Below, in pieces: positions 1 to 64,000 of a stretch of DNA of 64,000 nt. The stretch lies in NCBI RefSeq assembly GCF_016860525.1, contig NZ_BNEA01000001.1, positions 1 through 64,000 on the forward strand, given 5' to 3'. Position numbers and translations under genes: made by a program. This stretch comes from Streptomyces rubradiris. GTDB taxonomy: Bacteria > Actinomycetota > Actinomycetes > Streptomycetales > Streptomycetaceae. Position 1 is the first letter of the stretch. Each line of letters opens with the position of its first letter. Below the pieces are notes generated by a model, which was given only the letters and a program-made list of their open reading frames with translations, ran no database searches and was not told the DNA's origin.

Positions 1-7365
<7,365 letters not shown>

Positions 7366-7443
7366 CCACGCATCTCCACTTTCGGCCGACACCGGTTTTC
7401 CTCACCTTTTTCCACACCGTAGTGACGGCCCTGGAAAGGCCAC

Positions 7444-7461
7444 ACCCTTAACCACCCCTAG
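7444..7461 (-). promoter_or_regulatory. Direct-repeat operator upstream of the first PKS gene
   Basis: On the minus strand this reads CTAGGGGTGGTTAAGGGT: TAGGGGT and TAAGGGT spaced 10 bp apart, about 80 nt upstream of the PKS start and overlapping the stop codon of the mutase gene. It matches the site at 16148-16165 in 16 of 18 positions. Inferred to be a binding site for a pathway regulator not encoded in this window. Confidence 0.65.
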
Positions 7462-8738
7462 GAGCGGGCGGATTCGACGGCCCGGGTGTTCCGGGGGCCG
7501 GGTCCGTCGAACGAACGGCGTACGTAGGACAGGGAATCGAGCAGTTCCGCGGCGGTGACGGCGTGCGCCGGGCGTACGTCGGCGATGCCGTTCAGCGGCA
7601 TCCTGCCGATGTCGGCCCAGGCCAGCCGGCCGTCCGCGGTGATGTGACTCCGGCTGAATCCGGCGTTGTCCGGATGCAGACAGTAGGGGACGTCGAGGCG
7701 TCCCTCGGCGAACGCCGTCAGCAGGGCCGTACCGGGGTCGTCGTCCAGGTCCAGTACGGCGTCGACCAAGGCGGACGCCTCGGCGTAGGTCTGGGTGCCG
7801 GTGGCGTCCAGCGGGGTGCGCGGGGTGCGGGCGGCGACCTCGGCCGCGTATTCCAGGGCGGCGACGTTCTCGGCCACCGTGGGAATGCGGCGGGATTCCG
7901 CGACGGTTTTCACGATGAGCCGTTCCGAGCCGCTGGCGACGGCGAGTTCGGCGGCTTTCCCGAGCAGCCGGTAGGCGCCCTGTTCCGTTTCCGGATACAG
8001 CCCCATGTAGGCGTAGACGACGACATGCCATTCGGCGTCCGGCAGATGGTGTGCGCACAGGCGGCGCAACGCGGCCACCGCTTCGGCGTCCTGGCCGGGA
8101 TGGGTCTGCTGGGCGTAACTGACGGAAATGCTGCGGATGCCGTGCCGGTGGAAGAACAGCGCCTCCAGCACGCTGACGGCGACGAGCAGGCTCGGCGGGC
8201 ACAACTGGCCGAGGACACAGCCTCCGAAGGTCTCCAGGTGCGGTTCGGCGCCCGACTCGCGGCGGGCGGCGAGCAGTTCGCAGGCGTCTGCCCAGTGGGC
8301 GACGGACTCGCGCAGCGGGACCCGGCCGTAGGGCAGGCAGTAGGAGACCGGGCCGCCCTCGGAGGCGTCGAGCCCGACGGCGGTCAGCGCCCGGAAGATG
8401 TCCTGGGGCGCGGCGGAGCCGTGCCGGACCTGGACCGGGAAGCCGGGGCCGTGGATTCCGTCGAGAACGCCCTCGGTGGTGGCCGGGTCGTGGCTCACGA
8501 TCGGGTAGCCGTTGAGGGCCACGTCCTCCAGGACGGCCAGGCGTGCCGACTCCAGGTCGCCGACCCGGGTGTAGCTGTCCAGGGTGATCGTGCCGACGGT
8601 GGTCGCCCTGGCGTCCCGGGTGGCGAGCAGCCCGGCCCGCATCCGCCCAGGGCTGCTCATCCCCATCCGGGGCTGCACGACCAGCCGGCCGGCGTCGTGA
8701 GCCCGGCGCACGAACCCGCCGAACCCGCCGCCGGTCAC
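7458..8738 (-). CDS. Glutamate mutase large (E) subunit, VinI-type
   Basis: Coenzyme B12-dependent methylaspartate (glutamate) mutase, catalytic E chain, about 426 aa. With the S chain it rearranges L-glutamate to 3-methylaspartate, the precursor of the 3-aminoisobutyrate starter. Family features visible: the N-terminal substrate-binding stretch LVVQPRMGMSSPGRMRAG, the ETFGGCVLGQLCPPS segment, and SVSYAQQTHPGQD. Length is normal for GlmE/MutE. The GTG start at 8738 overlaps the S subunit stop by four bases (GTGA), so the two chains are translationally coupled, as expected for an obligate complex. It is the last gene of the starter operon. Assignment to the family is strong; the 3-methylaspartate role is supported by the decarboxylase, ligases and acyltransferase in the same operon. 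Confidence 0.95.
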   Translation of the reverse strand: MTGGGFGGFVRRAHDAGRLVVQPRMGMSSPGRMRAGLLATRDARATTVGTITLDSYTRVGDLESARLAVLEDVALNGYPIVSHDPATTEGVLDGIHGPGFPVQVRHGSAAPQDIFRALTAVGLDASEGGPVSYCLPYGRVPLRESVAHWADACELLAARRESGAEPHLETFGGCVLGQLCPPSLLVAVSVLEALFFHRHGIRSISVSYAQQTHPGQDAEAVAALRRLCAHHLPDAEWHVVVYAYMGLYPETEQGAYRLLGKAAELAVASGSERLIVKTVAESRRIPTVAENVAALEYAAEVAARTPRTPLDATGTQTYAEASALVDAVLDLDDDPGTALLTAFAEGRLDVPYCLHPDNAGFSRSHITADGRLAWADIGRMPLNGIADVRPAHAVTAAELLDSLSYVRRSFDGPGPRNTRAVESARS

Positions 8739-9187
8739 ACCAGGGCCCGCTGCGGCAGCGCGCCGAGCATGCGCCGGAAGGCGGCGACGCCCTCGGCGCT
8801 GTCGTCGAACACCGCGTCGTACCCGGCGGCGCGCAGCGCGGCCACCTCCTCGGCGCCGCAGGGCCCGGCGATGCCGAGCTTGCCGCCGATGACGGCGGGC
8901 ACCGCGGCGAGGGCGGGGTGTTCGCGCAGCCGGGTGACGGTCCGCATGCCGTCGTGGTAGCCGTGGCCGTTGACGCTGCTGACCACGATGAGCGCGGGGC
9001 GGTGCGCGAGGGCCTCGGCGATGAGCAGGTCCTCGGGGACGCAGGGGCCGAGGTTGACCACGCGGTGCCCGTGCTCCTCCAGCAGGAGCTGGAGGTAGAC
9101 GAGGTTCCAGGTGTGGGAGTCGGAGATGCCGCCGGCCACCAGTACGGGCCAGTCGCCGGGGTCGGGGGCGTTCGGGAAGGGGCTCAT
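8735..9187 (-). CDS. Glutamate mutase small (S) subunit, B12-binding, VinH-type
   Basis: 150-aa cobalamin-binding chain of glutamate mutase. It has the Rossmann-like B12 fold signatures: SDSHTW near the N-terminus with the lower-ligand histidine, then VVSSVNGHG and VIGGKLG. The classical motif is DxHxxG; here the glycine position is Asn (DSHTWN), which is worth noting but the histidine is kept. ATG at 9187 shares one base with the decarboxylase stop (TGATG), and the stop overlaps the E subunit start. It works only as a complex with the E chain. Confidence 0.93.
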   Translation of the reverse strand: MSPFPNAPDPGDWPVLVAGGISDSHTWNLVYLQLLLEEHGHRVVNLGPCVPEDLLIAEALAHRPALIVVSSVNGHGYHDGMRTVTRLREHPALAAVPAVIGGKLGIAGPCGAEEVAALRAAGYDAVFDDSAEGVAAFRRMLGALPQRALV

Positions 9188-10704
9188 CACAGGGCCTGTC
9201 CGTGGTCGTAGGTGCGGGTGTGCTCGATGCGGGAGACGGACACGAGGTCGTCGCCGCGTACGACGATCTCGGCGGGCGCCGGCCGGCCGAGGAACATCAG
9301 CAGGCTGGCGGTGGGGCCGTAGGCGCCGGCGTTGGGGACGGTGAGCAGGTCGCCCGGGTCCAGCGCGGGCAGCACCACGCCCCGGCCGAGCAGGTCGCCC
9401 GGGGTGCACAGCGGCCCGGCCAGGCTCGCGGGGGTGCCGTCGGCGCCGACGGACTCATGCGGTTCGACGGACACGGGCAGGATGCGGCCGAGCCCGGACA
9501 TACCGCCGAAGGTGTTGATGCCGGCGTCGAGGACGAGGTAGCGGTGGTCGCGGCTGTCCTTGACGTTGACGACGGAGGTGAGCAGGGTGCCGCTGTCGGC
9601 GACCAGGTAGCGGCCCGACTCGCAGGCGACCTGCGGGGCGCCCGCGCGCCAGCCAGGGAAGTGCTCGTCCAGCGTCCGGGCGAGGGCGTCGCGCAGGTCC
9701 CGGTAGACGGGCCGGGCGCCCTGCACGGCGTAGGGCGCGGCGAATCCGCCGCCGATGTCGAGGAAGCGGAAGGTGACGCCGAGGGCCTGCTGGAGGGCGG
9801 CGGCGGTGGCCACGGTGTGCCGGAACTCGGCGATCAGGCTCGCCTCGTCCTTGGCGTTGCTCAGCGGGAAGAAGTGCAGTCCGGCGACGCGGGTGCCCGG
9901 GACCTCGCGCAGCTCGGCGGCGAGACCGGGCAGGGTCTCGCTGTCGAAGCCGAACTGCGAGGGCACGCCGGTCATGCGGATGCCGGTGGCCGCGGCGCCG
10001 GTGGCGTTGTTGACGCGGAGCAGGCAGTCGGCGGTGAGGCCCAGCTTCCGCGCGGTCTCGCCGACGCGGCGCAGGTCGCCGGGGGACTCGGTGGAGAACA
10101 GGCCCACGCCCCGGGTCAGCGCCTCGGCCAGTTCGGCCGTGGTCTTGCCGGGTCCGGTGTACAGGATTCGGTCGCCGGGGAAGCCGGCCCGCAGGGCGGC
10201 GTCGAGTTCGCCGACGGAGCTGATCTCGGCGCGGCAGCCGCCGGTGCGCAGCTCGCGCAGCAGCTCGGGATGGGGGTTGGCCTTGGCCGCGTAGAACACC
10301 TCGACCTCGGCGGGCAGCGCGGCGAACAGGTCGTCACGGGCCGCCGCGACCCGGTCCAGGTCGTAGACGTAGGCCGGGGTACCGAAACGCGCGGCGAACT
10401 CGGCGGCCCGCAGGCGGCGGTCTTGCCCGGCCGGTTCGGCGGCGGTCGACCGGTGGTCGCGGCCGGACGGCTCGGTGGCGGTCGACCGACGGTCGCGGCC
10501 GGACGGCTCGGCAGCAGGCGCCCGGCCCTCATGCCCGGACGGCTCGGCGGCGATCGTCCGGTGATCGCGGCCGGGCGGCTCGGCGGTGGTCGACCGACGG
10601 TCGCGGCCGGACGGTTCCTCGGTGGCGGTCGTCCGACGGTCGCGGCCGGACGGCTCGGCAGCAGGCGCCCGGCCCTCATGCCCGGACGGCTCGGCGGTGG
10701 TCAC
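9187..10704 (-). CDS. PLP-dependent decarboxylase (fold III, DAP/ornithine type), VinO-like, with N-terminal repeats
   Basis: 505-aa alanine-racemase-fold decarboxylase. By analogy with VinO it decarboxylates 3-methylaspartyl-ACP to 3-aminoisobutyryl-ACP. Visible: PLP lysine in FYAAKANPHP (about Lys141), LDIGGGFAAPY glycine loop, CESGRYLVADSG, the GPLCTPGDLL active-site cysteine region, and C-terminal NAGAYGPTASLLMFLG. The GTG start at 10704 overlaps the ligase stop (GTGA), and the stop overlaps the mutase S start, so coupling supports translation of the whole frame. Odd feature: residues 4-100 are eight imperfect 12-13-residue repeats (consensus AEPSGRDRRSTA), which family members do not need; the catalytic domain begins at about residue 101. 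Confidence 0.92.
   Translation of the reverse strand: MTTAEPSGHEGRAPAAEPSGRDRRTTATEEPSGRDRRSTTAEPPGRDHRTIAAEPSGHEGRAPAAEPSGRDRRSTATEPSGRDHRSTAAEPAGQDRRLRAAEFAARFGTPAYVYDLDRVAAARDDLFAALPAEVEVFYAAKANPHPELLRELRTGGCRAEISSVGELDAALRAGFPGDRILYTGPGKTTAELAEALTRGVGLFSTESPGDLRRVGETARKLGLTADCLLRVNNATGAAATGIRMTGVPSQFGFDSETLPGLAAELREVPGTRVAGLHFFPLSNAKDEASLIAEFRHTVATAAALQQALGVTFRFLDIGGGFAAPYAVQGARPVYRDLRDALARTLDEHFPGWRAGAPQVACESGRYLVADSGTLLTSVVNVKDSRDHRYLVLDAGINTFGGMSGLGRILPVSVEPHESVGADGTPASLAGPLCTPGDLLGRGVVLPALDPGDLLTVPNAGAYGPTASLLMFLGRPAPAEIVVRGDDLVSVSRIEHTRTYDHGQAL
10405..10695 (-). repeat. Coding minisatellite, eight 36-39-bp units
   Basis: Eight tandem units encode variants of AEPSGRDRRSTA and AEPSGHEGRAPA at the decarboxylase N-terminus. 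There is a higher-order duplication: units 1-4 resemble units 5-8, both blocks starting with AEPSGHEGRAPA. All units stay in frame. The encoded segment is hydrophilic and probably disordered. Confidence 0.9.
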
Positions 10705-12227
10705 GCGGTGGCTCCTTCCAGGAGGCGGGCGAGCGCCTTGCGGTCGTGCTTGCCGTGCGGGGTGAGCGGCAGCTCGGCGACGACCCGGGCCACGGTGGGC
10801 ACCTTGGCGGGTTCCAGCCGCAGCGACAGTTCCTTCAGCAGGGTGTGCGGGTCGATGTCGCCCTCGGCGAACACCGCGAGGGGGCTATCCTCGGCGGGCG
10901 GCAGGACGGCGGCGGCGCGGACACCGGGGACGTCGGTGGCGGCGGCCTCGATCTCGGTGGTGCTCATGCGGACGCCCTTGTGCTTGAACATGTCGTCGCG
11001 GCGGCCCTCGTAGTAGAGGAAGCCGTCCTCGTCCACATGGCCGAAGTCACCGGTGTGCAGCCGCAGTCCGCCGCCGGGAGCGGGCCGGAAGGCGCGGGCG
11101 GTCTGCTCCGGGGCCCGCCAGTAGCCGGGCATGACATGCGGTCCCTCGACCACGATCTCACCGGTCTGCCAGGGCGGCAGCGGCCGGCCCTCGTCGTCCA
11201 CGGCGAAGGCCCGGGTGCCGGGCAGCGGGCGGCCGACCGAGTGGGGTTTGGCGTCCTGGAAGGCGGGCGGCAGCACGGAGACGCGTTTGCACTCGGTCTG
11301 CCCGAACTGGACGACCACCTCGGCGCCGGGGAACGCGGTGCGCAGGGCGTCGGCGGTGGACTTCGGCAGCGCGGCACCGGTGTTGGTGAACAGGCGCACC
11401 CGGGGCTCGCGGGCGGGTTCGCGGGCGGCGAGGGCGCAGATCATGGTGGCCAGGGAGGGCACGATCGGGACGATGGTGGCGCCGGTCTCCCGGATGCGGC
11501 GCAGCAGCACCAGGTCCGACTCGCCGTCGGCGAGGACGAGTTCGCTGCGGCCCGCGGCGGTGAGCAGCACCTTGTACAGGCCGTAGTCCCAGGAGATCGG
11601 GAAGCGGCAGAACACCACGTCGTCGGGGCGGTAGCCGAGTTCCAGGCCGATGGCCTCGGTGGCGAACACCATCCGGCCGTGCGGGCAGATCACCGCCTTG
11701 GGCGCGGCGGTGGAGCCGGAGGTGTAGACGAGGACGGCGATGTCGTCGGCGCCGACCGGGACCTCGGCCGGGCGCACCTCGCGCTCGCGCAGCTCGGTGA
11801 TCTCCGCCCAGGCCGGGCCGAGTCCGAGGACCGGCACCTCGCCGGCCAGGGCGCCGATCCGGTCCACGGCCGGGTCGGCGACGACGATCAGCGCGGGCTC
11901 GGCGTTCTCCACGACCGCCCGCAGGTGGTAGTCCTTCATGCCGGTGTTGACGGGGACGAGGACCGCGCCCCGGCGCGCGGTGCCGTACAGCAGCGCGACC
12001 AGCTCGCGGGTGCTGGGCAGTTGGACCAGGACCCGGTCGCCGTGGCCGACCCCCTTGGCTCGCAGCCAGGCGTCCACGGCGTGGCTGTGGGCGGTCAGTT
12101 CCCGGTACGTCCAGCGGCCCGTGCCGTCGGTCACCGCCCAGGCGCCCGGGCGGTCGGCGGTGGCCTCGTCGAGCAGGTCGTGCACCCGGGCGTCGGTGCG
12201 GGCCGGCACTGTCGGTTGACCGTTCAC
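10701..12227 (-). CDS. AMP-dependent ligase for the beta-amino acid starter, VinN-like
   Basis: 508-aa ANL-superfamily adenylation enzyme. Visible: P-loop VLVYTSGSTAAPK, PISWDYGLYK in the substrate-pocket helix, NTGAALPKS, FGQTECKR, HTGDFG, and the C-terminal lysine motif THGKHDRKAL. It should adenylate 3-methylaspartate and load it on the free ACP, the VinN role. An acidic residue in the pocket helix (the Asp of WDYG) fits recognition of a beta-amino group, as reported for VinN-type ligases. GTG at 12227 overlaps the upstream ligase stop (GTGA). Which of the two ligases is VinN-like and which VinM-like is inferred from motifs and order; the family itself is certain. Confidence 0.82.
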   Translation of the reverse strand: MNGQPTVPARTDARVHDLLDEATADRPGAWAVTDGTGRWTYRELTAHSHAVDAWLRAKGVGHGDRVLVQLPSTRELVALLYGTARRGAVLVPVNTGMKDYHLRAVVENAEPALIVVADPAVDRIGALAGEVPVLGLGPAWAEITELREREVRPAEVPVGADDIAVLVYTSGSTAAPKAVICPHGRMVFATEAIGLELGYRPDDVVFCRFPISWDYGLYKVLLTAAGRSELVLADGESDLVLLRRIRETGATIVPIVPSLATMICALAAREPAREPRVRLFTNTGAALPKSTADALRTAFPGAEVVVQFGQTECKRVSVLPPAFQDAKPHSVGRPLPGTRAFAVDDEGRPLPPWQTGEIVVEGPHVMPGYWRAPEQTARAFRPAPGGGLRLHTGDFGHVDEDGFLYYEGRRDDMFKHKGVRMSTTEIEAAATDVPGVRAAAVLPPAEDSPLAVFAEGDIDPHTLLKELSLRLEPAKVPTVARVVAELPLTPHGKHDRKALARLLEGATA

Positions 12228-13792
12228 TGCGACTCCTGCCGCCTTTCGTGTGTGCCTCCGGCCGGCTGCCGCATGGCCGCGGCCCGGGAGGCGAGCTTCC
12301 TGCGGTCGGTCTTGCGGTTGGCGTTGAGCGGGAGGGTGTCCAGGTGGTGGTAGGCGCGCGGGACGACGGCGGCCGGCAGCAGCTCGCGCAGACGGCGGGC
12401 GAGCCGGGCGGGCGGCACGGGCGCGCCGGTGTGGAAGACGGCGAGTTCCACGGTGCCGTCCACGGGTACGGCCACGGTCACGGCGTCCTCGACACCGGGG
12501 CAGGTGCGGGCGGCGGCGTCCACCTCGGCCAGTTCCACCCGGATGCCGTGCACCTGGACCTGTGCGTCCTTGCGGCCCAGGTAGTGCCAGCCGCCGTCGG
12601 CGGCGCGCCGGACCCGGTCGCCGGTGCGGTAGTAGCGTCGGCCGTCGTGTTCCAGGAACCGTCCGGCGTCGTCGGCCGGGTCGAGGTAACCGGGCGTCAA
12701 CTGGGGCCCGGCAACGCACAGTTCGCCCTCGTCGGCGGTACCGGGCGCGCCGGACGGGTCGAGCAGCAGGGTGTCGTGGCCGGGGTGGACGGCGCCGATG
12801 GGCACCATGTCGTTCGGGTGGCGTCCCGGTGTCCAGCGGTGCGCGGTGATGGTGATGGTCAGCTCGGTGGGGCCGTAGAGGTTCTCCAGCGCGGCGCCCG
12901 GCGCGGCGGCGGCCCAGTCCTCGGCGTCCTTGCAGCCGAGCGCCTCCCCGGCGAAGAAGCTCCAGCGCAGCGAGCCCAGCGCGCCCGGGGCGAGCCCGCC
13001 GGTGCGGCGTACGAGGGTGATCGCGCTGGGCGTGGAGAACCACACGGTCAGGCCCCGTTCGGCCACGAACTCCGGCAGGCGCGCGTACGCCCGGGCGGGG
13101 ACGGGGACGACGGCGGCCCCGGCGCCCCAGGCGCAGAACAGGTCGAACACGGCGCAGTCGAAGTTGAGGTCGAAGGTCTGCGAGAAGACGTCGTGCGGCC
13201 CGAAGTCGTAGCGCTCGTCGAGGAGTCCGAAGTAGTGGGCGGTGTTGGCGTGGGTGACCGGCACGCCCTTGGGCCGGCCGGTGGAGCCGGAGGTGAACAG
13301 CACATAGGCGATGTCGCCGGGCCGGGCGGGCTGGGGTGCCTTCAGGGCGCTGTCCGGGTCGAGGGCGAGCGCCGGCATGGGCTGCCCGCCGGGCGCGAAA
13401 AGTGTCGGCAGCCGCACCCCTTCCTCGTGCAGCGCGGTCAGGGCGGGCAGGGCGTCGTCGTCGGCGAGCAGCGCGCCGACCCCGGCGGCCTCGATCATCC
13501 GCCGGGTGCGGGCGGCGGGGAAGGCCGGCTGGAGGGGGACGACGGTGACGCCGCTGTACAGGCCGGCCAGCAGGCCGGCGTACGCCGTGGGTCCCTTGCC
13601 GGCCAGCACCCCCACGGCGGGCGGGCGGCCGGGGAGCTGGGCGAGCAGCGAGCCGGCCCGTACGAGGGCGAGTTCGTGCAGTTCGCGGTAGGTGAGGTCG
13701 ACGCCGTCGGCGTGCAGCGCGGGCCGGTCGGGGGCGAGGGCCAGGCCGCGCGCGAACCGGCCGGACAGCGTGCCGTCCACGGTGGGGTCCAC
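12224..13792 (-). CDS. AMP-dependent amino acid ligase, VinM-like (alanine cap)
   Basis: 522-aa NRPS-adenylation-like ligase. Core motifs: YVLFTSGSTGRPKG, SQTFDLNFDCAVFDLF, ENLYGPTELTITITAH, YYRTGDRVR, GRKDAQVQVHGIRVELAEV, and the C-terminal catalytic lysine in PLNANRKTDRRKL. It resembles single-domain amino acid and D-alanyl ligases more than its neighbour does. In vicenistatin biosynthesis VinM attaches L-alanine to the amino group of 3-aminoisobutyryl-ACP, protecting it during chain growth; the same role is inferred here. The GTG start at 13792 lies 13 nt after the ACP stop. The 3' end overlaps the next ligase by four bases. Confidence 0.82.
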   Translation of the reverse strand: MDPTVDGTLSGRFARGLALAPDRPALHADGVDLTYRELHELALVRAGSLLAQLPGRPPAVGVLAGKGPTAYAGLLAGLYSGVTVVPLQPAFPAARTRRMIEAAGVGALLADDDALPALTALHEEGVRLPTLFAPGGQPMPALALDPDSALKAPQPARPGDIAYVLFTSGSTGRPKGVPVTHANTAHYFGLLDERYDFGPHDVFSQTFDLNFDCAVFDLFCAWGAGAAVVPVPARAYARLPEFVAERGLTVWFSTPSAITLVRRTGGLAPGALGSLRWSFFAGEALGCKDAEDWAAAAPGAALENLYGPTELTITITAHRWTPGRHPNDMVPIGAVHPGHDTLLLDPSGAPGTADEGELCVAGPQLTPGYLDPADDAGRFLEHDGRRYYRTGDRVRRAADGGWHYLGRKDAQVQVHGIRVELAEVDAAARTCPGVEDAVTVAVPVDGTVELAVFHTGAPVPPARLARRLRELLPAAVVPRAYHHLDTLPLNANRKTDRRKLASRAAAMRQPAGGTHERRQESQ

Positions 13793-13805
13793 GGTGACCG
13801 TCCCG

Positions 13806-14057
13806 TCAGCCCGTGGTGCTCTGCTGCATGCCCCGCACGGTGTCCCACAGCACGCCGGCGGTGCGGAAGGTGTCCATGGTGAGCGCGCTGTCGCGGAAGC
13901 GGACCCGGTAGTCCTCCTCCAGGGTGCCGAGGAGCTGGACGGTGCCGAGCGAGTCCAGGCCGAGGTCCTTCAGGTCGGACTCCGGCGTCAGCTCCTCCTG
14001 CGGCGGCAGGAACGGCAGGAAGGGGCGGAGTATCTGTTCGAACCGGTCGTCCCACAT
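13806..14057 (-). CDS. Discrete acyl carrier protein, VinL-like
   Basis: 83-aa stand-alone ACP; phosphopantetheine attachment at Ser36 in DLGLDSLGTVQ. It carries the starter through activation, decarboxylation and amino acid capping before transfer to the PKS. Start choice: ATG at 14057 has GGAGG seven bases upstream; the longer in-frame TTG at 14069 would overlap that ribosome binding site and is rejected. It lies between the acyltransferase and the ligases in the starter operon, the expected place for a pathway-dedicated carrier. Confidence 0.93.
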   Translation of the reverse strand: MWDDRFEQILRPFLPFLPPQEELTPESDLKDLGLDSLGTVQLLGTLEEDYRVRFRDSALTMDTFRTAGVLWDTVRGMQQSTTG

Positions 14058-14080
14058 GGGGGCCTCCAACGAGTCGGGCG

Positions 14081-14132
14081 GGGTCGGGCGGCGCGAGACG
14101 GCGCCGGGGTCGGGCGGCGCGAGACGGCGCCG
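14081..14132. repeat. Perfect 26-bp tandem duplication with hairpin potential
   Basis: Two perfect head-to-tail copies of a 26-bp unit beginning GGGTCGGGCGGCGCGAGACG fill the gap between the acyltransferase stop and the ACP start. Each copy contains GGCGC-gagacg-GCGCC, so the transcript could form two adjacent GC hairpins inside the starter operon, just before the ACP. Confidence 0.85.
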
Positions 14133-14136
14133 GGGG

Positions 14137-15075
14137 TCAGGCGGCGGCGCGGGTACGGCGCCGGGGAGTCATCGCCAGCCGTGGCTGGGCCGCGACGACG
14201 TCGAACTGGCGGACGGTGCCGGGCACCCGGCCGAAGAGGCTGTCGGGTCCGGCGACACACAGCCGCCGGGCGCCGGCGTCCTTCAGGGCCGTGGTGACGC
14301 TCGGCCAGTCCATCGGGTGGTCGAAGCCGTCGAGGAGCATGGTGCGCAGTTCCTCGCCGGTGCGCAGCAGCCGGCCGTCCTGGTCGGCGACGACGGGGAG
14401 CCTGGGGTCGGCGAAGGCGTAGCGGGACACCACCTCGCGGGCGGCCTTCTCGCGCAGCGGCCGGAACGCCGAGGCGTGCATGGGGGGCCGCATGGTGTAC
14501 AGGGGGAGGCTGCCGATGGCGCGCAGCCGCTCCTCCATCCAGCTCACCCGGTGTTCGGCGAGGGACACCATGAAGAAGCCGTCGTCGATGCGGCAGGAGA
14601 TCTCGTGCCACTCCCCCGCCTCGTCCAGTTCGGCGAGGATCGCGTCGAGGCCGTCGCGCGGGGCGCGGACGAAGGACAGGGTGACGATGTCCCGGTGCTC
14701 GGTGGCGAAGTACTCCTCCAGGCAGCGGGCGATCTCGGCGGTGAGGCGGACGGCGTCGGGCAGTTCCAGCGCGCCGGTGTAGGCGAGGGCCGCCTTCTCG
14801 CCGAAGCTGGGCCCGGCGACGACGCCGGGTTCCACCCCGAGGTGTTCCTCGGCCCAGTGGGCGCAGGCCAGGCAGTTGACGAAGAAAGCGACCTGGGCGG
14901 CCTCCGAGTAGTCGCCCGGGGAGGTGCGGAAGGCGTCCACGAGGGAGTAGCCGAGGGCGTCGTCGGCCACGGCGACCAGGTCCCGGGCGATGGGGTTGGC
15001 CACCATGAACCTGCCCACCTCGGCGAACGGCACGGGTCCCATGCCGGGGAAGACGAGGGCGGTGTCGTGTGCCAT
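14137..15075 (-). CDS. Stand-alone acyltransferase, VinK-like
   Basis: 312-aa FabD-fold acyltransferase. Nucleophile elbow GPSFGEKAAL and the second catalytic residue in MHASAF (the MCAT-type His) are visible, with FPGMG at the N-terminus. VinK moves the dipeptidyl (alanyl-3-aminoisobutyryl) group from VinL to the loading ACP of VinP1; the N-terminal ACP of the PKS encoded at 7365 is the expected acceptor. ATG at 15075 is chosen because AGGGGAA lies about seven bases upstream; the longer frame to 15120 lacks such a site and starts inside unconserved sequence. Confidence 0.9.
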   Translation of the reverse strand: MAHDTALVFPGMGPVPFAEVGRFMVANPIARDLVAVADDALGYSLVDAFRTSPGDYSEAAQVAFFVNCLACAHWAEEHLGVEPGVVAGPSFGEKAALAYTGALELPDAVRLTAEIARCLEEYFATEHRDIVTLSFVRAPRDGLDAILAELDEAGEWHEISCRIDDGFFMVSLAEHRVSWMEERLRAIGSLPLYTMRPPMHASAFRPLREKAAREVVSRYAFADPRLPVVADQDGRLLRTGEELRTMLLDGFDHPMDWPSVTTALKDAGARRLCVAGPDSLFGRVPGTVRQFDVVAAQPRLAMTPRRRTRAAA

Positions 15076-15110
15076 GGCCGGTTCCCCTTTCACTTTCACG
15101 AACTGTCGAT

Positions 15111-16007
15111 TCACAGGCACTTGAGGAAGTCGGTCAGCACCGCGCGGAACCGCTCGGGCTCCTCCAGGTGCGGAAGGTGGCTGGACTCCTCGAAGATCTC
15201 CCAGCGGGCTCCGGGGATCTCGTCGTGGTACGGCTGGACGACGGCCGGGGTGGCCTCGTCGTGGCGGCCGCTGATCACCAGGGTCGGGGTGCGGATGCGG
15301 TGCAGGTCGCCGACGATCGACCAGTCCTTCAAGGAGCCGATGACATGGAACTCATTCGGGCCGTTCATCGCGTAGTAGACCGTGGGGTCGTTGTAGATCT
15401 CCATGAAGGAGGACAGGAAGTCCCGGGGCCAGGGCGTCACCCGGCACACATGGCGGTCGTAGAAGACCCGCATCGCGGCGAGGTACTCCTCGCTGTCGTA
15501 GGTGCCGGCCGCCTCGTGCCGCCGCAGGGTGTCGTCCACCTCCGGCGGGAGCGCGGCCCGCAGCCGGGCCATCTCCTCCAGCCACATCGGGTACGAGGCG
15601 GGCGCGTTGGCGACGACCAGGCCGCGCAGGCCGGGCGGGGCGGTCATGGCGTGCCGGGCGCACAGCGGGCCGCCCCAGCTCTGGCCGAACAGCACGTAGT
15701 CGTCGGCGATCCCCAACCGCTCGATGAGGTTGGCCAGTTCGTCCTCGAACAGCTCGACGGTCCAGAATTCGGGTTCCCTGCCCGGGAGATGGGTCGAGCC
15801 GCCGTTGCCGAGCTGGTCGTAGTGGACGACGGGCCAGCCGTCCTCGGCGAGCCGGGCGAGCGGCAGCAGGTAGTCGTGGGTGCTGCCGGGACCGCCGTGC
15901 ACGGCGACGACCGCAGGCCGTCCCGCGCCGAGTTCACCGGTCACCCGGTACCAGGTCCGGTACTCCCCGAAGGGGACGGTGCCCTTCGCGCTGGCTTCCG
16001 GGGACAC
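15111..16007 (-). CDS. Proline-iminopeptidase-family aminopeptidase, VinJ-like
   Basis: About 298-aa alpha/beta-hydrolase of the prolyl aminopeptidase family. Visible: oxyanion motif HGGPG, nucleophile GQSWGG, acid in SGRHDEATP, and histidine in SSHLPHLEEP. In vicenistatin biosynthesis VinJ removes the N-terminal alanine after chain extension, freeing the amine for macrolactam closure; that role is inferred here. The GTG at 16007 is preferred because AGAGGTGA lies just upstream; a GTG three codons earlier and an ATG at 16058 are in frame but less well placed. First gene of the eight-gene starter operon. Confidence 0.9.
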   Translation of the reverse strand: MSPEASAKGTVPFGEYRTWYRVTGELGAGRPAVVAVHGGPGSTHDYLLPLARLAEDGWPVVHYDQLGNGGSTHLPGREPEFWTVELFEDELANLIERLGIADDYVLFGQSWGGPLCARHAMTAPPGLRGLVVANAPASYPMWLEEMARLRAALPPEVDDTLRRHEAAGTYDSEEYLAAMRVFYDRHVCRVTPWPRDFLSSFMEIYNDPTVYYAMNGPNEFHVIGSLKDWSIVGDLHRIRTPTLVISGRHDEATPAVVQPYHDEIPGARWEIFEESSHLPHLEEPERFRAVLTDFLKCL

Positions 16008-16147
16008 GCTGATCACCTCTGCTCGCTGCGGGACGGAACGGCGACCGGGCGCGGACACCGGCCGGGACCGGAAGAGGGGGGCACGGTGCCGTCACCGCCT
16101 CCCCCGCACTCCGCAGCCGACGCTAACGGCCCCCACCCCGCCACCGG

Positions 16148-16165
16148 ACCCCTAACCGCCCCTAG
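16148..16165 (-). promoter_or_regulatory. Direct-repeat operator upstream of the starter operon
   Basis: Minus-strand sequence CTAGGGGCGGTTAGGGGT, two TAGGGG half-sites 10 bp apart, about 140 nt upstream of the aminopeptidase start. It is identical to the P450-side site at 16533-16550 in 17 of 18 positions. It overlaps the 3' end of a decayed regulator gene. Confidence 0.7.
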
Positions 16166-16442
16166 GCAGTGGACAGGGGGGCTGGGGGCGTACGGGGGTG
16201 GGGTGGTCGACGCGCTTGCGGTCGCCCCGGGGGACCCTGACCTCGTGCCGGGCCCACAGGGCGGCGAACTCGGGTGAGCGGGCGGTCAGGTCGGCGCTCA
16301 GGGTGCGGGCCTCGGCATCCTTCGCGTCCCGGCGTGCCGCGGCGGCCCGCAGGTCGGCGACGAACGCGCGGGGCGGGGCCGGGCCGCTCCACGGATCGAC
16401 GCGAGGCGGGCGCCCGTCCGGGAGTTGCTCGCCACCGGCCGG
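16152..16442 (-). pseudogene. Remnant of an MmyB-like XRE-family regulator (C-terminal part)
   Basis: An open stretch of 96 codons between two TAG stops on the minus strand, with no plausible start codon. It encodes a segment resembling the C-terminal ligand-binding domain of MmyB-type helix-turn-helix regulators: AFVADLRAAAARRD, then LSADLTARSPEFAALWARHE, then VPRGDRKRVDHPTPV, matching the family pattern of an ADLR helix, SPEF..LWA.H.V and KR..HP. The helix-turn-helix domain and the conserved end after HP are absent. Probably a decayed gene now serving as promoter spacer. It occupies much of the 660-bp gap at 16008-16668. Confidence 0.65.
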
Positions 16443-16532
16443 CTACGACGGCGATCGCCGCGAAAGGCGCCACGCCCGCCCGGCCCCGCCCGGGACACCG
16501 GGCGTACCCCCGCACCCGGGACGGCCCGCCCC

Positions 16533-16550
16533 CTAGGGGCGGCTAGGGGT
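16533..16550 (+). promoter_or_regulatory. Direct-repeat operator upstream of the P450 operon
   Basis: CTAGGGGCGGCTAGGGGT on the plus strand, with two TAGGGG half-sites 10 bp apart, 119 nt upstream of the first P450. Orientation is toward the P450 genes, as the 16148-16165 site is oriented toward the starter operon. Confidence 0.7.
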
Positions 16551-16668
16551 TGGGCCCCGCCGGGGTGGGTGCCTAGCGTGCCAGGGACGGCCGACAGCGC
16601 CGCACGGCGCCGCGTCCGGAGCATCCGGCGCCGGCGCGTCCCGCTCCCTCCCGTGCGAAGAGGACCTG

Positions 16669-17901
16669 ATGACTGCACCTGCCGAACCGGCCGACCAGGC
16701 CGCGCCGCCGGACTTCCCGATGCGGCGGGCCTGTCCCTTCAGCCCGCCGGCCGCCTACGCCGAGCTGCGCGAGACCGCCCCCGTCTCCCGGGCCCGGCTG
16801 AAGGTCAACGGCAAGCCCGCCTGGCTCGTCACCCGGCACGACCTGTACAAGAAGCTGCTGGGCGACGAACGGGTCAGCGCGAACCTGAAGCTGCCCGGTT
16901 ACCCCCTCCAGGTGCCGGTGCCGGACGAGATCCTCCAGTCGGTGCCGCTGACCTTCCTGTCCATGGACCCGCCGGACCACACCGTGCAACGGCGCATGCT
17001 GGCACCGGAGTTCAGCGTGCGCCGGATGCGCGAGCTGCGCGGCCGGGTGCGGCAGATCGTGGACCAGCAGATCGACCACATGCTCCGGAAGGGCGCGGAC
17101 GGCCCGGTCGACCTGGTCACCGCCCTCGCCCTGCCGGTGCCCTCCCTGGTGATCTGCGAACTGCTCGGTGTGCCCTACGAGGACCACGGCCGGTTCGAGG
17201 AGTGGGCGTGGGCCATCATGAACCACGACATCAGCGAGGAGGACCGCGGCCGCGCCCACTACGAGCTGGACCAGTACGTGGACGGGCTGGTCACCGCCAA
17301 GGAGAGCGAGCCCGGCGACGACATGATCAGCCGGCTGATCGAGTTCAACCGGCGGACGCCGGCCGTGGAGCACTCCGACATCGTCAGCATGTCCAAGCTG
17401 ATGCTGGTCACCGGGCACGAGACGACCGCCAACATGATCGCGCTCGGCGTGCTGGCCCTGCTGGAGCACCCGGACCAGCTGGCCGCCGTCCGCGCGGAGC
17501 CGGAGCTGATGCCGCGCGCGGTGGAGGAGCTGCTGCGCTTCTTCTCCATCTCCGACGCGGGCACCGCGCGGGTCGCCCTGGAGGACATCGAGCTGGGCGG
17601 GGTCACCATCCGGGCCGGCGAGGGAATCCTGCCGCTGAACAACGCGGCCAACCACGACCCCCGTGTCTTCCCCGACCCCGACCGCCTGGACGTGCGCCGC
17701 GAGGCCCGCAGCCAGCTGGCGTTCGGCTACGGCGTGCACCAGTGCATCGGCCAGAACCTGGCCCGCATGGAGCTGGAGGTCGTCTACTCCGCGCTGTTCG
17801 ACCGGATCCCGACGCTGCGCCTGGCCACCCCGGTGGAGGAGCTGCGGTTCAAGGACGACGCGATCGTCTACGGCCTGTACGAGCTGCCCGTCACCTGGTG
17901 A
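16669..17901 (+). CDS. Cytochrome P450 (bacterial CYP105/107-like), tailoring
   Basis: 410-aa soluble P450. I-helix oxygen-activation motif VTGHETTANM, K-helix EELLRFF (ExxR type), and heme loop FGYGVHQCIG with the cysteine ligand. ATG at 16669 follows GAGGAC. Likely oxidises the macrolactam or a late intermediate. It is a close paralogue of the next gene: long stretches are shared, such as PVPSLVICELLGVPYEDH. The two P450s and the ferredoxin form one plus-strand operon behind the operator at 16533. The substrate position cannot be read from sequence. Confidence 0.95.
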   Translation: MTAPAEPADQAAPPDFPMRRACPFSPPAAYAELRETAPVSRARLKVNGKPAWLVTRHDLYKKLLGDERVSANLKLPGYPLQVPVPDEILQSVPLTFLSMDPPDHTVQRRMLAPEFSVRRMRELRGRVRQIVDQQIDHMLRKGADGPVDLVTALALPVPSLVICELLGVPYEDHGRFEEWAWAIMNHDISEEDRGRAHYELDQYVDGLVTAKESEPGDDMISRLIEFNRRTPAVEHSDIVSMSKLMLVTGHETTANMIALGVLALLEHPDQLAAVRAEPELMPRAVEELLRFFSISDAGTARVALEDIELGGVTIRAGEGILPLNNAANHDPRVFPDPDRLDVRREARSQLAFGYGVHQCIGQNLARMELEVVYSALFDRIPTLRLATPVEELRFKDDAIVYGLYELPVTW

Positions 17902-17951
17902 CGCCCCACCGCCCCGCCCCTCCTGTCGTCACCGACGTCCGAAAGGCAGTC

Positions 17952-19187
17952 ATGACCCAGTCCGCCGACGCCCTGCCCGGGACACAAGCGCCGCCGGCGC
18001 AGTTCCCGTTGCGGCGCACCTGTCCGTTCGCCGAGCCGCCCGAGTACGCCGGGCTGCGCGCCGACGCCCCCGTCTCCCGCGCCGCCCTGAAAGTCAACGG
18101 CAAGCCGGCCTGGCTGGTCACCCGGCACGAGCACGTCCGGCAGGTGCTGGGCGACAGCCGGGTGAGCTCCAACCTCAAACTGCCGGGCTATCCGCACCAG
18201 TTCCACATCCCCGAGGAACTGCTGGCGCGGGTCCGGCTGATGATGCTGAACATGGACCCGCCGGAGCACACCGCCCACCGGCGCATGCTGATACCGGAGT
18301 TCACCGCCCGGCGGGTGCGGGAGCTGCGGCCGCGGATCCAGCAGATCGTGGACGAGCACGTGGACGCGATGCTGGCCGCGGGCGGCCCGGTGGACCTGGT
18401 CACCGCCCTCGCGCTGCCGGTGCCCTCGCTGGTGATCTGCGAACTGCTCGGTGTGCCCTACGAGGACCACGCGCGGTTCGAGGAGTGGTCGGCGGCGCTG
18501 ATGAACCACGACCTGAGCCCACAGGAGTACGGGGCGGCCGTGCAGGCCCTGGACACGTACCTCGACCAGCTCGTCACCCTGAAGGAGAACGAGCCGGGCG
18601 ACGACCTCATCAGCCGCTTCCTGGAGAAGAACCGCACCGAGCGGGTCGCCGACCACACCGATGTGGTGACGATGGCCCGGCTGATGCTGGTCGGCGGCCA
18701 CGAGACGACCGCCAACATGATCGGCCTCGGGGTGCTGGCGCTGCTGCGGCACCCGGAGCAGATGGCCGAGCTGCGGGCCGATCCGGGCCTGCTGCCGAAC
18801 GCCGTGGAGGAGTTGCTGCGTGTCTTCTCCATCTCCGACTCCGGCACCGCCCGGGTCGCGGTGGCGGACATCGAGGTCGGCGACGTCACCATCCGCGCGG
18901 GCGAGGGCATCCTCGCCCTGAACAACGCGGCCAACCACGACGAGTCGGTCTTCCCGGACCCGGACACCCTCGACATCCACCGCAAGGAGGCCCGCTCCCA
19001 CCTGGCGTTCGGCTACGGCGTCCACCAGTGCATCGGCGCCACCCTCGCCCGGGTGGAACTGGAGGCGGTCTACGGCACGCTGCTGCGCCGCGTCCCCGGC
19101 CTGCGGCTGGCCGCCGAGCCGGAGGAGCTGCGGTTCAAGGACGACGCCATGGTCTACGGCGTCTACGAACTCCCCGTCACCTGGTGA
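17952..19187 (+). CDS. Cytochrome P450, tandem paralogue
   Basis: 411-aa P450 with I-helix VGGHETTANM, EELLRVF, heme loop FGYGVHQCIG, and the same C-terminus (ELPVTW) as the upstream P450. ATG at 17952 follows GAAAGG. The tandem arrangement and high similarity point to duplication followed by divergence, so the pathway probably has two oxidation steps or one two-step oxidation. It differs from its partner mainly in the N-terminal third and the stretch after the shared PYEDH segment, where substrate-contacting loops lie in this family. Fifty bases separate the two genes. Confidence 0.95.
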   Translation: MTQSADALPGTQAPPAQFPLRRTCPFAEPPEYAGLRADAPVSRAALKVNGKPAWLVTRHEHVRQVLGDSRVSSNLKLPGYPHQFHIPEELLARVRLMMLNMDPPEHTAHRRMLIPEFTARRVRELRPRIQQIVDEHVDAMLAAGGPVDLVTALALPVPSLVICELLGVPYEDHARFEEWSAALMNHDLSPQEYGAAVQALDTYLDQLVTLKENEPGDDLISRFLEKNRTERVADHTDVVTMARLMLVGGHETTANMIGLGVLALLRHPEQMAELRADPGLLPNAVEELLRVFSISDSGTARVAVADIEVGDVTIRAGEGILALNNAANHDESVFPDPDTLDIHRKEARSHLAFGYGVHQCIGATLARVELEAVYGTLLRRVPGLRLAAEPEELRFKDDAMVYGVYELPVTW

Positions 19188-19213
19188 CGGCCGACCCGAA
19201 CGGACTGCCCCTG

Positions 19214-19405
19214 ATGCGTGTCTCCGCCGAACGCGACCGGTGCGTGGGCTCCGGCCAGTGCACGCTTTCGAGCCCAGAGGTGTTCGACCAGGACGCCGAC
19301 GGCCTGGTCACGCTGCTGACCGGGGAACCGGCCGAGGAGCTGCGCGAGCAGGTCGTCCAGGCCGCGGACCTGTGCCCGTCGCGCTCGATCCGCGTGCACG
19401 ACTGA
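19214..19405 (+). CDS. Ferredoxin, [3Fe-4S] type
   Basis: 63-aa ferredoxin. Three cluster cysteines are visible: Cys10 and Cys16 in RDRCVGSGQC, and Cys54 followed by Pro; the position of a fourth ligand is absent, as in 3Fe-4S ferredoxins that serve Streptomyces P450s. It should pass electrons to the two P450s upstream. ATG at 19214 gives the usual MRVSAERDRC start; an in-frame GTG at 19184 overlaps the P450 stop (GTGA) and would add ten residues, so the start is not certain. No ferredoxin reductase is in the window. Confidence 0.93.
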   Translation: MRVSAERDRCVGSGQCTLSSPEVFDQDADGLVTLLTGEPAEELREQVVQAADLCPSRSIRVHD

Positions 19406-19417
19406 AACCCGCGTGTC

Positions 19418-19450
19418 GGCGGCGGGACCGGACGACCCGGTCCCGCCGCC
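19418..19450. terminator. Bidirectional terminator hairpin
   Basis: A perfect 14-bp inverted repeat (GGCGGCGGGACCGG at 19418-19431, complement at 19437-19450) with a 5-nt loop. It sits between the ferredoxin stop and the convergent SDR stop. No T-run, as is usual in Streptomyces. Confidence 0.85.
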
Positions 19451-19459
19451 GTCGTCGTT

Positions 19460-20329
19460 CTACCGGGGGCCGGCGGGGCGGGGGCCCGCCAGCGACCCGG
19501 CCTGCTCCAGGAAGCGGGGCAGCCACTGCTCGTAGGAGACCCCGTCGAGGAACTCCAGCGCCGCCCGCGCGTCCGCGCCGACCACGGTGTGCAGGGGGGT
19601 CGCGGGGTCGTCGGCGGCGGCGAGCACCGCACGGGCCGCCTCGGCGCTGTCGGCGGCGCCCTCCGCGACCCGGGCGAGGAACCGGTCCAGCCAGGCGTGG
19701 TCCGCCGCGTACGGGCCGGTCCCGGGCGGCTGCCCGTCGGCCGCACCGGCCCGGGACGCGCGCTGGACGGCGGTGGCGAAGCTGCCCGGTTCGAGGCACA
19801 CCACACGGATGCCGAACGGCTGGACCTCCGCGTACAGTGCCTCGCTGAGGGCGCCCAGGGCGGCCTTGCTCGCCGCGTAGAACCCGCCGTGCGGCACGGC
19901 GAAGGTGCGGGCGGCGAGCGAGGAGACGTTGACGATGACGCCGGAGCCCCGGGCGCGCATCCCGGGCAGCACGGCGCGGGCCAGCCGCAGCGGACCCCAG
20001 AAGTTGGTCTCGGACACGGTGCGGGCCCGGTCCAGGGGCATGGTCTCGGCCGGTCCGGTGCGGTCGACACCGGCGTTGTTCACCAGGATGTCCAGGGGTC
20101 CGTGCCGGTCCTGCACCGCGGTGACGGCGGCGGTGACGGAGGCGTCGTCGGTGACGTCCAATTGCGGGACGTCCAGGGTGAGTTCCTCCGCGCGGGCGCG
20201 CCGCAGCAGCTCCCCGGCGGTGGCGGGGTCGCGTACGCAGGCGTGGATCCGGTCGCCGCGCCGGGCGAACGCCAGCGCCGTCTCCAGGCCGATGCCGCTG
20301 CCGCATCCGGTGACGAGGACCGACCTCAT
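19460..20329 (-). CDS. Short-chain dehydrogenase/reductase
   Basis: 289-aa classical SDR: cofactor motif TGCGSGIG, NNAG, catalytic Ser in VNVSSLAART, and YxxxK in FYAASKAAL. Substrate unknown. It is coupled to the type II thioesterase by a TGATG overlap, so it belongs to the cluster, and could oxidise a P450-installed alcohol or reduce a ketone of the macrolactam. The motif suggests no clear NAD or NADP preference. Confidence 0.88.
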   Translation of the reverse strand: MRSVLVTGCGSGIGLETALAFARRGDRIHACVRDPATAGELLRRARAEELTLDVPQLDVTDDASVTAAVTAVQDRHGPLDILVNNAGVDRTGPAETMPLDRARTVSETNFWGPLRLARAVLPGMRARGSGVIVNVSSLAARTFAVPHGGFYAASKAALGALSEALYAEVQPFGIRVVCLEPGSFATAVQRASRAGAADGQPPGTGPYAADHAWLDRFLARVAEGAADSAEAARAVLAAADDPATPLHTVVGADARAALEFLDGVSYEQWLPRFLEQAGSLAGPRPAGPR

Positions 20330-21081
20330 GCCCGTACCGTCTTCTCCGCGAGCAGGCCGAGCACCTGCTTCTGATGGTTCGTCAGGTAGAAGTGGCCGCC
20401 GGGGAACACCCGGCACTCGAAGGCCGCTTCGGTGTGCCGGGACCAGGCGCGCGCCTCCTCCACGGTGACCTTGGGGTCGTCGTCGCCGACCAGGGCGACG
20501 ACGGGGCAGCGCAGGTCCGGTCCGGGCTCGTAGAGGTAGGTCTCGGCGGCCCGGTAGTCGGCGCGGATGGCGGGCAGGGCCATGCGGATCAGTTCGATGT
20601 CGTCCAGGATGGCCGAGTCCGTGCCGCTGAGCAGCCGCATCTCCTCGATGAGCCCGTCGTCGTCGCGCAGGTGGACGGACTCGGCGCGCGGGCAGGAGGG
20701 GGCGCGGCGGGCGGAGACGACCAGCGCCCGCGCCACCACGCCGTGGTCGCCTTCCAGCCGGCGGGCGACCTCGAAGCCGAGGGTGGCGCCCATGCTGTGG
20801 CCGAACAGGACCAGGGGGCGGTCGGTCCACGGCAGCAGTACGGGGGTGAGGCGGTCGGCCAGTTCCTGGATGCTCGTCGCGCAGGGCTCCTGGCGGCGGT
20901 CCTGGCGGCCGGGGTACTGCACGGCGAGCACGTCCACGGATTCCGGCATGCCCGCCGAGACGGGGTGGTAGAAGGTCGCCGAGCCACCCGCGTGCGGCAG
21001 GCACACCAGCCTGGCCGCCGCGTCCGGGCGGGGATGGTAGCGGCGTATCCAGAGACGGTCCTGCTCGGCGAGCGTGGTCAT
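20326..21081 (-). CDS. Type II (editing) thioesterase
   Basis: 251-aa stand-alone thioesterase of the RifR/TEII family: N-terminal CLPHAGGSATFY, nucleophile GHSMG, acid region VGDDDPKV, and histidine in PGGHFYL. It should remove aberrant acyl groups from PKS carrier domains. ATG at 21081 has a GGAAGGGAA tract upstream. The stop overlaps the SDR start. A direct-repeat operator lies about 83 nt upstream of the start. Confidence 0.93.
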   Translation of the reverse strand: MTTLAEQDRLWIRRYHPRPDAAARLVCLPHAGGSATFYHPVSAGMPESVDVLAVQYPGRQDRRQEPCATSIQELADRLTPVLLPWTDRPLVLFGHSMGATLGFEVARRLEGDHGVVARALVVSARRAPSCPRAESVHLRDDDGLIEEMRLLSGTDSAILDDIELIRMALPAIRADYRAAETYLYEPGPDLRCPVVALVGDDDPKVTVEEARAWSRHTEAAFECRVFPGGHFYLTNHQKQVLGLLAEKTVRA

Positions 21082-21163
21082 GGGGCGGGCGTTCCCTTCC
21101 TGGGGGGCGGCTGCGCCGCGCGAGGGGCGCGGACGGGCCCCAGCAGTCTCACGCGGGCGGGGC

Positions 21164-21181
21164 ACCCCCGGCCACCCCTAC
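21164..21181 (-). promoter_or_regulatory. Direct-repeat operator upstream of TEII-SDR
   Basis: Minus strand GTAGGGGTGGCCGGGGGT: a TAGGGGT half-site followed by a degenerate CGGGGGT half-site 10 bp on. Weaker than the other copies but at the same distance from the start codon (about 83 nt) as in front of the first PKS gene. Confidence 0.5.
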
Positions 21182-21204
21182 CCGCCCCACCTCCCCGCTC
21201 CCGC

Positions 21205-21849
21205 TCAGGCGTTGAGATAGGCGAGCACCGCGAGGACCCGGCGGTTGCTGTCGCTGGACGGCGGGAGCATCAGCTTGGTGAAGATGTTCGAGATGTGTTT
21301 CGCCGCCGCGCCCTCGGTGATGGTGAGCCGCTGGGCGATCGCGGTGTTGGAGCAGCCCTCGGCCATGAGTTCCAGCACCTCGCGTTCGCGGGCGGTGAGG
21401 GCGGCCAGCGGTTCGTCCCGGGAGTGACTGGTCATCAGCTGGGCGACGACGGCGGGGTCCATGGCGGTGCCGCCGGCCGCGACCCGGCGTACGGCGTCGA
21501 TGAACTGCTCGTCGTCCAGGACGCTGTCCTTGAGCAGATAGCCGATGCCGCCGGTGCCGTCGGCCAGCAGTTCGCGGGCGTACATCTGCTCCACGTGCTG
21601 GGACAGGACGAGGATCGGCAGGCCGGGGCGTTCGCGCCGGGCCCGCAGGGCGGCCTGGAGGCCCTCGGTGGTGAAGGTGGGCGGCAGGCGTACGTCCACG
21701 ATGGCCACGTCGGGCCGGTGGTCGGCGATCGCGGCGGCGAGGTCCGTGCCGTTGTCGACGGCGGCGGCGACCTCGAAGCCGTACGCCTCCAGTAATTGGA
21801 TGATTCCCTGCCTCAGGAGGAAGAGGTCTTCGGCGAGGACAACGCGCAC
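21205..21849 (-). CDS. NarL/LuxR-family response regulator with a TTA codon
   Basis: 214-aa response regulator: receiver domain with acidic residues Glu7/Asp8, phosphorylation site Asp52 in VAIVDVRLPP, and the lysine in YLLKDSV; C-terminal LuxR helix-turn-helix LTAREREVLELMAEGCSNTA. It pairs with the kinase gene, whose 3' end it overlaps by 37 bases. GTG start at 21849; a later start would lose the acidic pocket. Codon 19 is TTA (21793-21795), a rare leucine codon that in Streptomyces depends on the bldA tRNA, so its translation is probably developmentally timed. Likely controls the adjacent ABC transporter. Confidence 0.93.
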   Translation of the reverse strand: MRVVLAEDLFLLRQGIIQLLEAYGFEVAAAVDNGTDLAAAIADHRPDVAIVDVRLPPTFTTEGLQAALRARRERPGLPILVLSQHVEQMYARELLADGTGGIGYLLKDSVLDDEQFIDAVRRVAAGGTAMDPAVVAQLMTSHSRDEPLAALTAREREVLELMAEGCSNTAIAQRLTITEGAAAKHISNIFTKLMLPPSSDSNRRVLAVLAYLNA

Positions 21850-23111
21850 GGCAGCTCCAGCTTGATCACGGTCGGTCCGCCCGGAGGGCTGTTGATCTCC
21901 AGGACGCCGTCAAAGGATGCCAGCCGCCTGCGGATGCCCTCCAGACCGCTCCCGGCCGAGGCGTCGGCGCCACCGCGGCCGTCGTCGGTGACCCGGGCGT
22001 GCAGGGTGTCGTCCGCGCGCCAGGCGACGACCTCGACCCGCTGGGCGTCGGCGTGTTTGAGGGCGTTGGTGAGCAGTTCGGACACGGCGAAGTAGACGGC
22101 GGACTCGACCGGGTCGGGCAGCCGGCCCGGCAGGTCCACCACCACGGTCACCTCCAGCGGGCTGGCCAGGCCCAGGGCGCGCAGGGCGTCGGCCAGGCCG
22201 CGTTCGGCGAGGACCGGCGGGTGGATGCCGTGGACCAGGTCGCGCAGTTCGCGCAGGGCCTGCACGGAGGAGCTGCGGGCCTGCCGCAGCAGCCGGCGGG
22301 CCTCCTCCGGGTCCTGGCCCAGCTTCCGGTCGACGGCGCCGAGTTGGAGCCCGAGGCTGACGAGCCGGGCCTGTGCACCGTCGTGCAGGTCGCGTTCGAT
22401 GCGGCGCAGTTCGGCGGCCTGGATGTCCAGCGCGCCCGACCGGGTCTCCGACAAGTGCCGCACGCGTAAGGCCAGTTGCGAGCCCCGGGTCGGGCCGAGC
22501 AGGAACTTGACGAAGTAGGCGTACCCCTTGAGCACCAGCGGGGAGAGCAGCAGCCAGCCGGTGAGCACGACGAGCGCGAGCAGGCCGGCGGCGAGCGCGG
22601 CCGGCTGGCTGCCGACGGTGACGAAGGCGTACCAGCGGGCCGTTCCCCCGTCCGCGAGCGGCCGCCACAGCCCGCAGGCCAGGAACAGCCCCTCCCCCGC
22701 GTAGTAGAGCAGGGCGGCCGGTACGAAACCGGCGAGCCCGACGACGGAGTTGAGCAGCAGCCACAGCAGGTCCCGCCAGGTCGCGGGGTCGGCCAGGATC
22801 CACTTGCAGCGGCGCGTCCAACCGACGATGTCCCGCTCGATCTCCTGGGGTTCGGGCCGGTAGGGCCGCTCCACCGGGACGCCGGAGCGGGCGGCGGCGC
22901 GCCGGTTGAGGTCGCACAGCCACCGCACGGCCCGGGTGAGGTACGGCAGCGCGAGGAACCCGATGCCGATCACGCAGATGATGACGAAGTAGGTGGTGGT
23001 GACGAAGAGGACGACCGACAGCAGGGCTCCGGTGGCGATGGCCACGCCGACCAGGGTGTCCAGGGCGGCCCGGCCGAGACGGCCGCGCCACGCGACCGGC
23101 ACAGTCTTCAT
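21813..23111 (-). CDS. Sensor histidine kinase (HisKA_3 type)
   Basis: 432-aa membrane sensor kinase. Residues about 1-230 hold four or so hydrophobic segments (for example ALLSVVLFVTTTYFVIICV) typical of the Streptomyces 'putative sensor' domain. Dimerisation/phosphoacceptor region RRIERDLHDGAQARL contains the histidine; N-box SELLTNALKHA; G-box TDDGRGGADASAGSGLEGIRR is split by a short loop. ATG at 23111. Partner of the overlapping response regulator. It lies downstream of an FtsX-type ABC transporter, an arrangement common for sensing envelope stress or the transported compound. Confidence 0.92.
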   Translation of the reverse strand: MKTVPVAWRGRLGRAALDTLVGVAIATGALLSVVLFVTTTYFVIICVIGIGFLALPYLTRAVRWLCDLNRRAAARSGVPVERPYRPEPQEIERDIVGWTRRCKWILADPATWRDLLWLLLNSVVGLAGFVPAALLYYAGEGLFLACGLWRPLADGGTARWYAFVTVGSQPAALAAGLLALVVLTGWLLLSPLVLKGYAYFVKFLLGPTRGSQLALRVRHLSETRSGALDIQAAELRRIERDLHDGAQARLVSLGLQLGAVDRKLGQDPEEARRLLRQARSSSVQALRELRDLVHGIHPPVLAERGLADALRALGLASPLEVTVVVDLPGRLPDPVESAVYFAVSELLTNALKHADAQRVEVVAWRADDTLHARVTDDGRGGADASAGSGLEGIRRRLASFDGVLEINSPPGGPTVIKLELPCALSSPKTSSS

Positions 23112-23148
23112 GCGCTCATGTTCCCATCCCCGGCCGCCGGTCGTGCCG

Positions 23149-23183
23149 GGGCCGTCCCCGCCCGGGGGGAGCGGGGACGGCCC
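23149..23183. terminator. Hairpin between permease and kinase genes
   Basis: A 13-bp perfect inverted repeat (GGGCCGTCCCCGC at 23149-23161 against 23171-23183) with a 9-nt loop, extendable past a one-base bulge. It lies in the 86-bp gap after the permease stop and before the kinase start, so it could terminate or attenuate transcription from the ABC genes into the two-component genes. Confidence 0.65.
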
Positions 23184-23197
23184 GGCGTGGGCGTGGC

Positions 23198-25708
23198 TCA
23201 CGCGGCCTTCACCGTGTCCACGGCGGGGCTGCGCATGCCGCGCCAGGAGGGCAGCAGCGTGGCGCCGAACACCAGCAGCAGGGACCCGCCGACGATGGCG
23301 AGGTAGATGCCGAGGGATCCGGAGGGCAGGTACGAGCCGCTCTTGACGAGGCTGTAGGGGACGATGGTCGTCGCGGAGGCGAGGGTGCCGAGGACGGTGG
23401 CGACGACACCGATCAGTACGCCCTCCACGGTCAGCATGCCGATCACCTGGGCGCGGGTGGCGCCGGTGAGCCGCTGGAGGCCGAACTCCGCGCGCCGTTT
23501 ACGGGTGACGGACACCAGGGTGTTGACGACGGTGATGGCCGCGTAGCCGACGATCATGGCGACGATGGTGTAGTTGGCGGACACCAGGATCTGCTGGATC
23601 TGGTTGTTCCGGCCGGCCAGGGAGGAGCTGTCGTCCAGTTCGGTGCCGGGCACCCGGGCGGCCAGCGCGGCCAGCCGGTCGTGGACCTCGGTGCCGGTGC
23701 CCCGCGCGGCACGGACCAGGATCTGGTGCGGCAGCCCGTCACCGGTGTGCGGGGCGAGGGTGGCCGCGGGCAGGGTCAGGTACTGCTGCTTGGGATTGTC
23801 GGTGTAGAGGGCCACGACGGTGGGCCGTAGCGGAGTGCCGTCGCCGAGGCGCAGCGGCAGCCGGTCGCCGACCCGTACCCCGTACTCCCGGGCCTTCTTC
23901 TCGGACAGGGCCACGGTGTCGCCGCGCAAGCCGCCCAGGGAGCCGGCGACGACGGGCAGGTCGAGGCTCTGGCGCACCCCTTCCGCGGAGACTCCGCGCA
24001 GATCGGTGTCCACCGGGCCGCCGGGGCGGTCCACGAAGCCCCGGCTGGTGACGAACTCGGAGGCCGCTGCCACCCCGGGCGTGGCCCGTACCGTGGCGAC
24101 GACGCCGGGCGCGAAGCCGCCGGTGGTGGAGTCGAGGACGTAGTCGGCGAGGATGTTCGCGTCGTAGGAGGTCCGCGAGACGTGGTTCTCGGTGGACTGC
24201 ATGTACAGGGTGCCCGTGGCGATGCCGATGAGCAGGACGATCGGTGCGACGGCGCCCGCCATGCGGACGTGGGCGGTGGCGGCGTTGCGCAGCGCCAGTT
24301 GGCCGGAGAGCCCGGACAGGGCCCGTACGGGCGGTCGCAGCAGCGCCACCATGGCCTTGGTGAGGCCGGGCGCGAGCAGGGCGAGGCCGACGCAGAACAG
24401 CACGGAGGCGGGTCCGGCGGTACTGGCGAGGGTGGGGCCGTCCTCCATCACGGTGGCGGTGGCGATGGCCAGGCCGATGCCGTTGGCGAGGAAGAACAGC
24501 GCGAGCAGCAGCCGGGGCAGGCTGAACCAGCGGCCGGCGGCGGTGGCTTCGGCGAGGGCGGCGACCGGTTCGGTGCGGGCGGCGCGCCGGCCGGCGAACC
24601 GGGTGGCGCCGGCCGCGGCGAGCACGGTGACGGCGGCGCCGACGGCCATCGGCAGCGGGCCGGCGTGGTAGGTGATGGCGGGTGCCACCACGCCGCTGGA
24701 GGTCAGCACCTTGAACAGCAGCCGCCCGATGGCGTATCCGGGCGCCAGGGCGAGCAGGACGGAGGCCACCGACAGCACAGCCGTCTCGGTGAGGATCATG
24801 CGGCGCAGTTGCTTCGGGGTGGAGCCGACGGCACGCAGCAGGGCCATCTCGCGGGCGCGCTGCTGGAGGGAGAGGCCGAGGGTGGAGGCGACGCCGAACA
24901 TGACGATCAGGACGACCGAGGAGCCGAAGACCGCCGAGAGGATGACGACGGTGCGCCGGCTGGAGAGGGTGCCGGGCAGCTCGGCCAGTCCGCGGCGCTC
25001 GCCGGTGAGGACCTCGGCGCGGTCGCCGACCTCGGCGCGCACCGCGTCCGCGACGGCGGCGGCGCTCGTGCCGGACTCGGGCAGCACGGCGACGGAGTCG
25101 ATCCGGCCGCCCGCGAGGGCGCGGGCCCGGTCGTCCGTGAAGAACACGGCCGCGTCGGGGTTGTGGTCGCCGCGCTGTTCGGCGATGCCGCTGACCCGGA
25201 ACGTGCGGGCGGTGCCCTGGACGACGATGTCCACCTGGGAGCCGGGTCGCACGCCGGCCCGCCGGGCCAGTCCGGCGTCGAGTACGGCCTCGCCGCCGGT
25301 GACGGGGGATCTCCCGGCGGCGAGGGTATAGGGGGTGAGCCGGGCGCTCGCCCAGCCGTGGCCGTACGACGCGGACCTCTCCGTCAGCGGCTTGCCGTCC
25401 TTGAGGACGGTGGCCGGGAACGTCACGTCGGGCACGGCCGCGCGCACTCCGTCGGCCCGGGCCACCTCGCCGGTCAGGGCGGCGTCGATGCGGTGCCGTT
25501 CGGTCAGCGCGCCGGATTCGTAGGTCTGTTCACCGGTGACGACGACCGGGGCCTCGCGCAGGCGCTGCGGCGCCGCGGCCATGCGGACGCCGGTCTCCAT
25601 CAGGCCGCCGCAGCCGATGACGATGGCGGCGCCGAGGAACATGGCGAGGAAGGTCGCGACGAAGCTCGTCCGGCGGAACTTCAGGGTGCGCAGTGCCAGG
25701 CGCCACAT
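23198..25708 (-). CDS. ABC transporter permease, FtsX/MacB type, 836 aa
   Basis: Large permease with two FtsX domains: an N-terminal membrane anchor (FVATFLAMFLGAAIVIGCGG), a long extracytoplasmic domain, and membrane segments in the middle (about 260-500) and at the C-terminus (about 700-830), including TLGLSLQQRAREMALLRAVG and RRAEFGLQRLTGATRAQV coupling-helix regions. Its ATPase is the overlapping upstream gene (TGATG). Candidate exporter or self-protection system for the macrolactam, though such loci also occur outside antibiotic clusters, and the shared CTAGGGG operator was not seen in its promoter. Confidence 0.93.
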   Translation of the reverse strand: MWRLALRTLKFRRTSFVATFLAMFLGAAIVIGCGGLMETGVRMAAAPQRLREAPVVVTGEQTYESGALTERHRIDAALTGEVARADGVRAAVPDVTFPATVLKDGKPLTERSASYGHGWASARLTPYTLAAGRSPVTGGEAVLDAGLARRAGVRPGSQVDIVVQGTARTFRVSGIAEQRGDHNPDAAVFFTDDRARALAGGRIDSVAVLPESGTSAAAVADAVRAEVGDRAEVLTGERRGLAELPGTLSSRRTVVILSAVFGSSVVLIVMFGVASTLGLSLQQRAREMALLRAVGSTPKQLRRMILTETAVLSVASVLLALAPGYAIGRLLFKVLTSSGVVAPAITYHAGPLPMAVGAAVTVLAAAGATRFAGRRAARTEPVAALAEATAAGRWFSLPRLLLALFFLANGIGLAIATATVMEDGPTLASTAGPASVLFCVGLALLAPGLTKAMVALLRPPVRALSGLSGQLALRNAATAHVRMAGAVAPIVLLIGIATGTLYMQSTENHVSRTSYDANILADYVLDSTTGGFAPGVVATVRATPGVAAASEFVTSRGFVDRPGGPVDTDLRGVSAEGVRQSLDLPVVAGSLGGLRGDTVALSEKKAREYGVRVGDRLPLRLGDGTPLRPTVVALYTDNPKQQYLTLPAATLAPHTGDGLPHQILVRAARGTGTEVHDRLAALAARVPGTELDDSSSLAGRNNQIQQILVSANYTIVAMIVGYAAITVVNTLVSVTRKRRAEFGLQRLTGATRAQVIGMLTVEGVLIGVVATVLGTLASATTIVPYSLVKSGSYLPSGSLGIYLAIVGGSLLLVFGATLLPSWRGMRSPAVDTVKAA

Positions 25709-26511
25709 CAGTACCGTCCTCCCGAGTGCTGCGGCGCGCTCTGCCGCTGGGTGTCGTCCTCCCAGGCGCCGAGCCTGGTCATCCGGGCGGCGACGGCGTC
25801 GGCCGTGGGCCGGTGCAGTTCGCCGGCGAAGGCGCCGTCGGCGAGGAAGACCACGCGGTCGGCGTAGGAGGCGGCGACCGGGTCGTGGGTGACCATGACC
25901 AGGGTCTGGCGGGCGGTGTCGACGGATTCGCGCAGCAGGCCGAGCACGGCGGCGGCGGTGCGGGTGTCCAGGGCGCCGGTGGGCTCGTCGGCGAAGACGA
26001 CGGCGGGGCGGGTCACCAGGGCGCGGGCGATGGCGACGCGCTGCTGCTGGCCGCCGGACAGCTGGGCCGGCAGGTGACCGAGCCGTTCGGCGAGGCCCAC
26101 GCGCTGGACGACGGTGCGGATCAGGGCCCTGTCGGGCCGCTGTCCGGCCAGTTGCAGCGGCAGCGTGATGTTCTGCATCACCGTCAGCGCGGGCAGCAGG
26201 TTGAAGGACTGGAAGATGAAGCCGATCCGGTCCCGGCGCAGCTTGGTCAGGTGGGTGTCGTCCAGTCCGGCGAGGTCGGTGCCGCCGACGGTGACCGTGC
26301 CGGAGCTGGGCCGGACCAGTCCCGCGGCGCAGTGCAGGAAGGTGGACTTGCCCGATCCGGAGGGGCCCATCACGGCGGTGAAGGTGCCGTCGGCGAAGCT
26401 CATGGTGAGCCCGCGCAGCGCGGCCACCTGGCCGTCTCCCCGGCCGTAGGTCTTCGACACGGCGTCCAGCCGTACCGCCTCCGTCCGGCGGAGGTCGTGT
26501 GAAGTGTGCAC
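25708..26511 (-). CDS. ABC transporter ATP-binding protein, LolD/MacB type
   Basis: 267-aa ATPase: Walker [11 protein letters not shown]-loop FQSFNLLP, signature [15 protein letters not shown], Walker [14 protein letters not shown]-loop VTHDP. Start is GTG at 26511 with GAGGGAG about six bases upstream; the longer open frame to 26934 runs through the AT-richer promoter region and is not used. Forms the transporter with the 836-aa permease. Confidence 0.95.
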
Positions 26512-26610
26512 TGGGGCTCCCTCGGGGGATGACGCGTCTCTCACGCGTTGTCTGGGGACCAGATTAGGAACGGCGAGGCCGCGGCACATTGGCATTGTCC
26601 GCCCGGTTCG

Positions 26611-26630
26611 AGGTAGAGGTTTCTCTACCT
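26611..26630. promoter_or_regulatory. Perfect palindrome, candidate operator
   Basis: AGGTAGAG-GTTT-CTCTACCT, an 8-bp perfect inverted repeat with a 4-bp centre, about 100 bp upstream of the ABC ATPase start. Candidate site for the adjacent response regulator, or a transcript hairpin. Confidence 0.5.
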
Positions 26631-26681
26631 TCCCGGTCCAGGTTTCATCAGGATTCCGGTGACCTGTGTACGGCGGTCTCT

Positions 26682-26717
26682 CCATTTTTGTGCAGGGGTG
26701 ACGCCATTTTTGTGCAG
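26682..26717. promoter_or_regulatory. Two 14-bp direct repeats, 22 bp apart
   Basis: CCATTTTTGTGCAG occurs perfectly at 26682-26695 and 26704-26717, start to start 22 bp (two helical turns), in an AT-rich part of a GC-rich region. It lies 116-151 bp upstream of the PqqD-like gene. The geometry suggests a dimeric or tandem-binding activator on one face of the helix. Confidence 0.6.
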
Positions 26718-26832
26718 AGCTGTCACCACCTTGCCCGCATATCTGGCTCCCCCGGGAAAGGGCCGATTGCCACCCGTGTCCCGGGGCGTGACTGCGGGTA
26801 CGGTCGGAACCGACCGGATAAATCCACGATAG

Positions 26833-27099
26833 ATGGGACGTCCCATGGCCAGGAGGCCTGATCATGAGCTGACCGCGAGCGTCCGGCCCGATGGTTATCT
26901 GGAGCTGTTCTGCCGGCGCACCGGGAAGCGCCACCGGTGCGGTCCGCGCGGTACGACGATGTGGCTCGCGCTTCAGCGCGGCGACTGGCAGCCGGAATTG
27001 GCGGCGGACGAAATCGCCGCGCGATCAGGGGTCGACCCGGACAGTATCCGCTGCGATATCGAGGCATGGGCGTCGCATTTCCGCGAGGTCGCCGAATAA
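26833..27099 (+). CDS. Small PqqD/RRE-like protein
   Basis: 88 aa (84 if the second ATG at 26845 is used). The pattern resembles PqqD-fold proteins and RiPP recognition elements: a beta-rich N-terminal half with RTGKRHRCGPRGTTMWLAL, followed by helices LAADEIAARSGVDPDSI and RCDIEAWASHF, close to the PqqD layout of a W/L-rich strand-helix, an 'IA...GVDP..I..DI' helix and a final helix. No RiPP precursor, radical SAM or protease gene is next to it. It stands alone between the ABC operon and the terminal PKS gene. Function unknown; the fold is inferred from pattern only. Confidence 0.65.
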   Translation: MGRPMARRPDHELTASVRPDGYLELFCRRTGKRHRCGPRGTTMWLALQRGDWQPELAADEIAARSGVDPDSIRCDIEAWASHFREVAE

Positions 27100-27112
27100 G
27101 GGAGATATGCGG

Positions 27113-27140
27113 GCGCGGGCGGCCTTTCGGCCGCCCGCGC
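27113..27140. terminator. Bidirectional terminator hairpin
   Basis: A perfect 12-bp stem (GCGCGGGCGGCC at 27113-27124, complement at 27129-27140) with a TTTC loop, between the PqqD-like gene and the convergent terminal PKS gene. Confidence 0.85.
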
Positions 27141-27193
27141 GGGACGATGTACCCACCTCGTCCGCCGTCCGCCGCTTTCGCGGCGGCGCGGGC

Positions 27194-30100
27194 TCAGCAC
27201 AACTCGGCGGTCAGCCATGCCTCGACCGCATCGGCGGTGGTCCGCGCGTGGTCCTCCAGGATCGTGAAGTGGGTGCCGGGCACGTCGGCCGGCCGGTGCT
27301 CGGCGGGCCAGAGCGCCCGCCAGTCCCCGGTGCCGGGTCCGGTGGCGAAGGACTCGGTGGGCCGCACGAACAGCACCGGCGCCGTCAGCACGCCCGGCTC
27401 GCAGTGCTGGATGAGGTCGCTGTAGCGGCTCATCGCGGCGAGGCGGGCGGTGCCGAAACCGCCGAGGGCGGACTCGCGGGCCAGCATGCCGTCGAACATC
27501 TGCCGCCACAGCTCGTCCTTGCCGTCGTCCCCGGGCAGATAGGTGTCCAGCAGCACCACGCCCGCGGCCGGCCGTCCGGCCTTCTCCATGATCTCGGCCG
27601 CCGCGTGGGCGAACTGGCCGCCGGAGGAGTAGCCGACGAGCACGTACGGCCGCTCGTCCGGGCAGGCCCGGCGGACGCCCTCGACGACGGCTTCCAGCAC
27701 CGCGTCCACCGAGCGCGGCAGCGGTTCGCCGGGGCCGAAGCCGGGCATCGCGGGCACCAGCAGGTCGCGGCGGCCCTCGAAGTGCCGGGCGAGGCGGGCG
27801 TACTGGTGGGCGCCGCCCAGGGCCATCGGCGAGGGCAGGCAGACCAGCCGGTGGGGGGCAGGGCCGGTGGCCAGCCGCACCGGGTCGGTGAGGTCGCCGA
27901 GTTCGGCCAGGCGGGAGAAGCCGGGGAGGATTCCGGCGACGGTGCGCAGCAGCTCGATGGCCTGGTCCATGTGTCCGCCGGCCGCCGCCCGCCGCACCAG
28001 GCCGCCGACCGATTCGAGGTCGTCGCCGGTGCCGTCCGCGGCCGCCGGTGGTCCGGCCAGGTGGGCGCGCAGGGCGGCGGCGAGGGCGGCCGGGGTGCGG
28101 TGGTCGAAGACGGCCCCGGCGGGCACGGTGGCGCCCAGGGCGGCGGCGAGGGCGGCGCGGAGTTCGGCGGCGGTGACGGAGTCCAGGCCGATCTCCAGGA
28201 AGACGGCGTCGGGCTCGACGGCCTCCGGCCCGGTGTGGCCGAGGACGGCGGCGGTCTGGGCCCGGACCAGGTCGGTGAGCAGGGCCTCCTGTTCGGCCGG
28301 CCCGGCACCGGCCAGCCGTCGCCGCACCGGCGCGGTGTCCCCGGGCGCGGTGACCTGGGCGGGCGGGGCGGGTTCGGCCAGGGGGCCGGCGGTGAGGGGC
28401 ACGTCGGCGTTCAGCCAGTAGCGCGCGTGCCGGAAGGCGTAGGTGGGCAGTTCGGCGCGGGCCGTGCCGGGGAACAGGGCGGCCCAGTCGGGGGCGAGGC
28501 CGTCGGTGTGCAGGCGGGCCAGGCCGGAGGCCAGCGCGGCGGGTTCGCCGCCGTGACGGCGGCCGAGCGCGACGAGGACGGCTCCGTCGGCCGCCGGGCA
28601 GGCGCGGGCGAGGCCGGTGAGGTGGGCGTCGGGGCCGAGTTCCACGAAGCGGCCGGCGCCCGCGGCGGCGAGGGCGGTGACGGCGTCGGCGAACCGGACG
28701 GTCTCCCGGGCGTGCCGCACCCAGTAGCCGGGGTCGCGCAGGCCCTCGTCCTCGGCGAGGCGGCCGGTGAGGGTGGACACCAGCGGGATGCGCGCCGGGT
28801 GGAAGGTGAGTTTCCCGGCCACGGCCCGGAACTCGTCGAGCATGCCGTCCATCAGGGGCGAGTGGAAGGCGTGCGAGACGGTGAGCCGCCTGGCCCTGGG
28901 GAAGGTCCCGGCGGCGGCGAGCACCGCGTCCTCCTCGCCCGAGAGGACCACCGAGTCAGGGCCGTTGACCGCGGCGAGGGCGACCCGGTCGTCCAGCAGC
29001 GGCCGTACGTCCTGTTCGGTGGCGCGTACGGCGACCATCGCGCCGCCCTCCGGCAGGGCCTGCATCAGCCGGCCGCGCGCGGCGACCAGGGCGCAGGCGT
29101 CGTCCAGGTCGAGGACGCCGGCCACATGGGCGGCGGCGATCTCCCCGACGGAGTGCCCGGCGAGCAGGTCGGGCCTGACGCCGAGGGACTCCAGCAGCCG
29201 GAACAGGGCGACCTCGAACGCGAACAGGGCGGGCTGCGCGTACTCGGTGCGGTGGACGGCGTCGGGGTCGTCGCCCGCGAGCACTCCGGTCAGGTCCAGG
29301 CCGAGCCGGGTCTCGGCCGCGTCGAAGGCGTCGGCGAACACCGGGTAGTGGGCGCGGAGTTCCAGGCCCATGCCGGGGCGCTGGGCGCCCTGCCCGGTGA
29401 ACAGGAACGCGGTGCGGGTGCCGGAGCGCGCCCGGCCGGTGACGGCGCCGGGCGCAGGCGTCCCGGTGGCGAGGGCGCGCAGCCCGGCCAGCAGTTCCTC
29501 CCGGCCGGTGCCGGTGACGGCCGCCCGGTGGTCGAAGGCGGTGCGCCGAGTGCCGAGGGCGCGGGCGACGGCCGCCGGGTGCAGTCCGGGCCGGCCGGCG
29601 AGGAAGGCGTGCAGCCGTTCGGCCTGGGCGGGCAGGGCCGGTGCGGAGCGGGCGGACAGCGGCCAGACGACGACGGGGGCGTCCGGTTCGTCGTCCGCCG
29701 GGTCCTCGGCGGGCACGTCCTCGATGATCACGTGGGCGTTGGTGCCGCTGATCCCGAAGGAGGACACCCCGGCCCGGCGCGGCCGGCCGGTGGCCGGCCA
29801 CTGTTGTTCCTCGGTGAGCAGCCGTACGTTCCCCGCCTCCCAGTCCACCTTCGTGGACGGCTTGTCCACGTGCAGCGTCCTGGGCAGCACCCCGTGCCGC
29901 ATCGCCATCACCATCTTGATGACACCCGCGACCCCGGCCGCGGCCTGCGTGTGCCCGAGGTTCGACTTCACCGAGCCCAGCCACAACGGCCGCTCCCGCT
30001 CCTGCCCGTAGGTGGCCAGCAGCGCCTGCGCCTCGATCGGGTCACCCAGCGTCGTCCCCGTACCGTGCGCCTCCACCATGTCCACATCGGCCGTGCTCAG

Positions 30101-31054
30101 CCGGGCGGCGGCCAGCGCCTGCCGGATCACCCGCTGCTGCGACGGACCGTTCGGCGCCGTCAGCCCGTTGGAGGCACCGTCCTGGTTCACCGCCGAACCA
30201 CGCAGGACGGCCAGTACCTCGTGGCCGTTGCGCCGGGCGTCGCTCAGCCGTTCCAGCACGAGGACGCCGAGGCCCTCGGAGAACCCGGTGCCGGCCGCGT
30301 CGTCGGCGAAGGAGCGGCACCGCCCGTCCGGGGAGAGCGCGCCCTGCCGGCTGAACTCCACGTACGTGCCCGGCGAGGCCATCACCGTCACTCCCCCGGC
30401 CAGCGCCAGCGCGCACTCCCCCTGCCTGAGCGCCTGCGCGGCCAGGTGCAGCGTGACCAGGGAGGAGGAGCAGGCGGTGTCGACGCTGAGGGTGGGCCCC
30501 TCCAGGCCGAGGGTGTAGGCGACCCGGCCGGAGACGATGCTGCCGGAGCCGAAGCTGCCGAAGTAGTCGTGGTACATGACGCCGGCGAACACGCCGGTGC
30601 GGGAGCCGCGCAGGGTCGCGGGGTCGATCCCCGCGTCCTCCAGGGCCTCCCAGGAACCTTCGAGCAGCAGCCGCTGCTGCGGGTCCATCACGAGGGCCTC
30701 GTTCGGGGCGATGCCGAAGAAGGCGGCGTCGAAGTCGCCCGCGTCGTGCAGGAATCCGCCCTGCCGGGTGTACGAGCGGCCCGGTGTGCCCGGGGCCGGG
30801 TCGTACAGGCCGGGGTCCCAGCCCCGGTCGGCGGGGAAGGCGGTGATGCCCTCGCCGCCGTCCGCGACCAGCCGCCACAGGTCCTGCGGGGAGCGGACAC
30901 CGCCCGGGTAGCGGCAGGCCATACCGACGATCGCGACCGGTTCCCGGGCCGCCGCGGTCAGCGCGCGGTTGCGTTCCCGCAGCCGTTCGATCTCCTTCAG
31001 CGAGGCGCGCAGCGCCTCGACCATCCTGGTGTCCGGCATCTCGGACTCGGCCAT
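27194..31054 (-). CDS. Type I PKS, terminal module: KS-AT-ACP-TE
   Basis: 1286 aa. N-terminal docking helix [22 protein letters not shown] with [10 protein letters not shown] near 195; AT with GHSVG near 635 and HAFH near 730 (malonyl type); directly after the AT linker comes ACP ([11 protein letters not shown], Ser near 958), then TE with nucleophile GYSSGG near 1145, LLDTYLPG and [12 protein letters not shown]. There is no KR, DH or ER, so the last beta-carbon stays a ketone. The TE should close the macrolactam by attack of the starter amine. ATG at 31054 is chosen because the docking domain begins there; the frame stays open upstream only by chance inside the previous PKS gene. It starts 27 nt after the previous stop. 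Confidence 0.96.
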
Positions 31055-31080
31055 GGTCCTCTTCCTTGTCGCGGGCGTCG

Positions 31081-34000
31081 TCACAGGGCGTCGTCGTCCC
31101 CGCCGAGGCCGTCGAGCGCCATGCTGATCAGGCTCTCGGCGTCCATCGCGTCGATCGGGGCGGGGCCGGCCGCGTCCTCGCCGTCCGGGTGCGGCGCGGG
31201 CCGCAGTCCGGCCAGTTCGAGCAGGCCGTCCAGCAGACCGGCCTCCCGCAGCCGGGCCACCGGGATCGCGGCGAGCGCGGCCCGTACCGTGTCCTCCTCG
31301 GCGCGCGGGCCGTCCTGGGCGGCCGGGGCCAGTCCGGCGTCCAGGTGGGCGGCGAGCGCGGCCGGGGTGGGGTGGTCGAAGACGAGGGTGGCGGTCAGCC
31401 TGAGGCCGGTGGCCTCGTTGAGCCGGTTGCGGAACTCCACCGCGGTCAGCGAGTCGAACCCCAGGTCCTTGAAGGGCAGTCCGTCCTCGAACTCCTCGGT
31501 GCCGAGGACCGTACGGGCCTCGTCCCGGACCAGCCGCAGCAGCCGTTCGGCGCGGTCCTCGGGGGCGAGGGCGGCCAGTTCGCGGCGCAGTCCCGTCGCG
31601 GCGGCCGGCGCGGCCGGGCCTCCCTGGCGGGGCGCCCGCACCAGGGAGCGCAGCAGCGGGGCGACGCGGTCGGGCTCGCGCGGGGCGAGGTCCAGGCGGG
31701 CCGGCAGCAGCACCGGTTCCGGGCGGCCGGTCGCCGTGTCGAACAGGGCGAGCCCGCTCTCCGCGTCCAGGGCGAGCACCCCGCCGGCGGCGACGCGCCG
31801 GGCGTCGGTGCCGGTGAGCCGGTCGGCCATGCCGCCGCTGCCCGCCCAGGCGCCCCAGGCGAGCGAGACGGCGGGCAGGCCGAGCGCCCTGCGGTGGGCG
31901 GCGAGGGCGTCGAGGAAGGCGTTGCCGGCGGCGTACCCGGACTGGCCGGGGCTGCCGAGCAGACCGGCCGCGGAGGAGAACAGCACGAACGCCGTCAGGG
32001 GCCGTTCGCGGGTGAGTTCGTGCAGGTGCCAGGCGGCGTCCAGCTTGGGCCGCAGCACCGTGTCCAGCCGTTCGGGGGTGAGCGAGGTCAGCACGGCGTC
32101 GGCGAGGACGCCCGCGGTGTGCACGACCGCGGTGACCGGGTGCTCGTCCAGGACCCGGGCGAGGGCGGCGCGGTCGGCGGCGTCGCAGGCGACGAGCGTC
32201 ACCCGGGCGCCGAGCGCGGTCAGTTCCCGGTGCAGCCCGGGCGCGCCGGGCGCCTCGGGCCCGCTGCGGCTGAGCAGCACCAGCCGGTCGGCGCCGTGCG
32301 CGGTGACCAGGTGCCGGGCGACCAGCCGGCCCAGGGCGCCGGTGCCGCCGGTGACCAGGACGCCGCCGGAGAAGCCGGCCGGGGCGGTCTCGGGCAGGCG
32401 CGGGGCGCGCACCAGCCGGGGGACGTGCACCGTGCCGTCGCGCAGGGCCAGTTGGGGTTCGCCGGAGGCGACGGCGGCGGGCAGCAGCCGGCGGGAGCCG
32501 TCGGTGCCGTCCAGGTCGGCGAGGACGAGGCGGCCGGGGTGCTCGGACTGGGCGGAGCGGACCAGGCCCCACACGCCGCCGGCACCGGGGTCGGTGACGT
32601 CCCCGGGGCCCGTCGCCCCGTGCGTCGCCACGACCAGGGTGGCGTCGGCTGTCCGGGGGTCGGCCAGCCAGTCGCGCACCTGGGTGAGCAGGCGGCGCAG
32701 GCCGGCCCGGACCGCGTCCGGGTCCGCGCCGCCGGGGTGGACGAGGAGCAGGGTGTCGGGGCGGTGGGCGGCGGCCTCGGCCGGATCGGCGGCGACGGTG
32801 ACTTCGGCGACCTCGCCCGCCAGGGCGGCGGCCAGGTCCTCGCGGCCTTCGCCGCAGACGGTCCACCGCCCGGCCTGCGGGGCCGCGGGCACGGTGACGG
32901 GCGCCCAGTCCGGGGCGAACAGGTCGTCGTGGCCGCCCGCGGCGGCGGCCGCGATCCGCTCCGGGTCCACCGCCCGCAGCGCCAGCGATGCCACCCGCAG
33001 CACCGGCCGTCCGGCGGCGTCGGCGGCCTCGACGCGTACCGCGCCCGCGCCGGCCGGGGCGATCCGCACCCGGAGGGCGGTCGCGCCCGGCGCGTACAGT
33101 TCCACGCCGCTCCAGGCGAACGGCAGCGTCATGCGCTCCTCGGTGCCCGCGCGCAGCGCGATGGCGTGCAGGGCGGCGTCGGTCAGCGCCGGGTGCAGAC
33201 CGAACCCCTCGGCGCCGCCGGGCACGGCGACTTCGGCGCAGACCTCCTCGCCGAGCCGCCAGGCCGCCTTGAGTCCCTGGAAGCCGGGCCCGTACTCGGC
33301 GCCCAGCTCGGCCAGCCGCTCGTACACGCCGTCCAGGCCGACGGGTTCGGCGCCGGGCGGCGGCCAGGCGGCGGTGCCGGGTGCGGGCCGTTGCCCGGCG
33401 GGCCGCAGCACACCGGTGGCGTGGGTGGTCCAGGGGTCGCCGTCGCCGTGGGCGGCGTACACCCGGAAGGCGCGGTCGCCGCCGGCGTCGGGTTCGCCGA
33501 CCGTGCACTGGAGGCGGACGGCGCCGTCCTCGGGCAGGATCAGCGGTTCGGTGACGGTCAGTTCCTCCACCGCGGGGCAGCCGGCGCGGGCCCCGGCGGC
33601 CAGGGCCATCTCGACGAAGGCGGTGCCCGGCAGCAGCGCCGCCCCGCCCACGCGGTGGCCGGCCAGCCAGGGCTGTCCGGCCAGGGACAGGTGCCCGGTG
33701 TACAGGATGCCGTCGGCGCCGGCGAGTTCGACGGCGGTGCCGAGCAGCGGGTGCCCGTCGGCCGGGCGCGCCGGGATCGGGTCGCCGGTCATCCAGTAGC
33801 GGGTGCGCTGGAAGGCGTAGGTGGGCAGGTCCGAGCCGTCGCGGTGGGGCAGCAGGCCCGTCCAGTCGACGGCCGTGCCGTGCGCGTGCAGCGCGGCGAG
33901 CCCGGTGATCAGCGCGTCGGTCTCCTCGCGGTCCTTGCGCAGCAGCGGTACGACGGCCGCCTGGTCGGGCAGGCACTCGCCGGCCGCGGCGGTCAGCGCG

Positions 34001-37000
34001 CCGCCGGGGCCGATCTCGGCGAAGTGCCGCACCCCGGCGTCGTGCAGGGCGGTGACGGCGTCGGCGAAGCGGACGGCCTCGCGGGCGTGCCGCACCCAGT
34101 AGTCGGGGCCGGACAGCTCGTCGGGGGCGGCGGGGGCGCCGGTGAGGGTGGACACCAGCGGGATGCGCGCGGTGCCGTACGACACGGTGGCGGCGATCTC
34201 GCGGAACTCGTCCAGCATCGGCTCCATCAGGGCCGAGTGGAAGGCGTGGCTGACGGCGAGTTCCCTGGTGCGGGCGAAGCGGGCGGCGAGCGCGCGGGCC
34301 GGTCCGGCGGGCCCGGAGAGGACGAGGGAGGCGGGCCCGTTGACGGCGGCGATGCCGACGCCGTCGCCGAGCAGCGGCAGAACCTCCTCCTCGGTGGCGC
34401 GTACGGCGATCATCGCGCCGCCTTCGGGCAGGGCCTGCATCAGGCGGCCCCGGGCGGCGACGAGCACGCAGGCGTCCTTCAGGCCGAGCACGCCCGCCAC
34501 GTGGGCGGCGGCGAACTCGCCGACGGAGTGCCCGGCGAGCAGGTCGGGCCGCACGCCGAAGGACTCCAGCAGCCGGTACAGGGCCACTTCGACGGCGAAC
34601 AGGGCGGGCTGGGTGTACTCGGTGCGCTCCAGCAGCCCGGCGGAGTCGAGCACCTCGGCGAGCGGCCGGTCCAGCAGCGGGTCGAGGTGGGCGCGGACCT
34701 CGTCGAAGGCGGTGGCGAAGGCGGGGAAGGCCGCGGCGAGGCGGGTGCCCATGCCGGGCAGTTGCGAGCCCTGGCCACAGAAGAGGAAGGCGAGCCGGCC
34801 GTCGGTGGCGGTGCCGAGCACCCCGGCCGGGGGCGTGCGGCCTTCGGCCACGGCCCGCAGTCCGGCGGTCAGTTCGTCCCGGGTGCGGCCGAGGACCGCG
34901 GCCCGGTGGCCGAGCCGGGTCCGGGCGTGGGCGAGCGCTCCGGCGAGCCGGTGCGGGTCGGTGTCCGGGGCGGCGGAGAGGTGGTCCAGCAGCCGGGCGG
35001 CCTGGGCGCGCAGGGCGTCGGGGGTGTGTCCGGACAGCAGCCACGGCACGGTGCCGCCGGCCGGGGCCGCGGGCGCTCCGGCGGCCTCTGCGGCGGCTGC
35101 CCCGGCGGGTGCGGCCTCGATGATGACGTGGGCGTTGGTGCCGGAGATGCCGAAGGAGGAGACGCCCGCGCGGCGCGGGCGGCCCGGGTCCGGCCAGGGA
35201 CGGTTCTCGGTGAGCAGCCGGACGTTGCTTCCCTCCCACTCCACGTGCCGGGTGGGCCGGTCCACTCCGAGGCTGGCGGGCAGGGTCTCGTGGCGCAGCG
35301 CCTCGATCATCTTGATGACGCCGGCGACTCCGGCGGCGGCCTGGGTGTGGCCCAGGTTGGACTTGACCGAGCCGAGCCACAGCGGGCGGTCGTCGGTGTG
35401 TTCGCCGCCGTAGGTGGCGATCAGCGCCTGGGCCTCGATGGGGTCGCCGAGGGCGGTGCCGGTGCCGTGCGCCTCGACCACGTCGACGTCGGCCGCGGAG
35501 ACACCGGCCGCTTCGAGGGCGCGCCGGATGACGCGCTGCTGGGCGGGCCCGTTGGGGGCGCTGATGCCGTTGGAGGCGCCGTCCTGGTTGACGGCGGTGC
35601 CGCGCAGCACCGCGAGAACACGGCGGCCGTTGCGGCGGGCGTCGGAGAGCCGCTCCAGCAGCAGCACGCCGACGCCCTCGCCGAAGCCGGTGCCGTCGGC
35701 GGCGTCCGCGAACGGCTTGCAGCGGCCGTCCCGGGACAGGCCCCGGTGCCGGCTGAACTCCACGAAGGTGCCCGGGGTGGCCATGACGGTCACTCCCCCG
35801 GCCAGCGCCAGCGAGCAGTCGCCCTGCCGCAGCGCCTGCGCGGCCAGGTGCAGCGCGACCAGGGAGGAAGAGCAGGCGGTGTCGACGCTGAGCGTGGGCC
35901 CCTCCAGGCCGAGGGTGTAGGCGACCCGGCCGGAGACCACGCTGCCGGAGCCGTAACTGCCGAAGTAGTCGTGGTACATGACGCCCGCGAACACACCGGT
36001 GTCGGAACCGCGCAGGGTCGCGGGGTCGATGGAGGCGCGCTCCAGCGCCTCCCAGGAGGTCTCCAGCAGCAGCCGCTGCTGGGGGTCGGTGACCAGGGCC
36101 TCCTCGTCGTCCATGGCGAAGAACGCGGGGTCGAAGCCGGCCGCGTCGTACAGGAAGGCGCCGTGCCGGGTGTAGCTGGTGCCGGGGCGGTCCAGGGTGG
36201 GGTCGTAGAGGCGGTCGAGGTCCCAGCCGCGGTCGGTGGGGAACTCGCCGATCGTGTCCCGGCCTTCGGCGACCAGCCGCCACAGGTCCTCCGGGGAGGC
36301 GATGCCGCCGGGGAAGCGGCAGGCCATGCCGACGACGGCGATCGGCTCGTCGGCGGCGGCGCGCGGGGCGGTGCGGGCGGGTGCCGGGGCGAGGGTGCCG
36401 GTGAGTTCGCCGAGCAGGTGGCCGGCGAGGACGGCCGGGGTGGGGTGGTCGAAGACCAGGGTCGCGGGCAGCTTCAGGCCGGTCGCCGTGGTGAGCCGGT
36501 TGCGCAGTTCGACGGCGGCCAGGGAGTCGAAGCCGAGTTCCCGGAAGGCCAGGGCGCGGCCGACGTCCTGGGCGGAGCGGTAGCCGAGGATGGTGGCCAC
36601 GTGGTCGCGCACGAGGTCGGTGAGGAACGGCTCGCGTTCGGCCGCCGGCAGTGCGGCGAGCCTCTCGCGCAGCGCGTCGGCGCCGCCGGCCGCGCCCCGC
36701 GCACCTGCCGCTCGGGCCCGGCGTACGGGCACCAGGGCGCGGAACAGCGGGGCCGCCTCGGGGCCCTGGGCGCGCAGCGCGGCCAGGTCCAGCCGGACCG
36801 GCAGCACGGCGGGGCCGGCGCCGCGCACGGCCGCGTCGAACAGGGCGACGCCCTCCTCGGTCTCCAGCGGGGCGACACCGCCGCGGGCGATCCGGCCGAG
36901 GTCGCTGTCGCCGAGGGTGCCGGTCATGCCGCCGGCCCGCGCCCACAGGCCCCAGGCCAGGGAGTGCGCGGGCAGCCCGAGAGCCCTGCGGTGTACGGCG

Positions 37001-40000
37001 AGGGCGTCGAGGTAGGCGTTGGCGGCGGCGTAGTTGGCCTGGCCGGGCGAACCGAGCGTGGCGGCGGAGGAGGAGAACAGCACGAACGCCGACAGGTCCA
37101 GGCCGGCGGTGAGTTCGTGCAGGTTCCAGGCGGCGTCGACCTTGGGCCGGAAGACGGTGTCGAGCCGCTCCGGGGTGAGCGAGGAGAGCACCCCGTCGGC
37201 GAGGACACCGGCCGCGTGGATCACGGCGGTCAGCGGCCGGCCGGCGGGTACGGCGTCCAGTACGGCGGCGAGCGCGGCGCGGTCGGCGACATCGCAGGCG
37301 ACGCTCGTCACCTCGGCACCGAGCGCGGTGAGTTCACCGACCAGGTCCTCGGCGCCGCCGCTCCGGCTCACCAGCAGCAGACTCCGCACCCCCCGCTCGG
37401 CGACCAGGTGCCGGGCCACGATCCGCCCGAGCGCACCGGTGGCACCGGTGAGCAGGACGGTACCGCCGCCGAAACCACCGCCCGGGACGGCGGTCTCGCC
37501 CTCGGCCGGCGTGGGGTCGGTGGTCGCCGGGGGAAGAGCGTCGGCGTCCCCGGCGGAACCCTCGGTGGCCGAAGTGGACCCGGCGGCAACCGGAACCGCG
37601 GGCGACCCGCCGACGACCCGAGACCCGGCAGCAGCCCGAACCACAGGCGACCCGCCGACGACCCGAGACCCGGCAGCAGCCCGGACCACAGGCGACCCGT
37701 CGGCGGCCCGAGGCCCGGTGGCGGCCGGAACGGGTCCGCCGTCAGCCACCGCCGGGCCGTCGGCGGCCGGGGTTCCCGTGGTGACCCGGACCAGGCGCGG
37801 CAGTTTCCACGTGTCCTCGTGGAATGCCACGTGGGGTTCGCCGAGGGACGCCGCCTCGGGGAGGCGTTCGGGGGCCGGGGGCGTGTCGGACTCGACCAGG
37901 ACGATCCGGCCGGGGTTCTCCGACTGGGCCGAGCGGACCAGGCCGCCGGCCGCGGCGCCCGCCGGGTCGGTGCCGGTGACGACGACGAGCGGGGTGTCGG
38001 CGAGGCGGTCGTCGGCCAGCCCGGCACGCAGCCCGTCCAGAATCGCGCCGACCGCCGCCCGGGTGTCGGCGGCGCTCACCCCGGCCGGGGCCCGCACCAC
38101 CTCCACCGGGCCGGTGGCCGCCGTGACCGACGGGGCCGGGACCCACTCGACCCGGTACAGCGCGCCCGCGCGGGGCGTCCCGGACCCGGCGGCCGGCGCC
38201 TCGGTGCGCAGGGGCCGCAGGGTGAGGGCGTCGACGGTGGCGACGGGGGCGCCCGTGGGATCGGCGAGCGCGAGGGCGACGGTGCCCTCTCCGGTGGGCC
38301 GGACGCGGACGCGCAGCGCGGTCGCGCCGGTGGCGTGCAGCCGTACCCCGGACCAGGCGAACGGCAGCAGGGCCTCCTCGCCGGCCGCGTCGGTGAGGCC
38401 GACGGTGTGCAGCGTGGCGTCCGAGAGCGCCGGGTGCAGGGCGAACCCGTCGGGCGCGGCGTCGGTGGCGACCTCCGCGTACAGGCCGTCGGCGGTGCGC
38501 CAGGCGGCGCGCAGGCCCTGGAACAGCGGCCCGTAGCCGAGGCCGAGGCCGGCCAGGTCGTCGTAGAGGCCGTCGAGCGGGACGGGTTCGGCGTCCCGGG
38601 GCGGCCAGTCGGTGAGCGGCTCGGCGGGGCCGGGCAGGGTGCCGGTGGGGGCGAGCAGGCCGTCGGCGTGCCGGGTCCAGGGCAGTTCCTCGTCCGGGCT
38701 CTCCGGGCGCGACCAGATGGTGACCGGCCGGGTGTCGCCCTCGGGCGCGCCGACGGTGACCTGGAGCTGTACGGCGCCGTGGTCGGGCAGGACGAGCGGC
38801 GCGTGCAGGGTGAGTTCGGCGAGGTCCCCGCAGCCGACCTGGTCGCCGGCGCGCAGCGCGAGTTCCAGGTGCCCGGTGCCGGGGAAGAGCAGCCGGCCGC
38901 CCACCCGGTGGTCCGCCAGCCAGGGCTGGGTCGCCTCGGACAGCCGGCCGGTGAGCACGGCGCCCTCGGTGTCGGCGCGTACCATCGCGGCGCCGAGCAG
39001 GGCGTGGTCGGTAGGGGCGAGGCCGGCGGAGGTGACGTCGGCGCCGCCGGCGGTGCTGTCGAGCCAGTACCGTTCGCGCTGGAAGGCGTAGCCGGGCAGC
39101 GGCACCCGGCGGGGCCGGCGGCCCTCGGCGACGGCGGCCCAGTCGACGGCGGCGCCGTGGGTGAACGCCTCGCCCAGCGCGGCCAGCAGCCGGTCCCGGC
39201 CGCCCTCGTCGCGGCGCAGGGAGCCGACGGCGGCCACGGCGTCGTCGGTCTCCTGGATGCCGACGGTGAGCACCGGGTGCGCGCTGGCCTCGATGAACAG
39301 CTGGTGTCCGTCGGCCACGGCGGCCCGTACCGCCTGTTCGAACAGCACGGTACCGCGCAGGTTGGTGTACCAGTACTCGGCGCCGAGCTCGGTGGTGTCG
39401 AGGGGCCCGCCGGTGACGGTGGAGTAGAACGGCACCCGGGTGGAGCGCGGCTCGATGCCGTCGAGGACCTCGGCGAGGCGGGCGCGCAGGGTCTCGACGT
39501 GGGCGCTGTGCGAGGCGTAGTCCACGGGCAGGCGCTTGGCGCGGACCTTCTCGGCGCGCAGCAGGGTGAGGAGTTCGTCGAGGGCTCCGGGGTCGCCGGA
39601 GACCACGGTGGAGGCGGCGCCGTTGACGGCGGCGACCGACAGCCGGCCGTCGAAGGCGGCGAGCCGGGCGCGGACCGCGTCGGCGCCCTCGCCGACCGAC
39701 ATCATGCCGCCGGTGCCGGACAGCAGCTCGGCGATGGCCTGGGAGCGCAGGGCGACGACGCGGGCGCCGTCGGCGAGGGACAGCGCGCCGGTGGCGCAGG
39801 CGGCGGCGATCTCGCCCTGGGAGTGGCCGATGACGGCGGCCGGGGTGACGCCGTAGGCGCTCCAGGTGTGCGCGAGGGACACCATCACGGCCCACAGCAG
39901 CGGCTGGACGACGTCCACCCGGTCCAGGGTGCCGCGCAGCTCGGTGGCGAAGTCCCAGTCGGTCCAGGGGGCCAGGGCGGTGGCGCACTCGGCCATGCGG

Positions 40001-43000
40001 GCGGCGAACACCGGTGACTGTTCGAGGAGTTCGGTGGCCATGCCGGACCACTGGGAGCCCTGGCCGGGGAAGACGAACACGGGGCGGGCGCGGCCGGGGG
40101 CGGTGCCCTGGACGAGGGTGCGGGCGGTGGTGCCGTCGGCCAGCGCGGCCAGCGTGGCGCGCAGTGCGGCCGGGTCGGGGCCGGTGATCGAGGCGCGGTG
40201 GGGGAAGCGGGCGCGGGTGGTGGCGAGCGACCAGCCGATGTCGGACGGGTCGAGGCCGGGGTGGGTGTCGAGGTGGCCGAGGAGGGCGGCGGCCTGTCCG
40301 GCGAGCGCGGCGGGGGTCTTGGCGGTGAGCAGCCACGGCACGGCGAGACCCTCGGGTGCGGGGGGTGCGGGCTCGGCGGGAGCGGGCGGGGCCTGTTCGA
40401 GGATGACGTGGGCGTTGGTGCCGCTGATCCCGAAGGAGGACACCCCCGCCCGGCGCGGCCGGCCGGTGGCCGGCCAGTCCCGCTCCTCGGTGAGCAGCCG
40501 TACGTCCCCCGCGCCCCAGTCGACCTTCGTGGACGGCTTGTCCACGTGCAGCGTCCTGGGCAACACCCCGTGCCGCATCGCCATCACCATCTTGATGACA
40601 CCGGCGACGCCTGCCGCTGCCTGGGTGTGCCCGATGTTCGACTTCACCGACCCCAGCCACAACGGCCGCTCCCGGTCCTGCCCGTAGGTGGCCAGCAGCG
40701 CCTGCGCCTCGATCGGGTCACCCAGCGTCGTCCCCGTACCGTGCGCCTCCACCACGTCCACATCGGCGGTGGTGAGGCGGGCGTTGTCCAGGGCCTCGCG
40801 GATGACGCGTTCCTGGGCGGGGCCGTTGGGGGCGGTCAGGCCGTTGGAGGCACCGTCCTGGTTGACGGCGGTGCCGCGGACCAGGGCCAGCACCGGATGG
40901 CCGTTGCGCCGGGCGTCGGAGAGGCGTTCCACGACGAGGACGCCGACGCCCTCGCCCCACACCGTGCCGCCCGCCGCGTCGGCGAAGGCGCGGGTGCGGG
41001 CGTCGGGGGCGAGCGCGCCCTGCCGGCTGAACTCGACGAACGTCTCCGGGGTGGCCATGACGGCGACCCCGCCGACCAGTGCCAGGCTGGACTCCCCCTG
41101 CCTGAGCGACTGGGCGGCCAGGTGCAGCGCCACCAGGGACGAGGAGCAGGCGGTGTCGACGGACAGGGAGGGCCCCTCCAGGCCGAGGGTGTAGGCGACG
41201 CGGCCGGAGATGATGCTGCCGGAGCCGAAGCTGCCGAAGTAGTCGTGGTACTGGACGCCGGCGAACACGCCGGTGCGGCTGCCCTTGAGGGTGTGCGGGT
41301 CGATGCCGGCGCTCTCCAGCGCCTCCCAGGACGTCTCCAGCAGCAGCCGCTGCTGGGGGTCCATGACGAGGGCCTCCTTGGGGCTGATGCCGAAGAAGGC
41401 GGCGTCGAAGTCGCCCGCGTCGTGCAGGAATCCGCCCTCGCCGACGTAGGAGGTGTCGGGGCGGCTGCGGGTGGGGTCGACGATCCGGTCCACGTCCCAG
41501 CCGCGGTCGGCGGGGAAGGCGGTGATGGCGTCGGTGCCGTCGGCGACGAGACGCCACAGGTCCTCAGGGGTGCGTACGTCGCCCGGGTAGCGGCAGGCAA
41601 GGCCGACGATCGCCAGCGGCTCGCCGGCGTGGGCGGCGCGGTTGCGCCGGGCGCCGCGGGCCGCGGCCGGGGCGTCGCCGACCAGGGTGCCGAGGTGGGC
41701 GGCGAGGGCGTCGGGCGAGGGGTGGTCGAAGACCAGGGTGGCGCTCAGCCGCCGGCCCAGTTCGGCGGAGAGGGAGTTGCGCAGTTCGATGGCGGCGAGC
41801 GAGTCGAAGCCGAGGTCCTTGAAGGCCCGGTCGGTCTCCACGCCGCCGGGGTCGGCGTGCCCGAGGACGGCGGCGACATGGGCGCGGACCGTGTGCAGCA
41901 GCGCCTCGGCGCGCTCCTCGGCGCCCAGGGCGGCCAGCCGCTCGACGAGTCCGGCGCCGGTGCCCTCGGCGGCGGCCTCCCGGCGTACCGGGCGGCCCGC
42001 GAGGGCGCGGAAGACGGGCGCGAGGCCGGGGCCCTGGGCGCGCAGCGCGGGCAACGCGAGCCGTACCGGTGCCAGGGCGGGGCGGCCCGCGCGCAGGGCC
42101 CGGTCGAACAGCGCGGTGCCTTCCGCGGCGGTCAGGGCGGTCATGCCGCCGCGGGTCATCCGGGCCCGGTCGGTCTCGTCGAGGGTGCCGGTCATGCCGC
42201 CGGCCGGGGCCCAGGGGCCCCAGGCCAGCGAGAGGGCGGGGGCGCCGTGGGTGTGGCGGTGCGCGGCGAGGGCGTCAAGGAGGGCGTTGGCGGCGGCGTA
42301 GTTGCCCTGGCCGGGGGCGCCGACGGTGCCGGCGACGGAGGAGAACAGCACCAGCTTGACGCGCTCGCCGGTCAGTTCGTGGAGGTGGAGGGCGCCGAGG
42401 GCCTTCGGGGCGAGGACGGTGTCGACGCGTTCGGGGGTGAGGGAGGAGACCACGCCGTCGTCCAGGACGCCGGCGGCGTGCACGACCGCGGTGAGGGGGC
42501 GGTCGGCGGGGAGGCCGGCCAGGACGGCGGCGAGGCGCTCGCGGTCCGCCACGTCGCAGGCGTGGGCGGTCGCGGTGGCGCCGAGAGCGGCCAGTTCGGC
42601 GATCAGGTCGTCGGCGGTGCCGGAGCGGCTGAGCAGCGCGAGGTGCCGTACGCCGTGCGCGGTGACCAGATGGCGGGCGAGGACCCGGCCGAGGCCGCCG
42701 GTGGCGCCGGTCAGCAGGACGGTGCCCTCCGGGTCGAAGGTGAAGTCGGTTGGTTCGGCGGGGAGTTCGGCGCGTACCAGGCGGGCGGCGCGGGCGGTGC
42801 CCGCGCGCACGGCGAGCTGGGGTTCACCGGTGGCGAGGGCGCCGGGCAGGACGGTGGCGGCGTCCGCGCCGGGTTCGAGGTCGAGCAGGGTGAACCGGTC
42901 GGGGTGCTCGGACTGCGCGGACCGCACCAGGCCCCATACGGCGGCGCCGGCCAGGTCGGGCACGTCCTCGCCTGCGGTGCTCACCGCGCCCCGGGTGACC

Positions 43001-46000
43001 ACGGCGAGCGGGCGGGGGTCGTCGTCCTGGAGGGCGGCGAGCGCGGTGCGCAGGGCCTGGCGGACGGCGTCGGGGGTGGACCCGGGGGCGCTGTGCAGCA
43101 CCCGGTGGCCGGGTTCGGGGGCGTCGGTGTCCAGGGGCAGGGGCTGCCAGTCGAGGGTGAACAGGGCGTCGGCGGCCGGGTCGTGGCCGGCGAGGTGGGT
43201 GAGCGGGCGGGAGGTCAGCGAGGCGACCGTGGCGACGGGGGCGCCGTCGGCGTCGGCCAGGTCGACGGTGAAGACGTGGTCACCGGCGGGGGTGAGCCGG
43301 GCACGCAGCACCGAGGCGCCGGTGGCGTGCAGGGTGACGCCCGCGAACGCGAACGGCAGCCGGGCGGTGTCATCGGCGGAGCCGTCGCCGAGCAGGGCGA
43401 GGGAGTGCAGGGCGGCGTCGAACGCGGCCGGGTGCAGCCCGAAGCGGGGCGCGTCGGCGGCGGGCCGCTCGGGCAGCCGTACCTCGGCGAACACCTCCCC
43501 GTCGCGTCGCCAGGCGGCCGTCAGCGCCCGGAAGACGGGTCCGTACTCCAGTCCGGCGGCGGCGTGCCGCTCGTACAGGCCGCTGGTGTCGAGCGCTTCG
43601 GCGTCCTCGGGGGGCCAGTCGTCCAGGCGGGTGCCGGGGGCGGCGGGGCCGGCGGTGAGGAGGCCGGAGGCGTGCGCGGTCCACGGGGCGTCGGCGGGCA
43701 GGCTCTCGGCGCGGGCGTACACGTGCACCGTACGGGCGCCCAAGGCGTCGGGCGCGCCGACGGCGACCTGGACCCGTACCCCGTCGTCCCAGGGCAGCAC
43801 CAGCGGGGTCTCCAGGGCGAGTTCGTCCAGGTGGGCGCAGCCGACCTGGTCGCCGGCGCGGACGGCGAGTTCGACCATGGCAGTGCCGGGGACGACGATC
43901 CGGCCGGCGACGACGTGGTCGGCGAGCCAGGGGTGGGTGCGGGCCGACAGTCGGCCGGTGAGCACGGCGCCGTCGGTGTCGGCGAGGACGGTGGCGGCGC
44001 CGAGCAGCGGGTGGTCGGCGGAGTCGAGTCCGGCGGAGCCGACGTCGCCGGCGGTCGCGGTGGTCTCGGGCCAGAACCTCTCGCGCTGGAAGGCGGTGGT
44101 GGGCAGGTCGACGGTGCGGGCGCCGGTGAACAGCGCGGTCCAGTCCACGGCGGCGCCGCCGGTGTACAGCCGGGCGACGGCGGTGAGCAGGGTCTCGGTC
44201 TCGTCGCGGTCGCGGCGGGAGGCGGCGGCCAGGACGGCGTCGGTGTCCTGACCGGTGCCGGTGTCCGTGTCGGTGTCCGTGTCGGTGTCCGTGTCGGTGC
44301 CGGTGCCGGTGTCGGTGCCGGTGCCGGTGTCGTCGGCGGTCAGGCAGTCGCGGGCCATGGCGGTCAGCACGGCGTCCGGGCCGACCTCGAGGTAACGGGT
44401 GACGCCCTCGGCGGCGAGGGCGCGGATGCCTTCGTGGAAGCGGACCGCCTCGCGCACGTGCCGCACCCAGTAGCCGGGGGAGGCGATGTCCTGGGTGGCG
44501 AGCGCGCCGGTGACGTTGGAGACGACGGGGAGGGCGGCCCGGTGGTAGGTCAGGGACTCGGCGACCGTCCGGAAGGCGGCCAGCATCGGTTCCATCAGGG
44601 GCGAGTGGAAGGCGTGCGAGACCGTCAGCCGGCGGCTCTTGCCGAAGCGGGCGGCCACCGCCTCGGCCTCGGCGGCGTCGCCGGAGATCACCACGGAGCG
44701 GGGGCCGTTGACGGCGGCGATGCCGACCCGGCCGGTGAGCAGCGGGCGGACCTCCTCCTCGGTGGCGCGTACGGCGATCATGGCGCCGCCTTCGGGCAGC
44801 GCCTGCATGAGCCGGCCGCGCGCGGCCACCAGGGCGGTCGCGTCCCTCAGGTCGAGGACGCCCGCCACGTGGGCGGCGGCGATCTCGCCGACGGAGTGCC
44901 CGGCCAGGTAGTCGGGGGTGACTCCCCAGGACTCCAGCAGCCGGTACAGGGCGACTTCGAAGGCGAACAGCGCGGTCTGGGTGCGGGCGGTGCGGTGCAA
45001 CGGCGCGGGGTCGTCGCCGAGGACGAGGTCGCGCAGCGCGTCGTCCCCGGTGAGCGCGCAGATCTCGTCGAAGGCGCGGGCGAACACCGGGAAACGGGCG
45101 TGCAGTTCGCGGCCCATGCCGGCGCGCTGGGCGCCCTGGCCGGTGAACAGGAAGGCGGTCTGGCCCTTGCGGACCCGGCCCGAGGCGGCGCCCCGGCCGC
45201 CCTCGGCCACGCCGGTCAGGGCGGTCAGCAGTGCGTCGCGGCCGGCGCCGAGAACCACGGCCCGGTACGGGTGGGCGGTGCGGGTGGCGGCCAGGGAGTG
45301 CGCCACGTCCACCGGGTCCAGTTCGCCGACGGCGGCGGCGAGCCGGGCGGCCTGCTCGCGCAGGGCGCGTTCGGTGCGGCCGGAGACCACCCAGGGCACC
45401 AGCGGCAGTGCCGTACGCGGCTCCGCCTCCCCCGGTTCACCCGCTTCCCCGGCTTCCCCGGTCTCCGCGGCGGGGGCCTCCTCCAGGATGGTGTGCGCGT
45501 TGGTGCCGCTGGCGCCGAAGGAGGACACCGCGGCCCGACGGGGGCGGCCCGGGTCGGTCCAGGGCCGGTTCTCGGTCAGCAGCCGGATGTCGCCCTGTGC
45601 CCAGTCGACCTTGGTGGAGGGCCGCTCGGCGTGCAGGGTCCGGGGCAGGACCCGGTGCCGCATCGCCATGACCGCCTTGATGATGCCGGCGACGCCGGCC
45701 GCGGCCTGGGTGTGTCCGATGTTGGACTTCACCGAGCCCAGCCACAGCGGCTGTTCGCGGCCCTGTCCGTAGGTGGCGAGCAGCGCCTGGGCCTCGATGG
45801 GGTCGCCGAGGGTGGTGCCGGTGCCGTGTGCCTCCAGCAGGTCCACGTCGGCCGGGCCGAGGTCCGCGGAGGCCAGGGCGGCGCGGATGACGCGCTGCTG
45901 GGAGGGGCCGTTGGGGGCGGTCAGGCCGTTGGAGGCGCCGTCCTGGTTGACGGCCGAGCCGCGGACCACGGCCAGTACCTCGTGGCCGTTACGCCGGGCG

Positions 46001-46848
46001 TCGGAGAGCCGTTCCAGCACCAGCATGCCGGCGCCCTCGCTCCAGCCGGTGCCGTCGGCGCCGTCGGCGAAGGACTTGCAGCGGCCGTCGGCGGCGAGGC
46101 CGCGCTGCCGGCTGAAGGCGATGAAGTTGCCCGGGGTGGACATCACGGTGGCGCCGCCCGCCAGGGCGAGGGTGCACTCCTTGTTGCGCAGGGCCTGTAC
46201 GGCGAGGTGCACGGCGACGAGCGCAGAGGAGCAGGCGGTGTCGATGGTGACGGCCGGACCCTCCAGGCCGAGCGTGTAGGAGATGCGGCCGGAGATGACG
46301 GCGGCCAGCACGCCGGTGCCGAGCGCGGCCTCGCTGTCGTCGGGCATCTTGGCCAGCAGGTCCTTGTAGTCCTGGCCGTTGGTGCCGGCGAACACCCCGA
46401 CGCGGGTGCCGTGCACCGCGTCGGGGGCGATCCGGGCGCGTTCCAGGGCCTCCCAGGACACCTCCAGCAGCAGCCGCTGCTGGGGGTCCATCGCGAGCGC
46501 CTCGCGGGGGCTGATGCCGAAGAAGTCCGGCTCGAACCCGGCCGCGCCGTCGAGGAAGCCGCCGCGGGTGACGTAGCTCTTGCCGGTGGCGTCCGGGTCG
46601 GGGTCGTAGAGCGCGTCGAGGTCCCAGCCCCGGTCGTCGGGGAAGTCGCCGATGGCGTCGGTGCCGTCGTGGACGAGCCGCCAGAACTCCTCCGGGGTGG
46701 TCACGCCGCCGGGGAAGCGGCAGCTCATCCCGACGATGGCGATGGGTTCCCGGTCCTGGGTCTCCACCTCGCGCAGCCGCCGGCGGGTCTGGGCCAGGTC
46801 GGCGGAGACCCGCTTGAGGTAGGAGAGCAGCTTTTCGTCGTTGGTCAT
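31081..46848 (-). CDS. Type I PKS, three modules, each KS-AT-DH-KR-ACP
   Basis: 5255 aa. N-terminal docking helix ([16 protein letters not shown]). First module: KS 35-460, AT GHSVG near 648 and HAFH near 744 (malonyl), [12 protein letters not shown] near 978, KR near 1383 (LDD, B-type), ACP near 1681. Second: KS Cys near 1899, AT GHSQG near 2341 and YASH near 2444 (methylmalonyl), [12 protein letters not shown] near 2646, KR near 3136 (LAD), ACP near 3441. Third: KS Cys near 3659, AT GHSVG near 4108 and HAFH near 4201 (malonyl), [12 protein letters not shown] near 4398, KR near 4829 (LAD; catalytic GYAAGN), ACP near 5131. All catalytic residues I checked are present, and no ER. It makes a triene with one methyl branch. 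C-terminal docking motif [14 protein letters not shown] matches the docking class of the terminal gene. Contains two in-frame repeat expansions. Confidence 0.96.
37561..37740 (-). repeat. 45-bp tandem repeat in a KR interdomain linker
   Basis: Two near-perfect 45-bp copies (37606-37650 and 37651-37695) encode [15 protein letters not shown] twice, flanked by diverged copies ([14 protein letters not shown] and [16 protein letters not shown]). They lie between the structural and catalytic KR subdomains of the methylmalonyl module, where the other modules have a short linker. Confidence 0.9.
44251..44330 (-). repeat. Thr-Asp/Thr-Gly microsatellite in an AT surface loop
   Basis: Tandem gtcggt/gtccgt hexamers encode alternating TD and TG dipeptides near residues 839-866 of the 5255-aa PKS. 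They sit between the AT segment DCLTADD and [10 protein letters not shown], a surface loop close to the C-terminal end of the AT. Length is a multiple of three and the frame is kept. Confidence 0.9.
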
Positions 46849-46917
46849 CGGGTGTCGCCACTCCTGTGCGAAGAGGGGGGACCGCGGTGCGGCCGGGGTG
46901 TCGGGGGAGGGGTCGCC

Positions 46918-49900
46918 TCAGGCCGAGCCGAGTTCGTTGTCGATGAACGCGAAGACATCGTCGGCGGAGGCGTCCTGAAGCCGTCCGGCGACGGCGTCGG
47001 CCCCCTCCTGGCCGAGGGCCTGGTCCAGGTCGCCGAGCAGCGACCGCAGGCGGCCGGCGATCCGGCCCTCTTCGATGTCCTCGGCGCTCAGGCCGCCGAG
47101 CCGGGCGGCGAGCCGGTCGAGGTCGGCGAGGACGGAGTCCACGGAGGAGGTGTCGGCGCCGGCGATCTCGGTGCCCAGGTGCTGGGCGAGGGCGGCGGGG
47201 GTGGCGTAGTCGAAGATGAGCGTGGCGGGCAGCGGCACCCCGGCGGCGGCGCTGATCCGGTTGCGCAGGTCGACGGAGGTGAGGGAGTCGAAGCCGAGGT
47301 CGCGGAAGGCGGTGGTCGGCTCGACCGCGTCGGCGTCGGCGTAGCCGAGGACGGCGGCGGCCTGGCCGCACACCAGCTCCCGCAGGGCGCGGTCGCGTTC
47401 GCCGCCGGTGAGGCCGGCGAGTTTCGCGGCGAAGCCGTCGGCGGCACCGGCCTGTCCGGGTCCGCCGGTGCCGGGGCGGGCCCCGGGCAGCGTGGACAGC
47501 AGGGGGCTGGGCCGGGTCGCGGTGAAGGCGGGCGCGAACACCGCCCAGTCGACGTCGGCGACGGTGACGGTGGTGTCGCCGCCGGCCAGGGCGCGGTGCA
47601 GCGCGGTGAGCGCGCGGCCGGGGTCGAGGAGGGACATGCCCATGGCGCGGGCGGCGGAGCGGACGGTGCCGTGGGCGGCCATGCCGTCGCCGCCCCAGGG
47701 TCCCCAGGCGATCGAGGTGGCGGGCAGTCCGGCGGCGCGGCGGTGTTCGGCGAGGGCGTCGAGGTAGGCGTTGGCGGCGGCGTAGTTGGCCTGGCCGGCG
47801 CCGCCGACGGTGGCGGTCAGGGAGGAGAACAGCACGAATGCCGTCAGGTCCCGGTCCGCGGTGAGTTCGTGCAGGTGGCGGGCGGCGTCGGCCTTCGCGG
47901 CGAGGACGCGGTCGAAGCGCTGGGGGGTGAGGGCGTCCAGGACGCCGTCGTCGAGGACGCCGGCCAGGTGCAGCACGGCGGTCAGGGGGTGTTCGGCCGG
48001 TACGGAGTCCAGCAGGGCGGCCACGGACCGGCGGTCGCTGACGTCGCAGGCGGTGAGGGTGACCCGGGTGCCGGCGTCGGTGAGTTCGCGGACCAGGTCG
48101 GCGGCACCGGGGGCGTCCATGCCGCGGCGGGAGGTCAGCAGCAGGTGGTCGGCGCCCTCGGCGGCGAGCCGGCGGGCGACGGCGCCGCCTATGGCGCCGG
48201 TGGCCCCGGTGACCAGCACGGTGCCGGACGGCGTCCAGGGGGCGCCGGTGCGGGCGGGGGCGGGCTCCAGGCGCCGGCCGTAGGCGCCGGTGTCGCGCAG
48301 CACGAGCTGGTCCTCACCGCCGGGGTCGCCGAGCAGGGCGGCCAGCCGGGCGAGGGTGTCGGGGCCGGGTTCGGCGGGCAGGTCGGCCAGTCCGCCCCAG
48401 CGTTCGGGGTGTTCCAGCGCGGCGACCCGGCCGAGGCCCCACACCGGGGCCTGGTCGAGGCCGGTGACGGCGGCGCCCGGCCCGTGGGCGACGGCGTCGC
48501 GGGTGACGCACCACAGCGGGGCGGTGACCCGCGCGTCCCCGAGGGCCTGGACAAGGGCGGCGGTGACGGCCGGCGCGGTGGCGGGCGCCAGCAGGGACAG
48601 CACGCCGTCGGCGCCGTTCCGCCCGGCGAGCAGCGCGGCGAGTTCGGCGCGGTCGGCCGTGGCGGGCACGGTGAGGGTGTCGAGGGTGAGGCCCCGTTCG
48701 GTGAGCCCGGTCAGGACGGCGGTGGTCCACGGGTCGTCGGCGGCGGGGACGACGGCGAGCCAGTGGCCGCCGCGCGCCGGGGTGGCGGCGGGGGCCAGCG
48801 GCTCCCAGGCGACGCGGTAGCGCCAGCCGTCGGCCGCGGCGTCGGCCTGCCGCCGCTCGTGCCAGGCGGCGAGGGCCGGTACGACGGCGGCGACGGAGGT
48901 CTCGTCGGCGACGCCGAGGGTGGCGGCCACGGCGGTGACGTCCTGGTCGCGGACCAGGTCCCAGAACGGGTCGGCGGCGTCGCCCCCGCGGGCCGCCGCC
49001 GAGCGCTCGGCCTGGAGGATGGGGGCGTCCTCCCAGTGCCGGTCGCGGCGGAAGGGGTAGGTGGGCAGGCCGACCCTGCGGCCGCCGGCGAACAGCGCCG
49101 TCCAGTCGGGGCCGGTGCCGGTCAGGTGCAGCCGGCAGACGGCGTCGAGGAGGGCGGCGTCCTCGGCGCGGTCGCGGCGCTGGGCGGCGATGACGACGGG
49201 CGCCGAGTCCTGGGCCAGGTTGCTGAGCACCGCGTCGGGGCCGACCTCCAGGAAGCGGGTGGCGCCCTCGGCGGCCAGGGTGGTGACCCCGTCGTGGAAG
49301 CGGACCGCCTCGCGGACGTGCCGGACCCAGTACTCGGGCGAGTCGAGCCGGTCGGCGAGGCGGCCGGTGACGTTGGAGACGACCGGCAGGGCGGGCTCGC
49401 GGAAGGTCAGTCCCGCCAGCACCTCGCGGAACGCCTCCAGCATGGGGTCCATGCGGTGGGAGTGGAAGGCGTGCGACACCTTCAGCCGGGTGGACTTCTC
49501 CACCCGGGCGGCGACGGCGAGTACGGCGTCCTCGTCGCCGGAGACCACCACGGCGCGCGGGCCGTTGACGGCGGCGATGCCGACGCCGTCGGTGAGCAGC
49601 CCGGCGACCTCCGCCTCGGTGGCGAGCAGGGACACCATCGCGCCGCCGGCGGGCAGTTCCTGCATGAGCCGGCCGCGGGCGGCGACCAGGGCGACGGCGT
49701 CCTTCAGGTCCAGCACGCCGGCGACGTGCGCGGCGACGACCTCGCCGACGGAGTGCCCGGCGAGCAGGTCGGGGCGGACGCCCCAGTGCTCCAGCAGCCG
49801 GTACAGGGCGGTTTCGAAGGTGAACAGGGCCGCCTGGGTGTACACGGTCCGGTGCAGGGGCGCGGGGTCGGTGTCCTGCTCCCACATCACCTCGCGCAGC

Positions 49901-51668
49901 GGCCGGTCCAGGTGGGTGTCGAACGCGGCGCAGATCTCGTCGAGGGCGGCGGCGAACACCGGGAACGCGGCGTGCAGGGTGCGGCCCATGCCGGGCCGCT
50001 GGGAGCCCTGCCCGGAGAACAGCACGGCGAGCCGGCCGGGTTCCGGGGCCGTCTCGGCGGGGCGGCTGCCGTCGGCGACGGCGCGCAGGCCGGCCAGCAG
50101 CTCGTCCCGGTCGCGGCCGGTGACGGCGGCCCGGTGGGTGAACACGGTCCGGGTGGTGGCCAGCGAGTAGCCGACGTCGTACGGGTCGAGGCCGCCGGCC
50201 GCGGCGAGCAGCCGCTCCGCCTGCCGGCGCACCGCGTCGGGGCCCTTGCCGGACAGCACCCAGGGGATCACGGGCAGCGCGGTGCGCTCGGACGCGGCCG
50301 GTTCCGCGGCGGCGGGCGGCGCCTCCTCCAGGATGGTGTGGGCGTTGGTGCCGGAGATGCCGAAGGAGGACACGCCGGCCCGGCGCGGGCGGCCGTCGGG
50401 GGTGTCCCAGGGGCGGGCCTCGGTGAGCAGCCGGACGTCTCCGGCGCTCCAGTCGACGGCGGTGGAGGGCTGCTCGACGTGCAGGGTGCGGGGCAGGGTG
50501 CCGTGGCGCATCGCCATGACCATCTTGATGACGGCGCCGACCCCGGCCGCGGCCTGCGGGTGGCCCATGTTGGACTTCAGGGAGCCGAGCCACACCGGCC
50601 GGTTCTCCGGCCGGTCCTGCCCGTAGGCGGCGATGACGGCCTGGGCCTCGATGGGGTCGCCGAGGGTGGTACCGGTGCCGTGCGCCTCGACCGCGTCGAT
50701 GTGGTGCGGGGCGAGCCGGGCGTCGGCAAGGGCCTGCCGGATGACGCGGATCTGCGCGGGTCCGCTGGGCGCGGTCAGGCCGTTGGAGGCGCCGTCCTGG
50801 TTGACGGCCGAGCCACGGACCACGGCGAGCACCTCGTGGCCGTTGCGCAGCGCGTCGGACAGCCGCTCCACCAGCAGCATGCCGGCGCCCTCGGCCCAGG
50901 CGGCGCCGGCGGCGTCATCGGAGAAGGAGTGGCAGCGGCCGTCGGGGGACAGCGCGCGGCGCTCGCTGAACTCGATGAACATCTCGGGGCTGGCCATGAC
51001 GGCGGCACCGCCCGCGAGCGCCAGGGAGCACTCGCCCTTGCGCAGCGACTGGATGGCCTGGTGCAGCGCCACCAGGGAGGAGGAGCAGGCGGTGTCCATG
51101 GTGACCGCGGGGCCCTCCAGGCCCAGGGTGTAGGCGATGCGGCCGGAGACGATGCTGCCGGAGATGGTGCCGCCGAGGTAGTCGTGGTGCATCAGGCCGA
51201 CGAAGACGCCGGTCGGGGTGCCCTTGACGGTGGTGGGGTCGATGCCGGCCCGTTCGAAGGCCTCCCAGGTGACCTCCAGCAGCAGCCGCTGCTGCGGGTC
51301 GGTGCCGGGCGCGTCCTTGGGGCTGATGCCGAAGAAGGCGGGGTCGCACTCGGCGGCGTCGTGCAGGAAGCCGCCCTGGCGGACGTAGGTCTTGCCGGGG
51401 GCGCCGGGCTCGGGGTCGTAGATCGCCTCGGTGTCCCAGCCCCGGTCGGTGGGGAAGCCGGTGACGACGTCGATGCCCTCGTCGACGATCCGCCACAGGT
51501 CCTCGGGGGTGCGCACACCGCCCGGGTAGCGGCAGCCCATGCCGATGACGGCGACGGGCTCGCGCTCGCGGTCCTCCAGCTCGCGTACGCGGCGGCGGCT
51601 GCGCTCCAGCTCGGTCGTGGCCCGCTTGAGGTAGTCACGGAGCTTGCCGGCCGTGGCCGAGTCTTCCA

Positions 51669-51669
<1 letters not shown>
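46918..51669 (-). CDS. Type I PKS, one module: KS-AT-KR-ACP
   Basis: About 1583 aa. Docking helix [32 protein letters not shown] near 193; AT GHSVG near 638, HAFH near 735 (malonyl); KR with structural subdomain and TGATGAIG near 1156, LDD motif (B-type) and [25 protein letters not shown] near 1460. No DH motif (HxxxGxxxxP) between AT and KR, so this module leaves a beta-hydroxyl. ATG at 51669 shares one base with the previous stop (TGATG); a GTG one codon earlier is also in frame. The C-terminal docking tail [14 protein letters not shown] suits the next gene's N-terminus. Confidence 0.95.
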
Positions 51670-57104
<5,435 letters not shown>

Positions 57105-57225
57105 CAGCGCGCCATCCGATCGGGATCGAAGTGAGGGCCTGGGCCGTGCGGATCGCCTCCGGACGGTTGCCGGTCCGCTTCCCCTTTCGCTGTCGGAGGC
57201 TAGGCAGGGGGTGGTGACGCGGGAC

Positions 57226-57242
57226 ACCCCTAGGGCCCCCAG
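57226..57242 (-). promoter_or_regulatory. Direct-repeat operator upstream of the right PKS operon
   Basis: Minus strand CTGGGGGCCCTAGGGGT: a perfect TAGGGGT half-site preceded by a degenerate TGGGGGC half-site at 9 rather than 10 bp. About 120 nt upstream of the GTG start, as at the P450 operon. Confidence 0.5.
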
Positions 57243-57304
57243 GGGCCCCCGCGACGGCTAAGGGGTCCCCCGGTGGCGACGGCCGGCGCGGGGCCGCGGC
57301 GGGG

Positions 57305-57673
57305 TCATCCGCCGGCCGTGGTCACGGTGGCCAGCCGGTAGCTGCCGGCCAGTTCCCTGACCTCCGTTGAGACGACCGCCTCGGGCACGCCGGCCGCGCG
57401 CAGATGTGCCTCGGCCAGGGCCAGTACGCGCTCCGACAGGCGGGCCCGCTGGTGCGCGGGACGGCCGGCCAGGAGGCCCACCTCGATGTGCAGGAACGCG
57501 GTCTCCCCGCCCGACGTGTCCCCGACATACGTGTCCACCGGCCGGACGAGCGTCTTGCACACGCCCGTGGATCCGGATTCCTCCAGGACCAGCGGATGCA
57601 GCTCCTTCACGAGGACGCCCGCGTCGAGGACTCCGGCCAGACGGGAGGAGTAGTCGATGGTGAGGTGCGGCAT
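57305..57673 (-). CDS. 5-carboxymethyl-2-hydroxymuconate delta-isomerase-like tautomerase
   Basis: 122-aa member of the CHMI branch of the tautomerase superfamily. After removal of Met the chain begins with the catalytic proline (PHLTIDYS), and the CHMI pattern continues with GVLVKELHPLVLEE, FLHIEVGLLAGRP and the C-terminal REL-SYR segment. No homoprotocatechuate genes are nearby. It lies on the same strand just upstream of the PKS promoter. It may be flanking, or it could act on an enolisable group such as the beta-keto amide predicted here; that role is speculative. Confidence 0.85.
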   Translation of the reverse strand: MPHLTIDYSSRLAGVLDAGVLVKELHPLVLEESGSTGVCKTLVRPVDTYVGDTSGGETAFLHIEVGLLAGRPAHQRARLSERVLALAEAHLRAAGVPEAVVSTEVRELAGSYRLATVTTAGG

Positions 57674-57793
57674 GCGGGACCTTTCATCACACTTCCTAGT
57701 TTCTCAAGGCAACTATTTTCTCTCACGGTGTCCGGACCCCGACGCCCGCCCCGGCATCGCGGCCCGCTCCCCCGGCTCACATAGGTTGTGCGC
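57674..57793. other. Divergent promoter region, tautomerase / MurJ-like gene
   Basis: 120 bp with an A/T-rich core (around 57690-57725), the only such stretch near this cluster edge. No defined operator was recognised. Confidence 0.5.
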
Positions 57794-59518
57794 ATGATCG
57801 AGGACGCGAAGACGAGGCCACGGGGTGTGCCCGCACAGCGCCGGCGCCGGGGCAGACACGCCGCCCCCGCGGGCCGGGCGGACCGCCGCGGGCGAGGCCA
57901 TCGCCGGAAGAGACCGGCGCCTCCCGGGCCGGCCCGGGCCTCGATGCTGATGGCGGCCGGCACCGTGGTGTCCCGGGCGACGGGACTCATACGCACGGTG
58001 CTCCAGGCCGCCGCCCTGGGCACGGGCCTGCTGGCGAGCACCTACAACACGGCCAACACGGTGCCGACCAGTCTGTACACGCTCCTGATCGGCGGCGCCC
58101 TCAACGCCGTCCTCGTGCCGCAGCTGGTGCGCGCCCGCGCCACGCACCCCGACCGGGGCCGGGCCTACGAGCAGCGGCTGGTGACCCTCGTGGTGTGCGT
58201 CCTCGGTGTCGGGACGGTACTGGCGGTGTGGGCGGCGCCGCAGATCGTCGGCGTCTACATGCGGGACACCGCCGACAACCACGAGGCCTACGAACTGACG
58301 GTCACCTTCGCCCGCTACCTGCTGCCGCAGATCTTCTTCTACGGCCTGACCGGCATCTACGGCCAGGTCCTCAACGCCCGCGAGAAGTTCGGCGCGGCGA
58401 TGTGGACGCCGGTGCTGAACAACGTCGTCCTGGTCGCCATGTTCGCCGCCTACCTGGGCCTGATGACGGTCCCCGACCGGGTGGCGGACATCACGGCCGG
58501 CCAGGTCCGGCTGCTCGGCATCGGCACGACCGCGGGCATCGCCGTGCAGGCCCTCGCCCTGATCCCGTTCGCCCGCGCCGCCGGCTTCCGCTTCCGGCCG
58601 CGCTTCGACTGGCGCGGCACGGGCCTCGGCTCCAGTGTCCACGCGGCCAAGTGGACCCTGCTGTTCGTGCTGGCCAACCAGGTGGCCCTGGCGGTGGTCA
58701 CCAACTACGCCAACGCCGCCGACCAGGAACTCCCGGACGCGGGCGCGGGCTACTCGGCGTACACGTACGCGCAGACCATCTGGATGCTTCCGCAGTCCAT
58801 CGTCACCGTGTCCCTGGTGACCGCGCTGCTGCCGCGCATGAGCCGGGCCGCGGCGCAGGGGCGGGTGGCCGACCTGCGGGCGGACCTGTCCCGCGCCCTG
58901 CGGGTCAGCGGCGCCGTCATCGTGCCCGCCGCGTTCTTCTTCCTCGCCCTGGGCCCGCTGCTGGCGGAGCTGCTGTTCGCCCACGGTGCCGCCGACGCGG
59001 CCACGGCCCGGCCGCTCGGCCACATGCTCCAGGCGTTCGGCCCCGGCCTGATCCCGTTCTCCGCCCAGTACCTGCTGCTGCGCGGCTTCTACGCCTACGA
59101 GGACACCCGTACGCCGTTCTTCATGGCCGCGTGGGTCGCCGTGGTGAACATCGCCCTCGCCACCGCCTGCCACGTGCTGCTGCCCGCGCGCTGGGCGGTG
59201 ACGGCGATGGCCGGGGCGTACACGCTGTCCTACGCGATCGGGCTCCTGGTGACCGCGCGGCTGCTGCGGCGACGGGTCGGCGGACGCCTCGACGACGGCA
59301 CCCTGCGCCGCACCTACGCCAAGCTGCTGCTCGCCGCGGGCCTCGGCGCGGCCCTGGGCTGGACCGCCGCCCACGCCTGCGCCGCCCACCTGGGCACCGG
59401 GACATGGCCCACGGCCCTCTCCCTGACGGCGGGCACGGTGACGCTGGCCGCGGTCTACGTGACGACGGCCCGCCTGCTGCGGGTGCCGGAACTACGACGG
59501 CTGCCGGTGCTGCTCTGA
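57794..59518 (+). CDS. MurJ/MviN-family lipid flippase
   Basis: 574-aa polytopic membrane protein of the MOP exporter superfamily. After a basic N-terminal tail (RRRRGRHAAPAGRADRRGRG region) come about 14 hydrophobic segments. MurJ-family signatures: ASTYNTANTVPTSLYTLLIGGALNAVLVP split across the first helices, GLTGIYGQVLNAREKFGA, and YTYAQTIWMLPQSI. MurJ moves lipid II across the membrane; Streptomyces has several paralogues, and this may be one of them rather than the essential copy. ATG at 57794 preferred over GTG at 57788 because AGG lies eight bases upstream. Confidence 0.9.
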   Translation: MIEDAKTRPRGVPAQRRRRGRHAAPAGRADRRGRGHRRKRPAPPGPARASMLMAAGTVVSRATGLIRTVLQAAALGTGLLASTYNTANTVPTSLYTLLIGGALNAVLVPQLVRARATHPDRGRAYEQRLVTLVVCVLGVGTVLAVWAAPQIVGVYMRDTADNHEAYELTVTFARYLLPQIFFYGLTGIYGQVLNAREKFGAAMWTPVLNNVVLVAMFAAYLGLMTVPDRVADITAGQVRLLGIGTTAGIAVQALALIPFARAAGFRFRPRFDWRGTGLGSSVHAAKWTLLFVLANQVALAVVTNYANAADQELPDAGAGYSAYTYAQTIWMLPQSIVTVSLVTALLPRMSRAAAQGRVADLRADLSRALRVSGAVIVPAAFFFLALGPLLAELLFAHGAADAATARPLGHMLQAFGPGLIPFSAQYLLLRGFYAYEDTRTPFFMAAWVAVVNIALATACHVLLPARWAVTAMAGAYTLSYAIGLLVTARLLRRRVGGRLDDGTLRRTYAKLLLAAGLGAALGWTAAHACAAHLGTGTWPTALSLTAGTVTLAAVYVTTARLLRVPELRRLPVLL

Positions 59519-59603
59519 CGGGGTCGAGGGCGGGGCCGGGCGGCGGGGGCAGGGGGCGCGCCGCGCAACCGTACCGACGGTCCCGACGGCACCGTACGGT
59601 CGG

Positions 59604-60542
59604 TCAGGGGGTGCCGGAGTGGCCGGCCGCCGCCCGCTTCAGCAGGGAGTTCAGCAGGTGTATGTCGGGCCTGCGGGCGGTGCCCGAGCGGCTCACGGTG
59701 AAGATCGTCCGGCTGACCGGCCTGGTCAGCGGGTGCAGGCTGACACCGGCGGCGGCGTCCGGGACGGCGAGCCGGGGGGCCAGCGCGACGCCCGCGCCGG
59801 CGGCGACCAGGGAGGTCAGCACGCCGAAGTCGCTGCTGCGGACCCGGATGTCCGGGACGAACCCGGCGGCGCCGCAGGTGCGCTGGATCATCTCGTAGCA
59901 GGAGGTGTCGGGCGCGGGTGTCAGCCAGGGCGCCTGGGCGAGCGCGGAGAGGTCCGCGGGCGCTCCGGGGGCCAGCCCCAGCCGGTCCGCGTGTTCGAGG
60001 CGCAGCACGGCCACCACGGGGTCCTCCATGAGGGCCTCCTGCTCGCTGCCGGAGGGGAAGTCGCGGGGCAGTACGGTGTAGCCGTGGACGACGGCCACGT
60101 CGATCTCCCGCTTGTGCAGGGACTGGAGCGCGTCACCGGGCTCCAGGACGGTGAGGTGCAGGGCGAGCCGGCGCGACCACGCGTCGTCCTCCTCGGCGAG
60201 CGCCCGGTACACGGCCGGGAACAGGGTCCGGGCGGCCGAGGCGAACGCGGCCACCCGGACCTGTCCGCGCCGGCCGCCGCGCAGTGCCGCGAGGTCGGAC
60301 TCCGCGGCGGCGAGGTCGCCGAGGACCACCTCCGCGTGCGCGACCAACAGCTCGCCGGCGGTGGTCAGCCGCAGCGTGCGTCCGTGTTTCTCCACGACGG
60401 GCAGACCGGCCTCCCGTTCGAGGACGGCCAATTGCTGGGAGACCGCGGGCGCGGTCAGATGCAGTGCCTCGGCCGCCGCCGCGACGGTGCCGTGGATGGC
60501 CAGGTGGTGCAGAATCCTGAGCCGACGAACATCAAGCATCAT
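59604..60542 (-). CDS. LysR-family transcriptional regulator
   Basis: About 312 aa: N-terminal winged helix-turn-helix (LRILHHLAIHGTVAAAAEAL, then APAVSQQLAVLERE) and a periplasmic-binding-protein-like effector domain. Three start codons in a row are in frame (GTG 60545, ATG 60542, ATG 60539); the true one is undecided. Divergent from the EamA transporter gene, which it most likely controls through the shared 68-bp gap. Confidence 0.93.
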   Translation of the reverse strand: MMLDVRRLRILHHLAIHGTVAAAAEALHLTAPAVSQQLAVLEREAGLPVVEKHGRTLRLTTAGELLVAHAEVVLGDLAAAESDLAALRGGRRGQVRVAAFASAARTLFPAVYRALAEEDDAWSRRLALHLTVLEPGDALQSLHKREIDVAVVHGYTVLPRDFPSGSEQEALMEDPVVAVLRLEHADRLGLAPGAPADLSALAQAPWLTPAPDTSCYEMIQRTCGAAGFVPDIRVRSSDFGVLTSLVAAGAGVALAPRLAVPDAAAGVSLHPLTRPVSRTIFTVSRSGTARRPDIHLLNSLLKRAAAGHSGTP

Positions 60543-60610
60543 CACATCTTACGCTTTCCGTAAAGAAAGCTAACTGGACCTTCTTGTTTCCGTCTCGGCA
60601 TCGTAGAGGA

Positions 60611-61564
60611 ATGCGCATACGGTTCGCCTCCCCCCGCTTCCTCGCCCTGGCCGGCACCGTGATCCTGTGGGCGTCCGCGTTCCCGGCGATCCGTGTGGGG
60701 GTCGGCGGACTCGGCCTGGCGGCGCTCTCGCTGCTGCGGCTGGCCATCGCCGCCGTGGTCCTGGCCGCCATCGCCCCGTTCGCCGGGGTCCGGCTGCCCC
60801 GGCGCGGGGACCTGCCGCAGATCGCGCTGTGCGGGCTCACCGGCATGACCGCCTACCAAGTGCTGCTGAACTGGGGCGAGATCCACGTCGAGGCGGGCAC
60901 CGCGAGCCTGCTGATCGCCGTCGCCCCCGTCTTCAGCGTCCTGCTGGGCAGCGCGTTCCTGGCCGAGCACATCAGCCGCAACGTGGCCATCGGCAGTGTC
61001 GTCGCCCTCGCGGGCACCGCCGTCGTCACCCTGAGCGACGGGGTGTCCGGGTTCACCGCCGCCTCCCTGGTGGTGCTGGCCGCGGCCGTCGTCCAGGGCG
61101 TCTACCACTTCGCCAGCAAACCGCTGCTGCGGCACTACACCGGGCTGGAGGTGGCCACGTACGCCATGATCGCCGGCACGGTGTTCGCGCTGCCGCTCGT
61201 GCCCGCGACGGCCCGGGCCCTGCCCCACGCTCCCCTGGACGCGCTGCTGGCCGTCGCCTTCCTCGGACTGCTGCCGTCCGCCCTGGGCTTCGTGATCTGG
61301 GGCTACGCCGTCGCCCGCCTGCCGCTCGCCGCGTCCACGGCCGCGCTGTACCTGGTCCCGCCCGTCGCCCTCCTGGTGTCCTTCGTCTGGCTCGGCGAGA
61401 TCCCGCACCCGGTCGAACTGCTCGGCGGCGCCGTCGTCGTGGCCGGCGTCATCCTGATCAACCGCCGCTCCGGCCCGCCACCGCGCTCCCGCGCCGTCGC
61501 CGGACGCCCGGGCCACGCGAAGGCCACGGACGAACACACCGACGAGCCCTCCATACACCGCTGA
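60611..61564 (+). CDS. EamA/DMT-family transporter
   Basis: About 317 aa, ten hydrophobic segments in two EamA repeats (for example ILWASAFPAIRVGVGGLGL and the second half ending LGEIPHPVELLGGAVVVAGV). Probable exporter of a small metabolite or amino acid. ATG at 60611 follows GAGGA with almost no spacer, so an upstream TTG at 60584 cannot be excluded. Hydrophilic tail after the last helix. Its partner is the divergent LysR gene. Confidence 0.9.
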   Translation: MRIRFASPRFLALAGTVILWASAFPAIRVGVGGLGLAALSLLRLAIAAVVLAAIAPFAGVRLPRRGDLPQIALCGLTGMTAYQVLLNWGEIHVEAGTASLLIAVAPVFSVLLGSAFLAEHISRNVAIGSVVALAGTAVVTLSDGVSGFTAASLVVLAAAVVQGVYHFASKPLLRHYTGLEVATYAMIAGTVFALPLVPATARALPHAPLDALLAVAFLGLLPSALGFVIWGYAVARLPLAASTAALYLVPPVALLVSFVWLGEIPHPVELLGGAVVVAGVILINRRSGPPPRSRAVAGRPGHAKATDEHTDEPSIHR

Positions 61565-61685
61565 GCCGGCCCTTGCCCGACCGCGGCGACCCGTCGGCCG
61601 TCGCAGCCCCCCGACGGCTGATGTCCGGGCACCGCGTGATGAAGTGTGGGCCTGACAACTCCGGCAGCAAGGAGCGCTTCTTCCG

Positions 61686-62462
61686 ATGCCCGCACAGCCC
61701 GCACGCCCTGAGCGCAGGGGGCCCGAGACCGCCTCGGTCATGGATGTCCCGCCGTTCAGGCCGTCTCTCGTCAAAGCGGTGTTCAGGGACCTGACTTCGC
61801 TGCACGTCTCCCGGTCGGCCGCGTGGGCCGCCGCGTCGGTGACGCGGACGGTGCTGGCGGAGATCATCGACGGCGCGAGGAGAGCGGCGGCGGAGGAGGC
61901 CCGGACGAAGCTGATCCCCGGCGACCTTCTCCGGGCGATCGACCGGAACGTCGAGCTGGAGGTGGGGACCAAGTGGTACCACCACAGCCCGACGTTCAAG
62001 GGCCTGACCGGTGTCCTGTACGACGCCGAGGGTGTCATCGTGCCTTCCCGTGAGCGCCGTGGGTCGCGTAGACCGAGTGCTGTGGCCGGTGCGCACCGGT
62101 TCGAGGCCGGGGTGAGGAAGCTGCTGCGGAGCCGGGGGGCGACGGCCGTCCCGGTGATGGTCCGCGACCTGGACGGCATCGCGAGCGTGTTCCTGACGGA
62201 CCTCGCCCGTGACGCGGCCATGGTCGTCCGCGAGGGCGGGGTCAAACGTTTCGGTACGGTCGCCCTGGTGACGCCGGGCGAACCGGTCCCTCCGCCGCTC
62301 CTCAAGGACCCGCTCCTGGCCCTGTCCACCCGCAAGGGGGACAGGCGGACCATCGGCAGGGACGACGTCCTGGCCGCCACCACGATGCAGTTGTCCGGCG
62401 GAGTGAGGCAACGAGCCCTCACCGAAGCACGCGAGGCGACACGGAACGCTCCGGCCGGCTGA
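61686..62462 (+). CDS. Putative histone-fold doublet protein
   Basis: 258 aa, no standard family recognised with certainty. Two segments look like histone folds. First (about 27-90): helix RPSLVKAVFRDLTSLH, long helix AAWAAASVTRTVLAEIIDGA continuing to about residue 70, then TKLIPGDLLRAIDRNVEL, much like the end of H2A (loop-Pro, short helix AIR-type). Second (about 135-245): helix FEAGVRKLLRSRG, long helix LDGIASVFLTDLARDAAMVV, then after an insertion of about 40 residues RRTIGRDDVLAATTMQL, like the H4/NF-YB loop-helix. Each has the Arg/Thr pattern before helix 3 or in loop 1. AAGGAG precedes the ATG. The 3' end overlaps the convergent GH88 gene by 44 bases. Likely DNA binding; inference from pattern only. 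Confidence 0.6.
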   Translation: MPAQPARPERRGPETASVMDVPPFRPSLVKAVFRDLTSLHVSRSAAWAAASVTRTVLAEIIDGARRAAAEEARTKLIPGDLLRAIDRNVELEVGTKWYHHSPTFKGLTGVLYDAEGVIVPSRERRGSRRPSAVAGAHRFEAGVRKLLRSRGATAVPVMVRDLDGIASVFLTDLARDAAMVVREGGVKRFGTVALVTPGEPVPPPLLKDPLLALSTRKGDRRTIGRDDVLAATTMQLSGGVRQRALTEAREATRNAPAG

Positions 62463-63732
62463 GCTGCCGGACGGCCGAGGACGGCTGTGACAGGTCGATC
62501 GCCCGGTCCACGTCCGCGGGGCGGAGCACTCGCAGGATGCCTTCGAGGAGGTAGTAGTCGGCGTAGGGCAGCGAGATCTCGATGCCGTCCTCCCCCGGAC
62601 GGTTGCGGGTGCAGCGGGCCACGACCGCCTCCGCCCGGGCCGAGTTCCTGGTCAGGCACGTCTCCGCGAGCGCGGTGAGGATGCGCAGCGCCACGTCCCG
62701 GTAGGCGCGCCGGCCGGTCGCCGCGTGCAGGTCCAGCAGGCCGCACGCCATGACGGCCCCGGCGGAGGCGTCCTTGATGTCGTACGGCTGCTGCGGCGCC
62801 CGGTAGTCCCAGACGGGAACGTGGTCCGGGGTCAGCGCCTCGATGGCGTAGTCGGCGAGTCTGCGCGCGGTGTCCCGGAACCCGGTGTCGCCGGTCCTGC
62901 GGTACATGGTGGTGAACCCGTAGATGCCCCACGCCTGCCCCCGCGACCAGCAGGAGGAGGCGGCGTAGCCCTGCACCGTGGCGGGGCCGAGGGGCGCGCC
63001 GGTGTCCGGGTCGAAGTCGTACACGTGCGGGGTCGAGCCGTCCGGGCGGGGGAAGACACGCTGGGCGGTCTTCGCGTGCGCCACCGCGATGTCCAGGTAG
63101 GCGGGGTCACCGGTCTCCCTGCTCGCGAACGCCAGCAGGTCCAGGTTCATCATCGTGTCGATGATGACGCGGCCGGCGTTGGCGGTGTCGTGCAGCGCGC
63201 CCCACGCCCGGATGAACCCGCCGCGCGGGTTGTAGCGCCGTACCAGGGAGTCCGCCGCGCGTAGGGCGCCGGTGCGCCACTCGTCGTCACCGGTCAGCCG
63301 CCAGGCGGTGACCCAGGAGGGGTAGAAGAGGAAACCCAGGTCGTGGGTGGTGGTGTCGGTCTGGCGGGGGGCCAGGTTCCGGGCCGACTCCACCGCCCGG
63401 GCGCGGAAGGTGTCGTCCCCGCTGTACAGGTACGCCATCCACAGCGTCCCGGGCCAGAAGCCGCCCACCCAGTCCCCGCCGCGCGAGTACGTCCACTTCT
63501 CGAACTTGGTGCCGACCGGGAAGCCGGTCACGCGGGGCGCCACTGCGCGGACCTTCGCCACCGCGTAGTCCGCGGCAGCGCTCAGCGCACGCGGAATCGC
63601 GCCCGTCCCCGCCGGTCCGGCCGCCCCCGCGGGTCCGGCCGCCGCCGCGGGTGCCGCCGACGCCTCCGTGGCCGGTCCCACGGCCGCCGCACCCGCCGCC
63701 GTGACCAGCAGCGCACGCCGGGAAACGCTCAT
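62419..63732 (-). CDS. GH88-family unsaturated glucuronyl hydrolase, Tat-exported
   Basis: 437 aa. The N-terminus is a twin-arginine-type signal (SVSRRALLVTAAGAAAVG, cleavage probably after ASA). The mature part has the (alpha/alpha)6-barrel features of GH88: HDLGFLFYPSW and IDTMMNLDLL, which carry the two catalytic aspartates, and SSCWSRGQAWGIYGF. It removes unsaturated uronic acids from products of polysaccharide lyases. ATG at 63732 has GGGAGG upstream. Upstream region has a perfect palindrome. Flanking catabolic gene, unrelated to the polyketide. Confidence 0.9.
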   Translation of the reverse strand: MSVSRRALLVTAAGAAAVGPATEASAAPAAAAGPAGAAGPAGTGAIPRALSAAADYAVAKVRAVAPRVTGFPVGTKFEKWTYSRGGDWVGGFWPGTLWMAYLYSGDDTFRARAVESARNLAPRQTDTTTHDLGFLFYPSWVTAWRLTGDDEWRTGALRAADSLVRRYNPRGGFIRAWGALHDTANAGRVIIDTMMNLDLLAFASRETGDPAYLDIAVAHAKTAQRVFPRPDGSTPHVYDFDPDTGAPLGPATVQGYAASSCWSRGQAWGIYGFTTMYRRTGDTGFRDTARRLADYAIEALTPDHVPVWDYRAPQQPYDIKDASAGAVMACGLLDLHAATGRRAYRDVALRILTALAETCLTRNSARAEAVVARCTRNRPGEDGIEISLPYADYYLLEGILRVLRPADVDRAIDLSQPSSAVRQLSRPERSVSPRVLR

Positions 63733-63818
63733 GCTCGCCCTCCCACTCCGTCGTGTTCGAGAGAAAGTCGGCTGAGCTTGGCACATCATCACATCACATG
63801 TACACCCACGTGTGCGAA

Positions 63819-63834
63819 GTTCATGTACATGAAC
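63819..63834. promoter_or_regulatory. 16-bp perfect palindrome, candidate operator for GH88
   Basis: GTTCATGTACATGAAC, perfect palindrome 87-102 bp upstream of the GH88 start in an AT-richer stretch. A second imperfect inverted repeat (CACATGTA...CGTGTG, 63795-63814) lies next to it. The form suits a GntR- or LacI-type repressor. Confidence 0.6.
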
Positions 63835-64000
63835 GAATCTGTGCATGCCCGCCGCACGGCGTGAACGCCATGAACCGCGAACCGGGCTTCGCGGACGCGC
63901 CGTTCCGAGCCGGCCGCTGCCACGCGCCACTCACCGCCCCCGCCCCGCCCCCGTCGGCCGGTGTCACCACCGCCGGTCCGCGCTCCACCGCCGCCGGGCG
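63835..64000. other. Right-edge sequence, no gene recognised
   Basis: The last 166 bases contain no open frame with coding character that I can support; the region is C-rich and may be the leader of a gene beyond the edge. Confidence 0.4.

Follow-up and report, generated by a model that had tools for sequence, protein, structure and literature searches.

A predicted double-histone-fold protein of Streptomyces and the horizontal spread of its gene

Can a bacterial gene encode two histone folds fused within a single chain, and what might such a protein do? The question is raised by a gene of Streptomyces rubradiris that lies within the window, i.e. the whole stretch of 64,000 nucleotides analyzed here (contig NZ_BNEA01000001.1, positions 1 to 64,000). 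A preliminary description, made from the letters of the sequence, had read the gene product as an internal pseudodimer of two fused histone folds and as a potential chromatin protein or DNA-binding factor.

The gene family and its predicted fold

61686..62462, + strand: gene for the double-histone-fold protein, an open reading frame of 258 aa with an ATG start

The gene occurs as a single copy in the genome of the window. The preliminary description had proposed a check for homologues across Streptomyces, and a protein search that scored 8000 candidates recovered 439 relatives at E<=1e-3. Within the best 120 of these 439, identity ranges from 78 to 100% and the named sources are mostly Streptomyces, together with Embleya (two) and Actinacidiphila (one). 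The same 120 are mostly annotated as 'hypothetical protein', with a few sources giving 'histone H3/H4' or a comparable name, and precomputed Pfam domains are absent from all of them; a shortened relative, P0125, bears a precomputed PF00125 label. Using half 1 as the query for single-fold relatives yielded 40 proteins at E<=1, which are partial or shortened members, the named ones being Streptomyces. At the nucleotide level, 101 copies were examined (the window plus 100 loci, L003-L102), and the best match is free of in-frame stops in 99 of them; L041 and L096, with one stop each, were excluded. The 99 stop-free copies encode 92 distinct proteins, the 7 duplicates being the same sequence under two locus numbers. 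One sequence, shared by L022 and L098, has a frame change near the C-terminus and entered the analysis in its first frame. Where counts were made both on the 99 rows and on the 92 distinct proteins and distinct loci, the readings are the same. Split or partial gene copies are found in the genomes G325, G344, G345, G442 and G476, with a full-length copy alongside in G325 and G345.

The predicted parts of the protein are as follows.

61761..61946, + strand: histone fold 1, residues 26-87 (helices 26-36, 43-70 and 78-87), from the AlphaFold2 model and H2A-like by profile and hhalign
62037..62087, + strand: basic flexible linker, residues 118-134, with a median net charge of +5, within the region 102-136 of pLDDT <50
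62103..62390, + strand: histone fold 2, residues 140-235 (helices 140-149, 156-182 and 225-235), from the model
62232..62357, + strand: loop of 42 residues joining helices 2 and 3 in fold 2, residues 183-224, with pLDDT <50 at 187-215 and largely absent in locus L100
62397..62444, + strand: C-terminal helix, residues 238-253, predicted to resemble the H2B alphaC helix; a profile weakly aligns helix 3 and this helix to H2B

Both halves of the chain are predicted histone folds in the AlphaFold2 model, with a core pLDDT of mostly 82-91 per ten-residue block (67 at residues 81-90), and on this prediction it is close to certain that the single chain contains two complete histone folds. Furthermore, the two halves jointly superpose on the H2A-H2B dimer and on the Methanopyrus doublet, and the model thereby supports both a handshake pairing of the folds within the molecule and the internal pseudodimer that had been proposed. 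The H2A order previously read into residues about 27-90 agrees with the three modeled helices as well as with the profile and hhalign comparisons, and the insertion of roughly 40 residues expected before the last helix of half 2 measures 42 residues in the model. The H4-like reading of residues about 135-245 stands, by profile and hhalign, for helices 1 and 2, and a profile weakly places helix 3, as well as the alphaC-like helix, with H2B; the assignments of the halves were thus close to correct. The latter helix, at 238-253, goes beyond the preliminary description. Natural in-frame deletions point to dispensable loops: L100 (786-1454) has lost most of the fold 2 loop and L087 (6001-6723) residues about 107-122, the remainder staying in frame in both. 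The structure of the L100 protein predicted from its single sequence has a mean pLDDT of 47.8, too poor for use.

The histone signal of the window sequence alone is weak, and the family is needed to see it. By itself, the window protein matches the Pfam TAFII28 model at E 0.015, which is under its cut-off, and its best PDB match is H2A at E 0.044; the Histone model PF00125, with a curated cut-off of 26.4 bits, yields no row at E<=10 for this protein, and nothing in the genome of the window exceeds that cut-off. Among 54 diverse members, TAFII28 is matched by 46, PF00125 at E<=1 by 45 (best E 4.3e-5, from members that are related rather than independent), CBFD_NFYB_HMF by 10, and DUF1931 (PF09123) at E<=1 by 3 (best E 0.013); the four members with PF00125 scores shown reach 15.0-17.1 bits versus the cut-off of 26.4. 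Among the 176 PDB chains matched by the family profile, the best 60 are all histones or fusions thereof. With half 1 as the profile, the matches are to H2A (best E 0.0037; best 60 of 177 chains). The half 2 profile matches three chains, two of which are H2B over helix 3 and alphaC and the third unrelated; its best match, E 0.014, is an H2B repeat summed over two weak stretches. Half 2 of L100, from which most of the long loop is absent, matches 36 chains, namely 33 H4, one H2B and two others, the H4 and H2B chains at E 0.19-0.83.

In the hhalign comparison, half 1 scored 25.4 against H2A and half 2 scored 21.9 against H4, whereas the controls (reversed histones and three unrelated proteins) reached at most 16.2 with the halves and 17.5 with the entire chain. 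At noise level were H2B against half 2 (14.1), H3 against half 1 (14.6), HMfB (12.3 and 12.9) and DUF1931 (11.2 and 12.8). Despite these noise-level scores, the alignments of HMfB, of H3, and of H2B with half 2 are in register. A recent duplication as the origin of the two halves was rejected, since half 1 against half 2 is likewise at noise (11.8).

Basic residues and relation to known histones

61902..61910, + strand: L2 loop of fold 1, R73-T74-K75, with D80 in the next helix (R73, K/R75 and D80 in 91/92 each)
62346..62351, + strand: L2 loop of fold 2, R221-T222 (R221 89/92, T222 90/92, D227 90/92)

Beyond the two L2 loops, the 92 distinct proteins conserve R34 (86/92), H40 (87/92), S42 (89/92) and R43 (87/92) in fold 1, R/K at position 144 (92/92) and K/R at 145 (87/92) in helix 1 of fold 2, and R124 and R128 (89/92 each) in the linker, while the median pI is 10.5 (range 9.0-11.8). 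The correspondence of positions in the two folds to the DNA contacts of HMfB and H2A/H2B is our own assignment. Counting against a DNA face, A154 and P156 (92/92 each) occupy the position of the fold 2 L1 arginine, leaving this L1 loop not basic, and position 220 is mostly glycine (58/92). From the conserved basic residues we infer that the protein could be a chromatin protein or DNA-binding factor, much as had been suggested.

The relevant sections of PMC12701072 divide bacterial histones into alpha3 types and DUF1931 pseudodimers, and a 2026 review (PMC13088155), in its corresponding sections, describes bacterial double histone folds as the 1WWI/1R4V type and names neither Streptomyces nor Actinobacteria there. 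The earlier remark that a tandem fold would be unusual in a bacterium is accurate in that the design is rare, but there is a precedent in these DUF1931 pseudodimers, 1WWI and 1R4V (PMC12701072, PMC13088155, sections cited). The main text of PMC11390915 distinguishes 17 prokaryotic histone categories without mention of Streptomyces in the sections concerned. Within these portions of the open-licence literature we found no description of the Streptomyces double-histone family, which may be among those 17 categories. The survey of PMC10627809, as its selection steps are described, used cut-offs and dropped proteins >200 aa, which would exclude a protein of 258 aa. Parts of two other reports mention about 600 bacterial histone homologues with Actinomycetes among the classes (PMC11317129) and a structural cluster joining eukaryotic and bacterial histones (PMC10584675).

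Like the Streptomyces protein, DUF1931 (PF09123; 1WWI, 1R4V) is a bacterial single-chain double histone fold. However, it measures about 145 aa in the copies from the genomes examined (148 for the 1wwi chain) and is therefore without the long loop, the basic linker and the alphaC-like helix, and the two have no significant sequence match; for the window protein, the DUF1931 Pfam model gives no match at E<=10. DUF1931 is also reported to be without DNA-binding residues (PMC12701072, PMC13088155, in the sections cited), whereas the basic residues of L1, L2 and helix 1 in fold 1 and those of helix 1 and L2 in fold 2 are kept in 86-92/92. True DUF1931 genes, at 108-208 bits, are found in 5/296 Actinomycetota genomes, none of them of the genus of the window. 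We therefore place the Streptomyces protein in a further double-histone-fold family, apart from DUF1931.

Other known histones share individual features with it. Methanopyrus kandleri HMk (1F1E) likewise has tandem folds, with 149 residues superposing at 2.8 A and 20% identity, but it is archaeal and its entire chain has 151 residues, hence no 42-residue loop in fold 2. The best structural matches of the model are the H2A-H2B dimer and the Melbournevirus H2B-H2A doublets (7n8n, 9cvt). Half 1 resembles H2A, and helix 3 together with the C-terminal helix resembles H2B; the order, H2A-like followed by H4/H2B-like, is the reverse of H2B-H2A, and the sequence similarity is weak. The alpha3 histones (HBb/Bd0055, FtF) are likewise bacterial histone-fold proteins, and an RKT-type L2 motif is described for bacterial dimers in PMC11390915. 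However, they have one fold per chain and are defined, in the part of that source devoted to them, by a last helix of only 3-4 residues, versus two folds with modeled last helices of 10 (78-87) and 11 (225-235) residues in the Streptomyces protein.

Distribution and spread of the gene

When examining its distribution, it is evident that the gene is patchy and independent of context. Matches were found in 4/296 genomes from the phylum (Actinomycetota) and 30/197 from the order, all of the genus of the window. Named species genomes contain 93 stretches coding for a relative; the 80 retained are from Streptomyces plus one each of Kitasatospora, Actinacidiphila, Yinghuangia and an unplaced actinobacterium. 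Fourteen genomes with a match have <=3 contigs, and the gene is on contig 1 in 13 of them; with the other (G436, contig 2) excluded, it lies <1 Mb from an assembly end, which need not be a chromosome end, in 7/13 near-complete genomes. Matches occur on 4/72,556 plasmid records. A phage origin was rejected, as 0/50,697 phage records gave a hit at E<=0.1; the search pattern occurred in 86 stretches of IMG/VR, 0 of which encoded a relative, and we regard a PHROGs match between the window protein and a head-tail connector (E 0.056) as due to chance. A defence system was likewise rejected, as the two members tried had no PADLOC match. CBFD_NFYB_HMF matched 0/121 genomes of the genus at E<=0.01.

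61632..62464, + strand: stretch shared with relatives whose neighbours differ, i.e. the moving unit, from blastn pieces

The mobility of the gene goes beyond the preliminary description. The blastn pieces begin at query positions 733 (G501), 748 (G023) and 753 (G379), and all finish at 1563-1565, a little beyond the stop codon; in G501 and G379, GH88 and the histone unit are on separate contigs, and none of the three genomes has an EamA match listed. The 99 aligned rows comprise group A (42, including the window), group B (27) and smaller sets, with S. griseomycini carrying one copy of each group (L035, L050). After removal of duplicates, the 37 group A loci with 1 kb on both sides occupy 34 contexts and share a flank in 3/666 pairs, the homology of the median pair starting 61 bases before the ATG and stopping 9 past the stop codon. 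In group B, 21 of the 25 such loci belong to one linked context and a flank is common to 197/300 pairs. No fixed transposon ends were seen, because the edges of the unit are ragged (by eye). The window and L052 (S. achromogenes) are syntenic over 8 kb at 93%, and the gene was therefore inherited in that pair; no empty site with both window flanks was found.

Synonymous divergence was compared in 20 genomes with lon as a single control gene, the pairs being not independent. It is 0.175 for group A versus 0.336 for lon in the same genome pairs (lower in 35/36), 0.094 versus 0.394 for group B (lower in 28/28), and 0.343 versus 0.351 across groups (lower in 44/72), placing the histone gene below lon in 150/190 of all pairs; the two genes show no significant rank correlation in any pair set. 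The gene copies look younger than their hosts. Taken together, the many contexts, the ragged edges and the divergence below lon indicate horizontal spread, and it is well supported that the gene moves between species as a lone gene.

The median dN/dS of the histone gene is 0.55 (4791 pairs from the 99 rows, including 7 duplicates), with 0.44 in the fold cores and 0.77 in the long loop. Comparison genes gave 0.27 for GH88 (28 pairs), 0.32 for EamA (6 pairs), 0.58 for an ALF-repeat neighbour and 0.13 for lon; base composition may inflate every one of these values. Being below 1, the histone gene is constrained, but less so than GH88, EamA or lon.

Possible function and neighbouring genes

Several inferences can be made regarding the function of the protein. 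Presumably, the H2A-like fold 1 and the H4/H2B-like fold 2 pair by a handshake inside one chain to form a pseudodimeric histone, whose loops and first helices would present basic residues, with a basic flexible linker between the folds. Such a protein would most likely bind about one dimer's worth of DNA without strong sequence specificity, a histone dimer being able to bind 30 bp of DNA according to the pertinent part of PMC11390915. The DNA might be bent, coated or locally compacted, making the protein an accessory nucleoid-associated protein of Streptomycetaceae. Its lone gene would spread horizontally with little flanking DNA, and gains and losses would be frequent. We give this overall reading, a DNA-binding pseudodimeric histone that serves as an accessory nucleoid protein and spreads as a single gene, about an even chance of being correct.

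Its main rival, a less probable but still serious one, is a double histone fold whose ligand is protein, RNA or lipid instead of DNA, a role already proposed for DUF1931 or SOS, in which case the basic face would bind a partner. The retention of the L2 arginines, lysine and threonine and of the helix 1 basic residues in 86-92/92, together with the pI of 9.0-11.8, argues for DNA; DUF1931, by contrast, is reported without DNA-binding residues in the section of PMC12701072 concerned, and we saw no gene that accompanies the histone gene throughout the family. It is also conceivable, but rather unlikely, that this is a selfish or conflict gene, directed for example against phage, plasmid or competitor DNA, with the histone fold as its DNA-handling part, and that it spreads for this reason. 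The ragged edges of a single-gene unit across 34 contexts, copies younger than their hosts, the high dN/dS, the broken copies, the occurrence on plasmid records and the positions <1 Mb from assembly ends are all consistent with such a gene, whereas the PADLOC search, the phage records at E<=0.1 and IMG/VR yielded neither a match nor a relative, and fixed ends were not seen.

Two further explanations question the class of the protein rather than its role. That it is an ordinary but divergent DUF1931 member was rejected as quite improbable: both are bacterial double histone folds, 3/54 members touch PF09123 (best E 0.013) and 1wwi is among the structural matches, but DUF1931 gives no match to the window protein at E<=10, hhalign to one of the true DUF1931 proteins is at noise, true DUF1931 genes (108-208 bits) are absent from the genus among the 296 Actinomycetota genomes, and 1wwi superposes less well than H2A-H2B and HMk, which do have longer or fuller chains. 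Least probable by far is a false-positive histone resemblance of the kind that helical proteins can give. Helical bundles often give middling Z scores, the single-sequence scores are weak, and the six members with bit scores shown fall below the curated cut-offs; however, the six helices are right in order and length, the L2 motifs are in register with HMf, H2A, H4 and H2B, the PDB matches are nearly all histones, and the controls score lower.

Returning to the DNA-binding histone, a bolder version of it can be put forward tentatively, namely a transferable chromatin protein of Streptomycetaceae, an obligate H2A-H2B-like pseudo-heterodimer that shapes DNA, spreads as a bare gene and evolves fast. 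If true, this would be a bacterial doublet with a retained DNA-binding face and an H2B-type C-terminal helix, reflecting either an independent route to paired folds of unequal type or an ancient transfer from eukaryotes or giant viruses. The histone would then also serve as transferable, accessory cargo rather than core chromatin. With culturable hosts, movement between species and most DNA-binding residues kept, this family without a DUF1931 match makes the DNA action of bacterial histone doublets directly testable, and likewise a multiple origin of unequal histone pairs.

The surroundings of the gene have two further features.

61616..61685, + strand: 5' leader conserved among copies, from about -70 to -1, in 88 loci anchored at the ATG
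62419..62462, - strand: antisense overlap of the GH88 frame, which at its 3' end extends into the last part of the histone gene and reaches 62419 in the window

Mean information in the leader is 0.67 bit at -70..-11 and 1.36 bit at -10..+12, versus 0.18-0.23 further upstream, as computed over the 88 loci with duplicate loci still present. Neither a sigma-70-like promoter nor an Rfam match at E<=1 was found at the histone gene. The GH88 frame ends 2 to 4 residues past a conserved IDLS/IDLT in L052 and L104-L109 (IDLSQPS in L052), whereas the window GH88 gene (- strand) has lost the usual stop (region 62419-62484). Since L052 retains the stop, its loss in the window came after the split from the L052 lineage. 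For the same reason, the idea that arrival of the histone gene removed the GH88 stop was rejected, as L052, syntenic with the window, still has it.

An operon or partner gene was also considered and rejected: the largest neighbour family, a gene for an ALF-repeat (PF03752) protein, occurs in 12 loci only, all of group B, in a gene finding that was crude. This gene precedes the histone gene on the same strand, at most about 1.2 kb away, e.g. in L043 and L050, and its product has a leader-like N-terminus by eye. Elsewhere in the window, a large open reading frame at 51669-57227 (- strand, 1852 aa) appears by eye to be a modular type I polyketide synthase, and a MurJ-family flippase gene at 57788-59518 (+ strand) adjoins a CHMI-like isomerase gene at 57305-57673 (- strand).
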